Assembly: GCA_003331585.1 (NCBI GenBank)
Contig: QOPG01000005.1
Span: 1-64,000 of the forward strand
Direction of reading: 5' to 3'
From: Gammaproteobacteria bacterium
GTDB taxonomy: Bacteria > Pseudomonadota > Gammaproteobacteria > Steroidobacterales > Woeseiaceae
Length of the DNA stretch: 64,000 nt
The translations under genes were made by a program, and so were the position numbers. Under the pieces are notes generated by a model. The model saw only the letters and a list, made by a program, of their open reading frames with translations, was not told the origin of the DNA and did not search any database. Below, piece by piece: positions 1-64,000 of this stretch (position 1 is the stretch's first letter; each line of letters begins with the position of its first letter).

Positions 1-1560
1 TACAGCAACTACCGGCATATCTTCATCAACTAGGGCTAAAGGACCATGCTTAAGTTCTCCAGCAGCATATGCTTCTGCATGAATGTATGAAATTTCTTTC
101 AACTTTAGAGCGCCTTCCATCGCTACCGGATTTTGAACACCCCTTCCTAGGAATAATGCATGGTGTTTATCTGCAAAATTTTTCGCCAATGCCTTTATAT
201 CCTCGTCAAGCACAAGAATCTGATCAATTAAAGTAGGTAGTTCCAGTAATTGATTTACCATGTCTTTTTCTTTTTCTTCATCCAACCCAAATCGTCTTCC
301 GATAACGATTGTTAGAAGAGATAGAGCTGATAGTTGTGTTGTAAAGGCTTTTGTTGATGCAACTCCGATTTCTGGTCCAGCCTTTGTTAGCATCACTAAA
401 TCAGATTCTCTTACCATAGTACTTTCTGGAACATTACATATCGTCAGTGTCGATATATATTCGACCTCTTTTGCCGCTCTGAGAGCAGCTAATGTGTCAG
501 CAGTTTCACCTGACTGACTAATAGCAACAAATAATGTATTTTTAATTACAACTGGATTGCGGTATCGATATTCACTAGCAATTTCTACTCTGCAAGGGAT
601 TCGACACATGCTTTCTATCCAGTATTTAGCAATCAAGCCAGCATGAAAACTGGTGCCACATGCGACTATATGTATTGCTTCAACTTGATCAAAAACCTCT
701 TCAGCTTGTGGTCCAAACGAATTTTGGAGTACTTTTCCATCAGAAATTCTTTGATCGAGAGTGTTGGCAATCGCTCTAGATTGTTCATAGATTTCCTTGA
801 GCATAAAGTGTTCAAACTCGCCCTTTTCTGCAGCATCAGAAGATAATCTGCTTTTAGTTACTTTTCTTTTTGCTTCATTATCTTTTGCATCAATCACTGT
901 AATGTTTTCCCTCTCAACTACTGCAACATCACCTTCCTCCAAAAACATAAACTCATTTGTTTCCATCAATAGCGCCGCAACATCAGAAGCAACAAAATTT
1001 TCATTTTCCCCGATACCAATTACGACTGGACAGCCCGATCTAGCTACCACAATTTTTTCTGGTTCATGTGTGCTTATTACAGCAAGAGCATAAGCACCTT
1101 CAAGCTCCTGAATAGTTGCTTTGACAGCCATGAGAAGATCTTTTTGAATATCAAAATGACTGTGTATTAAATGAACTACTGCTTCAGTATCTGTATCGGA
1201 TGTGAATTTATACCCGCGATCAATTAAATTATTTTTTATATCATTATAATTTTCAATAATGCCATTATGCACTAGCGCAAAATCCGGATCGGATAAATGA
1301 GGATGTGCATTATTTTCTGATGGAATGCCATGCGTTGCCCATCTTGTATGAGAGATACCTGTTTTACCTAATAGGGCGTTTTGATCAAGTGCGTCCTGTA
1401 ATTTTCTTACTTTTCCTGCTCTTCTTATTCTATTGATCTGTTTTTTTTCAATGACAGCAATACCTGCAGAGTCATATCCCCGATATTCGAGCCTTCTGAG
1501 GCCCTCCATAAGGATAGTATCTACATTTCTATTGCTGATTGCGCCTACAATTCCACACAT
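1..1560 (-). CDS. glmS: glutamine--fructose-6-phosphate aminotransferase (isomerizing), C-terminus cut by window edge
   Basis: Reverse strand reads MCGIVGAISNRNVDTILMEGLRRLEYRGYDSAGIAV... from 1560, with SIS-domain motifs (VACGTSFHAG, SQSGETADT). No stop in window, so absent from the ORF track. Confidence 0.97.
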   Translation of the reverse strand, partial: MCGIVGAISNRNVDTILMEGLRRLEYRGYDSAGIAVIEKKQINRIRRAGKVRKLQDALDQNALLGKTGISHTRWATHGIPSENNAHPHLSDPDFALVHNGIIENYNDIKNNLIDRGYKFTSDTDTEAVVHLIHSHFDIQKDLLMAVKATIQELEGAYALAVISTHEPEKIVVARSGCPVVIGIGENENFVASDVAALLMETNEFMFLEEGDVAVVERENITVIDAKDNEAKRKVTKSRLSSDAAEKGEFEHFMLKEIYEQSRAIANTLDQRISDGKVLQNSFGPQAEEVFDQVEAIHIVACGTSFHAGLIAKYWIESMCRIPCRVEIASEYRYRNPVVIKNTLFVAISQSGETADTLAALRAAKEVEYISTLTICNVPESTMVRESDLVMLTKAGPEIGVASTKAFTTQLSALSLLTIVIGRRFGLDEEKEKDMVNQLLELPTLIDQILVLDEDIKALAKNFADKHHALFLGRGVQNPVAMEGALKLKEISYIHAEAYAAGELKHGPLALVDEDMPVVAV

Positions 1561-1585
1561 GTGTATTATTCCAATTTAAATGAAA

Positions 1586-2944
1586 TTATGACTTTTTTGG
1601 CCGCTTCCAATCATTGATCATTTTTTGATCTGCTCTTTCCACTGAAAGTTTTTCATCTTCTACGTCCATAGAAATCGTGGATCCAGCACCAATGGTTGCA
1701 TCCTTTCCAATTTTAACCGGTGCAACTAACTCCACTCCTGAACCAATAAATGCTCCATCATCTATTTGAGTTTTATGTTTATTGGCTCCGTCATAATTGC
1801 ATGTGATGGTTCCAGCACCAATATTAACATTATCGCCAATTTCACTGTCACCTATGTAACTGAGATGATTTACTTTGCTGGCAGTTCCAATTAAACTTTT
1901 TTTAATTTCAACAAAATTTCCAACTTTTACGTTATTTTGAAGTTCCACGCCTGGCCTAAGGCGAGCAAATGGTCCTATTTGGGCATTCGTACCGATCTCA
2001 GCACCCAGAATATGAGAGTTTGCATGAATAACCGAGTTATCGCCTATTTTTGCATCACAAATATAGGTATTTGGTCCGATTTTTACATTATTTCCTAGGT
2101 TCACTTTACCCTCAAAAACAGTATTAACATCAATAAGAACATCGCTTCCACATTTGATGTCTCCTCGTATATCTATTCGCGCAGGATCCATTATTGTGAC
2201 GCCATTTTGCATCAATTCTTTTGCCAATTTTTTCTGGAAAAGTCGCTCTGCTCTAGCTAATTCAATTTTATCATTTATGCCCATCGATTCTTCCCAAGTT
2301 GATGCCATGAACCCTCTTACTGGCAATCCATCCGTTACTGCCATGTCAATTATATCAGTTAGATAATATTCTTTTTTAATATTGTCGTTCTTGAGACGAC
2401 TGAGCAATTTTTTCAAAAGATTGCCGTTACACGCCATGATTCCAGTATTAATTTCTTTTATTTTTTTTATTTCTTCACTTGCATCACTGTCTTCTATAAT
2501 AGCTTGAATGTTACCTTTTTTTCTGACAATCCTCCCATATCCAGATGGATCTGGAAGTATCGCTGACAAAAGATTTATTCCTTTTTTTAGATTTTCTGAA
2601 AGCAATTGTTTAAGGGTGCTGGAAGAAATTAGTGGGACATCGCCATACAGTATTATAATTTCATCATCAGCCGAGATTATTTCAGAAGCTTGTTTAACCG
2701 CATGACCTGTGCCCAGTTGTTCTTTTTGATGAACCCAATCAATGTCATTGTGGCCTTCAAAGTCAGCTTTAACCTGATCACCACCAAAACCATGAACCAC
2801 TATAATTTTCTTAGGCTCTAATTCTCTTGCACTATCTACTACGTGCTTCAGCAGTGCTTTTCCCGCCATTGGTTGCAGCACTTTTGGCAAATCGGACTTC
2901 ATCCTTGTCCCTTTTCCAGCCGCCAAAATAATAATACTTAACAT
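1586..2944 (-). CDS. glmU: bifunctional UDP-N-acetylglucosamine pyrophosphorylase / glucosamine-1-phosphate N-acetyltransferase
   Basis: LAAGKGTRMKSDLPKVLQPMAGK nucleotidyltransferase motif plus left-handed beta-helix hexapeptide repeats; adjacent to glmS. Confidence 0.97.
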   Translation of the reverse strand: MLSIIILAAGKGTRMKSDLPKVLQPMAGKALLKHVVDSARELEPKKIIVVHGFGGDQVKADFEGHNDIDWVHQKEQLGTGHAVKQASEIISADDEIIILYGDVPLISSSTLKQLLSENLKKGINLLSAILPDPSGYGRIVRKKGNIQAIIEDSDASEEIKKIKEINTGIMACNGNLLKKLLSRLKNDNIKKEYYLTDIIDMAVTDGLPVRGFMASTWEESMGINDKIELARAERLFQKKLAKELMQNGVTIMDPARIDIRGDIKCGSDVLIDVNTVFEGKVNLGNNVKIGPNTYICDAKIGDNSVIHANSHILGAEIGTNAQIGPFARLRPGVELQNNVKVGNFVEIKKSLIGTASKVNHLSYIGDSEIGDNVNIGAGTITCNYDGANKHKTQIDDGAFIGSGVELVAPVKIGKDATIGAGSTISMDVEDEKLSVERADQKMINDWKRPKKS

Positions 2945-3129
2945 TTTTTCTTATTTAATCCTTTAATTGTTCATGAAAAGGCAACACAAACTATATTTAT
3001 TTGAGATATTAATCAACAAATAAATCAGATACTTATCTAATAATGCATGATATTTTTGATAAAACAAATATTGTTATTTACATATAAAACAGGATACTTT
3101 GTAATCATATATTAAAAAGTGAGGGAAAT

Positions 3130-5778
3130 ATGAAAACACTGAAAAGCAGATTTATTATTATCTTTGCAATAACTGCATTTATTAATGTTGCTTCGGCATA
3201 TCAAATACAAGGCATTGATAAAGAAATGTTCCCTCAGAATGTTTCATATGATCCGAATATACCTTCGCCTGAGTTATTTTTAGGTCGGAAATTGGGTGCG
3301 GCTCCGGTTAGACATCATGAGCTTGTGGAATATCTTCGAATGCTAGCAAATTTATCAGATCGACTGACAGTTGAGACTATCGGATATTCTCACGAAAGAA
3401 GACCGATATTATTTTTGGTAGCCACTTCAAGTTCAAATCAAAACAATATGGAACAGATCAAAAATGAACATCTTAATTTATCAGATTCAAGAAAAAAGCA
3501 AGTCATAACTGATAAAATGCCAGTCGTTACCTGGCTTAATTACGGTGTTCATGGCGCCGAATCGAGTGGTATGGATGCAGCCCTCCCAACTGCTTATTAT
3601 CTGGCTGCTGCTATGGGTGATCCAATAAATCATCTTCTGGAAAATAGTGTCATACTCATTACCGCAGTATTTAATCCTGACGGTCACTCAAATAGAATTT
3701 CATGGCTGGATACATTTAGCAGCAAAATACCAAACCCCAATCCCGATCATATTGAACATAATTATGACGGCAGGTTAGCCAGAACTAATCATTATGGTTT
3801 TGACTTAAATCGACAATGGATATCTATTACTCAGCCAGAACCAAGAGCTTGGATAAAGAAATGGCATGAATGGAGACCTAATTTATCTGTGGATTACCAT
3901 GAAATGGGCAGCTCTCAAACATATTACTTTTCTCCAGGAGTTCCAACAAGAAATCATCCGTTAATACCCGATACTGGACTAGAGCTAATGGAAAAAATTG
4001 TAAAACCTGCCGAAGAATTTTTAGATTCCCAAAAAAGATTATATTTTCATGGCGATAGGTATGATCATTTTTTCTTGGGAAAAGGCTCATCATTTCCTTT
4101 AGTAAATGGCGGTGTTGGAATGCTCCATGAGGCAAGCTCGGCCAGAGGTGTTATGGTCGAAACTCAAAATGGCATCAGGACATATCGAGAGAATATTATA
4201 AAACATTTTAGAACAAGCATCGCGAATGCTATCGGCGCTGTAAATAATAAATTAGAACTTCTTCAATATCAGAAAAACTTTTATCAAAATGCAAAAAATA
4301 AAGCAAAGGATCACCCAATCAAGGCCTATGTTATCAGTGCTGGAAAAGACCGATCCAGATTGTATCACTTTGTCGATTTGCTAAATTATCACCGAATTAA
4401 TGTTAGTTATTTGAAAGAAAATATCACTATTGATGACTTCGAGTACGAAAAAGATTTCTCTGTTGTGGTTGATTTAAATCAAGATCAACATACCCTAATA
4501 AGGGGTTTATTCGATCTTGCAACAGAGTTCGAAGACAGTAAATTCTACGATGTTTCAACTTGGACACTTCCATTGGCATATGGTATGAATTTCAATGCTA
4601 TAGAAAATAATAATCAAAAAGAAAAACTTTTGGGTGATATATATGACAACAAAAAACCTTTAGTCAGTGCGCCTGATAAACCAGAATATGCATATGCATT
4701 TGAGTGGTCTGATTATTATTCACCTAGAGCATTATATAACATTCTAGATAAGGGGCTCTTGGCAAGAGTTGCCATGAATCCATTTATTGGGTCAACAAAA
4801 AAAGGAAGTCATGATTTTGACCGTGGCACTATTGTCGTTTCTTTTGATAGACAAGATGCTTCTGAAAACGATATTCACAATATAATGAAAGACATTGCTC
4901 AGGATGATGGAATATTCATACACTCATTAACCTCGGGTAAAAGCGTAACAGGAACACAGAATCCAGACCTTGGAAGTCAATTCATAAAAGCAATCCATAA
5001 ACCAACTATCTTATTAGTCGCTGGAAGAGAAATGGATTGGTATAACGTTGGAGAAATCTGGCATCTGCTTGATGTTCGAATGAATATCCCAGTTACACTT
5101 ATCGATAGATTACAAATGAATAATATTGATCTTAATAGATACACGCATATTATTTATGCCGGTGGGCAATATTCAAATTATCAGCCCAAATACCTTAATA
5201 ATATTCATGAGTGGGTCAATTCAGGAGGTACTCTGATAGGGATTCGACAAGGAGCAGATTGGATATCTAAAAATATTTTTAATAAAAATACAGATAAATC
5301 ACCAAAACGATTCTCAAAAGAAAAAGCAAATAATCGCCGCAATAAAGAACGTGATGCAATGAAAAAAGATCAGCCCAGATATTCATATTCTGAAAAAGAA
5401 GCTCGTGATCCGTTAAATGTCATAGGCGGTGCAATATTTTCAGGAGATTTGGATATTACTCACCCCATTGGATTCGGATATACAAATGAAAATATAGCGA
5501 TACATAAAAATACAACCTCTTTATTACCAACATCAAAAAACCCTTACGCAACTGTCATCGCTTATAACGATGCACCGATAATTTCAGGGTACGCGTCAGA
5601 AACTAATCAAGAAAAACTTAAAAATACCCCTGCACTGATAGCTGATCGCAGAGGCAAAGGGAGTATTATTTTATTCGCTGATGATCCGAACTTCAGAGCT
5701 ACCTGGTATGGAACAAACAAACTATTTTTAAATAGTCTATTTTTCTCCTTAGTCTTTGATCCTCCCAGAAATAATTAG
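3130..5778 (+). CDS. secreted M14-family zinc carboxypeptidase with C-terminal GATase-like domain
   Basis: N-terminal signal peptide; YGVHGAESSG metal-binding type motif; VFNPDGHSNR; DYHEMGS; C-terminal region TILLVAGREMDWYN...HIIYAGGQYSNY...WVNSGGTLIGI. Confidence 0.8.
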   Translation: MKTLKSRFIIIFAITAFINVASAYQIQGIDKEMFPQNVSYDPNIPSPELFLGRKLGAAPVRHHELVEYLRMLANLSDRLTVETIGYSHERRPILFLVATSSSNQNNMEQIKNEHLNLSDSRKKQVITDKMPVVTWLNYGVHGAESSGMDAALPTAYYLAAAMGDPINHLLENSVILITAVFNPDGHSNRISWLDTFSSKIPNPNPDHIEHNYDGRLARTNHYGFDLNRQWISITQPEPRAWIKKWHEWRPNLSVDYHEMGSSQTYYFSPGVPTRNHPLIPDTGLELMEKIVKPAEEFLDSQKRLYFHGDRYDHFFLGKGSSFPLVNGGVGMLHEASSARGVMVETQNGIRTYRENIIKHFRTSIANAIGAVNNKLELLQYQKNFYQNAKNKAKDHPIKAYVISAGKDRSRLYHFVDLLNYHRINVSYLKENITIDDFEYEKDFSVVVDLNQDQHTLIRGLFDLATEFEDSKFYDVSTWTLPLAYGMNFNAIENNNQKEKLLGDIYDNKKPLVSAPDKPEYAYAFEWSDYYSPRALYNILDKGLLARVAMNPFIGSTKKGSHDFDRGTIVVSFDRQDASENDIHNIMKDIAQDDGIFIHSLTSGKSVTGTQNPDLGSQFIKAIHKPTILLVAGREMDWYNVGEIWHLLDVRMNIPVTLIDRLQMNNIDLNRYTHIIYAGGQYSNYQPKYLNNIHEWVNSGGTLIGIRQGADWISKNIFNKNTDKSPKRFSKEKANNRRNKERDAMKKDQPRYSYSEKEARDPLNVIGGAIFSGDLDITHPIGFGYTNENIAIHKNTTSLLPTSKNPYATVIAYNDAPIISGYASETNQEKLKNTPALIADRRGKGSIILFADDPNFRATWYGTNKLFLNSLFFSLVFDPPRNN

Positions 5779-7199
5779 TTTATTGTTTGCATTAATTTAT
5801 CTGGATAATAAATTTTGCCTTTTGAGATAACTAACTCTACTTGACGGGTGTTACTGATATTTTCAATAGGATTCTTGCTGAGCAAGACCATATCAGCAAC
5901 TTTGCCTTTTTCGATTGTTCCCATTTCCTCTTGCATGGAAAAGAATTCTGCCGGCCTTATTGTTGCCGCATAGATTGCTTCAATTGGTTTTAGACCAGCC
6001 TCTACAAGAAATTCAAGCTCTGTATGTAAACTATAACCGGGCAATGCATAACCTATGGGTGTATCAGTGCCGGCTCCTATTGGGACACCTCTCTTGTTCA
6101 TTCTATCGATCAAGGACATGCTCCATTTGGCAAATTCAGACCCATACCAATCTTGATCTTTCTTTTGTTCAAACCAGTCATTAGTGGCTGCAATCCATTT
6201 TTCCTTAGCGCCGTCAGGTACAATTTTTAGAACGTTATCCCAGTCCTCTCTTTCATATCCTGGGTACATTGAAAACGCATTTAGGCGAAGCGTGGGTACT
6301 TGTATCGTTGATTTAAGGTTATCTATTGTTTGGTTACATTTTTGTTCGTCAAAATTATTTATTGCGGGCAATCTTTGTGCCGTATGAAGACTGCTTCTTA
6401 GTGTTAAGCCAGCACCATTTTCATGTGAATTAAGGATTGCTAATCTTTCCTCATGCAATTGAGCCGAATTAAATGCACAGTCCAACTCCACATTTCTTAG
6501 ATGTTCCATTGAATCAACTGCAGGACCGGCAATACTTGCTCTCATTGAGAGTGGTACATGTGCTGCTATAGGGAGATCATATATTGATGCCGCTTCAGAT
6601 AATGCATTAAATATCTCAGGTGAGACCATCTCATAAATTTTTATAAAATCAACACCCGCATCATTTAATTCTGTCACCTTCTTTTTGGCCATTGAGATTG
6701 TTGAGTTCTCTGTTCCAATTTCTGGAACTAGATCCCCATCATATACTACAAACTTTCCATCCAAGAGAGGCCCACTAAAATATACCCGAGGGGAAATAGC
6801 TTCTGGAGCACGCATTTTTTTTATCACGGGCTCCATTTTTTCCATTAATCCGCCTGTATCTCTCACGCTTGTGATGCCATGCGCTAAGAACAACTTCGGC
6901 ATTGATTCCGTAAATGCATCGTCGTAAGTTAGATGAACATGCATATCCCATAATCCTGGTATTAAAAACTTATCTTTTCCATCAATAATTTCAGAAACGT
7001 TCTGGAGATTATCAACCGACGAACTTACGGATAAAATTTGGTCATTTTGAAAAAGCACGGTTTGATTTTTTTGAAGCCCTGTCACTGGATGAATAACAGA
7101 AATATTTGTAATTGCTGTAGCTTCACTAAAATTGTCATTTGAACAGCCAAAGAGAAGCGTAAGAAAAATTAAAACCAAGCTAATGTAGAGATTTCTCAT
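5775..7199 (-). CDS. amidohydrolase family lipoprotein
   Basis: Lipoprotein signal LVLIFLTLLFGCSND; amidohydrolase motifs LIPGLWDMHVHL, GAGTDTPIG, GTIEKGKVADMVLL. Confidence 0.85.
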   Translation of the reverse strand: MRNLYISLVLIFLTLLFGCSNDNFSEATAITNISVIHPVTGLQKNQTVLFQNDQILSVSSSVDNLQNVSEIIDGKDKFLIPGLWDMHVHLTYDDAFTESMPKLFLAHGITSVRDTGGLMEKMEPVIKKMRAPEAISPRVYFSGPLLDGKFVVYDGDLVPEIGTENSTISMAKKKVTELNDAGVDFIKIYEMVSPEIFNALSEAASIYDLPIAAHVPLSMRASIAGPAVDSMEHLRNVELDCAFNSAQLHEERLAILNSHENGAGLTLRSSLHTAQRLPAINNFDEQKCNQTIDNLKSTIQVPTLRLNAFSMYPGYEREDWDNVLKIVPDGAKEKWIAATNDWFEQKKDQDWYGSEFAKWSMSLIDRMNKRGVPIGAGTDTPIGYALPGYSLHTELEFLVEAGLKPIEAIYAATIRPAEFFSMQEEMGTIEKGKVADMVLLSKNPIENISNTRQVELVISKGKIYYPDKLMQTIN

Positions 7200-7281
7200 C
7201 TAAATAATCCTTTTTTATATAAAATTTATATTTTTACACTATATCATTCAAAATAAATTTATAAGTTTTTAATTATTTTTA

Positions 7282-8505
7282 TTGACTCAAAATAAAACAA
7301 TCGGCATCCTATTTTTCTTACAAAAAATCACCCAAGAAATAGAGGGAAACTCCATGTCAAATGAAAAATTCAGCCCCTATATCAGCATCGGCTCACGTGT
7401 CAGAAAATCTCCCTACTTTGACTCTACAAAAAGATGCGGTGCTAAAGCTTTTTCTATCTACAATCACATGTATATGCCTACCCTTTATACCAGTGTTATT
7501 GATGAATATTGGAGCATGGTAAATGACGTTGTAATGATTGATGTGGGTGTCGAGAGACAAATTGAAATCAAAGGTCCCGACGCACATAAATTAGTTCAAT
7601 TTATTACCCCAAGAGATGTCTCTATTTGTGATAAAGGAAAGTGTTATTACATACTTCTTACTGGTGAGGACGGTGGAATTATCAATGATGCTGTATTGCT
7701 AAGATTAGCAGATGATCAATTTTGGGTTTCTCCTGGTGATGGAGATGTCCTTCTTTGGATTGAAGGAGTCGCTGTTAATTCTGGAATGGATGTTGAGGTT
7801 TTTGAGCCTGATGTATCACCATTACAAATGGGTGGCCCAAAATCACCACATGTAATGAGAGAACTCTTTGGTGACTTAGCTATAGATCTTGGATACTACA
7901 GAGCCGAACAAACAGAAGTTAATGGAATTCCTCTCGTACTTGGAAGGACAGGCTGGAGCGGTGAAATTAGTTATGAGCTATATCTTCAAGATGGATCTAG
8001 AGGAAATGAATTATGGGAACTCGTCGAAAAAGCAGGTGAAAAATACAATATTAAGCCTGCAGCACCCCAACTCATCAGAAGCATTGAAGGAGAATTGCTT
8101 TCATTTGCCTCAGACATAAGTCGTCAAGACAATCCCTATACAATTGATATGGGAAGATTAGTTCATCTTGATAGAGAGGATGATTTTATTGGCAAAGAAG
8201 CACTCATAAAAATAAACAAAGAGGGCGTTAAAAGAAAATTAGTTGGCATAGAGATTGAGGGTGATGCAATTAATGCTCCGCCTGAACATTTGTGGCCCGT
8301 CATTGATTCGAATAATAAAATTGGACATGTAACAAGATGTATTTTTTCGCCAAGGCTAAAAAAGAATATAGGCTTTGCCAATGTACCAGTGGATTACTCA
8401 GGTATCGGAACAAATTTCGAAATTAATTCTCCTAAAGGAATGCTTAAAGCAAGCGTTTGCAACAAACCCTGGTTCCCGGCAGAAATTAAAATATCTCTAG
8501 ACTAG
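7282..8505 (+). CDS. GcvT/DmdA-family aminomethyltransferase-like protein, DMSP demethylase-like; likely true start 7354
   Basis: From ATG at 7354 (preceded by gaggga): NHMYMPTLY...WSMVNDVVMIDVGVERQIEIKGPDAHKLVQFITPRDVS...CYYILLTGEDGGIINDAVLLRLADDQFWVSPGDGDVLLW; EPDVSPLQMGGPKSP; GRTGWSGEISYELY. Resembles DmdA more than canonical GcvT in the VERQxEIKGPDA...TPRD block. Confidence 0.72.
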   Translation: MTQNKTIGILFFLQKITQEIEGNSMSNEKFSPYISIGSRVRKSPYFDSTKRCGAKAFSIYNHMYMPTLYTSVIDEYWSMVNDVVMIDVGVERQIEIKGPDAHKLVQFITPRDVSICDKGKCYYILLTGEDGGIINDAVLLRLADDQFWVSPGDGDVLLWIEGVAVNSGMDVEVFEPDVSPLQMGGPKSPHVMRELFGDLAIDLGYYRAEQTEVNGIPLVLGRTGWSGEISYELYLQDGSRGNELWELVEKAGEKYNIKPAAPQLIRSIEGELLSFASDISRQDNPYTIDMGRLVHLDREDDFIGKEALIKINKEGVKRKLVGIEIEGDAINAPPEHLWPVIDSNNKIGHVTRCIFSPRLKKNIGFANVPVDYSGIGTNFEINSPKGMLKASVCNKPWFPAEIKISLD

Positions 8506-8517
8506 TTTTAAACAAAG

Positions 8518-10842
8518 CTAGTTTCGAAGAGGTTTCCCATAACTGAGCATATGATTAATACGACTTTTTGTTTGATCGGTCCTCGCTAATTTCAAAAAAG
8601 CCTGCCTCTCTAGACCAAATAAATCACTTTCGCTCATAGAAATTCCCGCATCGATGTCTCCTCCAGTAACTATCATTGCAATTTGAGTGCCCGTCGTTAC
8701 ATCATGTGGGGTTAAATATCCTTTTTTGTGAGTTTTATCTAGCCACTCTTGCATTTCTTTCCATACTTCTCGGCCTGGCATTATAAAATTATCACGATAA
8801 GTCGGGCTATACTTTTCTGACGTTTGGATGGTCAGATCAATTGCGGTGTCAAGTAATCGATCCCTATTCATGACAAATGTATCTTGGTTCTCTCTATACA
8901 TTGCAAACTCTCTAGCTTGCATTGGTGATTGAGTCGTTTTTCCATAGCCTATGTTCATAAATGTTGCCCACGCTGCTTCTGTCTCATTATTTTTTATATC
9001 CCGCCATCGATATAACATTTCTTTCACTCCACCCCCACCAGGCACAACACCGACTAGAGATTCTACCAGCCCTGTAACTGAATTTGCGTGAAATACAGTC
9101 CGATCAGTATGTAAAACAACCTCAAAACCCCCACCGATTGAAAGTCCTGCAGGAGCTGATATAACAGGAATATTTGAATACTTCATTTTTTTCATGGTTT
9201 GTTGAAAATGATCAAGAAATCCATCCAATCCCTCCCAATCTTTTTCATGAATAAAAGCGGCAATACATTCCAGATTGACACCACATGAAAAATGACTTGA
9301 ATCATTATGTATAATCAAACCACGAAAATTTTCTTCTGCGTGATCTATGGCGTCACTTAGTAAGTTCATGGACTCGCTATCCAAGGCATTTGCCTTACTG
9401 TGAAATTCAACCATACCGACCTTATTGTCCACTTTGAAGTAACTGGCAGCTTTGTTAGACAGAATAGATTTTTTGGTTCTTCTTTCTTCGGTGAATCTCC
9501 TAGTGCCTTTTTCTCTTGAAATTTTCTTGTATTCTCCTGAGAACTTCATATATTCAAGGCCAGTTTTTGGGGTGATATAAAAGGATTTTCCTGAAGCAAC
9601 CTTTAAAATCTCCGGCACCTTTCTTCCCTCTTTTTCTAATCTGGCAACAAACTTGTCCACACCAATTGAATCAATCATCTCAAACGGACCTTGCAACCAG
9701 TTGTAACCAAGTTTCATGGCATCATCAATTGCAACCAACGAATCATTAACATTAGGGACCAGATCTGCCGCATAGCATAGGGTATTTGAAAGGACCTCCC
9801 ATGCATAACGACCGTATTTAGTTTCGTCAGCCAAAAGAATTGTGAAATCGTTTTGCTGCTCTGCGTCAATTGCAATTTCAGGTTTAGTGTAATCAAAATT
9901 TCGATACTCAAAGTCACTAAAATTGAGAGTTTCTTTAGTGGTGCTGTCTTCCGGATCTTTGAATCGATAAAACCCGCCTTTTAATGATTTATTTCCAAGC
10001 AATCCTTGATCCATCATTTTTTTCATAGAAGGAATTTCTTCAGATACTTCATGAAAAACATCATTATCTGGAAGAATATTAATTAAGCTCTTTGCGACAT
10101 CACTCATCAAATCAATACCAATTAGGTCATATAGACCAAAAACTCCTGTTTTTGGAATTCCCATTGGCCTTCCAAATATTGCATCTGCTTCTTCTGGTTG
10201 AAGCTTCATTTCAAAAGCCTTATGAAGGGCAGTCTGTATTGCAAAAACTCCCACACGATTACCTAAAAATCCTGGTGTATCATTACAAATAACTATGCCT
10301 TTCCCCATTTCTTTTTCATTAAATGTTGATAAACAATCTATCACCTCAGGCTTGGTTGTTTCTCCTTTTACAATTTCTAAAAGTTGCATATAACGAACTG
10401 GATTAAAATAATGAGTTATAGCAAATTCTTGCTTAAATTCATCAGGCATATCTTCCACCAATAATGAAATTGGAATCGTTGATGTATTAGATGAAACGAT
10501 TGATCCTTTTCTCCTAATCTTATCAATCGTTTTGTATAGCTCTTTTTTAATTTCAAGCCTTTCTACCACTGCCTCTGCAATCCAATCAGATTCTGATATT
10601 TTTTGTATATCGTCTTCAATATTTCCAATAGTAATTTTTTTTAGTATGTCTTTATGAAGTAATCCTGGTTGTTGCTCATCCATTAATCGCTCAATAGCTC
10701 TTTCACATACAGAATTACGGTTGCCATTACTGCTTGGCAAATCTAACAAAAGAACATCAATTCCTGCATTAGCAAGTTGTCCAGCAATTCCGAGACCCAT
10801 TGTTCCTGCGCCTATCACAGACGCCTTATTTATTTGATACAT
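8518..10842 (-). CDS. 3-hydroxyacyl-CoA dehydrogenase / enoyl-CoA hydratase fusion (FadN-type domain order)
   Basis: From MYQINKASVIGAGTMGLGIAGQLANAG: N-terminal Rossmann HCDH domain, C-terminal crotonase domain (SIGGGFEVVLHTD, GVVPGGGGVKEML). ORF track starts at 10932; the internal Met at 10842 fits better. Confidence 0.88.
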   Translation of the reverse strand: MYQINKASVIGAGTMGLGIAGQLANAGIDVLLLDLPSSNGNRNSVCERAIERLMDEQQPGLLHKDILKKITIGNIEDDIQKISESDWIAEAVVERLEIKKELYKTIDKIRRKGSIVSSNTSTIPISLLVEDMPDEFKQEFAITHYFNPVRYMQLLEIVKGETTKPEVIDCLSTFNEKEMGKGIVICNDTPGFLGNRVGVFAIQTALHKAFEMKLQPEEADAIFGRPMGIPKTGVFGLYDLIGIDLMSDVAKSLINILPDNDVFHEVSEEIPSMKKMMDQGLLGNKSLKGGFYRFKDPEDSTTKETLNFSDFEYRNFDYTKPEIAIDAEQQNDFTILLADETKYGRYAWEVLSNTLCYAADLVPNVNDSLVAIDDAMKLGYNWLQGPFEMIDSIGVDKFVARLEKEGRKVPEILKVASGKSFYITPKTGLEYMKFSGEYKKISREKGTRRFTEERRTKKSILSNKAASYFKVDNKVGMVEFHSKANALDSESMNLLSDAIDHAEENFRGLIIHNDSSHFSCGVNLECIAAFIHEKDWEGLDGFLDHFQQTMKKMKYSNIPVISAPAGLSIGGGFEVVLHTDRTVFHANSVTGLVESLVGVVPGGGGVKEMLYRWRDIKNNETEAAWATFMNIGYGKTTQSPMQAREFAMYRENQDTFVMNRDRLLDTAIDLTIQTSEKYSPTYRDNFIMPGREVWKEMQEWLDKTHKKGYLTPHDVTTGTQIAMIVTGGDIDAGISMSESDLFGLERQAFLKLARTDQTKSRINHMLSYGKPLRN

Positions 10843-10843
10843 A

Positions 10844-11656
10844 TTATTTACCAGTTGGATTTTTTGAAAAAATAAAAGTTTTAAGTAAATCTCGACACTT
10901 ATTCGGTGATTCAAGGGGGAGCATGTGGCCACTTTCTTTTATTATCGTCAACTCTCTTGAAGGAGGTAAAGCCTCAGCTAATGCCATACTGGATTTTTTT
11001 GGTACCATTAAATCTTGGCCAGCCAAGATTAATTGACATGAGGCTTTAATCTTTCCAGCTGCATCTTTACCAGCTTTGTAGTTATTGCATGCAAGTAAAT
11101 CCTTATATAACTCATCAGGATTGCCTCCCATAACTTTATACCCGCCAATTAACATAGAATTACCTGGAATAGTTCCTTGATAAAGATGACCTGCTTCACC
11201 AAAGCCCCATGAAATCATTTTATTCAAAGCAGTCTTAGGTTCATTTTTCGCTGAATCCAAAAGAAAAGAATTGACAGGCGTTTCATATCCGCTGGCAATC
11301 AAAGATACACTTTTTATTTCATCTGGGTATCGAGACGCTAATTCGATTGAAACAAGACAGCCTTGGGAATGACCTACTACTGAGATATCTTTAGCGCCAA
11401 TTTCAGTAGTTACCTCATTAACCCAGTCTGCCATTTCTTCGATACTTTCTAGTGATGGTCCTTCAGAATTAGTATGGCCCGGCATATCTATACAAAGAAC
11501 AGAATAACCTCTGAAAGCAAAAAATCTTGAATGTAAACCCCAAAATGTATGATCCAAGCCACTGCCATGTATGAATAATACTAATGGTTTTTTGGGATCA
11601 AATGGCTTACCTCCGGTCGATGCAAAAACTTCTTTTTGATTGAGCTCTATATACAT
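10844..11656 (-). CDS. alpha/beta hydrolase
   Basis: LFIHGSGLDHTFW, VVGHSQGCLVSIELA nucleophile elbow, C-terminal ESGHMLPLESP. Confidence 0.88.
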   Translation of the reverse strand: MYIELNQKEVFASTGGKPFDPKKPLVLFIHGSGLDHTFWGLHSRFFAFRGYSVLCIDMPGHTNSEGPSLESIEEMADWVNEVTTEIGAKDISVVGHSQGCLVSIELASRYPDEIKSVSLIASGYETPVNSFLLDSAKNEPKTALNKMISWGFGEAGHLYQGTIPGNSMLIGGYKVMGGNPDELYKDLLACNNYKAGKDAAGKIKASCQLILAGQDLMVPKKSSMALAEALPPSRELTIIKESGHMLPLESPNKCRDLLKTFIFSKNPTGK

Positions 11657-12948
11657 TAGCTGTATTTCTTTGCGGCACGAAAGCCTTTATTGAAATCATC
11701 TTGAATATCTGCAACATTTTCAATACCGACAGAGATTCTTATCATATCTTCAGTGATTCCAGCTGCAACAAGGGCATCTGCATCAATTCGAGAATGTGTT
11801 GTTGTAGCAGGATGAATAATCAGTGTTTTTGCATCTCCAACATTTGCCAAATGCGAGGCAAGCTTTACATTCTCTATAAATGCTTTACCGGCTTCTCTTC
11901 CGCCTTTAACTCCAAACGTAATTATTGATCCAGCACCTTTTGGCATATACTTTTTAGCTAAAGCATTGCTATCATGATTTGGCATATCGGGATGATTTAC
12001 CCATGAAACTTGATCGTGACTGCTTAGATATTTAAGTAATTCTCTTGTATTTGATATGTGCCGATCCATTCTAAGTGAGAGGGTCTCAATTCCTTGCAAC
12101 AAAAGAAATGCATTCATTGGGCTCATAGACGGTCCGATATCTCGCATTGCTTCTGCTCTGATTCTTGTGGCAAAGGCACTAGGACCGAACTCTTCCCAGA
12201 AATTTATTCCAGTAAAAGGTGCATAAGCTTCAGTTAAGGTCGGAAATTTATCATCTTTGCCCCAATCAAAATTACCACCATCTACAACAACACCGCCGAT
12301 TGAGGTTCCATGACCACCCATCCATTTTGTTAATGAATGAACAATGATGTTTGCTCCATATTCAAAACAACGACAAAGATATGGTGTATTGAAAGTGCCA
12401 TCTATCATAAGTGGCAAATGATGTTTGCTGCAAATCTTTGAAACAGCTTCTATGTCCATAACAGACAAACCAGGATTTCCAATAAGTTCGCCAAAAATTA
12501 TCTTGGTATTTTCCTGAATGGCTGATTCAATTTGTTTAATATCCGTTGGGTCAACGAATGTGGCAGTAATTCCAAATCTAGGTAATGTGTTTTTCAAAAG
12601 ACTAATATTGCCTCCATACATATTTGCTGACGCAACTACGTGGTCTCCCTGACTAACAAGAGCTGTAAGCGCACAAAATACGGCACTCATGCCTGAAGAA
12701 ACACAAACAGATGCAGATCCACCTTCCAGCGCAGCAACACGCTGTTCTAAAACACCGACTGTTGGATTTGAGATGCGGTTATAGACATGACCACCTCTCT
12801 CAAGGTTGAATAACGATGAAGCGGTGTCAGTATCAGTGAATACATATGATGTTGTCTGGTGTATGGGTTGCGCTCTGGAACCAAACTCAGAATCCAGCGT
12901 TTGCCCTGCATGTAAACTCAGGGTATCGAATGAAAGAAAATCAGACAT
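11656..12948 (-). CDS. metY: O-acetylhomoserine (thiol)-lyase family, Cys/Met metabolism PLP enzyme
   Basis: FDTLSLHAGQTLDSEFGSRAQPIHQTTSYVFTDTDTA; PLP lysine region IIVHSLTKWMGGHGTSIGGVVVD; NVGDAKTLIIHPATTTH. Confidence 0.9.
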   Translation of the reverse strand: MSDFLSFDTLSLHAGQTLDSEFGSRAQPIHQTTSYVFTDTDTASSLFNLERGGHVYNRISNPTVGVLEQRVAALEGGSASVCVSSGMSAVFCALTALVSQGDHVVASANMYGGNISLLKNTLPRFGITATFVDPTDIKQIESAIQENTKIIFGELIGNPGLSVMDIEAVSKICSKHHLPLMIDGTFNTPYLCRCFEYGANIIVHSLTKWMGGHGTSIGGVVVDGGNFDWGKDDKFPTLTEAYAPFTGINFWEEFGPSAFATRIRAEAMRDIGPSMSPMNAFLLLQGIETLSLRMDRHISNTRELLKYLSSHDQVSWVNHPDMPNHDSNALAKKYMPKGAGSIITFGVKGGREAGKAFIENVKLASHLANVGDAKTLIIHPATTTHSRIDADALVAAGITEDMIRISVGIENVADIQDDFNKGFRAAKKYS

Positions 12949-13004
12949 AATTTAATTTTATTAGTTATTATTCTACCTATGATAAATCACAGTTTTTAAA
13001 TTCG

Positions 13005-14075
13005 CTACTTTATCGTATCCAACGGATTCTCTGGATCTACCCCATCCATATATTGCTTCAATCGATCATGGCTAGTCAGACTGTAAACGAGACCCAACCA
13101 ATTATTAAAAATTGCTTTTCCTGTATCGCCCCATGTATTGTCAACAGTAACTTTAAGTTCTTCTTCTGGAAATTCCATTAATTCTTCATTCCCTTCTCTG
13201 GATTTTATTAATTCATTAATATATGAATTTGCAATTTTCCTTGCTGATTCTGAGAAATAATTTTCTGGAAAAGGGGGCACTTCATTTATTTCATTATTTT
13301 TGAATCTATTTACTTCGCGTTTATACTCTTTCAATAGACTATTGAAATCATATTCTGGGTGTCCCTGAAAATATACAGCACGAATTTGATCTGGGCTCAC
13401 AGCCATGTGGACGCCAGCGGTTTCACTTTCTGCCAATACAGTCAGGCCAGATGCTTCAAGTTGTTGCTTTGTTATCTCATTATGTCGGGAATGTGGGACA
13501 TCAAAGCGAGTATTAATATTTCTCATTATTGGGTGATTTGGTAAAATCGAACGATGGCTATATACACCCCATCTTTTCTGTTTCAAAGGTAATCGATCAA
13601 TATCATACAATTGTTTTACGATGGCATGAGTTGCCAAGCAAGAACATAGAGTAGAAGCAACATTTAGTTGGGCCCATTGCATAACTTTTGTTAATGGTTT
13701 CCAAAATGGCTCTTCTGTTAAATGGGGTTGCTGAATATTTGCTCCTGTTACAATCATCGCGTCTAGGCCTTGTTTTTGCAGATATTCAAATGAGAAATAA
13801 TGTTCTTTTATATGTTTTTTTGCGTCTTGACCACGAGCTAATTCTGGAAGAGTAAATGGATAAACGTAAAATTGAGCAATTTGGTTGCAATTACCTACGA
13901 GACTAATGAATTGATTCTCGGTAGCTGACAAAGCAGCATCAGGCATCATATTCAGTAAGCCTATATGTAGTTCTCGAATATCTTGTCTCGTAGCTCTTTT
14001 TTTGCTCAGTATAGTATGCCCCTCATTGGCAAGACGAGAAAATGTGGGTAAATCATTATGTGCTACTAAAGGCAT
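13005..14075 (-). CDS. metA: homoserine O-acyltransferase, MetA family (acyl donor undetermined)
   Basis: IGLLNMMPDAALSATENQF; ASTLCSCLATHAIVKQLYDI (catalytic Cys region); RWGVYSHR; FQGHPEYDFNSLLKEYKRE. Confidence 0.92.
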   Translation of the reverse strand: MPLVAHNDLPTFSRLANEGHTILSKKRATRQDIRELHIGLLNMMPDAALSATENQFISLVGNCNQIAQFYVYPFTLPELARGQDAKKHIKEHYFSFEYLQKQGLDAMIVTGANIQQPHLTEEPFWKPLTKVMQWAQLNVASTLCSCLATHAIVKQLYDIDRLPLKQKRWGVYSHRSILPNHPIMRNINTRFDVPHSRHNEITKQQLEASGLTVLAESETAGVHMAVSPDQIRAVYFQGHPEYDFNSLLKEYKREVNRFKNNEINEVPPFPENYFSESARKIANSYINELIKSREGNEELMEFPEEELKVTVDNTWGDTGKAIFNNWLGLVYSLTSHDRLKQYMDGVDPENPLDTIK

Positions 14076-14095
14076 ATTGTTTATTTAAATAAAAT

Positions 14096-14130
14096 TATTT
14101 AAAGAAGATGATATATGTTATATCAGCTTC
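14096..14130 (-). terminator. putative rho-independent terminator of the atp operon
   Basis: gaagatgatata-tgt-tatatcagcttc (14104-14130), 12-bp stem with one mismatch, followed by a T-rich tract on the - strand; lies between the atpC stop and the metA start. Confidence 0.45.
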
Positions 14131-14196
14131 TATTAAACAGTAAAATCTAGGATATTCTATGACTTTGAATATTATATTATCTAAAGACAGCTATTA

Positions 14197-14610
14197 TTAT
14201 TTACCTTTTAGCTTTTGTGCCGCTCGGTATCTAGCATTTGCCTCAGCGAGTTCTGATTGAGCGCGCTTAAGATCCGTTTCTTCAGATGCTCCTTCTAATG
14301 CTTTCTCTGCCTGTTTTTGCGCTTTTTTAGCAGCAGCTTCATCAAGTTCGTCACCTCTCAGAGCTGTATCAGCAAGAACAGTTACAAGATGGGGCTGTAC
14401 CTCCAGCATCCCTCCAGTTACATAAAAAAAATGCTCTTTTCCATCAACGTCTTCTACTCTAACTTCGCCAGGCTTGAGTGAGGTTAATAGAGGGGCATGC
14501 CGAGGTGCTATGCCCACTTCACCCATTTGAGCTGGAACATAAACCATATTTGCATCGCCTGAGTGTATTTCACCTTCAGCAGAAACAATATCGATTTTAA
14601 TGGTTTTCAT
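14197..14610 (-). CDS. atpC: F0F1 ATP synthase subunit epsilon
   Basis: IDIVSAEGEIHSGDANMVYVPAQMGEVGIAPRHAPLLTSLKPGEV; last gene of atp operon. Confidence 0.97.
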   Translation of the reverse strand: MKTIKIDIVSAEGEIHSGDANMVYVPAQMGEVGIAPRHAPLLTSLKPGEVRVEDVDGKEHFFYVTGGMLEVQPHLVTVLADTALRGDELDEAAAKKAQKQAEKALEGASEETDLKRAQSELAEANARYRAAQKLKGK

Positions 14611-14625
14611 TCTTTCGACCTCTTC

Positions 14626-16011
<1,386 letters not shown>

Positions 16012-16061
16012 TCATTTCCTTTTGTGACAACCAAATGTCATCATCATTAAATTAAAAATTT

Positions 16062-16934
16062 TTATCCTGAAACAGCAGCTGCCCCACCTACTATCTCCGA
16101 AATTTCTTGGGTAATAGCTGCTTGTCTAGCTTTGTTATATATAAGTTGTAATTTATCTATTATTTCTCCAGCGTTATCTGTAGCAGACTTCATTGCGACC
16201 ATTTTGGCCGCCATTTCACAAGCAAAGTTTTCTGTTGCACCTCTATAAACTTGTGATTCGATGTAGCGCATAAGCACGCCATCAAGCAAATCAATTGCGT
16301 CAGGCTCGTAAATATAATCCCAATGTGCTTGTAAAGATTCATCATTCTCATCAATTGAACTAACTGGAAGAAGAGTCTTCATGTCCGGTTTTTGACTCAT
16401 GGTGCTTACGAACTCATTGTGTGCAATTAATAATCGATCAATTTTTTCTTCATTGTAAGCATCGAGCATAATTTTTATTGCGCCGATTAAATCGTTAACC
16501 TTTGGACGGTCACCTAAATGTGTTGTTGTTGCCAAAACATTTCCACCAAGTCTCTTAAAAAATTGAACCGCTTTTGCGCCGACAAGAACAAGATCTACTT
16601 CAATATTCTCTTTTTTATATTCTGCGATATCGGAAATAACTCGCTTGAACAAATTGACATTTAACCCGCCACATAATCCTCTATCAGTAGACACAACAAT
16701 AATACCAACCCTTTTTATGTCTCTTTCGCTTAAAAATGGATGCTTATAATCAGGATTGGCTGCACCTAAGTGTCCAATCACACGCCTGATCCTATCAGCA
16801 TATGGTTTAGCTGCATTCATCTGATCCTGCGCTTTTCTTATTTTACTGGCAGCAACCATTTCCATAGCGCTGGTAATCTTCTGCATGTTTTTCACGCTTC
16901 GGATTTTATTTAATATTTCTTTATCGCCTGCCAA
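16062..16934 (-). CDS. atpG: F0F1 ATP synthase subunit gamma
   Basis: [37 protein letters not shown]. Confidence 0.98.
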
Positions 16935-16972
16935 TTTAGTTACCTGTCAATTTAAAATAAGAATTTGAGATC

Positions 16973-18514
16973 TTAATAAGCGCCATTTTTAGAAAAATCT
17001 TCACAAATTTTCTTCAATGAAGCTTCGATATCATCATTAAAATCACCTGTTTCATTTATTTTTTCTAAAAGCTTACTTGATTTTGTTTTTGCAAAGTCGT
17101 GCAACGCACTCTCATAGTCACCAATTTTTGTTACATCAACATCATCTAAAAATCCCTCATTAACCGCAAATAGTGATAATGCCATCTCAGAAACAGAGAG
17201 CGGTGAATATTGTTTTTGTTTCATAAGTTCAGTCGCTCTTTGTCCGCGCTCAAGTTGTTTTCTTGTGGCTTCATCTAGATCTGAAGCAAATTGAGCAAAA
17301 GCGGCTAATTCTCTGTATTGCGCCAATGCCAGCCTGATACCTCCACCTAACTTTTTAATAATTTTAGTTTGCGCAGAACCTCCCACACGAGAAACTGATA
17401 ACCCTGCATTGATGGCCGGCCTTATGCCTGCATTAAAGAGATCGGTTTCTAGAAATATTTGTCCGTCTGTAATTGAAATTACATTAGTTGGTACGAATGC
17501 AGATACATCACCGGCCTGAGTTTCGATAATTGGTAATGCGGTTAATGATCCTGTTTTCCCTTTTACCTTTCCGCCAGTGATTGATTCAACGTGCTCTTCA
17601 CTTACTCTAGATGCTCTTTCAAGAAGACGGGAATGGAGATAAAAAACATCGCCAGGATAAGCTTCTCTGCCTGGCGGCCTTCTTAATAACAGCGAAACTT
17701 GACGATATGCCCAAGCTTGTTTTGTTAAGTCATCAAATATAATCAATGCGTCCTCGCCATTATCCAAAAAGTATTCACCCATCGAGGTTCCTGAATATGG
17801 GGCAATATATTGCATGGCGGGAGAGTCTGCTGCTGCAGCTGCAACAACAATTGTGTGCTCCATTGCTCCCTCTTCTTCTAATTTTCTGACCACTCCAGCA
17901 ATGGAAGATGCTTTTTGACCTATAGCAACATAGATGCACTTAATACCGGTTCCTTTTTGGTTGATAATTGCATCTACTGCTACAGCGGTCTTCCCTGTTT
18001 GTCTGTCCCCAATGATAAGCTCTCTTTGACCTCTTCCGATAGGAACCATCGAATCGATCGCTTTCAGGCCTGTTTGTACAGGCTGATCTACTGATTTTCT
18101 GGAAATTACTCCAGGGGCAACTTTTTCAATTGGCGCACTTAGTTTTGTATCAATTGCTCCTTTTCCATCAATTGGGTTACCCAGAGCATCAACAACTCTT
18201 CCTAAAAGGGCTTCGCCTATTGGTACTTCAAGAATCTTCCCTGTTGTTTTGACGGTATCGCCTTCTGAAACATGCTTATACTCACCTAGTACAACAGCGC
18301 CGACAGAATCTTGTTCCAAGTTTAAAGCCATGCCGAAAGTGCTTTCTGGGAACTCAAGCATCTCTCCGTAACGTGCGTCAGTAAGACCATGTATACGAAC
18401 AATACCGTCTGTTACACCGATCACAGTCCCAACATCACGTGCCTCAGCAGTGGTTTCAAAATTTTCTATACGCTCTCTAATCAGTTTGCTGATTTCTGAA
18501 GCTTTTAATGACAT
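16973..18514 (-). CDS. atpA: F0F1 ATP synthase subunit alpha
   Basis: [20 protein letters not shown]-loop; [26 protein letters not shown]. Confidence 0.99.
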
Positions 18515-18529
18515 ATCTCTTTCCTTTGT

Positions 18530-19093
18530 TTAAGAATTAATTACGTTAGAGAGTCCACTGAGGCTTGCTCTTAAAGACCCATCAATAACGACGTCGCCAG
18601 TGCGAATTATCGCACCACCAACAAGTGTTTCATCGATTTCTGTTTGCAAATAAATTTCACTATCAAAACGTTTCTTTAAAACTTCTTCTAGTGCTAATTT
18701 CTGATCTTCTGATAAAGGAACAGCAGAAGACACTGTTACGTTAACTGAGTTCTCAAGCTCCGATTTTAATGAATTAAAGTGCTCTGAAATTTCTGGGAAA
18801 ACAGATATTCTTGAATTTTCAATTAGAAGCTTTATTAAATTATTTCCACAATCATCATCACCAGAAAATATCATTGTTTCGTCTGTTATTTCAGAAAAAA
18901 GTTCGCTGATAAATTTTAATTTTTGTTCTGGCGATAAAGAAGGTTTTGACAAAAAATCATTCAGATGGCTGTCCTTAAATATTTCTTTTGCAAGCATCAG
19001 CCCTTCAGCCCACAGCTCCATGGTACCGGTGTCTTTAGCGATATCAAATATCGCTTGAGCATATGGTCTTGCAGTTGTGTTGTTATCAGCCAT
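18530..19093 (-). CDS. atpH: F0F1 ATP synthase subunit delta
   Basis: RPYAQAIFDIAKDTGTMELWAEGL; IDETLVGGAIIRTGDVVIDGSLRASL. Confidence 0.96.
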   Translation of the reverse strand: MADNNTTARPYAQAIFDIAKDTGTMELWAEGLMLAKEIFKDSHLNDFLSKPSLSPEQKLKFISELFSEITDETMIFSGDDDCGNNLIKLLIENSRISVFPEISEHFNSLKSELENSVNVTVSSAVPLSEDQKLALEEVLKKRFDSEIYLQTEIDETLVGGAIIRTGDVVIDGSLRASLSGLSNVINS

Positions 19094-19122
19094 TTAGTTG
19101 TTTATACCGTTAATCATAATCG

Positions 19123-19593
19123 TTATATTTTTTTCACAAGTGCATCAAGAATATCGGCATGATCTTGCTTATTGATTTCTCTATTTAAAATCTTTTCAGC
19201 CGATGCAATTGCAAGTTCGGAGACCTGACCTCTAAGCTCATCCCTTGCTTTATTTGTTTCTTGCTCAATATCGCTTTTCGCCAGAGATAATTGTTGCTCT
19301 CTTTCTGTTTGTCCATCCTGTTTACCATCAGCAACAATTTCGTTAGCTCTTGCGTTTGCTTGATCTAGTATACTTGTTGCTTGCTTACGGGCATCATCAA
19401 GTATTTTTTTTGACTCAACATTAGCATTGTCGAGCTTGATTTTGCCTTCCTCACCTGCCGCCAAACCGTCTGCAATTTGTGTTTGTCGTTCTTCTATGGC
19501 GTCCATCAAAGGCGGCCAAATATATTTCATGCAGAACCATACAAAGACAATCATTGCAATTGATTGGCCAATTATTGTCGCGTTTAAATCCAC
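19123..19593 (-). CDS. atpF: F0F1 ATP synthase subunit B
   Basis: MDLNATIIGQSIAMIVFVWFCMKYIWPPLMDAIEERQTQIADGL; operon position. Confidence 0.97.
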   Translation of the reverse strand: MDLNATIIGQSIAMIVFVWFCMKYIWPPLMDAIEERQTQIADGLAAGEEGKIKLDNANVESKKILDDARKQATSILDQANARANEIVADGKQDGQTEREQQLSLAKSDIEQETNKARDELRGQVSELAIASAEKILNREINKQDHADILDALVKKI

Positions 19594-19645
19594 TGAGTGC
19601 TCCTATCTACTTTTTATATAAGTATGGTTAAGTTGATTTTCTTGG

Positions 19646-19936
<291 letters not shown>

Positions 19937-19952
19937 TTAAACAAAAAACCTC

Positions 19953-20840
<888 letters not shown>

Positions 20841-20845
20841 TCACT

Positions 20846-21238
20846 TTAATCAATATTTTTAAAAAATAATTCCAAGCTTACTGAAAACTGAACGATTATA
20901 AAGCTTAAAAAAAGATACAACGCGTCCAGAGGTCTGACCATATAAAAAACCAACCCAAACAATAAAACAGTTAAAACAATTTTTCCTAATTCACCTATAT
21001 AGGCAGCTCTTAACAAACCTTTTGCATCATTCTTTGAAGAAATTAGTCTAGCTCCTAAAAAAAAATTCGGTACCAAACTAATTAAACCACCAAAAAAAGA
21101 TGAGTATCCTGCTGTATTATTCACAGTCAACCAAAACAAAAATGTCAAAACAACCATTGTTGAACCTTGATAAATAAGGATTCTTACAATTCCCGAATCA
21201 CTTTGGTTTTGATTGTGCTTAAATGTTTCACGATTCAT
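20846..21238 (-). CDS. atpI: ATP synthase subunit I
   Basis: Small four-TM protein upstream of atpB; GGLISLVPNFFLGARLI. Confidence 0.85.
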   Translation of the reverse strand: MNRETFKHNQNQSDSGIVRILIYQGSTMVVLTFLFWLTVNNTAGYSSFFGGLISLVPNFFLGARLISSKNDAKGLLRAAYIGELGKIVLTVLLFGLVFYMVRPLDALYLFLSFIIVQFSVSLELFFKNID

Positions 21239-21377
21239 CTATATATGCTTCCAGACTAGAGTAAAATTTTTGCATATAATTCACTCTTCATAAAGCTTTC
21301 AGCACTTGCATTATAGTTATGTGAAAACAACATGGCAACGATCTTCTTTTGATACTTAAAAAATTTAGTAATTTAAC

Positions 21378-22268
21378 TCACTTTATATGATCAATTATTC
21401 CTTCTAATTCATCTAATGAGTTATATCTAATTATTATCCTGCCATTTCCTTTGGCTTTGTGATCAATATTAAGTTTAGCGCCTAGCTTTTCTGATATAGA
21501 AAGCTCAAGCCTCTGAATATCAGGATTTGAAGATTTTATTAAGTTTCTTTTTTTGTTGTCTTCTTTTGCGCTTAATTTTCTTATTAGTTTTTCTGTAGCC
21601 CTTACAGATAAACTTTTTTTTATAATTTCCTGAGAAATTTTTGATTGTACGTGTGGGTCTTTGAGTGATAACAATGCTCTTGCATGCCCCATATCAATTT
21701 TTCTTGAAATAAGCAGCGCTGCGACCTTCTCTGGTAATTCTATAAGTCTGAGCAAATTAGATACACTTGCACGAGATCTGCCCACTGCATCAGCGGCTTC
21801 CTGATGAGTAAGCTCAAACTCTCTTATCAATCTATCAAGAGCTAGTGCTTCTTCAAGTGGATTTAGGTTCTCCCTTTGTATATTTTCTATAAGAGACATC
21901 GCTATTGCATCTGAATCAGGTATGTCTTTTATTACAACCGGAACTTCTGCTAAGCCTGCAATTTGTGCTGCCCTCCACCTTCTTTCTCCTGCAATTATCT
22001 CGTACTTTATTTCCGCATTTTCATCCGTAAGTAATTGCCTCACCACTAATGGTTGAACAATTCCTTGTGACAGAATGGAGTTTGCCAGTTCATCAAGGGT
22101 CTCTTGTCGCATATCAGAGCGAGGTTGATACCGACCTCTTTGCAAATGCTCTATAGGTATTCGAGTGAGCTGATCGTTTGTTTTACTTTGATGCGTTGTT
22201 GGATTTTGCTGATTTGCTCCCGAAAGAAGCGCGTCTAATCCTCTACCTAGTCTTTTTTTTGTATTCAT
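21378..22268 (-). CDS. parB: chromosome partitioning protein ParB
   Basis: KKRLGRGLDALLSG; IAGERRWRAAQIAGLAEVPVV; ENIQRENLNPLEEALA. Confidence 0.97.
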   Translation of the reverse strand: MNTKKRLGRGLDALLSGANQQNPTTHQSKTNDQLTRIPIEHLQRGRYQPRSDMRQETLDELANSILSQGIVQPLVVRQLLTDENAEIKYEIIAGERRWRAAQIAGLAEVPVVIKDIPDSDAIAMSLIENIQRENLNPLEEALALDRLIREFELTHQEAADAVGRSRASVSNLLRLIELPEKVAALLISRKIDMGHARALLSLKDPHVQSKISQEIIKKSLSVRATEKLIRKLSAKEDNKKRNLIKSSNPDIQRLELSISEKLGAKLNIDHKAKGNGRIIIRYNSLDELEGIIDHIK

Positions 22269-22298
22269 TATGTCTCTTATATTTTCTCAAGTTGTAAC

Positions 22299-23084
22299 TT
22301 ATTCAATAGTTTTGGAGACCTCATCTCCTCTTCTTAACATTTCACCTGCCAATGCTAGATAAGCAATTGCGCCTCTTGATTTGCGATCATGCATTAAAAC
22401 CGGTCGACCGAAGCTTGGAGCTTCAGCTAAAGTGACATTTCTTGGCACCATGGTACGAAAAACTTTTTCTCCAAAATGATTTATTAATTGCTCAGATACT
22501 TCGTCTGATAAATTGACACGCTGATCAACCATCGTTCTCAATAGACCATAAAGTTCCAGTTGGGGGTTTACTGTCATTTTTATTTGATCAATTGTATTTA
22601 TCAAAGAAGATAATCCTTCAAGCGCATAGTACTCGCATTGCATTGGAATAAGCACACCATCAGATGCGGTTAGTGCGTTTACTGTCAGCATGTTTATAGA
22701 AGGCGGGCAGTCTATTAATATAAAATCATAATTCATTTTCACAGCTTCTAGCGCATTACGAAGTTTCATCTCTCTGCCAATTTCTTGCAAAAGCTTAACC
22801 TCGGATAGAGTGAGCTCCTCATTTCCAGGCATGATATCAAACCCGCAGTCAGGTGCATTTATAATAGCTTCGGAGGCGGATGAATCGCCTAATAAAACAT
22901 CGCATGTTGTAATATTAAGATCATTCTTTTCTACACCACATCCCATGGTGGCGTTGCCTTGAGGATCTAAATCAATTAATAGAACTTTTCGTTTCGTAGC
23001 AGCTAACGAAGCAGCGAGATTCACGCATGTGGTTGTTTTGCCAACACCGCCTTTTTGATTCGCAATTGAAATGACCCTGATCAC
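22299..23084 (-). CDS. parA: chromosome partitioning protein ParA
   Basis: IANQKGGVGKTTTCVNLAASLA; IDLDPQGNATMGCG. Confidence 0.97.
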   Translation of the reverse strand: MIRVISIANQKGGVGKTTTCVNLAASLAATKRKVLLIDLDPQGNATMGCGVEKNDLNITTCDVLLGDSSASEAIINAPDCGFDIMPGNEELTLSEVKLLQEIGREMKLRNALEAVKMNYDFILIDCPPSINMLTVNALTASDGVLIPMQCEYYALEGLSSLINTIDQIKMTVNPQLELYGLLRTMVDQRVNLSDEVSEQLINHFGEKVFRTMVPRNVTLAEAPSFGRPVLMHDRKSRGAIAYLALAGEMLRRGDEVSKTIE

Positions 23085-23725
23085 AATTTACATTTCCGTT
23101 CTTTGTTCAATAGTATTATGTGTCTTTCTCGATTACTCATACCGTCTATTCTTATTGGGTGAACTTGATGCTGCCATCCATTATTTATTGAATTAAGCTC
23201 TTTTATAGGAAGCTTTCCTTTCATGGCAACAATAGTGCCGTGCTCTTTTAACAAATGCTCAGACAATGAAATCAATTTTGGTAACGTTGTTAGTGCTCTT
23301 GCAATTACAGTATCAAACAGTTGGTCGGGAAAAAAGTTTTCTGCACGAATTTTTTTCGCCTGAACATTTTTTAACTCAAAGAGGCTAATAATATGTTGGA
23401 TGAAACCAATTTTTTTTCCATTACCATCAATAAGTAAAAAATGATTTTTCGGCATCATGATTGCAAGAGGCAACCCCGGAAAACCCGCGCCAGTACCTAT
23501 ATCGATAACATTCTTTCCTTTTATAAATTCAAGAGCTGAGAGGCTATCCATGATATGACCGTGAATCATCTCATTAGGAGCACGAATTGCGGTTAAATTA
23601 TATTTTTTATTCCATTTTTCTAATTCTTCGATTAAGAGAGATAATCTGTTAGAAACAAATGTGTCAGCTTGTGGAATATCACGAATAGCACTAGCGATTT
23701 TTTTTCTTATATGCTCTTCAATCAT
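23081..23725 (-). CDS. rsmG: 16S rRNA (guanine527-N7)-methyltransferase
   Basis: WNKKYNLTAIR; NVIDIGTGAGFPGLPLAI; upstream of parAB. Confidence 0.96.
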   Translation of the reverse strand: MIEEHIRKKIASAIRDIPQADTFVSNRLSLLIEELEKWNKKYNLTAIRAPNEMIHGHIMDSLSALEFIKGKNVIDIGTGAGFPGLPLAIMMPKNHFLLIDGNGKKIGFIQHIISLFELKNVQAKKIRAENFFPDQLFDTVIARALTTLPKLISLSEHLLKEHGTIVAMKGKLPIKELNSINNGWQHQVHPIRIDGMSNRERHIILLNKERKCKL

Positions 23726-23766
23726 TGGAAATTAATTAACATAAATCTAATTTTCTCACTGGAAGA

Positions 23767-25218
23767 CTATGAGACCAAAAGAGACATAAATTCATCGATA
23801 TAGGTATTATTCAATTTTTTATCATCTTGAAATAAGTCATTAAGTTTGGACCATTGATCGCTTTTTAGTTTATGTTTTATGCTGTTTTTAAATTTTTCTT
23901 TAAGAATTGGGATACCTTCTTTTCGACGTTCACGATGACCAACTGGATAGGCAACCTCTATGCGTTCAGTTTTTGAGCCATCTTCAAATTCAATTTGTAG
24001 CGCATTTCCAATATAACGCTTAGTTGAATCAAAATAATCTCTTGTGAATTTTTCATTTTCCTCGACGCACATTTTTTTTCGTAAAGCATCTATTCGGGGA
24101 TCCATAGCAACATTATCCTCATAATCTGCTGCTGAAAGCCGCCCAAATATTAATGGAATTGCAACCATATATTGAATGCAATGATCTCGATCTGCTGGAT
24201 TATCAAGCGGACCTGTTTTGTCTATTATTCTTGATCCAGCCTCTTGAGTTTCTATTTTTATAGCTTTTATGAAATCAAGCTTGTTTTTGACAACATCATG
24301 CAAGGTCATAGCTGCCTCTACAGCTGTTTGGGCGTGAAATTCTGCGGGATAAGAGATTTTAAATAGAACATTTTCCATGACATAAGAGCCAAACTCTTGA
24401 TCAATTTTGATTGGATTGCCATTAAAAAGCACATCATGAAAACCCCATGTTTTTGCTGTAAGTGCTGTGGGATAACCCATTTCATTGGTCATTGCAATGT
24501 ATGCTAGACGCATCGCTCTGCTTGTAGCATCACCAGCTGCCCAGCTTTTTCTTGATCCAGTATTTGGTGCATGGCGATAAGTCCTAAGTGCTCCGCCATC
24601 AACAAATGCATTTGAGATGGCGTTAATAATTTTTTCCCTGTCTCCACCCATCATTCCAGTGAGCACGGCAGTGGATGCGATCCGGACAAGCAAAACATGA
24701 TCTAAACCAACGCGATTAAAGCTGTTTTCCAGTGCTAGAACACCCTGAATTTCGTGGGCTTTTATCATGGCAGTAAGAACGTCTTTAATTTTTGGTATAG
24801 GGCTTCCATTCATGCGACCTTGTCGACCTTGATAATCAGCCAACGCAAGAATTCCTCCTAAATTATCCGACGGATGTCCCCATTCAGCAGCGAGCCATGT
24901 ATCATTAAAATCCAGCCATCGAATCATCGCGCCAATATTGAAAGCTGCCATAACTGGTTCAAGCTCATAGGATGTTCCAGGAACTCTTGCCCCACCTCTT
25001 AATGTTGCTCCGGGAACAATGGGCCCTAATAACTTTGTGCACGCTGGATAGTCTAGGGCTTGGAAACCACACGCAAGCGTATCCATTAAACAGTACTTTG
25101 CTGTTTCATAGGCAAGCTCAGTGTGCTGCATTTCGGAGCAGATAAAATCCGCAATTTTAACTAGCACATCATCAGGAAGTTTACGCTCTGCTGAACGAAT
25201 ATCATACTTTGTCATCAA
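23767..25218 (-). CDS. MmgE/PrpD family protein, probable 2-methylcitrate dehydratase
   Basis: CLMDTLACGFQALDYPACTKLLGP; RWLDFNDTWLAAEWGHPSDNLGGILA; KTWGFHD; next to prpC/prpB homologues. Confidence 0.9.
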   Translation of the reverse strand: MMTKYDIRSAERKLPDDVLVKIADFICSEMQHTELAYETAKYCLMDTLACGFQALDYPACTKLLGPIVPGATLRGGARVPGTSYELEPVMAAFNIGAMIRWLDFNDTWLAAEWGHPSDNLGGILALADYQGRQGRMNGSPIPKIKDVLTAMIKAHEIQGVLALENSFNRVGLDHVLLVRIASTAVLTGMMGGDREKIINAISNAFVDGGALRTYRHAPNTGSRKSWAAGDATSRAMRLAYIAMTNEMGYPTALTAKTWGFHDVLFNGNPIKIDQEFGSYVMENVLFKISYPAEFHAQTAVEAAMTLHDVVKNKLDFIKAIKIETQEAGSRIIDKTGPLDNPADRDHCIQYMVAIPLIFGRLSAADYEDNVAMDPRIDALRKKMCVEENEKFTRDYFDSTKRYIGNALQIEFEDGSKTERIEVAYPVGHRERRKEGIPILKEKFKNSIKHKLKSDQWSKLNDLFQDDKKLNNTYIDEFMSLLVS

Positions 25219-25252
25219 ATCTCCGTTTTTGGTCTATCGCACTGAATGCTTT

Positions 25253-26371
25253 TTAATTTTTAGATGGCCACTTCATAAGGCTTGGCCCAACATATTCGGC
25301 TGCCGGTCTTATGAGCTTATTATTTTTTCTTTGCTCAATTACATGGGCGCTCCAGCCTGTTATTCTTGAACACACAAAAATAGGAGTGAATAAATACGTC
25401 GGGATGCCCATAAAATGATATACACTTGCAGCGAAGAAATCTGCATTTGCGAATAAGCCTTTCTCTTTCCACATCAAATCTTCAATTGCCTCAGATACAG
25501 CAAATAATTTTTTGTCATTTTTTTCTTCTGAAAGAATTTTTGACATTTTTTTATTTACACTATTACGAGGATCAGAAGTTGTATAAACACGGTGACCGAA
25601 TCCCATAATTTTATCCTTATTCTTGAGCATTAGCTTGACACCGTCAATCGCGCTTTCTGGGCTATCAAATTGTTCAATTAATTCCATAGCAGCTTCATTT
25701 GCTCCGCCATGAAGTGACCCTCTTAAAGCTCCAATTGCGCCCGTTATCGCTGAATGAATATCAGATAACGTTGCTGTAATTACTCTACCGGTGAAAGTTG
25801 AAGCATTAAACTCATGCTCTGCATAGAGAATAAGTGTTGTATCGAGTGTTTTTCTGTGTAATTCAGAGGGTGATCTTCCATGTAATAGATGAAGAAAATG
25901 CCCAGAAATACTATCTTCATCTGTTGCAAGATCTATTTTAATCCCATTCTTGTGGTATCGATGCCAATAAAGAAGGATTGATGGAAGACAAGATAGTAAT
26001 CTATCAGCAACTTCTTTTTGGTCTGAAAAGTTTTTGTCTTCCGGTTCACAATTTCCGAGAAATGAGACTCCTGTTCTGAGCACATCCATTGGATGTGTAT
26101 TTTCTGGGATCATTTCTAGAACTTTTTTCAACTCACCCGGAAGATCTCGCATTCTTTTCAATTTTTCCTTATATCTCATTAATTCATCTGAGCTAGGTGG
26201 GCTGCCTCTAAGCAAAAGATATGCAACTTCTTCGAAAGACGCATTATCAACCAAATCATAAATATCGTAACCACAATAAGTTAGTCCAGCCCCCTCTTTG
26301 CCAACTGTGCATAGTTCTGTTTCACCAGCCGTTATACCAGCCAGTCCTCCTGTTTTTTTATTAGTCTTCAT
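25253..26371 (-). CDS. prpC: 2-methylcitrate synthase / citrate synthase family
   Basis: GGLAGITAGETELCTVGKEGAGLTYCGYDIYDLV; SLHGGANEAAMELI; KIMGFGHRVY; beside prpB. Confidence 0.9.
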   Translation of the reverse strand: MKTNKKTGGLAGITAGETELCTVGKEGAGLTYCGYDIYDLVDNASFEEVAYLLLRGSPPSSDELMRYKEKLKRMRDLPGELKKVLEMIPENTHPMDVLRTGVSFLGNCEPEDKNFSDQKEVADRLLSCLPSILLYWHRYHKNGIKIDLATDEDSISGHFLHLLHGRSPSELHRKTLDTTLILYAEHEFNASTFTGRVITATLSDIHSAITGAIGALRGSLHGGANEAAMELIEQFDSPESAIDGVKLMLKNKDKIMGFGHRVYTTSDPRNSVNKKMSKILSEEKNDKKLFAVSEAIEDLMWKEKGLFANADFFAASVYHFMGIPTYLFTPIFVCSRITGWSAHVIEQRKNNKLIRPAAEYVGPSLMKWPSKN

Positions 26372-26379
26372 TTGTCACC

Positions 26380-27252
26380 TTACTCTAGTTCTTTTTTTTC
26401 TTTTAAAATCCTATCGATTTTCTCTTCATAGTTTTTGTAGTTCAGTGTTTCATATAACTCATCTCTTGTTTGCATATTATGCGTTTGATTTTTTTGAGTG
26501 CCTTGTTTTTTTATCTCTTGATAAACGCCTGCTGAGGCTTTGGCCATGGCTCGAGCAGCAGATAGAGGATAAAGTATGATTTCCACACCGGCATCTCGCA
26601 TCTCAGTAACTGAAAATAGCGGAGTCATACCAAACTCAGTTAAATTAGCGAGTACCGGTACATCAACTGAGTTCGTAAAGATTTTATATTGCTCTATATC
26701 TGTTAAAGCTTCGGCAAATATTATATCGGCACCAGAATCAATATATGAGTGAGCCCTTTCTATGGTTGCCTCTAATCCTTCAGTGGCAAGTGCATCTGTT
26801 CGCGCAATAATGCTAAAATCTCTAACCCTTGAATCCACTGCTGCCTTTATTCTCTCATTCATTTCGCTGGATGATACAAGCTCCTTTCCTGGTCGATGAC
26901 CACATCTCTTAGATGATACTTGGTCTTCAATATGACAACCGCTCGCTCCTGCTCTTTGAAGCTCCTTGATGGTTCTAGAGATCATAAAAGCATTTCCCCA
27001 TCCAGTATCTGCATCCACAATAAGAGGAAGATCGCAAGCATATGTTATTCGTCTAACATCCTCACATACATCATTCAATGTAGTCATTGCCAAGTCTGGT
27101 AGACCAAATGAATAATTTGCGACCCCAGCGCCGGATAAATATATAGCCTTAAAGCCTGCTTTTTTGGCCAATAATGAAGAATATGCATTAATAGTTCCAA
27201 CAACTTGGAGCGGTTGTTCGCTTTTCATTGCATTCAATAATTTTTTGTTCAT
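26380..27252 (-). CDS. prpB: methylisocitrate lyase
   Basis: Signature SSKRCGHRPGKELV; DADTGWGNAFMISRTIKELQRAGASGCHIEDQ. Confidence 0.93.
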   Translation of the reverse strand: MNKKLLNAMKSEQPLQVVGTINAYSSLLAKKAGFKAIYLSGAGVANYSFGLPDLAMTTLNDVCEDVRRITYACDLPLIVDADTGWGNAFMISRTIKELQRAGASGCHIEDQVSSKRCGHRPGKELVSSSEMNERIKAAVDSRVRDFSIIARTDALATEGLEATIERAHSYIDSGADIIFAEALTDIEQYKIFTNSVDVPVLANLTEFGMTPLFSVTEMRDAGVEIILYPLSAARAMAKASAGVYQEIKKQGTQKNQTHNMQTRDELYETLNYKNYEEKIDRILKEKKELE

Positions 27253-27285
27253 TAATTTTCCATTAAAAATTTATTCAATATTCAA

Positions 27286-28275
27286 TTACAAAATATTTAC
27301 AACGATGCGGCCCTTTATTTTTCCATCAATAAAAGCTTCAAATGCCTGCGGTAAAGCATCAAAAGTAATTGCTTCTGAAGCAATTATATCTAATTTTTGA
27401 GGCTTTAAGTCTGTTCCAATTCTTTGCCATACTTCTTCTCTTAAGCATCTTGGTGTGTCCACAGAATTTATTCCGAGTAAATTCACAGCACGTAAAATTA
27501 AGGGCATGACAGTTGTCTCAAGCTTAAAGCTTGAAGCCAAGCCTATGGAAGCGACATTGCCGCCGTAATTTGTTGTTTTTAGGAGCCATGATAACACCTC
27601 GCCCCCAAGATTATCGATAGCACCCCCCCAAACTGCTTTCTCTAAAGGTCGTTTTCCAAAATCCAAATCGCCTCTAATAATTACTTTTTGTGCACCAATG
27701 CTATTTAGATAATTTATCTGATCATTTTTTCCGGTGATAGCAACAACTTCATAACCAGATGATGAGAGCATATCTACAGCAATGCTTCCAACACCGCCTG
27801 TAGCTCCAGTGACCACAATTGGACCCATTGAAGGGTTCTGACCGTTCTTCTCCATTTGATGAATAGCTAATGCGGCGGTATATCCCGCTGTACCGATTTG
27901 CATTGCCTGATTTGCGTTAATATTCTTTGGTAATTTAATGACTGATTCTGAAGAAACTCTTGCGTATTCTGAATAACCGCCATCTCTAGTCTCACTTAAG
28001 CCACAACCATTAACTAAGACATTATCTCCTTCAGAAAAATTTTTGGCTGTCGTTTCCTTTACAACCCCAACAAGGTCTATGCCACCAACCAATGGATACT
28101 TTTTTAATATTTTTCCTTTTCCTGTTGCCGCGAGCGCGTCTTTATAATTAATTGATGAATGACTCACCTTAACTGTAACATCGCCCTCAGAGAGATCATT
28201 GATTTCAATTTGCTCAAATCCTGAAATAACTTTACCTTCTTTTTCATCAATTCTGAAAGCTCTGAATTTACTCAT
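27286..28275 (-). CDS. acuI: YhdH/AcuI-family acrylyl-CoA reductase-like MDR oxidoreductase
   Basis: SSINYKDALAATGKGKI; VVTGATGGVGSIAVDMLSSSGYEVVAITGK; PLEKAVWGGAIDNLGGEVL; TTVMPLILRAVNLLGINSV. Confidence 0.85.
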   Translation of the reverse strand: MSKFRAFRIDEKEGKVISGFEQIEINDLSEGDVTVKVSHSSINYKDALAATGKGKILKKYPLVGGIDLVGVVKETTAKNFSEGDNVLVNGCGLSETRDGGYSEYARVSSESVIKLPKNINANQAMQIGTAGYTAALAIHQMEKNGQNPSMGPIVVTGATGGVGSIAVDMLSSSGYEVVAITGKNDQINYLNSIGAQKVIIRGDLDFGKRPLEKAVWGGAIDNLGGEVLSWLLKTTNYGGNVASIGLASSFKLETTVMPLILRAVNLLGINSVDTPRCLREEVWQRIGTDLKPQKLDIIASEAITFDALPQAFEAFIDGKIKGRIVVNIL

Positions 28276-28286
28276 TTTTTTCTCCG

Positions 28287-29249
28287 TTATGGTGCATGTT
28301 TAGTTAGCCAAAAATCCAGTCCAGCAGCATTAACATATAAGTCAGATTGGAGTATATTTTTGATCTGAGCATCGTCTAAAATACAACCATGGCTCCGAAG
28401 TTTATGCATAAGGTGAGATTGAAGCTTTTTATGAATGTGTTCCATTCTTTTGCCTTCATTTTTATACAACAGTGCAATATCAACAAAGTCATCGATTAAA
28501 TCATGCATATCAGAGCCGAGTTTTTCAGTTTGCTCAATTTTGCTGTAGTGTGCTAGATATATTGCGTCTGGCTGATATTTTATTATCTCATCAATGGCAT
28601 TGTGGGCTTCGTTAGGATCAAACTGAGTTGGCGCAGTAATTGGAATGATAAAGCTTCCTTTTTTTGAATCAAATTCCCTTAAAGACATACCAAAACTATC
28701 CCCTGAAAATACTGATTTAGAGTATTCATCATATATACAATAATGATGTCTAGCGTGGCCTTCAGTATAAAAGATTCTCATTGTTCTGTTATTTAGTAAT
28801 AACTCTTGCCCATCTTCCGGGCTTAATATTTTCTGCTCTTCGACAGGCAAAACGTCCCCAAATAATTGGTTAAATAAATTTTTTCCATAGACTCTTTCTG
28901 AGCTCGCAATAAGTTTTGATGGATCAATCATATGTTTTGCTCCATATGGATGAACTATAAGTTTTGCATTTGGCAAATTTTGCATTAGCTTGCCGGCGCC
29001 TCCAGCATGATCAAGGTGCACATGAGTCAAAAAAACAAACTCAACATCTCCTTTGTCTAGATTATTATCTGTTAAGGCATCTTCAAGCAGCTCTATGTTA
29101 TTTGACGTGCCAACATCCACAAACGCTGCCTTGCCATCATGACAGATTAGATGGCTTGCATTATATTTTGACCTGATGAAATTCGTATCTATAGGAATGA
29201 TGCCAAAATTACTCATGATCTCTTCGTTCTCTATGAGTGTTTCATGCAA
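28287..29249 (-). CDS. metallo-beta-lactamase fold hydrolase
   Basis: [17 protein letters not shown] (HxHxDH), [21 protein letters not shown]. Confidence 0.9.
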
Positions 29250-31149
29250 TTTTCTTGCTAGTTTTTTTTAAGTGAAGAAGGATCAATGATATTGCTGCCG
29301 GCGTTATTCCTTCTAATCTTGATGCTTGTCCCAAGGATTCAGGCATTACTTCTTGGAGTTTTTGTTTGGCCTCATTAGACAATCCCTGAACTAGTGAATA
29401 ATCTATTTTTTTTGATAAAATTAACTTTTCATTTTTCTCAAATTTCTCGATTTCCCGTATTTGTCTCTGGATATATCCTTCATACTTTGCTGAAATTTCT
29501 ATCTGGTTATGTGCCTGCTCAATTTGTTCGGAATCTATCTCATTATGCCTCCAGCTTGGCTTACCTACCATAGATAATGAAGTAATCATTTTATGAGAAA
29601 ATTCAGGTCTTTTTAGTAAATCTAAAGCATTTGATTCTTTTTTATAATTTTTTCCGAGAACTAATTTATCGCCGCTCTCGATTTTTTTGTTACTTATAAA
29701 AATAGATTTAAGTCGTGTTTCTTCTGAGTTTACCATTTCTATTTTTTGTTGATAACGTTCCCATCTCTCTTTGCTGATGATGCCAAACGTTTTCGCAATG
29801 GGCGTCATTCTCTGGTCTGCATTATCCTCTCTCAAAAGTAACCTATATTCTGCCCTGCTCGTAAACATCCTATATGGCTCGCTAACACCTCGACCGGTCA
29901 AATCATCAACAAGCACCCCCATATAAGAATTTTGTCTAAGCGGATACCATAATTCTTGATTATTTGAGTATCTGCTAGCGTTTAGACCAGCAATTAAGCC
30001 TTGAGCTGCAGCTTCTTCATAACCTGTTGTTCCATTAATTTGTCCAGCAAAATACAACCCCTGAATCTTTTTTGTCTCTAGAGTCGGCTTTAGGCTCCTT
30101 GGATCAATATAATCATATTCTATTGCATAACCATATTGGCTGATCTCGGCATTTTCAAATCCTATGATTGATCTGACAAATTTTTCTTGAGTTTCCTTTG
30201 GTAGGCTTGTGGATATACCATTTGGATAGACTATTTCTGAATTAATTCCTTCTGGCTCTACAAAAACTTGGTGTGAATCTTTATCAGCAAAGCGTACAAT
30301 TTTATCCTCAATTGAAGGACAATATCTTGGTCCAACTGAGCTTATCGCTCCACTATAAATCGGGGACTTGTGCAATGCATCAGATATAATTCGATGCGTT
30401 TCTTTTGTCGTTCTGGTTATGTGACAATTTAACTGCTCTGGATGTTGTGATCGATTACCCATAAAAGAAAAAACTGGTCTTGGGTTATCCCCTGGTTGAG
30501 TATTCATAACACTATAGTTTAAGCTTTCTTTTTTTAATCGAGGAGGTGTCCCAGTTTTGAGTCTGCCAACTTTAAAATCTAGTTCTCTTATATTTTTTGA
30601 AAGATTGTTAGAGGGTCTATCGCCTATTCTGCCACCCTCTTCAGATTTATCTCCACAAAGAATTTTACCTGCAAGAAAGGTGCCGGTAGTTAGAACCACA
30701 CTTTTTGCATAAATATTTCCAGATTGTTTTGTGATTACTCCTTCTATAATTCCATTCTTCATGATAAGAGCATCGACAGTATCTTCATGTATGGTTAAAT
30801 TTTTTTGTCTGGATAATATGAATTTTACAGCTTTGTTATATAGAACACGATCAGCTTGTGCTCTTGTCGCCCGAACAGCGGGGCCCTTACTGGCATTCAA
30901 TGTTCTAAAATGAATTCCAGCTTTATCGATCGCCTCAGCCATAACTCCGCCCATTGCATCTATTTCTTTTGTAAGATGGCCTTTTCCAATTCCACCAATC
31001 GCTGGATTACAGCTCATTTCGCCAATCGAGGACACTTTTTGTGTAATCAACAATGTTTTTGAGCCGGACCTTGCCGATACAGATGCTGCTTCTGTACCAG
31101 CATGGCCTCCCCCAATAATTATTACCTCGAATTTTTTATTTATGCTCAT
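29242..31149 (-). CDS. mnmG: tRNA uridine-5-carboxymethylaminomethyl synthesis protein MnmG
   Basis: [41 protein letters not shown]. Confidence 0.98.
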
Positions 31150-31215
31150 AAATGTATTCTAATCAAAATTTTAAGATTGTGTATTCAAATTGAATATATT
31201 AGGGCTGTAACAGAT

Positions 31216-32562
31216 TTATTTGCCGATACAAAACTCTGAAAATATCTCTCCAAGCAATTCATCACTGGTCATTTCTCCGGTGATTTCTGATAACTCATTT
31301 TTAGCCTGCTTTATGTCCTCTGCGAATAGCTCACCCGCTCTTTGATTTTCTAGTTGAGATTTTCCAACTAGAAAATATTCGTATGATTTCTTTAAAGAAT
31401 CAATGTGCCTGGATCTGGCCGTGAAAATACCGTCCCCTGATAAATTTTCTTGGATTGTAGATTTTATCTTAGTGATGAGGTTTTCAAGACCCTCTCCGTT
31501 TTGTGCCGATATGTTAACTGTCCTCTGATCCATGTTTTTTCTGCTTTTTCCTTGTATTAAATCAATTTTATTATTTGCTACTATGTAATCTAAATCATCA
31601 GGTATATAGCATGTATCTAGCTCTTTATTTGCTGATATATCGTGAACCCAAATAGCTAGATCAACACCTCTTAACAACTTATTGGTTCTTTTGATTCCTT
31701 CTGCTTCGATTGTTTCGGGTGTGTCACGATATCCTGCGGTATCAAAAAAATCGAAAAGAATACCATCTATGTCTACTGAAACATTGAGAATATCTCTCGT
31801 TGTTCCTGCTATATCTGTAACAATTGCCTTATCTGTATCGCTTAATAAATTCAGAAGGCTGGATTTGCCTGCATTTGGGAGGCCTATAATTGCAACCCGA
31901 ACTCCATTTCTTAATATTTCTCCAGAAGATGCGCCAGAAATTAGGGATTTGTAAAGTGAGTTGCAAGATGATATTTCATCAATTAATTTTTCATCAGCCA
32001 AAAAATCGATATCTTCTTCTGGAAAATCTATTGATGCCTCTACAAATAATCTTAATTTGGTTAATTGCTCATCTAATGATTTTACCAAATTTGAAAATTT
32101 CCCAGTCAGTGATTGGATTGCCGCTTTAGCTGATCTTTTGGTTCCGCTATTAATAAGATCGGCGACTGCTTCCGCTTGTGTTAAATCAATCTTACCATTG
32201 AGATATGCCCTTTTTGTAAACTCACCCGGTTGTGCTTGTCTCGCACCTAGACTGATTATTTCTTCTATAATTGAATTTCCAATAATTGAACCCCCGTGAG
32301 CATGTAATTCCAATATTGACTCACCAGTATATGAATTGGGCGCCGGAAAATAGAGAGCTATGCCTACGTCAATAGTTTCTTTGTTTTTATTTTTAAATTT
32401 TGTGTAAGTGGCGACTCTTGGTTCAGGCAGACTTTGTAACAATATAGATGCAATTTCTTCGGTATCGGGTCCTGAAACCCTAATAACATTCACTCCGGCA
32501 CTCCCTTCGCCTGATGCTGAGGCAACAATTGTGTCTTCGATATATATTTTTTCGTTAGGCAT
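31216..32562 (-). CDS. mnmE: tRNA modification GTPase MnmE
   Basis: GLPNAGKSSLLNLLSDTDKAIVTDIAGTTRD; C-terminal FCIGK. Confidence 0.98.
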   Translation of the reverse strand: MPNEKIYIEDTIVASASGEGSAGVNVIRVSGPDTEEIASILLQSLPEPRVATYTKFKNKNKETIDVGIALYFPAPNSYTGESILELHAHGGSIIGNSIIEEIISLGARQAQPGEFTKRAYLNGKIDLTQAEAVADLINSGTKRSAKAAIQSLTGKFSNLVKSLDEQLTKLRLFVEASIDFPEEDIDFLADEKLIDEISSCNSLYKSLISGASSGEILRNGVRVAIIGLPNAGKSSLLNLLSDTDKAIVTDIAGTTRDILNVSVDIDGILFDFFDTAGYRDTPETIEAEGIKRTNKLLRGVDLAIWVHDISANKELDTCYIPDDLDYIVANNKIDLIQGKSRKNMDQRTVNISAQNGEGLENLITKIKSTIQENLSGDGIFTARSRHIDSLKKSYEYFLVGKSQLENQRAGELFAEDIKQAKNELSEITGEMTSDELLGEIFSEFCIGK

Positions 32563-32609
32563 TTTATTATACCTATGATGGTTTTATTGCTTCTTATTTA
32601 TTGGCCTGT

Positions 32610-34316
32610 TTATGTGGAGCCAGTTGCACCATATTTTTTATTTATAAGCCATTGTTGGAAAATTGATAAAACTGTATTTGTTACCCAATAAAGAACAAGC
32701 CCTGAAGGAAAAAAAGCAAACATTACCGAAAACATTAATGGCATGATCTGCATAACTTTTGCTTGCATTGGGTCTGCCGGTGCTGGATTTAACTTTGTTT
32801 GAAAAAACATAGCGCCAGCCATTATTAGGGGCAATACAAAATAGGGGTCCTTAGATGACAAATCTGTTAGCCAAAAGACAAATGGTGCTTGTCTCATCTC
32901 TACACTTTCTAGCAAAACCCAATAAAATGCTAAAAAAAATGGCATTTGAATTAACATTGGCATGCAGCCTGCAGCTGGATTGACTTTCTCTCTCTTATAG
33001 AGCTCCATAGTTGCTCTTCCCAGCTCCGTCCGATTATCTTTATAGCGCTCTTGTATTGACTTTAGTCTGGGAGCAAGAACTCTCATTTTTGCCATTGACT
33101 TACCCGATTTTTCGGTAAGCTTGTAAAACAAAAGCTTGATTACAAGTGTAGTCAATATAATTGAGAATCCCCAATTGTTAACAAATGAATAAATTAGGCT
33201 CAACAACCAAAAAAGAGGGTCAGACAATATTGTTAAAAATCCATAATCGACAGTAAGCTTAAGAGATGGAGAAATTTCTTCCATTTGTGATTGAAGTTTT
33301 GGCCCTATAAATACATCTTGAGAGAATGTTCTCCTTTCTCCAGTATTAATTGAACTGAGTGGACCAATAAAACTAGATATGGTTTTTGTTTGATCTGCAT
33401 TTACCTGGTATTTGTATTCTTCATTTGCATTTGGAATAATCGCGCTAACAAAATGATGTTGAATCGAACCTAGCCATCCGTTTTTTGCATTAAAATTATA
33501 TGCACCCTCGTCAGCCAAATCAGACGAATCGAGTTTGTCGCTTTTTTCACCATCATAAATTACTGGGCCATCAAACGAAAAGCTCTCAACATCAAACATG
33601 GATCTTTCGTCTTGATTAATTCTTCTAACTAATTGAGAGTATTGAGCGCCTCTCCAAATACGATTTGATTCATTTTCAACTGTATGCTCTATTGAGACTC
33701 GATAGCTTCCATTATTAAATCTGAATCGTTTAACGACTCTAATCCCGCTCCCGTCTTCCCAATAGAAAGGAACAATCAACTCTCCGCTATGAGTCAGCTC
33801 ATAAGTGGATGAGTTTGTTTCATAGCTTACTAGATGATTTGGCTCACTATCTTGATCTGGAGATCTCAGTCCTGACTGAATAAGCCCAAAATTATCAGAA
33901 CTTGATCCTATTAACTCAACAGCCTCATCTGGACGATCTTTTGATTTTGGATAAGATACCAACTTGATTTGCTGAAGAGTTGCACCTTTTTTATCTATTA
34001 AAATATCAAATACGTCTGTTTTTATTGAAACCAAATTATCTTGAGACGTTACTTCATCATCGAGAGTTATACTCAATGCTTCGATTTCTTGTTGGTTCGG
34101 GACATCGTTTAATTCTAATAAGTCGTCTCCGGCACCAGCTGTGAACTTCTGTGGAACTTGATCAAGAGAAATGGTTTGATCATCTGCATATGAATATTCA
34201 TCATTAGTTGTGAGCATCCAAGCCTGGTAATTTAGAAAAACCATAAACCCAAAAAATGACCATATTAATATTCTTTGATTATTTTCCAATTTGTTTACCC
34301 CTGGATCTTTTGCCAA
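32610..34316 (-). CDS. yidC: membrane protein insertase YidC
   Basis: Periplasmic domain plus conserved C-terminal TM region: NPAAGCMPMLIQMPFFLAFYWVLLESVEMR; SGLVLYWVTNTVLSIFQQWLINKKYG. Confidence 0.96.
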   Translation of the reverse strand: MAKDPGVNKLENNQRILIWSFFGFMVFLNYQAWMLTTNDEYSYADDQTISLDQVPQKFTAGAGDDLLELNDVPNQQEIEALSITLDDEVTSQDNLVSIKTDVFDILIDKKGATLQQIKLVSYPKSKDRPDEAVELIGSSSDNFGLIQSGLRSPDQDSEPNHLVSYETNSSTYELTHSGELIVPFYWEDGSGIRVVKRFRFNNGSYRVSIEHTVENESNRIWRGAQYSQLVRRINQDERSMFDVESFSFDGPVIYDGEKSDKLDSSDLADEGAYNFNAKNGWLGSIQHHFVSAIIPNANEEYKYQVNADQTKTISSFIGPLSSINTGERRTFSQDVFIGPKLQSQMEEISPSLKLTVDYGFLTILSDPLFWLLSLIYSFVNNWGFSIILTTLVIKLLFYKLTEKSGKSMAKMRVLAPRLKSIQERYKDNRTELGRATMELYKREKVNPAAGCMPMLIQMPFFLAFYWVLLESVEMRQAPFVFWLTDLSSKDPYFVLPLIMAGAMFFQTKLNPAPADPMQAKVMQIMPLMFSVMFAFFPSGLVLYWVTNTVLSIFQQWLINKKYGATGST

Positions 34317-34639
34317 TGATTTTTAAGACTTTTTCTTAGCATACTCGAATCACCATTATAAGTTGTGTGTTTGTTTAAAACCACAACATCATATCCATTT
34401 AGTGAGTTTTTATTAGTACGAAATGACTCTCTTATTATTCTTTTTATCTTGTTTCGATTGACCGCTAATTTACATTTTTTTTTTGAAATTACCAATCCAA
34501 GTCGTGAATAACTTTTATTGTTTTTGCAAAATAGTAAAGTAAAATATTTATCGCTTGTCTTTGACGGGCTCTGAAAAACAGAATCGAATTTTTTCTTATC
34601 TAGTAGCCGGTTTTTCTTTTTAAGACTTGCGCATTCCAC
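34295..34639 (-). CDS. rnpA: ribonuclease P protein component
   Basis: KKNRLLDKKKFDSVFQS; AVNRNKIKRIIRESFR; between rpmH and yidC. Confidence 0.93.
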   Translation of the reverse strand: MECASLKKKNRLLDKKKFDSVFQSPSKTSDKYFTLLFCKNNKSYSRLGLVISKKKCKLAVNRNKIKRIIRESFRTNKNSLNGYDVVVLNKHTTYNGDSSMLRKSLKNHWQKIQG

Positions 34640-34675
34640 AAGAGAGTTGTTTTTATTTTTTGTAGGCAGTGAAGT

Positions 34676-34819
34676 TTATGCGTGTGATGGTGTAAGCTTT
34701 ATACGGCCTTTCGCGCGACGTCTATTTATCACAGCTCTTCCCGCTTTTGTTGCCATACGCGACCTAAAACCATGTGTGCGCGCCCTTTTTAAATTACTTG
34801 GTTGAAATGTTCTTTTCAT
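34676..34819 (-). CDS. rpmH: 50S ribosomal protein L34 (47 aa)
   Basis: Manual reverse-strand translation: [47 protein letters not shown]. Too short for the supplied ORF track. Confidence 0.98.
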
Positions 34820-34944
34820 TTGTTTTACCTGAGCACGATTCTACTTAAAGAATCTATAAAAATGAGGCGGAAAGGTTACTTGCGCTTAATAATCATGTCA
34901 ACCAAAAGAACATAAATTTTTTACATTATAATAGTTCTTGAAGC

Positions 34945-34953
34945 TGTGGATAA
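34945..34953 (-). promoter_or_regulatory. DnaA box, perfect TTATCCACA (reverse strand), upstream of dnaA
   Basis: + strand TGTGGATAA in the rpmH-dnaA intergenic region. Confidence 0.75.
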
Positions 34954-35002
34954 CTTAGCATATAAATTATAGACTTAAAGTGTTTTCACCCTGCAATTAG
35001 AA

Positions 35003-36346
35003 GTGATAATGTTATCTAGCGACAAACAAATTTGGCTAAAATGCCTTAATAGCTTGAAAGGAGAGGTTCCTGAGAAGCTCTTCAATACTTGGATTAGGCC
35101 GATTCAATCAATCGAAGAAGAAGACAGCCTACAGCTATTAGCGCCAAATAACTTTGTTTTAAAAAAGGTAAATGAAGATTATATAGAACGAATAAAAGAG
35201 ATAGTTTTAAGCCAGAACAGCGCAGTTGATGTTTCAATAACGGTCGGCTCCCGAGATAACACAAGTACTACCCCTGAAATCAAAATGCATGATGTGCCGG
35301 AACGCAAGGAAATTCTCCCATCTATTCAAAGCAGGCTGAACTCAGGCTTTACTTTCGATGCATTTGTTGAAGGAAAGAGTAACCAGCTAGCAAAGGCTGC
35401 GGCTATTCAAGTTTCTGAAAATTTGGGTAATTCATATAACCCCTTATTTATCTATGGCGGGGTTGGCTTAGGAAAAACCCATCTTATGCAAGCGGTGGGA
35501 AACGCTGTTATGACAAAACAACCTGGTGCACGCGTAAGTTACGTTCATTCAGAAAGGTTCGTAGGGGATATGGTTCGTGGGCTCCAGCACAACACAATCT
35601 CTGATTTTAAGAGATCGTATAGGTCTCTTGATGCCTTATTAATAGATGACATTCAGTTTTTTGCGGGAAAAGAGCGTTCACAAGAAGAGTTTTTTCATAC
35701 ATTCAATGCGCTGCTTGAGGGGCAGAAACAAATTATACTAACTTGTGACAGATACCCAAAAGAGGTAAGCGGACTTGAAGAAAGGCTCAAGTCAAGGTTT
35801 GGTTGGGGCTTAACTGTGGCCATTGAGCCGCCCGAATTAGAAACATCTGTAGCAATTTTGATGAAAAAAGCGAGCATTGAATCGGTTGTTCTGCCAGAAG
35901 AGGTTGCTTTTTTTATAGCAAAGAGAATACGATCGAATATAAGAGAGCTTGAAGGCGCTCTTCGAAGGGTGGTAGCAAACTCACAGTTCACTGGGTCTGA
36001 GATAACGCTTGAATTTGCTAAACAGGCCCTAAAAGACCTGCTTTCAATGCAAGAAAGATTGGTGTCTATTGAAAATATTCAAAAAACAGTAGCAGATTAT
36101 TTTAAACTAAGGGTTGCAGACCTACTGTCAAAAAGAAGAAGTCGATCTGTGGCGAGACCAAGACAAATTGCGATGACGTTGGCAAAAGAGCTAACTAACC
36201 ACAGCTTACCAGAAATTGGAGACGCTTTTGGTGGAAGGGATCACACTACAGTTTTACATGGTTATAGGCGTATAATAGAGCTTAGAAAGACAGAGAACAG
36301 GGTTAATGAGGACTACTTAAACCTGTTGAGAACCTTGACAGGATAA
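35003..36346 (+). CDS. dnaA: chromosomal replication initiator protein DnaA (true start may be 35009)
   Basis: [58 protein letters not shown]. Confidence 0.99.
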
Positions 36347-36554
36347 GTGAATAAACTGTTGATAAAACAAAAGGAAAAAGATATCCACATTATATTAACA
36401 AAAAATAAGCTTGTATTACAAAAATATTTCTATGTATTAATGTGTTCTAAATTATTGATTAATATATTAAAAGAAAATATATCCACAACCATATCTAACC
36501 CTAATAATAATAATAAGTATAATATATTCCCTATGATATTAACAGGATAAATAA
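36347..36554. promoter_or_regulatory. candidate oriC segment: AT-rich dnaA-dnaN intergenic region with two DnaA-box-like sites
   Basis: ATATCCACA at 36381-36389 and 36479-36487 (one mismatch to TTATCCACA), followed by a taataataataataag run; gene strand switches at rpmH/dnaA. Confidence 0.55.
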
Positions 36555-37658
36555 ATGAAAATCGATGTAAAAAGAGATGATTTACTACAATCACTACAAT
36601 CAGTAATAGGTGTTGTTGAACGGAAACAAACCATGCCTATTCTGGCAAATGTCTTAATTAATATAAAGACTGATCATTATTCAGTAACCGCAACTGATTT
36701 GGAAGTAGAATTAATTTCGTACGTTTATTCAAACAATACAGAAGAATTCTCTTTTACCGCGCCCGGGAGAAAGCTTTTGGACATCTGCCGTGCACTTCCA
36801 GCTGATTCATCTGTTCAAATCAAGAGTAATGACAATAAAATTCAAGTTTTGTCCGGAAAGAGCAAGTTTAACTTAACCACTTTACCTGAAAATGAGTTTC
36901 CTGTTATCAAAGACATACAATGCAATGATGAAATCACTATCAAACAAGATAGATTGAAACAAATTATTGATAAGACACACTTTTCTATGGCTCAACAAGA
37001 TGTTAGATATTATCTAAACGGACTACTAATAGAGCTTGAATCAGAAAAAATAAGAGCAGTTGCAACGGACGGACATAGGTTAGCGCTTTCCAGCTCAAAA
37101 ATGGAAGGTGATAATGAAAAGGAAAGAGGTACTCAGGTTATACTTCCAAGGAAAGGTGTAATGGAGTTACAAAGGCTTCTTGACGGACAAAATGAAATAA
37201 AAGTTAGACTTAGTGACAACCATATCCAGGTGAAATTCGAAACAGTTTCATTTACATCTAAACTTATTGATGGAAAGTTTCCAGAGTATGGGAGAGTAAT
37301 ACCATCCAACACAGAGAATAAACTTATAGCAAGCAAAAATGATCTTAAAACTGCGTTATCTAGGGCTGCAATTCTTTCAAATGAAAAATATCGTGGAATT
37401 AGGCTCATTATAAAAACCAACGAGCTAATGATACAGGCCCATAATCCTGAGCAAGAGAAGGCTGAAGAAAGTATAGTAATAGAATACCAGGGAAACGATA
37501 TTGAAATTGGATTCAACGTAACCTATCTTATCGATGCCCTTAATGTTGTGGGTTCAGACAAAGTTATCTTGTCAGTTGTCGATAATAATTCTAGTTGCTT
37601 AATATCAGACCCAGATGACGAAACATCGAAATTTGTCATAATGCCAATGCGATTATAA
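36555..37658 (+). CDS. dnaN: DNA polymerase III subunit beta
   Basis: MKIDVKRDDLLQSLQSVIGVVERKQTMPILANVLI; ends FVIMPMRL. Confidence 0.98.
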   Translation: MKIDVKRDDLLQSLQSVIGVVERKQTMPILANVLINIKTDHYSVTATDLEVELISYVYSNNTEEFSFTAPGRKLLDICRALPADSSVQIKSNDNKIQVLSGKSKFNLTTLPENEFPVIKDIQCNDEITIKQDRLKQIIDKTHFSMAQQDVRYYLNGLLIELESEKIRAVATDGHRLALSSSKMEGDNEKERGTQVILPRKGVMELQRLLDGQNEIKVRLSDNHIQVKFETVSFTSKLIDGKFPEYGRVIPSNTENKLIASKNDLKTALSRAAILSNEKYRGIRLIIKTNELMIQAHNPEQEKAEESIVIEYQGNDIEIGFNVTYLIDALNVVGSDKVILSVVDNNSSCLISDPDDETSKFVIMPMRL

Positions 37659-37665
37659 AAGAACC

Positions 37666-38730
37666 TTGTTTCTAAAGCTCTTAAAAGCAGAGGATTTTCG
37701 CTTATTCGAGTCTGTTGAGCTTGATTTCGATAGAAATCATAACTTGATTTTCGGTGATAACGCCTCAGGAAAGACAACGATCCTTGAGGCAATCTCTTAC
37801 CTTGGAAGAGGGCGGTCTTTTCGAAACCCAAAAATAGCGGATATAGTTAGGTGGGGCTCAGATGATTTGCTCGTGTATGGCAAAGTTGAGAATAATGCGC
37901 AATATACATCTATCGGTGTAATGAATGGTAAAGGGGGCCTTCAGTCCAGTATTAATGGTGACCACAGTCTTGGTATAGCAGGTTTAGCAAAGGCCCTACC
38001 TCTTCAGGTAATTGATCCTAACTCACACAATTTAATAAGTGGCTCTCCGGAAGAGAGGAGGCGCTATATTGACTGGATATTGTTTCACGTGGAACCAAAA
38101 TACATAGAAATATGGAGAAAGTACAAAAGAGCACTCAAACAAAGAAACGCCGCTTTAAAAAATATTTCTGATAAAAATGAGATTGAGTATTGGAATAAAG
38201 GGTTATCTGAATATGGTGAACAAATTAATAAATTGAGAGAAGATGTTTTCATAATTATAGAGCCAGTCATAATAGAAAACGCATATGATCTAATTGGCTC
38301 TAGCATATCAATGATTTTTGAAAAAGGGTGGAGTAAAGAGAAGAGCTTGCTTGATAGTCTAAACTTAAACTTAAAAAGAGATATACAATATAAAAACACA
38401 ACATGCGGACCTCATAGAGCAGATATAAGGGTTGTATTGGAGGCTGGTACGGCAAAAGATTTTGTTTCAAGAGGCCAGCAAAAACTTCTTGCATGCGCAT
38501 TAATTACAGCTTCTGTGGAAATTGTACAAATGTATAATGACAAGCCATTGTTGTTGTTAGTTGATGACCCAAAAGCTGAGCTAGATCGTCATTCAACAAG
38601 CAAGCTTATGAAAAAGATAGCTAAACTAGATAGCCAAGTAATTGCAACCTCCATTGATCCAGAAGAGTATTTGTTTGAAGGTAAGTTAAAATTGTTTCAC
38701 GTGGAACATAAAAAAATAAAATCCATATAA
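37666..38730 (+). CDS. recF: DNA replication/repair protein RecF (TTG start)
   Basis: LIFGDNASGKTTILEAISYLGRGRSFR; LFHVEPKY; FVSRGQQKLLACALITA; LLLVDDPKAELD. Confidence 0.97.
   Translation: MFLKLLKAEDFRLFESVELDFDRNHNLIFGDNASGKTTILEAISYLGRGRSFRNPKIADIVRWGSDDLLVYGKVENNAQYTSIGVMNGKGGLQSSINGDHSLGIAGLAKALPLQVIDPNSHNLISGSPEERRRYIDWILFHVEPKYIEIWRKYKRALKQRNAALKNISDKNEIEYWNKGLSEYGEQINKLREDVFIIIEPVIIENAYDLIGSSISMIFEKGWSKEKSLLDSLNLNLKRDIQYKNTTCGPHRADIRVVLEAGTAKDFVSRGQQKLLACALITASVEIVQMYNDKPLLLLVDDPKAELDRHSTSKLMKKIAKLDSQVIATSIDPEEYLFEGKLKLFHVEHKKIKSI
38081..38096. promoter_or_regulatory. parS-like centromere site inside recF
   Basis: TGTTTCACGTGGAACC; 15/16 match to the parS consensus TGTTNCACGTGNAACA; parAB present at 21378-23084. 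Confidence 0.8.
38693..38708. promoter_or_regulatory. parS centromere site inside the 3' end of recF
   Basis: TGTTTCACGTGGAACA; full match to TGTTNCACGTGNAACA. Confidence 0.88.
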
Positions 38731-38836
38731 ATCAATAGTTTATATATTATTAAGCCAGATCTAGAAATAAAATTACTCTCAGTTTATTCGTATTAAATAT
38801 CCACTAATTATATGAAAAATGTTATCATTGTAATAA

Positions 38837-41290
<2,454 letters not shown>

Positions 41291-41296
41291 AATTTC

Positions 41297-42013
41297 TCAT
41301 GAGTGATGATGTTCACTAATATCTTTCATCTTTTCGTCAATCCAAAACTTTACATCGTCAATAACATCTTTCGGTGCTAGATCGCATGTTTCTATAGGCT
41401 TTCCTATACAAAATCTTATTGTACCTGGTTTCTTTTGCAGGGTGCCACTCTTCCAAAAATCTTCTGCATTATGAGCAACAGGCACAATACAAACGCCCGC
41501 TTCTCTGGCTAATGCAGCGCCACTGATACCATATCTTTTTGTTTCGCCAGGCATCATTCTTGTTCCTTCTGGAAATATTGTGATCCATATTCCTTGCTTT
41601 AATCGTTCTTTTCCTTGTCTTATAACTTGAGTGACTGCACTTCTTCCGCTTTTTCTATCAATCGAAATTGCTTTAAGGTTTTTTAATGCGAGCCCAAAAA
41701 TTGGTATCCAATTTAATTCTTTCTTAACAATCCATGTTTGTTGAGGAAATACAACAAGCTGAGCATAAGCCTCAAAAACACTCGAATGTCTAATCATAAT
41801 AACACTTGGAGTTTTTGGGATATTTTCAACGCCCTCCAATTTAAACTTAAGGCCACAGATTTTAGATCCAGCCCATATCATTCCCGAACCCCAACTTCGT
41901 GCAATTTTGAATTTGGATGAATAAGTATTAGGAAGAATAACGACTAACAGACTCGCAATAAGAACAGAACAATAAAAATAAATTTGAAATATTAATGATT
42001 TTATCAATATCAC
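41297..42013 (-). CDS. 1-acyl-sn-glycerol-3-phosphate acyltransferase family (PlsC-like)
   Basis: IRHSSVFEAYAQ (HX4-type motif region), IFPEGTRMMPGE; adjacent to gyrB as in pseudomonads. Confidence 0.88.
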   Translation of the reverse strand: MILIKSLIFQIYFYCSVLIASLLVVILPNTYSSKFKIARSWGSGMIWAGSKICGLKFKLEGVENIPKTPSVIMIRHSSVFEAYAQLVVFPQQTWIVKKELNWIPIFGLALKNLKAISIDRKSGRSAVTQVIRQGKERLKQGIWITIFPEGTRMMPGETKRYGISGAALAREAGVCIVPVAHNAEDFWKSGTLQKKPGTIRFCIGKPIETCDLAPKDVIDDVKFWIDEKMKDISEHHHS

Positions 42014-43431
42014 TATATTGTTTTTGCTTCTATATAGTTTCTAAAATATGCAGGGATGTCATCTAATTTCATTCTGCTTTGTTTCATTGTATCTCTGTCT
42101 CTAATTGTCACACTTTGATCATCTAAGGTTTCAAAATCTATTGTTATACAAAGAGGCGTTCCAATTTCATCATGCTTACGATAACTTTTACCTATATTAC
42201 CTGTATTTTCGAATATAACTCTACCTAGTTTTTGTTGTTGTAAGGTTGATTTCAGGGCTAACGCTTTTTGAACAAGATCATCGTTATTTCTTTTTAGTGG
42301 AATGACTGCTGCTTTAATTGGTGCAAGATGAGGCTTAAATGCTAGGACAATTCTTTCTTTTCCATTATCAAGTTTCTCCTTTTTATATGACTCATTCAAA
42401 ATTGCCAATACTCCGCGATCGACTCCTGCAGATGGCTCAATGACAAACGGTATTTCCCATTTCTTTGTCTCTTTATTTTGGATTGCAAGCCTGCTGTTTG
42501 AGTTCTTATTGTTCATTACGTTGGAATGTATTTTGATGTTTTCTTGATCTTTAGTGTGAGAGCCAAGATCAAAGTCTGTTCTGTTTGCAATACCCTCTAG
42601 TTCTTCTAGTCCATGAGGAAACTTATACATGATATCGACCGTAGCTTTTGAATAATGAGCTAATTCGTCATCTGGGACATAAAGAATTTCCATATTTTTT
42701 TTGCTTACACCTTGATCTATCCACCACTGTATCCTTAGGTTAGTCCATGTCTTATGCCACTCTTCATCGGAACCTTCTATAACAAAAAACTCAAGCTCCA
42801 TTTGCTCAAATTCTCTGACTCTAAATATAAAATTTCTTGGAGTAATTTCATTTCTAAAAGCCTTACCAATTTGTGCAATACCAAATGGCAAATGATGTGG
42901 AGTTGAATCCAAAACATTTTTGAAATTTACAAATATTTGCTGCGCTGTTTCTGGCCTTAGGTAAGCAAATGAACTACCATCATCAATTGGCCCCATGGTT
43001 GTTTTGAACATTAGATTAAATTGACGAGGTTCTGTTAAATCTTCTTTTTTGCAATAATCTGGAACTTGATCCGCTCTAAACCTTTCACCGCAGGATTTAC
43101 AATCAACCATTGGATCAGAAAATGTGTCTTCATGCCCTGATTGTTTCAGCACTTCGGGGCTGGTTAATATAGCAGCATCTAAGCCTTCAATGTCGTCTCT
43201 TTCGTAAACCATTGAACTCCACCAAGATTGTTTTAGATTATTTTTAAGCTCTGTGCCAAGAGGACCGTAATCATATAAGCCTTGAAGGCCTCCATATATC
43301 TCATTTGACTGAAATATAAATCCTCTTCTTTTGCAAAGAGCAACCAATTCATCCATTGTTTTTGCTGTCATATTCGAACCACTTTTTTCTCCATTATAGC
43401 TCGCATTTAAAAAGTTAAATAGCTTTGACAT
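42013..43431 (-). CDS. glyS: single-chain (alpha2-type) glycyl-tRNA synthetase; start 43431 or 43371
   Basis: [78 protein letters not shown]. Class II GlyRS of the undivided type, not GlyQ/GlyS. Confidence 0.95.
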
Positions 43432-43549
43432 AATTTGTCGTAACTAATTTACGTATAAAATAGAGATAAAAAATTTTTTTTAAAAAAAATCCTTTTTTTT
43501 GCAATTGTGAATTGATCAAATAATAATTTATTAGTATGATCAATCTGAT

Positions 43550-43660
43550 GGTGTAATTCGTACAACCTGCAAAAAAATTTTGGTTTCTAAACCAATTTTG
43601 AGACGCAAGTAAGCGGAAGCTGAAGAAACGGAGTCGTTTATCTCAAGAGTCTATCTTCTA
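43550..43660 (+). ncRNA. candidate glutamine riboswitch (glnA / Downstream-peptide family) in the glnII leader
   Basis: TTCGT (43557-43561) pairs with ACGGA (43628-43632) as P1; internal hairpin TTGGTTT/AAACCAA; core CGCAAGTAAG (43604-43613) - AGC/GGAA/GCT P3 hairpin - CTGAAGAAACGGA, matching the GGAAGUAAG...CUGAAGnAACG core of glutamine riboswitches as recalled. Confidence 0.68.
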
Positions 43661-43713
43661 TTGCCAGTTATAAACTAAATACTTTAATCGATGTAAATCG
43701 AACGGAGAGCAAT

Positions 43714-44682
43714 ATGAAAAAATTAGAATACATATGGTTAGATGGTTATAAACCTGAACCTAACTTAAGAAGTAAAGTAAAAGTTACAGACAGCACCCCC
43801 CCAGATTGGTCATTTGATGGCTCATCAACTCAACAAGCTGAAGGCGGAAGCTCAGACTGTATTATTAGGCCTGTCAATGAATATATAGGCCCAAGAAATT
43901 CCGATAATCTGATTATGTGCGAGGTATTATCTCCAGATAAATCACCACACCCATCAAACAAAAGAGATGCTTGTGCAGGAATTTCAGATGATTGGTGGTT
44001 TGGGTTTGAGCAAGAATTTTTCTTTACCAATCCTGAGGATGGCACAATTCTTGGTTGGGAGGATGGCACTCCCAGGCCACAAGGAGAATACTATTGCAGC
44101 GTTGGAACACGAAATGTTAAGGCACGAGAAGTATCAGAAGCTCATATGGATGCCTGTCTGGAAGCTGGCATACAAATAACAGGAACAAATGCTGAAGTTG
44201 CACTAGGCCAATGGGAGTATTGTGTTTTAGGAAAAGGCGTAAAAGGTGCTGACGACCTCTGGGTGAGTCGCTATCTTTTACATTTGATCGCAGAAGAATA
44301 TGGAATTTCTGTAAATCTCCATCCGAAACCACAAAAAGGTGATTGGAATGGTTCTGGCATGCATACTAATTTTTCCAACAGCCAAATGCGAGATTCTGGG
44401 ACCGAAGAACTGATGACTAGCATGTGTGAAAAACTAGGAGCAGTGCACAAAGAAGGGATAGAAAATTATGGCTCAGACAATGATATGCGATTGACAGGAC
44501 AACATGAAACACAAGATATTGATACCTTCTCTTATGGTGTGAGCGATAGAGGCGCCAGTATTAGAATACCAATATATACCGTTGAAAATAATTGGAATGG
44601 CTATTTAGAGGATAGAAGACCGGCATCAAATGCTGATCCTTATAAAATAATTTCGCATATAGTTAGTACTTTAACTAAATAA
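43714..44682 (+). CDS. glnII: glutamine synthetase, eukaryotic-type (GSII)
   Basis: LEYIWLDGYKPEPNLRSKVKV; PPDWSFDGSSTQQAEGGSSDCIIRPV; FGFEQEFFF; WNGSGMHTNFS; GASIRIP; 322 aa. Confidence 0.95.
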   Translation: MKKLEYIWLDGYKPEPNLRSKVKVTDSTPPDWSFDGSSTQQAEGGSSDCIIRPVNEYIGPRNSDNLIMCEVLSPDKSPHPSNKRDACAGISDDWWFGFEQEFFFTNPEDGTILGWEDGTPRPQGEYYCSVGTRNVKAREVSEAHMDACLEAGIQITGTNAEVALGQWEYCVLGKGVKGADDLWVSRYLLHLIAEEYGISVNLHPKPQKGDWNGSGMHTNFSNSQMRDSGTEELMTSMCEKLGAVHKEGIENYGSDNDMRLTGQHETQDIDTFSYGVSDRGASIRIPIYTVENNWNGYLEDRRPASNADPYKIISHIVSTLTK

Positions 44683-44695
44683 CTATGGACTAAAT

Positions 44696-44724
44696 AAGGG
44701 CTTCTTTATGAAGCCCTTTTATTC
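44696..44724. terminator. bidirectional rho-independent terminator between glnII and pyrD
   Basis: AAGGGCTTC-tttat-GAAGCCCTT followed by ttattc on +; preceded by A-rich sequence. Confidence 0.8.
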
Positions 44725-45770
44725 TTCTTTAGTATGTTTAATATAATAGAAGGCCCGTTGATTATTAATCCTGAATAAATTTGCACTACATTGGCACCAG
44801 CATTAATCTTGGACTCATAATCATTTCTTGTTAAAACGCCCCCAACGCCAATAATAGGAATGGTTTGAGAAAGACTTCTTATATAAGAAACAGCTTCATT
44901 TGATTTATTATGTAAAGGTGAACCAGAAACTCCGCCATTATAAGCATGATATTTCTTTTGTTTTAGTAGCGTTTTGTCTACCGTTGTATTTGTTGCAATA
45001 ACCCCTTCTAAAGATGAATTAATAATCTTATCTACTAGGTATTTTAGCGTTTCTTTCGTTTCATCTGGAGAAACCTTTATAAATATTGGTATGCTTATTT
45101 TTAATTTTTTTATTTCAATATTTATTTTTTCTATGAGTTCATCCATATTTTTTGAGCTATGAAGATCTCTCAGATTTTTTGTGTTTGGGGAAGATATATT
45201 TACTGTAATGTAGTCAGCAAATTTATGTACTTTTCTTATGCAAATTAGATAGTCTTCAATCCTGTTTTTTTCCTTTGATTGTTTGTTCGCACCAATATTT
45301 ACACCAACAATTCCCTTGTATTTTTTTTGTTTGAGATTTTTTACAAGGTAATCAACACCTTTATTATTAAATCCTAATCTATTTATAATTGCTAACTCAT
45401 CTCTCACGCGAAATACTCTTGGTTTTTTATTGCCAGATTGCGGCAGTGGTGTAACTGTACCAATTTCCAAAAACCCAAAACCGAGAGCTCCAAGACAATC
45501 AATATAATCCCCATTTTTGTCTAATCCTGCAGCAGTGCCTAACTTATTTGACAGTTTCATTCCAACAAAATTCACATTAGTTGTTTTGGGCTGAGGAAAT
45601 AATAACTTTAATAGCCCCGTTTTGTATGCTATATCCAAGCATCTTAATGCTAGAACGTGAGAAAATTCTGGGGGGAATAATTTAATAAATTTTAAAAAAA
45701 TATTCAAAAGATAAATCACCTGTATAATTATATTTAATTCTACAGGACCACTGATATAAACATCTATCAA
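44706..45770 (-). CDS. pyrD: dihydroorotate dehydrogenase (quinone), class 2; start may be internal
   Basis: NKLGTAAGLDKNGDYIDCLGALGFGFLEIGTVTPLPQSGNKKPRVFR; GVIATNTTVDK; GGVSGSPLHNKS; IIGVGGV. Confidence 0.96.
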   Translation of the reverse strand: MIDVYISGPVELNIIIQVIYLLNIFLKFIKLFPPEFSHVLALRCLDIAYKTGLLKLLFPQPKTTNVNFVGMKLSNKLGTAAGLDKNGDYIDCLGALGFGFLEIGTVTPLPQSGNKKPRVFRVRDELAIINRLGFNNKGVDYLVKNLKQKKYKGIVGVNIGANKQSKEKNRIEDYLICIRKVHKFADYITVNISSPNTKNLRDLHSSKNMDELIEKINIEIKKLKISIPIFIKVSPDETKETLKYLVDKIINSSLEGVIATNTTVDKTLLKQKKYHAYNGGVSGSPLHNKSNEAVSYIRSLSQTIPIIGVGGVLTRNDYESKINAGANVVQIYSGLIINGPSIILNILKKNKRAS

Positions 45771-45793
45771 AAATTATATTTGAGAAAAGCATA

Positions 45794-46249
45794 ATGTTTA
45801 ATGTGATTCTTTTTCAACCTGAAATACCTCCGAATACTGGAAATATAATTAGATTATGTGCCAATACTAACTCAACACTTCATTTAATAGAACCGCTTGG
45901 GTTTGATATTGACGAAAAGAGCCTAAGAAGAGCGGGTCTAGACTACCATAAACATATTTCATTGTTATCCTATCAAACGATTGAAGAATGTATAGTTTCA
46001 CTTGGCGACACAAGATGTTTTGCTTTGAGCACAAAAGGGACAACAAGATACAGCGAAATTAAATATATAAAAAATGACACATTTATTTTTGGTCCGGAAA
46101 CCAGAGGACTTCCTGATAGCATTTTAAAATCTAGAATTATTAAAGAAGTATTAAAAATTCCAATGTACAAAGACAGCCGTAGTTTAAATTTATCTAATGC
46201 AGTTTCAATTGTTATATATGAGGCTTGGAGGCAAGCACAATTTAGCTAA
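45794..46249 (+). CDS. trmL: tRNA (cytidine(34)-2'-O)-methyltransferase TrmL
   Basis: MFNVILFQPEIPPNTGNIIRLCANTNSTLHLIEPLGF; FGPETRGLPDSIL; SRSLNLSNAVSIVIYEAWRQ. Confidence 0.95.
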   Translation: MFNVILFQPEIPPNTGNIIRLCANTNSTLHLIEPLGFDIDEKSLRRAGLDYHKHISLLSYQTIEECIVSLGDTRCFALSTKGTTRYSEIKYIKNDTFIFGPETRGLPDSILKSRIIKEVLKIPMYKDSRSLNLSNAVSIVIYEAWRQAQFS

Positions 46250-46255
46250 AAGCCC

Positions 46256-47275
46256 TCATTCTTGTTGAATGGCTCTGCTCATTAATTTTTTAGCTGCTGC
46301 TTTTGGTGTTAAATCTTCGAATAAAATTTCGTAAATCGTTTCACAAATTGGCATAGAGATATTCATTCTACTTGATAGTTTGTAAACGGCTGATGTTGCA
46401 TCAATACCTTCAACAATATGCTCATTTTTTTGTTTATGATCAGTAACTGTTAATCCGTTTGCAACAGCAATACCAAACATTCTATTTCTTGAAAGATTGC
46501 TGGTACAAGTTAAAAATAAGTCTCCAACACCTGATAAGCCCAGGAATGTCTCTTTATCTGCGCCTAAAGCAATGCCAAGTCTTTGCATTTCTTTGAGTCC
46601 TCTATTGATGAGTGCAATTTTAGCATTTTCGCCTAAATTTAATCCGTCAGATATGCCAGCTCCAATAGCAATAATGTTTTTAACAGTTCCCCCAATTCCG
46701 ACACCAACCATATCCTCTGATGTGTATGCACGAAAGTTTTCATTGGATAAACTTGTGGCAATTTTTGTAGCTAGTTTTTTTGAATTTGATGCAACTGTTA
46801 ATGCTGTTGGTTTTTTTTCAGCGACCTCAATAGCAAACGACGGGCCTGAGATGACTGCCATTTTTTGGTTCTTTCCAAAAATTTCCTCACAAATAGCATG
46901 AGTAAATAGACATGAATTCACCTCAATACCTTTTGTTGCCCAGCAAATATTGACTATATTATTTTTTACACGAAATATTTCATTAAATAGTTGTCTTATT
47001 GCGCTACTTGGCACAGCAATTATAATTGTTTCAACATTACTGATAGCATGTTCGATAGACGAAAAAAATTCGATATTTTCTGGAAGTTTTACTCTTGGTA
47101 AGTAATTTTTATTGCTTCTGGATTTTTTAATTGCATCAATCTTATTAGCATTTCTTCCCCAGAGGTTAACGACTTTGTGGTTACTAGAAAGCTGAATAGC
47201 AAGAGCGCTCCCCCATGAACCGGATCCAAGGATTGCTATTGAATCGCTGGTTTGGGTTTCTTTTTTTTCGCTCAG
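46256..47275 (-). CDS. gpsA: glycerol-3-phosphate dehydrogenase [NAD(P)+]; probable CTG start at 47275
   Basis: In-frame upstream extension of ORF 46256..47014 reads LSEKKETQTSDSIAILGSGSWGSALAIQLSSNHKVVNLWGRNANKIDAIKKSRSNKNYLPRVKLPENIEFFSSIEHAISNVETIIIAVPSSA, containing the Rossmann GSGSWGSALA motif; no ATG/GTG/TTG before the upstream in-frame TGA. Confidence 0.85.
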   Translation of the reverse strand: MSEKKETQTSDSIAILGSGSWGSALAIQLSSNHKVVNLWGRNANKIDAIKKSRSNKNYLPRVKLPENIEFFSSIEHAISNVETIIIAVPSSAIRQLFNEIFRVKNNIVNICWATKGIEVNSCLFTHAICEEIFGKNQKMAVISGPSFAIEVAEKKPTALTVASNSKKLATKIATSLSNENFRAYTSEDMVGVGIGGTVKNIIAIGAGISDGLNLGENAKIALINRGLKEMQRLGIALGADKETFLGLSGVGDLFLTCTSNLSRNRMFGIAVANGLTVTDHKQKNEHIVEGIDATSAVYKLSSRMNISMPICETIYEILFEDLTPKAAAKKLMSRAIQQE

Positions 47276-47754
47276 TGGGTTGTCTCCTCAGAACTATCTT
47301 CATTATCACTGATTCCAGCTGCCCTGTTTTTTGACTCTTTATAAAGTGCGTCAAAATTAATTGGTTGTAATATAAATTCTGGAAAACCGCCTTTAGCAAT
47401 CATATTAGCAATTATTTCTCTTGCATATGGAAATAGTGTGTTTGGGCAAAATATGCCAATTATTGCTTCTAACTCTTCTTCATCATATCCAGTAATTTGA
47501 AACAACCCAGATTGCTTTATTTCTGCGATAAATATTGCTTTGTCATTGTCTTTTGCTTCAACAGTAACTGTAAGAGTAACCTCATGGGTATCATCCTCAA
47601 AAGGAACGTGTGAGCTACTTAAATTAAGGTCTGTTTTTGGTTTCCATTCTGCGCCCTTAAATACTTCAGGCGTGTTAGGGGACTCAAAAGACGAATCTTT
47701 TATGTACAATTTTTGGATAATAATTTGTTTAGTATCGTCATTCTTTTCTGACAT
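47272..47754 (-). CDS. secB: protein-export chaperone SecB
   Basis: KLYIKDSSFESPNTPEVF; CPNTLFPYAREIIANMIAKGGFPEFILQPINFDALY. Confidence 0.97.
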   Translation of the reverse strand: MSEKNDDTKQIIIQKLYIKDSSFESPNTPEVFKGAEWKPKTDLNLSSSHVPFEDDTHEVTLTVTVEAKDNDKAIFIAEIKQSGLFQITGYDEEELEAIIGIFCPNTLFPYAREIIANMIAKGGFPEFILQPINFDALYKESKNRAAGISDNEDSSEETTH

Positions 47755-47779
47755 ATTTAATCCTTATTTTTAATATTCT

Positions 47780-48196
47780 TTATTTCTTTTTTGAAACCAA
47801 GGGCATATTGGCTTCACTCCAACCTGCTATTCCACCACTAATGCCGAATATATTTTCGACACCCAGCGCCCTCATTTCGTTAACTATTTTGCTTGAAGAC
47901 TGCCCTGTTTCACAAATAACTACTGTTGTTTTGTTAATGAGGCTCTTCTTCTTTGCTGTGATTTGTTCGCTATTGAAATTCTTTGAATTAACAATGTGCC
48001 CCTTTTTGAATAATTCTGCTGATCGAACATCGAATATATTCGCTCCACTATTGATAAGCTGAACTGCCTTGTATGGATCAATATTTGCAATTTGTTGTTT
48101 TTTGATTCTGAGCTCATTAAATATTAACAAAAGAAAGCTCAGAATGAGACCTGCACTTATTATTAAATTATTATTTATGAATTCATATATGTTCAT
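47780..48196 (-). CDS. rhodanese-like domain protein, membrane-anchored (YibN-like)
   Basis: N-terminal TM; VQLINSGANIFDVRSAELFKKGHI; VVICETGQSS; position next to secB. Confidence 0.88.
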   Translation of the reverse strand: MNIYEFINNNLIISAGLILSFLLLIFNELRIKKQQIANIDPYKAVQLINSGANIFDVRSAELFKKGHIVNSKNFNSEQITAKKKSLINKTTVVICETGQSSSKIVNEMRALGVENIFGISGGIAGWSEANMPLVSKKK

Positions 48197-48307
48197 ATTA
48201 TTTCAATTATTAAGTCAAAAGAGGAAGTATACAGATCCTATTTAATTTGGCGATTAAAAACATTTTATAAATATCCATTAATATTTTATTTGTTATTATA
48301 AGAAATA

Positions 48308-49504
48308 ATGAGAACAAAAAACATGCAAAGTTTCTTTAGAATTTTTTTAGCTGCAATTATAGGGATAATGATTGGCCTGACATTTTCTTTTGATGATTTT
48401 TTTCTTTTAGAGAAACATGAGAGTAGAAAATATCATTCTCTCCGCGATGAAGTTTTAGACAAAGTGCATCAAAAATATATCAATGAGATAAATTATGAGA
48501 ATAAGTCAGCAAATATCGATCAAATTATTAATAATCTAGACAAATACTCTGAGTACATTGATGCATCGGAATACGAAAACGTAGTTCTGGGAGCAAAAGG
48601 TATATACAGGGGCATAGGCCTTAAAATAGACCAATATCATAATATCATAACAAATGTTTTTTCTGGCTCACCTGCAGAAGAAGCCGGAATTATGAAGGGC
48701 GATAAAATTGTAAAAATTAATAATCAATTTGTACACGATAATTCCAAAATAAATCTAAGAGATCTAATAGCAAACTCTAAAATAGACACCACAATTACTA
48801 TCTCAAGAAGCTCAATCAGTGATGATTTAATATTTAAAATTAAAAAAAGAAATTTTTTATTGCCAAGCACAGAATCTAAGGTTGTTGATTCATATTATTG
48901 TTATCTAAAAATTGATACTTTTAACAATAAGACAAAGCTCGAAATAAGTAATACAGTCAAAAATAACTGTAACAGTATTTCAAAAATACAGGGCTTTGTT
49001 ATAGATGTTAGAGATAATCCTGGAGGTACATTAGAAGCTGCTATCGATGTTTCTGATTTGTTTTTGAAAAAAGGCGTAATTGTCTCAGCTAAAGGACGAG
49101 ACAATGAAATAATTTTCGTCCGAACTGCAAGTGAAAACGATATATTATATGGATTGCCAATCGCTCTAATTATTAATAAAAATTCAGCGTCAGCAGCTGA
49201 AATTTTCGCTGGCGCATTACAAGATAATAAAAGAGCGATCCTTGTCGGTGATGCAACAACTTATGGCAAAGGCTCTATTCAAGAAGTTGTTCCTCTCTCA
49301 AATGGAGGCGCTTTAATTTTAACTACTGCAAGATATTTTAGGCCGTCTGGAGACCCAATATCTGACATAGGAATTAAACCAGATATAAAAATTTCTTATA
49401 AAAATACTAAAGATCTAGGCATGAAAAAATCCGAGACTTCTAATAAAGACGCTTATTTATCGAATGCGATTACCCTTCTTAAAAATAGAAAAAATTATTT
49501 TTAA
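48308..49504 (+). CDS. S41 family C-terminal processing peptidase with PDZ domain
   Basis: PDZ GIGLKIDQYHNIITNVFSGSPAEEAGIMKGDKIV; DVRDNPGGTLEAAIDVSDLFL; KNSASAAEIFAGALQDNKRAILVGDATTYGKGSIQEVVPL. Confidence 0.95.
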   Translation: MRTKNMQSFFRIFLAAIIGIMIGLTFSFDDFFLLEKHESRKYHSLRDEVLDKVHQKYINEINYENKSANIDQIINNLDKYSEYIDASEYENVVLGAKGIYRGIGLKIDQYHNIITNVFSGSPAEEAGIMKGDKIVKINNQFVHDNSKINLRDLIANSKIDTTITISRSSISDDLIFKIKKRNFLLPSTESKVVDSYYCYLKIDTFNNKTKLEISNTVKNNCNSISKIQGFVIDVRDNPGGTLEAAIDVSDLFLKKGVIVSAKGRDNEIIFVRTASENDILYGLPIALIINKNSASAAEIFAGALQDNKRAILVGDATTYGKGSIQEVVPLSNGGALILTTARYFRPSGDPISDIGIKPDIKISYKNTKDLGMKKSETSNKDAYLSNAITLLKNRKNYF

Positions 49505-49508
49505 ATTT

Positions 49509-50132
49509 ATGAATATATACGAAAGAAAGATACTGCCTCATTTAGTTGACACATTTTGCTCATCGGGCCCCACATCAAAACAAAGACAAAAAATAATACC
49601 CAGAGCCAAAGGGAATATTCTAGAGGTTGGAATTGGAACAGGTTTGAATATAAGCTTTTATGATCCAAAAAAAGTTAATAAAATTTGGGGACTTGAGCCC
49701 TCAAGAGACATGCAAATTCTTGCAAGAAAAGCCATCAATAAAACAGAGTTTAATGTCAATTTTCTCACAATGCCGTGCGAAGAACTTGATATGGAAGATA
49801 ACAGTTTTGATACTATTGTCTTTACATATGTCCTTTGTACCATACCTAATTTGAAGCAGGCATTAACTAATATTCATCGTGTTCTTAAGCCGAACGGAGT
49901 GATTCTTTTCTCTGAGCATGGTATAGCTCCAGACAAATGTGTTCAAACTATGCAGAACTTTATTAATCCCATATGGAAGAAAATAGCCGGCGGCTGTAAT
50001 CTCAATAGAAATATTCCTAAAATATTAGAATCATCTGGTTTTGAGGTATACGAAAACAATCAAATGTATATACCCGGTTATAAATTTTCTTCTTATAATT
50101 TTTGGGGTGAGGCGCGAAAAAAAATTGTATGA
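49509..50132 (+). CDS. class I SAM-dependent methyltransferase
   Basis: ILEVGIGTGLNISFYD; FDTIVFTYVLCTIPNLKQALTNIHRVLKPNGVILFSEHG. ORF track starts at 49464; ATG 49509 avoids overlap with the preceding gene. Confidence 0.85.
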   Translation: MNIYERKILPHLVDTFCSSGPTSKQRQKIIPRAKGNILEVGIGTGLNISFYDPKKVNKIWGLEPSRDMQILARKAINKTEFNVNFLTMPCEELDMEDNSFDTIVFTYVLCTIPNLKQALTNIHRVLKPNGVILFSEHGIAPDKCVQTMQNFINPIWKKIAGGCNLNRNIPKILESSGFEVYENNQMYIPGYKFSSYNFWGEARKKIV

Positions 50133-50935
50133 AAACTTTATTAAAACTACTCTGTTTTTTATTCATTATTATTGTAACTCCCTCTTTCGGGCAAGAAGAC
50201 GGCCAAGACGATACGATTAGATGTGATGACGGTTTTAAACCTGTTTGTTCGGCTGATGGGAATACCTTTGCAAATAAATGTTTCGCAGAATTAGCAGGCG
50301 CAGAAATTATAAGTGATGGAGTTTGTCAGGACCCATCTATGCAATGTGAAACTGCATACAATCCTGTTTGTGGAATCGATAACAAGACATATGACAATGC
50401 TTGTATTGCAACTGTATTTGGAATTGAAATTTCAAGGTCCGGAGTATGTGGCGGAAATGATGGATGCACGCTTGAGCTAGATCCAGTTTGTGGCATTAAT
50501 GGACAAACCTACAAAAATAGATGTTTAGCAGCTTCAGAAGGAATGATTGTTCAAAGTAAAGGCGCCTGTAAAAAAAGTTCATGCCCTAAAATTATTGCTC
50601 CTGTCTGTGTCAACGGGCAATCATTCGAAAATGCTTGTTTTGCCGAAGCAGCCGGCTATAACAGTTTTTCAGTTGGTGCTTGTGGAACAAGATCATGTAC
50701 ACAAACATATGCGCCCGTCTGTGCTGCAAATAAACAAACGTATATGAATGCATGTATAGCTGAAAGGTCGGGAGTTAACATTCAATTTGCTGGTTTATGC
50801 CCAGAGCAAGGAAAATACTGCCCAGAAACCTGGGCACCAGTTTGTGGTGTAGATAAAACGACCTATGATAATCGGTGCTTTTTAGATAATGCAAAAGTAA
50901 AAATTGCATATGCTGGTGTTTGTTTCGGCCAGTAA
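50129..50935 (+). CDS. secreted protein of six tandem Kazal-type serine protease inhibitor domains
   Basis: Signal peptide MKTLLKLLCFLFIIIVTPSFGQ; six repeats of C-x-PVC-...-T/SxxNxC-...-GxC. Confidence 0.93.
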   Translation: MKTLLKLLCFLFIIIVTPSFGQEDGQDDTIRCDDGFKPVCSADGNTFANKCFAELAGAEIISDGVCQDPSMQCETAYNPVCGIDNKTYDNACIATVFGIEISRSGVCGGNDGCTLELDPVCGINGQTYKNRCLAASEGMIVQSKGACKKSSCPKIIAPVCVNGQSFENACFAEAAGYNSFSVGACGTRSCTQTYAPVCAANKQTYMNACIAERSGVNIQFAGLCPEQGKYCPETWAPVCGVDKTTYDNRCFLDNAKVKIAYAGVCFGQ

Positions 50936-50941
50936 ATTTTT

Positions 50942-52408
50942 TTAGTCAATACCACCCATAAGTTTTTGCAATTTCTTACTTAGTAGCATAAAAATTAATC
51001 CCGCCACAGATAAAAATATTACAATATTTAAGTATTGGCTTGGGAAATTGACAATATCCTTGAATTCACCAGCAATTTGTCCCGCTATTAAATTACCTAA
51101 TGCTGAGGCAACAAACCACATTCCCATCATCTGACCCATAAGTTTTTTCGGGGCCAATTTTGTTGTGGCAGATAATCCAACAGGCGATAAGGTAAGTTCA
51201 CCAAAAGTATGAAAAAGATATGTCATTAGAAGCCATGTTGGCAAAGCTTTTTCACCGTCAGCAACAATAATTGACGCAAAAACCATCATAAGGAAGCCAA
51301 GGGCCAGGAATAGTAACCCAGCAGCAAATTTTGTTGGGATGGATGGATTCATGTTCTTTTTCGCCAACTGTACCCATAAATATGCAAATGCTGGAGCGAA
51401 TAAAATGATAAATATTGAATTTACTGATTGAAACCATGAGGAATAAATATTAATCCAACTGAAATCTAGCTGGGTGTATCTATCAGCAAACAAATTCAAT
51501 GAAGATCCCGCTTGCTCAAATCCAGACCAAAATATGGCTGCCCCGAGAAATAAAACCAAGATTACCAAAACTCTTTTAAATTCAACTTTAGTTAGTCCTG
51601 CAAAATACAAAACATATATAAAAAAACAGATAGATGTAATTAAAATTAAATAAGTAGTAATGCGCGATATTTTTATAAAATCAATTGCACTAAAGTCAAA
51701 TCGACTAATAATAATTAGTGCAAGCAGCAGAACTCCCAAACAAATTTTTACACCATTTTTCTGTGCACTAGACAAATTGCTTTTTAATCCAGCGTCACCA
51801 AGGTAGTGTTTTGTTTTATAAAACTGAAATATCCCGAGCGACATACCTATTCCGGCAAATGCGAAGCCATAATGCCAACCAAAGTTATTATTCTGAGCAA
51901 GGGCACCACAAATCATTGGACCTAGCATGCCGCCAAGATTTATTCCCATGTAAAATATTGAAAAGCCAGAATCTCTTCTTGGGTCGCCAGGTAAATATAA
52001 ATCACCCAAGACAGCACTTATATTTGGTTTTAAAAGCCCAGTACCAACAATTACGAGTAAAAGCCCAAGAAAAAATGCATTTGTTGATGGAATTGCAAGC
52101 ACGAAGTGGCCGCACATTATAATTGTGCCACCATAAAGTATGGCAGTTTGTGCGCCTATATATTTATCCGCAACCCACCCACCTGGTAGGGCAACTAAAT
52201 AAACAAAGGCGGTGTAGATACCATAAATGGCGGTTGCTTTAGTATCATTTAAACCCATACCACCATTGTTAATCTGATCTGTCATAAACAGAACAAGTAA
52301 CGCTCTCATCCCATAGTAGCTCATCCTTTCCCACATCTCGGTAAAAAATAAGGTTACTAGTCCAATGGGATGACCAAGAACATTTTTCTTATTGGTTGTC
52401 ACAGTCAA
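50942..52408 (-). CDS. POT/PTR family proton-dependent oligopeptide transporter
   Basis: FFTEMWERMSYYGMRALLVLFM; GGWVADKYIGAQTAILYGG; FSIFYMGINLGGMLGPMICG; FHTFGELTLSPVGLSATTKLAP. Confidence 0.95.
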   Translation of the reverse strand: MTVTTNKKNVLGHPIGLVTLFFTEMWERMSYYGMRALLVLFMTDQINNGGMGLNDTKATAIYGIYTAFVYLVALPGGWVADKYIGAQTAILYGGTIIMCGHFVLAIPSTNAFFLGLLLVIVGTGLLKPNISAVLGDLYLPGDPRRDSGFSIFYMGINLGGMLGPMICGALAQNNNFGWHYGFAFAGIGMSLGIFQFYKTKHYLGDAGLKSNLSSAQKNGVKICLGVLLLALIIISRFDFSAIDFIKISRITTYLILITSICFFIYVLYFAGLTKVEFKRVLVILVLFLGAAIFWSGFEQAGSSLNLFADRYTQLDFSWINIYSSWFQSVNSIFIILFAPAFAYLWVQLAKKNMNPSIPTKFAAGLLFLALGFLMMVFASIIVADGEKALPTWLLMTYLFHTFGELTLSPVGLSATTKLAPKKLMGQMMGMWFVASALGNLIAGQIAGEFKDIVNFPSQYLNIVIFLSVAGLIFMLLSKKLQKLMGGID

Positions 52409-53151
52409 TCATCTGATTTATTTTTAATAAAAATTCTGGACATAATAATTCCAAGTTCATATAACAAATATACTGGCACAGCTAATAAGCTTTGGCTTAT
52501 TACGTCAGGTGGGGTAAGAAACATTCCGGCTATGAATGCCATTAAAAAAACATAAGGCCTTGCTTTTCCGAGCTTTTCTATATCTGTTAGCCCAGCCCAT
52601 ACAATTAAAACTGTTGCCACCGGGACCTCAAATGCTATTCCAAATGCAAATACGATTGTAGTAATAAAATCTAAAAACTGGGTTATGTCAGTTTGAACTT
52701 CAACACCCTCCGGTGCGATTGAAGTAAAAAAACCAAAAATTAATGGAAAAACAACGAAATACGCAAAAGCTATACCAAGATAGAAGAGCACAATGCTTGT
52801 TGCGAGTAATGGTATTGCAAATCTTTTTTCATTTTTATATAAACCTGGCGCAATAAAGTTCCAAACCTGAAATAGAACTACTGGCATTACTAAAAATAAT
52901 GCAGCAAAAAAAGTAAGTTTAAATGGCGTTAATAGAGGTGATGCTACTGCTGTAGCAATCATTGCATTACCGGGAAGCACTTCTCTTAGTGGTTCTGATA
53001 CTAAAGTAAAGATGTCTCTTGAAAAGGGCAATAAAACAACAAAAGCAATTATAACGGCCGCTGCGATTACTAATAGCCGGCTCCTTAATTCAATCAGATG
53101 AGAAAGTAATGTTCCCTCTGCTAGCTCTTCATCTTCTGTTTGATCTGACAT
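52405..53151 (-). CDS. tatC: Sec-independent protein translocase TatC
   Basis: LLSHLIELRSRLLVI; YKNEKRFAIPLL; AFGIAFEVPV; FLTPPDVISQSLLAVPVYLLYELGI. Confidence 0.98.
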   Translation of the reverse strand: MSDQTEDEELAEGTLLSHLIELRSRLLVIAAAVIIAFVVLLPFSRDIFTLVSEPLREVLPGNAMIATAVASPLLTPFKLTFFAALFLVMPVVLFQVWNFIAPGLYKNEKRFAIPLLATSIVLFYLGIAFAYFVVFPLIFGFFTSIAPEGVEVQTDITQFLDFITTIVFAFGIAFEVPVATVLIVWAGLTDIEKLGKARPYVFLMAFIAGMFLTPPDVISQSLLAVPVYLLYELGIIMSRIFIKNKSDD

Positions 53152-53162
53152 GAAATTATTCG

Positions 53163-53501
53163 CTATTGCTTTTCTTTTGGATCAGGACTTCCGGTATCAA
53201 CAGAGGGCGACTCTTCACTATCGGCGACTAAAACAGGATCTTTAGACCTTTCATTAAGATTGTCTGTTGTGTCGAAATAGTCTGGGTTAATTTTTTTTGT
53301 ATTGTCCAGCGTTAATGATTCTAATGGATCATCCATTTCAATTTCCTCTTCAAGCTGCCTTCTCATAACTCTGGTCATTCTTTTGGCTTGACCCATCCAT
53401 TCGCCAATCTGATTTGCAACTTGAGGGAGTCTTTTTGGCCCTAGTACTATTAATCCAATCAGAAAGAGAATTATTAGTTCCCAAAAACCTATACCTGACA
53501 T
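53163..53501 (-). CDS. tatB: Sec-independent protein translocase TatB
   Basis: MSGIGFWELIILFLIGLIVLGPKRLPQVANQIGEWMG; between tatA and tatC. Confidence 0.95.
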   Translation of the reverse strand: MSGIGFWELIILFLIGLIVLGPKRLPQVANQIGEWMGQAKRMTRVMRRQLEEEIEMDDPLESLTLDNTKKINPDYFDTTDNLNERSKDPVLVADSEESPSVDTGSPDPKEKQ

Positions 53502-53519
53502 AGCAGATCCACTCAGTAA

Positions 53520-53738
53520 TTATGAATTATTATTTTCTTCGTTTTTATTAGCTGCGTTAGATTCGGAAAAATCAATTTCTTCGGATGGCTCTTTATCTGC
53601 CTCATTTACTGCAGATCTGAAACCTTTTACAGCACTACCCAAGTCTGAGCCAAGGGTGCGAAGTCTTTTTGTGCCGAATATTGCAAGCACTATTGCAAGC
53701 ACAATAAGCAGTTGAAATGGCCCGATGTTTGATAACAT
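53520..53738 (-). CDS. tatA: Sec-independent protein translocase TatA
   Basis: [40 protein letters not shown]. Confidence 0.95.
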
Positions 53739-53843
53739 CTATCATACTCCTATGTATTTGTTTAAATATATGTTCAAAAATCTAATTACATAGTGCGTCT
53801 TGTGTATAAATTATGCAAATATGTAAGTGATATTTGTTTAATT

Positions 53844-54284
53844 CTAATTGACTTCAAGCCAAAATGTAACTGGGCCGTCATTAATAAGGGATACGTCCAT
53901 ATTTTCTTTGAATTTACCAGATTCTATATTTCTATATTTTGATTTTATAATTTCTAAAAATTGAATGAACAAGTCCCTGCCAATTTGTGGATTTGCGGCA
54001 CAAGAAAAACTAGGCCTGGTTCCAGATTTAGTATTTGCGGCGAGTGTGAACTGTGGAACAATAAGAAGATCCAGCTTCTCATCAACTATATTTCGATTCA
54101 TACGGCCATCGTCATCAGAAAAAATTCGATAACCCAGGATTTTATCTGACATTTTTATTAATTGCGGTTCTTTATCGGCCGGTGTAAAAGCAATAAAAGC
54201 TAGAATTCCTGCATTTATCGATGAAATTTTAATTGAGTCTATAGATACACTCGCTTCTTTTACCCGCTGAATTAAAGTAATCAT
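53844..54284 (-). CDS. dtd: D-aminoacyl-tRNA deacylase
   Basis: MITLIQRVKEASVSID; LDLLIVPQFTLAANTKSGTRPSFSCAANP; SLINDGPVTFWLEV. Confidence 0.96.
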   Translation of the reverse strand: MITLIQRVKEASVSIDSIKISSINAGILAFIAFTPADKEPQLIKMSDKILGYRIFSDDDGRMNRNIVDEKLDLLIVPQFTLAANTKSGTRPSFSCAANPQIGRDLFIQFLEIIKSKYRNIESGKFKENMDVSLINDGPVTFWLEVN

Positions 54285-54383
54285 TGAATCAATCTATAAT
54301 ATAAGCATAGAATAAATCAACAAACATGATAAATTATGTTTCAATATCCACATTTTAATATAAATTGGCTAATCTGATACTAT

Positions 54384-54468
54384 AAATACCACTAACGATC
54401 AATATTGATATAAGTGGGATATAATAAATATTAATTGGAATAATTAGTATATTAGTGGGATAAAATAA
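54384..54468. repeat. operator-like repeated motif upstream of dctP-like gene
   Basis: ATATAAGTGGGATATAATAA (54408-54427) and ATATTAGTGGGATAAAATAA (54449-54468), 18/20 identical, 41 bp apart; partial inverted copy atACCACTAA near 54387-54395. Confidence 0.5.
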
Positions 54469-54542
54469 CTATAAAATATCTATTGCACTTAAACTGTGAC
54501 GCTTTAAACTGCGTACTGTGCTTTTAATATGATGGTGAAAAT

Positions 54543-55643
54543 ATGAAACGACGTGATTTTGTCGCTGGTATAACTGCAACTGCTGGAGTTGTTGCCTGTT
54601 CTGCAGAAAATGAAGCCATTCAAAAAGAAAAAGCGTTCAAAGAGAAATATAATTGGAACATGGTCACGTCATGGCCTCCTAATTTGCCAGGCTTAGGTAC
54701 AGGAGCCAATAAGCTGGCCGAAGATATTGAAAAAGCCACTAATGGCAGACTTAAAATAAAGGTTTTTTCAGGAGGCGAGCTAGTGCCCTCATTAGAAGTT
54801 TTTGATGCGGTTAGTCAAGGCACAGCCCAGATGGGACATGACTCATCGTATTATCATCGAGGAAAATTGCCTGCCGCTCCATATTTCACAACAGTGCCAT
54901 TTGGTATGAATGTTAATGAAACAAACGCATGGCTTTATTTTGGTGGAGGTATAGATTTATGGCAAGAATTATATCAGCCATTCAATCTTGTTCCTTTTCC
55001 AGTTGGGAATACTGGAGTTCAAATGCTTGGTTGGTTCAATAAGGAGATAAATTCAATTGATGATATTGCTGGCCTTAAAATTAGAATGCCAGGATTAGGT
55101 GGCGAAATTATGCAAAGAGCTGGCGCTATACAAGTCACGATGGCTGGGTCTGAAATATTTACGTCACTTCAAACAGGAGTTATTGATGCTGCAGAGTGGG
55201 TGGGCCCCTACAATGATGTATCATTAGGCCTTCATAAGGCGGCCAGATATTATTATTATCCCGGGTTTCACGAGCCCGGACCAAATATAGAATGCATAAT
55301 TAACAAAGATGCATGGGAATCACTACCGCCAGATCTTCAAAATATTGTAAAAATTGCATGTCAAAGCTCGAACCTTAATATGACATCCGAGTACATGTGG
55401 GGTAATGCAATTGCGCTTGAACAATTAAGTAATGATCCAAACATTGAGCTTAAAGAAATCCCACAATCTGTATTCAATGGACTAAAATTTCATGCAGAAA
55501 ACTCAATTAAAGATTTGATATCGGATGATTCAGCTTCGCTAAAGATTCAGAAGTCGATAGAGAGTTTTATGAAAAAATCCTCTGCTAATCAGAAAATTAC
55601 TGAATTGTCTTATCTGGAAATGCGAATTAATTCTGAAAGATAA
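54543..55643 (+). CDS. TRAP transporter substrate-binding protein, TakP-like (2-oxoacid type), Tat-type signal with lipobox
   Basis: MKRRDFVAGITATAGVVACSAE; NMVTSWPPNLPGLGTGANKLAEDI; NTGVQMLGWFNKEINSIDDIAGLKIRMPGLGGEIMQRAGA; DAAEWVGPYND; KAARYYYYPGFHEPG. Confidence 0.88.
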   Translation: MKRRDFVAGITATAGVVACSAENEAIQKEKAFKEKYNWNMVTSWPPNLPGLGTGANKLAEDIEKATNGRLKIKVFSGGELVPSLEVFDAVSQGTAQMGHDSSYYHRGKLPAAPYFTTVPFGMNVNETNAWLYFGGGIDLWQELYQPFNLVPFPVGNTGVQMLGWFNKEINSIDDIAGLKIRMPGLGGEIMQRAGAIQVTMAGSEIFTSLQTGVIDAAEWVGPYNDVSLGLHKAARYYYYPGFHEPGPNIECIINKDAWESLPPDLQNIVKIACQSSNLNMTSEYMWGNAIALEQLSNDPNIELKEIPQSVFNGLKFHAENSIKDLISDDSASLKIQKSIESFMKKSSANQKITELSYLEMRINSER

Positions 55644-57017
55644 TTAATTTGAATAGATATAGTCTGGCAGAAATGTGATTATTTCTGGATAAATCGAGAG
55701 AATTACTAACATTATTATTTGTATCAATACAAATGGGATAATTCCTTTATAGATTTGTTGAGTTTTTACTGTGTCAGGTGCCACACCTCTTAAATAGAAG
55801 AGTGCAAATCCAAACGGAGGGGTCAAAAAAGAAGTTTGTAGATTTATGGCTATCATTATTCCGAGCCAAACTGGATCAAATCCCATGCCCAGAAGAATTG
55901 GAGCAACAATTGGAATAACTACAAATGTAATCTCTATGAAGTCAAGAATAAAGCCCAAAATAAAAATTACAATCATGGTAATTATCATTGCCGATACTTT
56001 GTCTCCAGGCAGCCCTGTTAAGAAATTATGAACTAATTCATCTCCACTGAATCCTCTAAAAACTAGAGAGAAAACCGAAGCACTGATTAAGATAAAGAAC
56101 ACCATGCCAGTAATTTTTAATGTTGAATTGGAAATTTCTAAAACTATTTTTTTATTTAATGTTTTTCTAGTGTAAGAAATAATGAGTGCCCCAAAAGCAC
56201 CAATTCCAGCTGCTTCAGTCGGTGATGCCATTCCCAACAATATAGAACCTAAAACCAATACCATTAAACCGAGCGGAGGCAATAATGACGATATAATTTT
56301 TTTCGGGTTATCGGGACCAATATCGGATTCTTTATTCTTTGGTGCTGATTTCGGATCTATATATGAGATTAACAGTATGTAAGAAATATAAAATAATACT
56401 AAAATTACCCCTGGGATAAGGGCGCCAGCAAATAAATCGCCTACAGACACTGTTCTGGGTGAATAGTTTCCCAAATTCATCTGTGTGTATTGATATGATG
56501 ATGAGATTACATCACCAAGCATCACCAATACAATGGACGGTGGAATAATTTGACCAAGAGTGCCAGATGCACAAATTATCCCAGTAGAAAGTTCAGTCGA
56601 GTAATTATTTTTTTGCATTGTCGGCAATGCTAATAAACCCATAGTAACAACAGTTGCCCCCACAATTCCTGTGCTTGCGGCCAGCAACATTCCAATTAAA
56701 GTTACTGCAATTGCTAAACCCCCTCTTATACCAGAAAATAAGACTGATAAACTCTCTAGAAGATTTTCAGCTATTTTTGATTTTTCTAGCGTAATACCCA
56801 TAAAAACAAAAAGCGGTATTGCAAGAAGAGTTGGATTGGTCATTATTCCATATATTCGATTTGGGAGACCAGTTAAAAAAGATGCTTCAAATTCACCAAG
56901 AAAAATTCCAATTACGGCAAATATTAATGATGTTCCTGCTAGGGCTAATGAAACAGGAACTCCCAAAAGCAGGATTGCAATGATAGAAATGAATAATAAT
57001 AAAGAAAGCCATTCCAT
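55644..57017 (-). CDS. TRAP transporter large permease (DctM-like)
   Basis: LLGVPVSLALAGTSLIFAVIG; ASTGIVGATVVTMGLLALPTM; FILDFIEITFVVIPIVAPIL; NLQTSFLTPPFGFALFYLRGVAP. Confidence 0.95.
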   Translation of the reverse strand: MEWLSLLLFISIIAILLLGVPVSLALAGTSLIFAVIGIFLGEFEASFLTGLPNRIYGIMTNPTLLAIPLFVFMGITLEKSKIAENLLESLSVLFSGIRGGLAIAVTLIGMLLAASTGIVGATVVTMGLLALPTMQKNNYSTELSTGIICASGTLGQIIPPSIVLVMLGDVISSSYQYTQMNLGNYSPRTVSVGDLFAGALIPGVILVLFYISYILLISYIDPKSAPKNKESDIGPDNPKKIISSLLPPLGLMVLVLGSILLGMASPTEAAGIGAFGALIISYTRKTLNKKIVLEISNSTLKITGMVFFILISASVFSLVFRGFSGDELVHNFLTGLPGDKVSAMIITMIVIFILGFILDFIEITFVVIPIVAPILLGMGFDPVWLGIMIAINLQTSFLTPPFGFALFYLRGVAPDTVKTQQIYKGIIPFVLIQIIMLVILSIYPEIITFLPDYIYSN

Positions 57018-57019
57018 AA

Positions 57020-57520
57020 TTATGACTTTAATTTTTTAATTTGTTTAACAAACAATGAAAAAGATTGAAGCAACAGCAAAAAAGGCATGATCATTATTGT
57101 TGTTTTAGCGATAGGTATAGCTGGAAAAGGAATGCCACCAGAATCTCTTGATATTTCTGAAATAGACCAAGACATCCATACAAAATTCCATGAAACAAAA
57201 ATAAGATACAAAGAGAGTGGAATAAGGAAAAATAATATACTAAAAATTTCAACCTTGGCTTTAGACTTATCGTTAAAATCTTTATAAAAAATGTCGACAC
57301 GAACATGTCCATTTAATTGCATGGTATATGAAATGCCAAGCATTAAAGCTGTTCCATGCATCCATACTAATAATTCTTGTAGCCAAACATAACCAATCCC
57401 AAACATATATCTGAGGATGACGATTAAAAATGTAATGAACACCATAGCCAATAAAAGTGTAGAGGCTATATTTGTTATTCGTAATATAAAGCGATCAAGT
57501 GTGGATATAATTTTTATCAT
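57020..57520 (-). CDS. TRAP transporter small permease (DctQ-like)
   Basis: Four TM segments; VWLQELLVWMHGTALMLGISYTMQLNGHVRVDIFY; adjacent to large permease. Confidence 0.92.
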   Translation of the reverse strand: MIKIISTLDRFILRITNIASTLLLAMVFITFLIVILRYMFGIGYVWLQELLVWMHGTALMLGISYTMQLNGHVRVDIFYKDFNDKSKAKVEIFSILFFLIPLSLYLIFVSWNFVWMSWSISEISRDSGGIPFPAIPIAKTTIMIMPFLLLLQSFSLFVKQIKKLKS

Positions 57521-57531
57521 TTAGAGCTGTA

Positions 57532-58977
57532 TCAGTGGCGCCAAAAAGCTGGAGTGATTAAAACTAGTAATGTAAATATTTCTAATCTTCCCAATAGCAT
57601 TCCAACAACAGCGATCCATTTCGCACTTTCAGGAACATTTGAAAAGCCACTGGATATTTCTCCTAGGCCTGGACCAAGGTTATTTAGGGTGGCGGCAACG
57701 GCAGAAAATGATGAGATATAATCTAATCCTACCATCATCATAGCAATCAGCATAAATGCGAATACAATTAGATAAACCGAGAAAAACCCCCATACAGCGT
57801 CAACAACACGATGCGATATTGCCTCTTTACCAATCTTTACTGGTATCTCTGCATTTGGATGTATGAGGCGTTTTATTTCTCGAATGCCTTGTTTATATAT
57901 TAAAAGAGATCTAATCACTTTGATCCCACCCGCAGTAGAACCAGCTGAACCACCAACAAAGCTAGCCAGTATAAGAATCATTGGAAGCGCGCCTGGCCAG
58001 CCAGAAAAGTCTGATGTAGTAAATCCTGTTGTGGTGGCAATAGAAACCGTATGAAATAATCCGGTTATAAAATTATTTTGATTTTGATGTTGGAAATAAT
58101 AAAGAGATGCTATTACAAATAGTGATAGTCCTATTATTATTTTTAGATAAGCTTTAAATTCTTGATCTAAAATATAGTGTGAGAAACTTTTATTTTGCCA
58201 GGCAAAAAAATGAAGCGAGAAATTTATTCCTGCAGCAAACATAAAAAAAATAGAGATTAATTCAATAGCATTGCTATTAAAGTAACCCATACTTGCATCA
58301 TGTGTCGAAAATCCCCCAATAGCGATAGTTGAAAATGAATGAGTGATAGCATCAAAACCGCTCATTCCAGCCATGAAATAACATGTTGCACAAATAGCTG
58401 TGAAAGTTAGGTAGACATACCAAAGCGCTTTTGCGGTTTCAGTGATTCGAGGAGTAAGTTTATTGTCTTTAATTGGGCCAGGTGTTTCAGCTCGATAGAG
58501 TTGCATTCCGCCCACTCCAAGCATTGGAAGGATCGCTACAGCTAAGACAATTATTCCCATCCCACCAAGCCATTGTAACTGTTGTCTATAAAAAAGAATC
58601 GATTTTGGAAGAAAATCTAATCCTGTAATAACAGTCGCACCAGTGGTAGTTAATCCTGACATGGATTCAAATATAGAGTCTGTTAAAGACATATCGGGAA
58701 CCGCGCTATAATAAAAAGGTGCGGCACCAAATAAACCTAAAACTATCCAAAACATAGCTACGACAACAAAACCGTCCCGAAGTTTAAGGTCATTAACTGA
58801 ATTTCGCGATGGAAACCAAGTTATAATTCCTGCAAAAAATGTCAGCAAAAAGGAATACAGAAATGAAGACCAATTTCCATCTTCATAAATGAGAGTTATT
58901 ATAATTGGTGTTAACATCGAAACGCTAAACATCATAAGCAAGAGACCTACGATTCTCTGTATTGATAACCAGTTCAT
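57532..58977 (-). CDS. trkH: Trk potassium uptake protein, TrkH family
   Basis: ESMSGLTTTGATVITGLDFLPKSILFYRQQLQWLGGMGIIVLAVAILPMLGVGGMQLYRAE; FVGGSAGSTAGGIKVIR; next to trkA. Confidence 0.97.
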   Translation of the reverse strand: MNWLSIQRIVGLLLMMFSVSMLTPIIITLIYEDGNWSSFLYSFLLTFFAGIITWFPSRNSVNDLKLRDGFVVVAMFWIVLGLFGAAPFYYSAVPDMSLTDSIFESMSGLTTTGATVITGLDFLPKSILFYRQQLQWLGGMGIIVLAVAILPMLGVGGMQLYRAETPGPIKDNKLTPRITETAKALWYVYLTFTAICATCYFMAGMSGFDAITHSFSTIAIGGFSTHDASMGYFNSNAIELISIFFMFAAGINFSLHFFAWQNKSFSHYILDQEFKAYLKIIIGLSLFVIASLYYFQHQNQNNFITGLFHTVSIATTTGFTTSDFSGWPGALPMILILASFVGGSAGSTAGGIKVIRSLLIYKQGIREIKRLIHPNAEIPVKIGKEAISHRVVDAVWGFFSVYLIVFAFMLIAMMMVGLDYISSFSAVAATLNNLGPGLGEISSGFSNVPESAKWIAVVGMLLGRLEIFTLLVLITPAFWRH

Positions 58978-58989
58978 ATTTATTGCGAC

Positions 58990-60360
58990 TTATTCCTTTT
59001 GAAAAAGTTTTTCTAGATCATCAATTTTGCTTTTGTCGGTAACAAATAAGATCACATGATCATTCTCTTCAATAACGGTATCATGATGAGCAATTATGAC
59101 CTCATGGTCTCTAATTACAGTTACAATGTTACAACCTTCAGGAAGATCAATATCTTCTATGGGTTTTCCCACAACAGGAGAAATTCCTTTTTTGCCATGA
59201 GCAATAGCTTCTATTGCTTCTGCTGCCCCACGTCTCAGTGAATGAACTTTTACAACATCACCTCCTCTAACGTAGGTTAGTAGTGAGCTTATCGTAATCT
59301 CTTTAGGAGATATGGCAACATCAATAGTGCCAGCTTCAACAAGGTCTGCGTAAGAGGGTTTTTTGAGAAGAGACATAACCTTTTTAGCGCCCATTTTTTT
59401 TGCAAGCATCGCAGAAAGGATATTTGCTTCTTCCGAATTAGTTAAGGCACAAAAAACATCTATATTATCTATATCTTCTTCAGACAGTAATTCTTCATCG
59501 GAAGCATCTCCAACAAGCACTATTGCATCGTCTAGTTTTTCGGATATGATTTTTGCTCTTTCTGGATCGTGTTCAATTATTTTAACCTGATTTGTTTTTT
59601 CTAATGCAGCAGCGAGCCTAAATCCAATATGACCACCACCAGCAATTATGACGCGTCTGACAGGACTTTCAATTTTTCTCATCTCGCTCATAAATGCACG
59701 AATATCTTTTTTTGCAGCAATAAAAAATACTTCATCCTCCGGTCTAATTTCTGTTTCGCCATCAGGTAGAAGTGGTTGACCGTCTCTATATATAGCCGCG
59801 ATTCTTCCTTCGGTGTTTGGGATATGCTCTTTTAATACTGAAATCTTTTGTCCCACAAGTAAACCCTCATGACTCACTTTTGCGGCCACGAGCCTCGCCT
59901 CACCATTACCAAATTCAAGCACTTGGAGTGCGCCTGGATGATGTATAAGCTGTTCAATATGCTCACACACTAATTTTTCTGGACTCAAACGCACATCAAC
60001 AGGTATTGAATCTTTTCTAAAAAGATCTTTCGAATGCATATACGCGGCAGATCTAATTCTTGCGATTTTCGTGGGCACATCATAAATTGTTGAAGCAATT
60101 TGACATGCGAGCATATTTGTTTCATCAGAATCTGTCAGAGCGATAACAATATCAGTATTATCAGCTTCGGCACGTTTTAGAACATCAGGATGAGAAGCGT
60201 GACCAATTATGGTTCTGATATCGAGGCGATCTTGTAATTCACGAAGCACGTCGCTCCTATTGTCAACCACTGTGACATTGTTGCTTTCTTCAAGTGATAA
60301 TTGTTCCGCAGCCGAAGAGCCAACTTGACCCGCCCCAAGAATCAATATTTTCATATTCAC
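58990..60360 (-). CDS. trkA: Trk system potassium transporter TrkA
   Basis: MKILILGAGQVGSSAAEQL; two RCK repeats; VIIAGGGHIGFRLAAALE. Confidence 0.97.
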   Translation of the reverse strand: MNMKILILGAGQVGSSAAEQLSLEESNNVTVVDNRSDVLRELQDRLDIRTIIGHASHPDVLKRAEADNTDIVIALTDSDETNMLACQIASTIYDVPTKIARIRSAAYMHSKDLFRKDSIPVDVRLSPEKLVCEHIEQLIHHPGALQVLEFGNGEARLVAAKVSHEGLLVGQKISVLKEHIPNTEGRIAAIYRDGQPLLPDGETEIRPEDEVFFIAAKKDIRAFMSEMRKIESPVRRVIIAGGGHIGFRLAAALEKTNQVKIIEHDPERAKIISEKLDDAIVLVGDASDEELLSEEDIDNIDVFCALTNSEEANILSAMLAKKMGAKKVMSLLKKPSYADLVEAGTIDVAISPKEITISSLLTYVRGGDVVKVHSLRRGAAEAIEAIAHGKKGISPVVGKPIEDIDLPEGCNIVTVIRDHEVIIAHHDTVIEENDHVILFVTDKSKIDDLEKLFQKE

Positions 60361-60406
60361 ATTATAGGCCTCGCCTTTTTTGTAGTAAGCATATTATTTC
60401 GAATAC

Positions 60407-62560
60407 TCATATAAGATCAAGATTAGCGTAGCTAACAACTAACCACTTAGAGCCAAAATTATCGAAATTGACTTGTACACGTGCATGGGCACTTTCTCCC
60501 TCGTATGTCATTATTGTTCCTTCACCAAATTTTTTGTGAAGCACCCTCTGACCCAGTTGAAATGGTGCTTCAGAGGTAAATCTAGATTTATAATTTTTTG
60601 CATTTTGCGTAATATATGTCGTTTTTTGATAGTTACTTCTGATTTCATCTGTTAGCTCTTTTGGGATTTCATCTAAAAATCTTGATGACGGTGAAAAATT
60701 GTCAATACCATGTAATCTGCGCTGTTCGGCATAAGTAAGATAGAGTAATTTTTTTGCTCTTGTTATACCTACATAACAAAGTCTTCTTTCCTCTTCTAGA
60801 TTTTTTGGATTAGCCATGGATCTTTGATGCGGAAACAAACCATCTTCCATGCCACACATAAATACAAGTGGATATTCAAGTCCTTTTGCTGAATGCATTG
60901 TCATTAATTGGACACAATCTTCCCATTCATTTGCTTGTTCATCTCCTGCCTCAAGGGCCGCATGTGCCAGAAATGAATCCAAAATTGACATGTCTTCATC
61001 ACCTTCAAAACCTTTTGCAGCACTAACTAACTCACTCAGGTTCTCTATCCGAGTATATCCTTTCTCTCCTTTTTCTTTTTCGTATAGTTCAACTAGGCCG
61101 CTTAAATTTATTATATGATCAATTTTTTCTGATATCTCAAGTGTGTCTGTTTCTCTTTTCATTTTATTTATAAGTGAAATAAAAGCAGAAAGTTTAGAAT
61201 AACTTTTTCCTGTTTTATCAGCCTTACATATATCGTTCGCGGCCTCCCATAATGATGTTTGCTTGTCTTTTGCAATATTTCTAATCGTATCTAATCCTTT
61301 AGCCCCAATACCTCTTGTGGGTTTATTAACTATTCTTTCAAAAGAGGCATCATCATTTTGAAAATAGACTAATCTAAGATAGGCGAGTGCATCTTTAATT
61401 TCTAATCTTTCAAAAAATCTCAATCCACCATATATTTTGTATGGTACAGATTTATTTATTAGAGCTTCTTCAAGAACTCTTGATTGGGCGTTTGATCTAT
61501 ATATTAGTGCGATCTCAGATCTTTTATTACCATCATTTACCCAATCTTCGATTTTGCCCATAATAAAAGCAGCCTCTTCTCGCTCATTGAATGCTGAGAA
61601 TATTTTGATAAGCTCTCCTGAACTATCTTCAGTCCACAGCTCTTTTGGCATTCTTATTTCATTATTATTTATAACTGCATTCGCCGCATTTAAAATATTT
61701 GCTGTGGAGCGGTAGTTTTGTTCAAGTTTGACAATTTCAGTATTGGGGTAGTCCTTTTGGTATTGGTCTATATGCTCCATTTTTGCCCCACGCCACCGAT
61801 ATATTGATTGATCATCATCGCCTACTACAAAAGGTAGTCCTTGCTGGCCAACAAGGAGTCTCATGAAGGCATACTGAATTACATTCGTGTCTTGAAATTC
61901 ATCGATTAACAAATGTTTGAACTTTCTTTGATAATGACTAAGTAAATCGGGATTATGGGCAAGAAGCTCATGTGTCCTCAATAGTAATTCTGCAAAATCA
62001 ACTAAGCTTCCTTTGTCGCATATATCCTGATAGCTTCTATAAAAAGCAATCTGTTGGGTTAATTCAGAATCATTTTTACCATCTATTTCGTTTGGTCGAA
62101 GTCCTTCATCCTTTTTTTTGTTAATAAAATATTGAAGTTCTTTAGGGGCGAATTGATCTGTATCAATATTAAGATTTTTCATCAATCTTTTTATAATTCG
62201 TAATTGATCATCAGAATCAATAATTTGAAAATTTTTATCGAGATTAACATTCTCAGCATGTCTTCTCAGAAAGCGATGAGCAATTCCATGAAAAGTGCCA
62301 ATCCATAAGTTGTTAACTGGTATCTCAAGTAAATTTTCTATTCTATCTTTCATTTCCTTGGCAGCTTTGTTTGTGAAAGTAACTGCCATCAAATTATGCG
62401 GAGAAAGATTTTCGATTTTTATCAACCAAGCAATTCTATGAGTTAATACTCGTGTTTTTCCACTGCCTGCACCTGCGATAATCAGCATTGGTTTGCTTGA
62501 AGCCGTTACAGCTTTTCGCTGAGGTTCATTCAGAGGATCTATGATTGATGTAACATCCAT
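60407..62560 (-). CDS. UvrD/Rep-family DNA helicase, UvrD-like
   Basis: LNEPQRKAV...LIIAGAGSGKTRVLTHRIAWLI; VVGDDDQSIYRWRGA; LMTMHSAKGLEYPLVFMCGMEDGLFPHQRSM; RRLCYVGITRAKKLLYLTYA. Confidence 0.96.
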   Translation of the reverse strand: MDVTSIIDPLNEPQRKAVTASSKPMLIIAGAGSGKTRVLTHRIAWLIKIENLSPHNLMAVTFTNKAAKEMKDRIENLLEIPVNNLWIGTFHGIAHRFLRRHAENVNLDKNFQIIDSDDQLRIIKRLMKNLNIDTDQFAPKELQYFINKKKDEGLRPNEIDGKNDSELTQQIAFYRSYQDICDKGSLVDFAELLLRTHELLAHNPDLLSHYQRKFKHLLIDEFQDTNVIQYAFMRLLVGQQGLPFVVGDDDQSIYRWRGAKMEHIDQYQKDYPNTEIVKLEQNYRSTANILNAANAVINNNEIRMPKELWTEDSSGELIKIFSAFNEREEAAFIMGKIEDWVNDGNKRSEIALIYRSNAQSRVLEEALINKSVPYKIYGGLRFFERLEIKDALAYLRLVYFQNDDASFERIVNKPTRGIGAKGLDTIRNIAKDKQTSLWEAANDICKADKTGKSYSKLSAFISLINKMKRETDTLEISEKIDHIINLSGLVELYEKEKGEKGYTRIENLSELVSAAKGFEGDEDMSILDSFLAHAALEAGDEQANEWEDCVQLMTMHSAKGLEYPLVFMCGMEDGLFPHQRSMANPKNLEEERRLCYVGITRAKKLLYLTYAEQRRLHGIDNFSPSSRFLDEIPKELTDEIRSNYQKTTYITQNAKNYKSRFTSEAPFQLGQRVLHKKFGEGTIMTYEGESAHARVQVNFDNFGSKWLVVSYANLDLI

Positions 62561-62566
62561 TGCGGA

Positions 62567-63472
62567 TTAAATTAGTTGACTGATTCTAATTATAAAATAG
62601 TGATCAACTAGCAGTGCTGCGAACAAAATGATTAAATAATGTATCGAAAAGCGAAAGACTCGCATTGAAAGTTCAATATTTTCTTCTCCTTTCAACTTAA
62701 TGGCGTACCAAATAAATGCAATTCCAGTGAGGATTGCTGTTATAAGGTAAATTAAACCGCTCATCCCAGTTTGATATGGCAAAATCGTTATCCCAACTAA
62801 CAGAATAGTGTAATTTAAAATAAACAATCTGGTAAAAGCGCTTCCATGGGTTACCGGAAGCATTGGTATGTTAGCTTTTTCATAATCATCTTTTTTTGCT
62901 ATAGCAAGGGCCCAAAAGTGTGGTGGCGTCCAAAGAAATATGATTAAGAAGAGAATCAATGCATTGCCATGAATTTCACCTGTGACTGCGGTCCATCCTA
63001 GAACTGGCGGCGCGGCCCCAGCGGCCCCCCCAATAACTATATTTTGGGGTGTCGCTCTTTTTAGAAAAACTGTATATATAATTGCATAACCTATTAGCGA
63101 CAAAAAAGTTAATATAGCTGTCAAAGTATTTATAAAAACAAAAAGAATAAACATTGACAGCATTCCCAGAATTGCTGAAAAAATAAGTGCTTTAGATTCT
63201 GAGATTTTTCCTTGCGGAAGCGGCCTTGCTTTTGTTCGAGACATCTGTTGATCGATTTGTATATCTAGCACATGATTTATTACAGCAGCTGATGATGCAC
63301 TTAATCCAATTCCAAGTGTCCCAAAAATCAATACACTTATTTCGGGAAAGGAGGGTGTGGCGAGGAACATTCCTACTACCCCGCAAAAAATTATTAGAGC
63401 CACTACATTTGGCTTCGTAAGTTCGAAGTAATCCGGCCAAGAAGCTGTGTTTTTTTGCAAAAATTGTTGCAC
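62567..63472 (-). CDS. cyoE: protoheme IX farnesyltransferase
   Basis: VINHVLDIQIDQQMSRTKARPLPQG; GGAAGAAPPVLGWTAVTGEI; LFLWTPPHFWALAI. Confidence 0.96.
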   Translation of the reverse strand: MQQFLQKNTASWPDYFELTKPNVVALIIFCGVVGMFLATPSFPEISVLIFGTLGIGLSASSAAVINHVLDIQIDQQMSRTKARPLPQGKISESKALIFSAILGMLSMFILFVFINTLTAILTFLSLIGYAIIYTVFLKRATPQNIVIGGAAGAAPPVLGWTAVTGEIHGNALILFLIIFLWTPPHFWALAIAKKDDYEKANIPMLPVTHGSAFTRLFILNYTILLVGITILPYQTGMSGLIYLITAILTGIAFIWYAIKLKGEENIELSMRVFRFSIHYLIILFAALLVDHYFIIRISQLI

Positions 63473-63577
63473 TTCAATTATCCAAGAAGGTGAAATAAGA
63501 CGTAAATTTATTTTTAGAAATATAGAATTAAATTATATCATTTTTTAAAAAAACGACCATGGATACCTAATTTAATA

Positions 63578-64000
63578 TCAAGAAAACGATTTTTTTATTC
63601 TATAAATTAGAAACAAGAAGGAACAAAAACACATCAAAAACCATTGAAATGCATAACCATAATTAGTTGCTGGATCAGAAAGTTTTGGTTCCCAATTTCT
63701 TTGAAACCCATATTCTTCATTTTGGTCTAAGAGAATAATAAAGGGATAAAGATTTTTTCCTAGCTCAATTTTAATCTCATCTATTGTTGGATATATTCCT
63801 ACTCGAGGCCAATCTTCTTTATTCTTGAAAGATAAAGATTCTCTTATTGCTACCTTAGGTAAGTATCCCGATAGTCCCTTGATTTCATATTTTTTATCAT
63901 AAACATCAATATCTATCTTATTCTCAATATCAGAATTTTTTGGAAGCCAGCCTCTATTAACCAAGATAAGTGGTGAAAATTTATCTATTTCAAAAGGCGA
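63578..64000 (-). CDS. SURF1 family cytochrome oxidase assembly protein, N-terminus cut by window edge
   Basis: LVNRGWLPK motif and C-terminal YGYAFQWFLMCFCSFLFLIYRIKK; frame stays open through position 64000 (SPFEIDKFSPLILVNRGWLPK). Confidence 0.88.
   Translation of the reverse strand, partial: SPFEIDKFSPLILVNRGWLPKNSDIENKIDIDVYDKKYEIKGLSGYLPKVAIRESLSFKNKEDWPRVGIYPTIDEIKIELGKNLYPFIILLDQNEEYGFQRNWEPKLSDPATNYGYAFQWFLMCFCSFLFLIYRIKKSFS

Follow-up and report, generated by a model that had tools for sequence, protein, structure and literature searches.

A glutamine synthetase leader from a gammaproteobacterium very probably holds a naturally circularly permuted glutamine-I aptamer

The DNA analysed here, a stretch of 64,000 nucleotides from a gammaproteobacterial contig that we call the window, very probably contains a naturally circularly permuted glutamine-I riboswitch aptamer in the leader of its glnII gene, at 43596-43648. 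The junction elements of the canonical aptamer are all present, with P2b placed first and P1a-A-P2a last. Where the canonical RNA runs CGUUC-A-P2a-loop-P2b-CGGAAGUA-P3-GAAG-GAACG-C, the window reads P2b(TGAGA)-CGCAAGTA-P3-GAAG-P1b(AAACG)-GAGT-P1a(CGTTT)-A-P2a(TCTCA), or, as RNA, UGAGA-CGCAAGUA-AGC GGAA GCU-GAAG-AAACG-GAGU-CGUUU-A-UCUCA. Such a rotation would turn P1 into a closed hairpin and P2 into the basal stem, moving the chain ends to P2, while the three-way junction, the E-loop beside P3 and the ligand pocket are predicted to be kept, with P1 closed by a GAGU loop. Computed support covers the permuted order, intact P1, P2 and P3 helices, a linchpin pair compensated in 12 of 14 rows, a distribution restricted to leaders of glutamine synthetase and TonB-receptor genes, and a fixed promoter.

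A sequence-only reading had earlier proposed a glutamine riboswitch at this locus, and its core stands. The strings it quoted are all found within 43557-43632 (TTCGT at 43557-43561, TTGGTTTctAAACCAA at 43580-43595, CGCAAGTAAG at 43604-43613, AGC-GGAA-GCT at 43612-43621 and CTGAAGAAACGGA at 43620-43632), the E-loop AGUA/GAA, P3 and GAAG do precede a glutamine synthetase gene, and that gene is intact and of the GlnII type, with an NCBIfam gln_syn_GlnII score of 357 bits that lies under the curated cut-off of 500. The fold proposed at that time does not hold, and the 3' part of the aptamer, 43635-43648, had gone unrecognised. The best Rfam match, at 43580-43634, is indeed the suggested Glutamine family RF01739, yet its 24.9 bits (E 0.0024 over the whole genome) fall below the gathering cut-off of 35, as do the 24.7 bits of the relative L034. 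Glutamine-II (RF01704), the other family suggested, has no match in the window at E<=10, and membership of it was dropped. The resemblance of the window element to RF01739 is more than chance, and the same element recurs in relatives of the window.

Table 1. Features of the glnII leader, in window positions; nucleotide numbers follow the glutamine-I crystal constructs (PMC5393176, PMC6698751)
Feature	Position	Strand	Basis or remark
Promoter: -35 TTGATC 43512-43517, 17-nt spacer, -10 TATGAT 43535-43540	43512-43540	+	
Putative P0, 5' strand (TGGTGTAAT)	43549-43557	+	complementary to ATTGCCAG 43660-43667; weak in window
Upstream hairpin TTGGTTTctAAACCAA, outside aptamer	43580-43595	+	in relatives with other loops (TTGGTTCAAAACC)
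P2b (TTTTGAGA), canonical 3' strand of P2, here predicted 5' end of aptamer	43596-43603	+	pairs with P2a
Core strand CGCAAGUA: C21, G22 (ligand contact), C23 (linchpin), E-loop AGUA	43604-43611	+	invariant in all copies
P3 hairpin AGC-GGAA-GCU	43612-43621	+	all cells paired; A-U/G-U variation within family
GAAG, 3' side of E-loop motif	43622-43625	+	invariant
P1b AAACG, includes C58 and G59	43626-43630	+	paired with P1a in every row
P1 loop GAGU, first nucleotide G60, partner of C23	43631-43634	+	C23-G60 in 12/14 distinct rows
P1a CGUUU, C1 and G2 of ligand site, moved to 3' side	43635-43639	+	R2 match
J1/2 adenosine	43640	+	single A as in canonical CGUUC-A-UC
P2a UCUCA(AGA), canonical 5' strand of P2, here predicted 3' end	43641-43648	+	R2 match, P2 pairing
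Proposed switching (anti-aptamer) strand: conserved UCUUC, able to pair with core GAAGA	43654-43658	+	function inferred
Putative P0, 3' strand (AUUGCCAG)	43660-43667	+	complementarity to 5' leader strand
Shine-Dalgarno GGAGAG	43704-43709	+	sequence and spacing to ATG 43714
glnII, eukaryotic-type glutamine synthetase, controlled gene	43714-44682	+	NCBIfam match

The permuted order was examined with two covariance models, R1, made from 17 canonical aptamers of bacterial genomes in native order, and R2, made from the same sequences permuted in silico with three random loop letters. Neither holds a single variant sequence, so that circularity is avoided in the permutation test; the 4-nt loop length of R2 was borrowed from the variant. 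R2 matches the window without gaps at 43599-43645, over its full length and with no broken or non-standard pair, at 52.0 bits (E 1.1e-10), against 21.7 bits for R1 and the native order (P1a-P2-core-P3-GAAG-P1b) that defines RF01739. The remaining permuted copies score 47.5-52.9 bits with R2 and 14-30 bits with R1, and single canonical controls show the reverse (R1/R2 bits of 76.6/44.7 for L052, 74.8/36.9 for L288 and 63.2/26.2 for L325). R2 also picks up tandem canonical arrays (L305 at 62.9 and L296 at 53.5 bits), because the permuted order occurs in their middle part. In the permuted leaders the canonical elements stand in rotated order and one copy suffices for them: 12 of the 14 loci are single-copy, and the native order has no partner strands there.

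The pairing within the family is consistent with this arrangement. In the permuted connectivity, 94-100% of cells are paired across the P1/P2/P3 junction, and within the family the permuted pairs are formed in 96% of cells versus 32-50% in slid controls. P2, which had been taken for degenerate, is intact, its completing strand lying 3' of the core, and the same is true of P1. Covariation among leaders had been put forward as a check and was borne out in part: the sixth P2 pair varies (U-A, G-U, A-U) and stays paired throughout, whereas no change is seen in the P1 pairs or the inner five of P2, because the family is young and spans two genera. Within-family covariation is carried mainly by one P2 pair. 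Between variant and canonical rows, double changes are seen at the P1 junction pair (canonical G-C, variant A-U) and at 23-60 (canonical G-C, variant C-G); other double changes in the mixed alignment come mostly from the canonical rows, where they are expected. RNAalifold recovered the permuted P1 and P2 unprompted and proposed CGC/GCG instead of P3, and the E-loop AGUA/GAA columns flanking P3 are invariant at the sequence level. In energy folding with no ligand or E-loop terms, the aptamer of single-copy leaders is not the minimum and lies some 2-3 kcal/mol above it.

In the bound glutamine-I structure G23 is paired with C60 (PMC5393176), and in glutamine-II the same place is occupied by C19:G41 (PMC6698751). 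Among the permuted rows, 23-60 is C-G in 12 of 14, as opposed to the canonical G-C, and C.A in two; both copies of L037 have A60, and there the pair is broken. The single core change from CGG to CGC that had been reported is present but is probably not damage: C23, facing G60, would be half of a swapped long-range pair, and we read it as a compensated swap of the linchpin from G23-C60 to C23-G60, as in glutamine-II. If so, it is natural compensatory evidence for the structure of the glutamine site. Glutamine-I contacts its ligand through C1:G59, the N4 of C58 and the O2' of G22 (PMC6698751), and C1-G59, G2-C58 and G22 are invariant across the permuted copies; L-glutamine (and Mg2+) would then be bound in the P1 groove together with these nucleotides.

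Applied to 346 genomes of the window's order (the genomes used are drafts, the window's own being 81% complete), R2 finds 16 copies at 14 loci in 10 species, confined to genus g1 (family f1) and genus g24 (family f13). All lie upstream of glnII (six loci), type-I glnA (two) or a TonB-dependent receptor gene (six, a weak assignment made from the N-terminal part), and a class-wide sample of 369 genomes brought in nothing further but tandem canonical arrays, from G159. The promoter has a TTGA-type -35, 17-nt spacing and a TATNAT -10 in 14 of the 14 leaders listed. Among relatives of the window glnII, taken from genome contigs, four marine gammaproteobacteria (L033-L036) and L037 share the leader core, L036 and L037 having it twice in tandem, and the counterpart of the upstream hairpin in L033 has one mismatch in its arm. 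The genus mates G006 and G008 have the same leader before type-I glnA, and the leader is common to two distantly related types of glutamine synthetase gene. R2 has no match near the type-I glnA of G003 and G007 or at the other marine GlnII loci L038, L040-L043, L045 and L050; among the viral-contig matches listed, the aptamer patterns are in native order, mostly in tandem arrays, with no permuted single copy. As a separate observation, GlnII-type glutamine synthetases are encoded on 48 IMG/VR viral contigs (L113-L160), at 46-67% identity, and several of them are close to the marine bacterial clade. In f13 (L351, L354, L355, L357, L365 and L366), the same promoter and permuted leader precede the TonB-dependent receptor gene, a locus that adjoins glyS and a phosphoribosyltransferase-like gene in L499 and an NCS2-type permease in L500; these leaders perhaps form a small regulon for the uptake of nitrogen-rich compounds.

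Gammaproteobacterial carriage had been called unusual, and a 2018 review restricts glutamine riboswitches to cyanobacteria (PMC6316151). Canonical switches are common in a SAR86-like order, however, exceeding the Rfam cut-off in 33 of the 61 genomes of the order of G159 (streamlined, apparently SAR86), so such carriage is no surprise; the SAR86 genome L052 has a canonical glutamine-I aptamer before a homologous gene. In L339-L348 and L350 (SAR86-like families f177 and f269), glutamine-I-like aptamers in native order, with a strongly conserved P3 insertion of about 100 nt, precede genes for small proteins with YRG repeats that resemble DUF4278; the aptamers score a sub-threshold or borderline 24-35 bits with Rfam, and the sub-threshold matches were rejected as permuted copies on account of their native order and large P3 insertion.

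Other readings of the leader deserve consideration. The canonical order could be saved by pairing a 5' P1 strand, TTCGT (43557-43561), with ACGGA (43628-43632), accepting a degenerate P2 and assigning the 3' CGTTT to an expression-platform decoy. RF01739 does match the window, the genus g1 TTCGT could pair with ACGGA, and SAR86-like canonical leaders have a decoy-like AACG-CNNN-CGTTAAAC 3' of the aptamer. We nonetheless consider this reading improbable. The TTCGT/ACGGA helix was rejected as P1: f13 has TTCCT, which gives a C.C mismatch, and the second copies of tandem leaders have no counterpart of TTCGT at all. Native-order alignments of the variant leaders break P1 and P2 pairs, and the SAR86-like decoys lack an A-P2a complementary to P2b, with tandem arrays as the canonical exceptions, whereas 16 of 16 permuted copies have one.

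Some variant riboswitches have acquired new ligands, and C23 and G60 differ from glutamine-I while one target is a TonB-dependent receptor rather than a glutamine gene, so the same permuted fold might sense another nitrogen signal. This seems to us very unlikely, given that the contact nucleotides are unchanged, that glutamine-II binds glutamine with the same C-G linchpin, and that the targets include six glnII and two glnA genes. The very strong conservation of the leader, promoter and flanks included, would also fit a protein-binding site or other non-riboswitch structure that resembles an aptamer by chance or descent, but we give this hardly any credence: the permuted canonical model matches over its full length at an E of 1e-10, and the J1/2 A, the UC/GA start of P2, the E-loop and P3 equal their canonical counterparts one by one.

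How a permuted glutamine-I aptamer would control expression can be outlined. All leaders retain the UCUUC strand, which in tandem pairs follows the first copy as well, so its partner should lie inside the unit, where GAAGA is the evident match, and GAAGA:UCUUC pairing appears in unconstrained folds of several leaders. Without glutamine, UCUUC would pair with the core GAAGA and open the aptamer; ligand binding would stabilise P1, P2 and the E-loop and free the UCUUC strand. An outer helix, P0, may be added, formed by GTTGGT/ACCAAC in f13 and GTTTG/CAAAC in L366; for GUUGGU/ACCAAC, matched against mismatched duplex energies give modest support (permutation p=0.011). Two anti-Shine-Dalgarno candidates were rejected, UCUUC (matched no better than mismatched, p 0.98) and the 5' TTCNT (p 0.22), and forcing the aptamer in energy folding left Shine-Dalgarno access unchanged in single-copy leaders. 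Because inspection by eye shows no obvious intrinsic terminator between the aptamer and the start codon, control is probably exerted at translation. In G006 and G008 (L013 840-930) the leader starts a short upstream ORF, about 29 codons long, whose overlap with the start of glnA suggests translational coupling. High glutamine would probably lower glutamine synthetase; glutamine turns genes on in the known cyanobacterial switches, but OFF is the more sensible guess for glutamine synthetase itself. Family f54 (L289, L292, L325-L338) has another expression platform: there a conserved hairpin, CACCAAAC...GTTTGGTG, comes after the canonical glutamine-I aptamer.

Canonical switches of related marine bacteria are the probable ancestors of the permuted form. 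The GlnII proteins encoded behind permuted leaders group in a single clade, next to those of SAR86 and Marinimicrobia, and the SAR86-like switches precede homologous glutamine synthetase genes (checked for glnII in L052 and L296). In canonical leaders like those of L052 and L296 the aptamer is followed by AACG-CNNN-CGTT, which has the loop geometry and length of the permuted P1, and CTTCTA is nearby; unlike the permuted leaders they keep the native order, and their downstream CGTT is followed by no strand matching P2b. More widely, AACG-CNN(N)-CGTTAAAC...GTTTAACTTC is found downstream of the switches of L052, L291, L296, L299, L305 and L322 and is probably their expression platform. Possible sources are tandem aptamers, whose middle is already permuted, or a downstream CGTT strand competing for P1b, and either tandem duplication with loss of the ends or promotion of a decoy strand could be the origin. 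Our tentative suggestion, about which we have considerable doubt, is that this is the first natural riboswitch permutation and that it came about when a decoy strand in an ancestral expression platform took over P1b, acquired a P2 strand and was incorporated into the aptamer; if true, switch platform and aptamer can trade roles in evolution. In genus g1 the gene beside glyS is glnA without a detected switch in G003 and G007, glnA behind the permuted switch in G006, and glnII behind that switch in the window, a case of gene replacement in one chromosomal slot. In the window (42013-45770) glnII stands between glyS and pyrD, as against a type-I glnA beside glyS in L491, L492 and L505.

Set against known systems, the element shares with glutamine-I the three-way junction, the E-loop AGUA/GAA beside P3, the J1/2 A, the UC/GA start of P2, contacts C1, G2, G22, C58 and G59, nitrogen target genes and tandem copies; it differs in its rotated order, GAGU-closed P1, basal P2, C23-G60 linchpin, A-U at the P1 junction and a score below the Rfam cut-off. 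Glutamine-II likewise closes its glutamine site with a long-range C-G pair (CGC ... AACGG), but it contains a pseudoknot and lacks the P3 junction. Natural circular permutations listed in 2023 comprise hammerhead types I-III, twister P1/P3/P5, 5S rRNA and group II introns (PMC10085705). As in those RNAs, the core would be kept and the chain ends shifted to another helix; unlike them, the window element is a riboswitch aptamer, a class absent from that list. No permuted natural riboswitch was found in the literature searched, which covers few subscription papers and preprints, with the list of known permutations running to 2023. If the permutation is confirmed, Rfam-style native-order models miss such riboswitches and it would pay to search systematically with permuted ones, a metabolite aptamer can be rearranged to report ligand binding through a different helix, living intermediates exist in related plankton as tandem arrays and decoy strands, and the setting in which this happened is the glutamine synthetase leaders of some small-genome marine bacteria.
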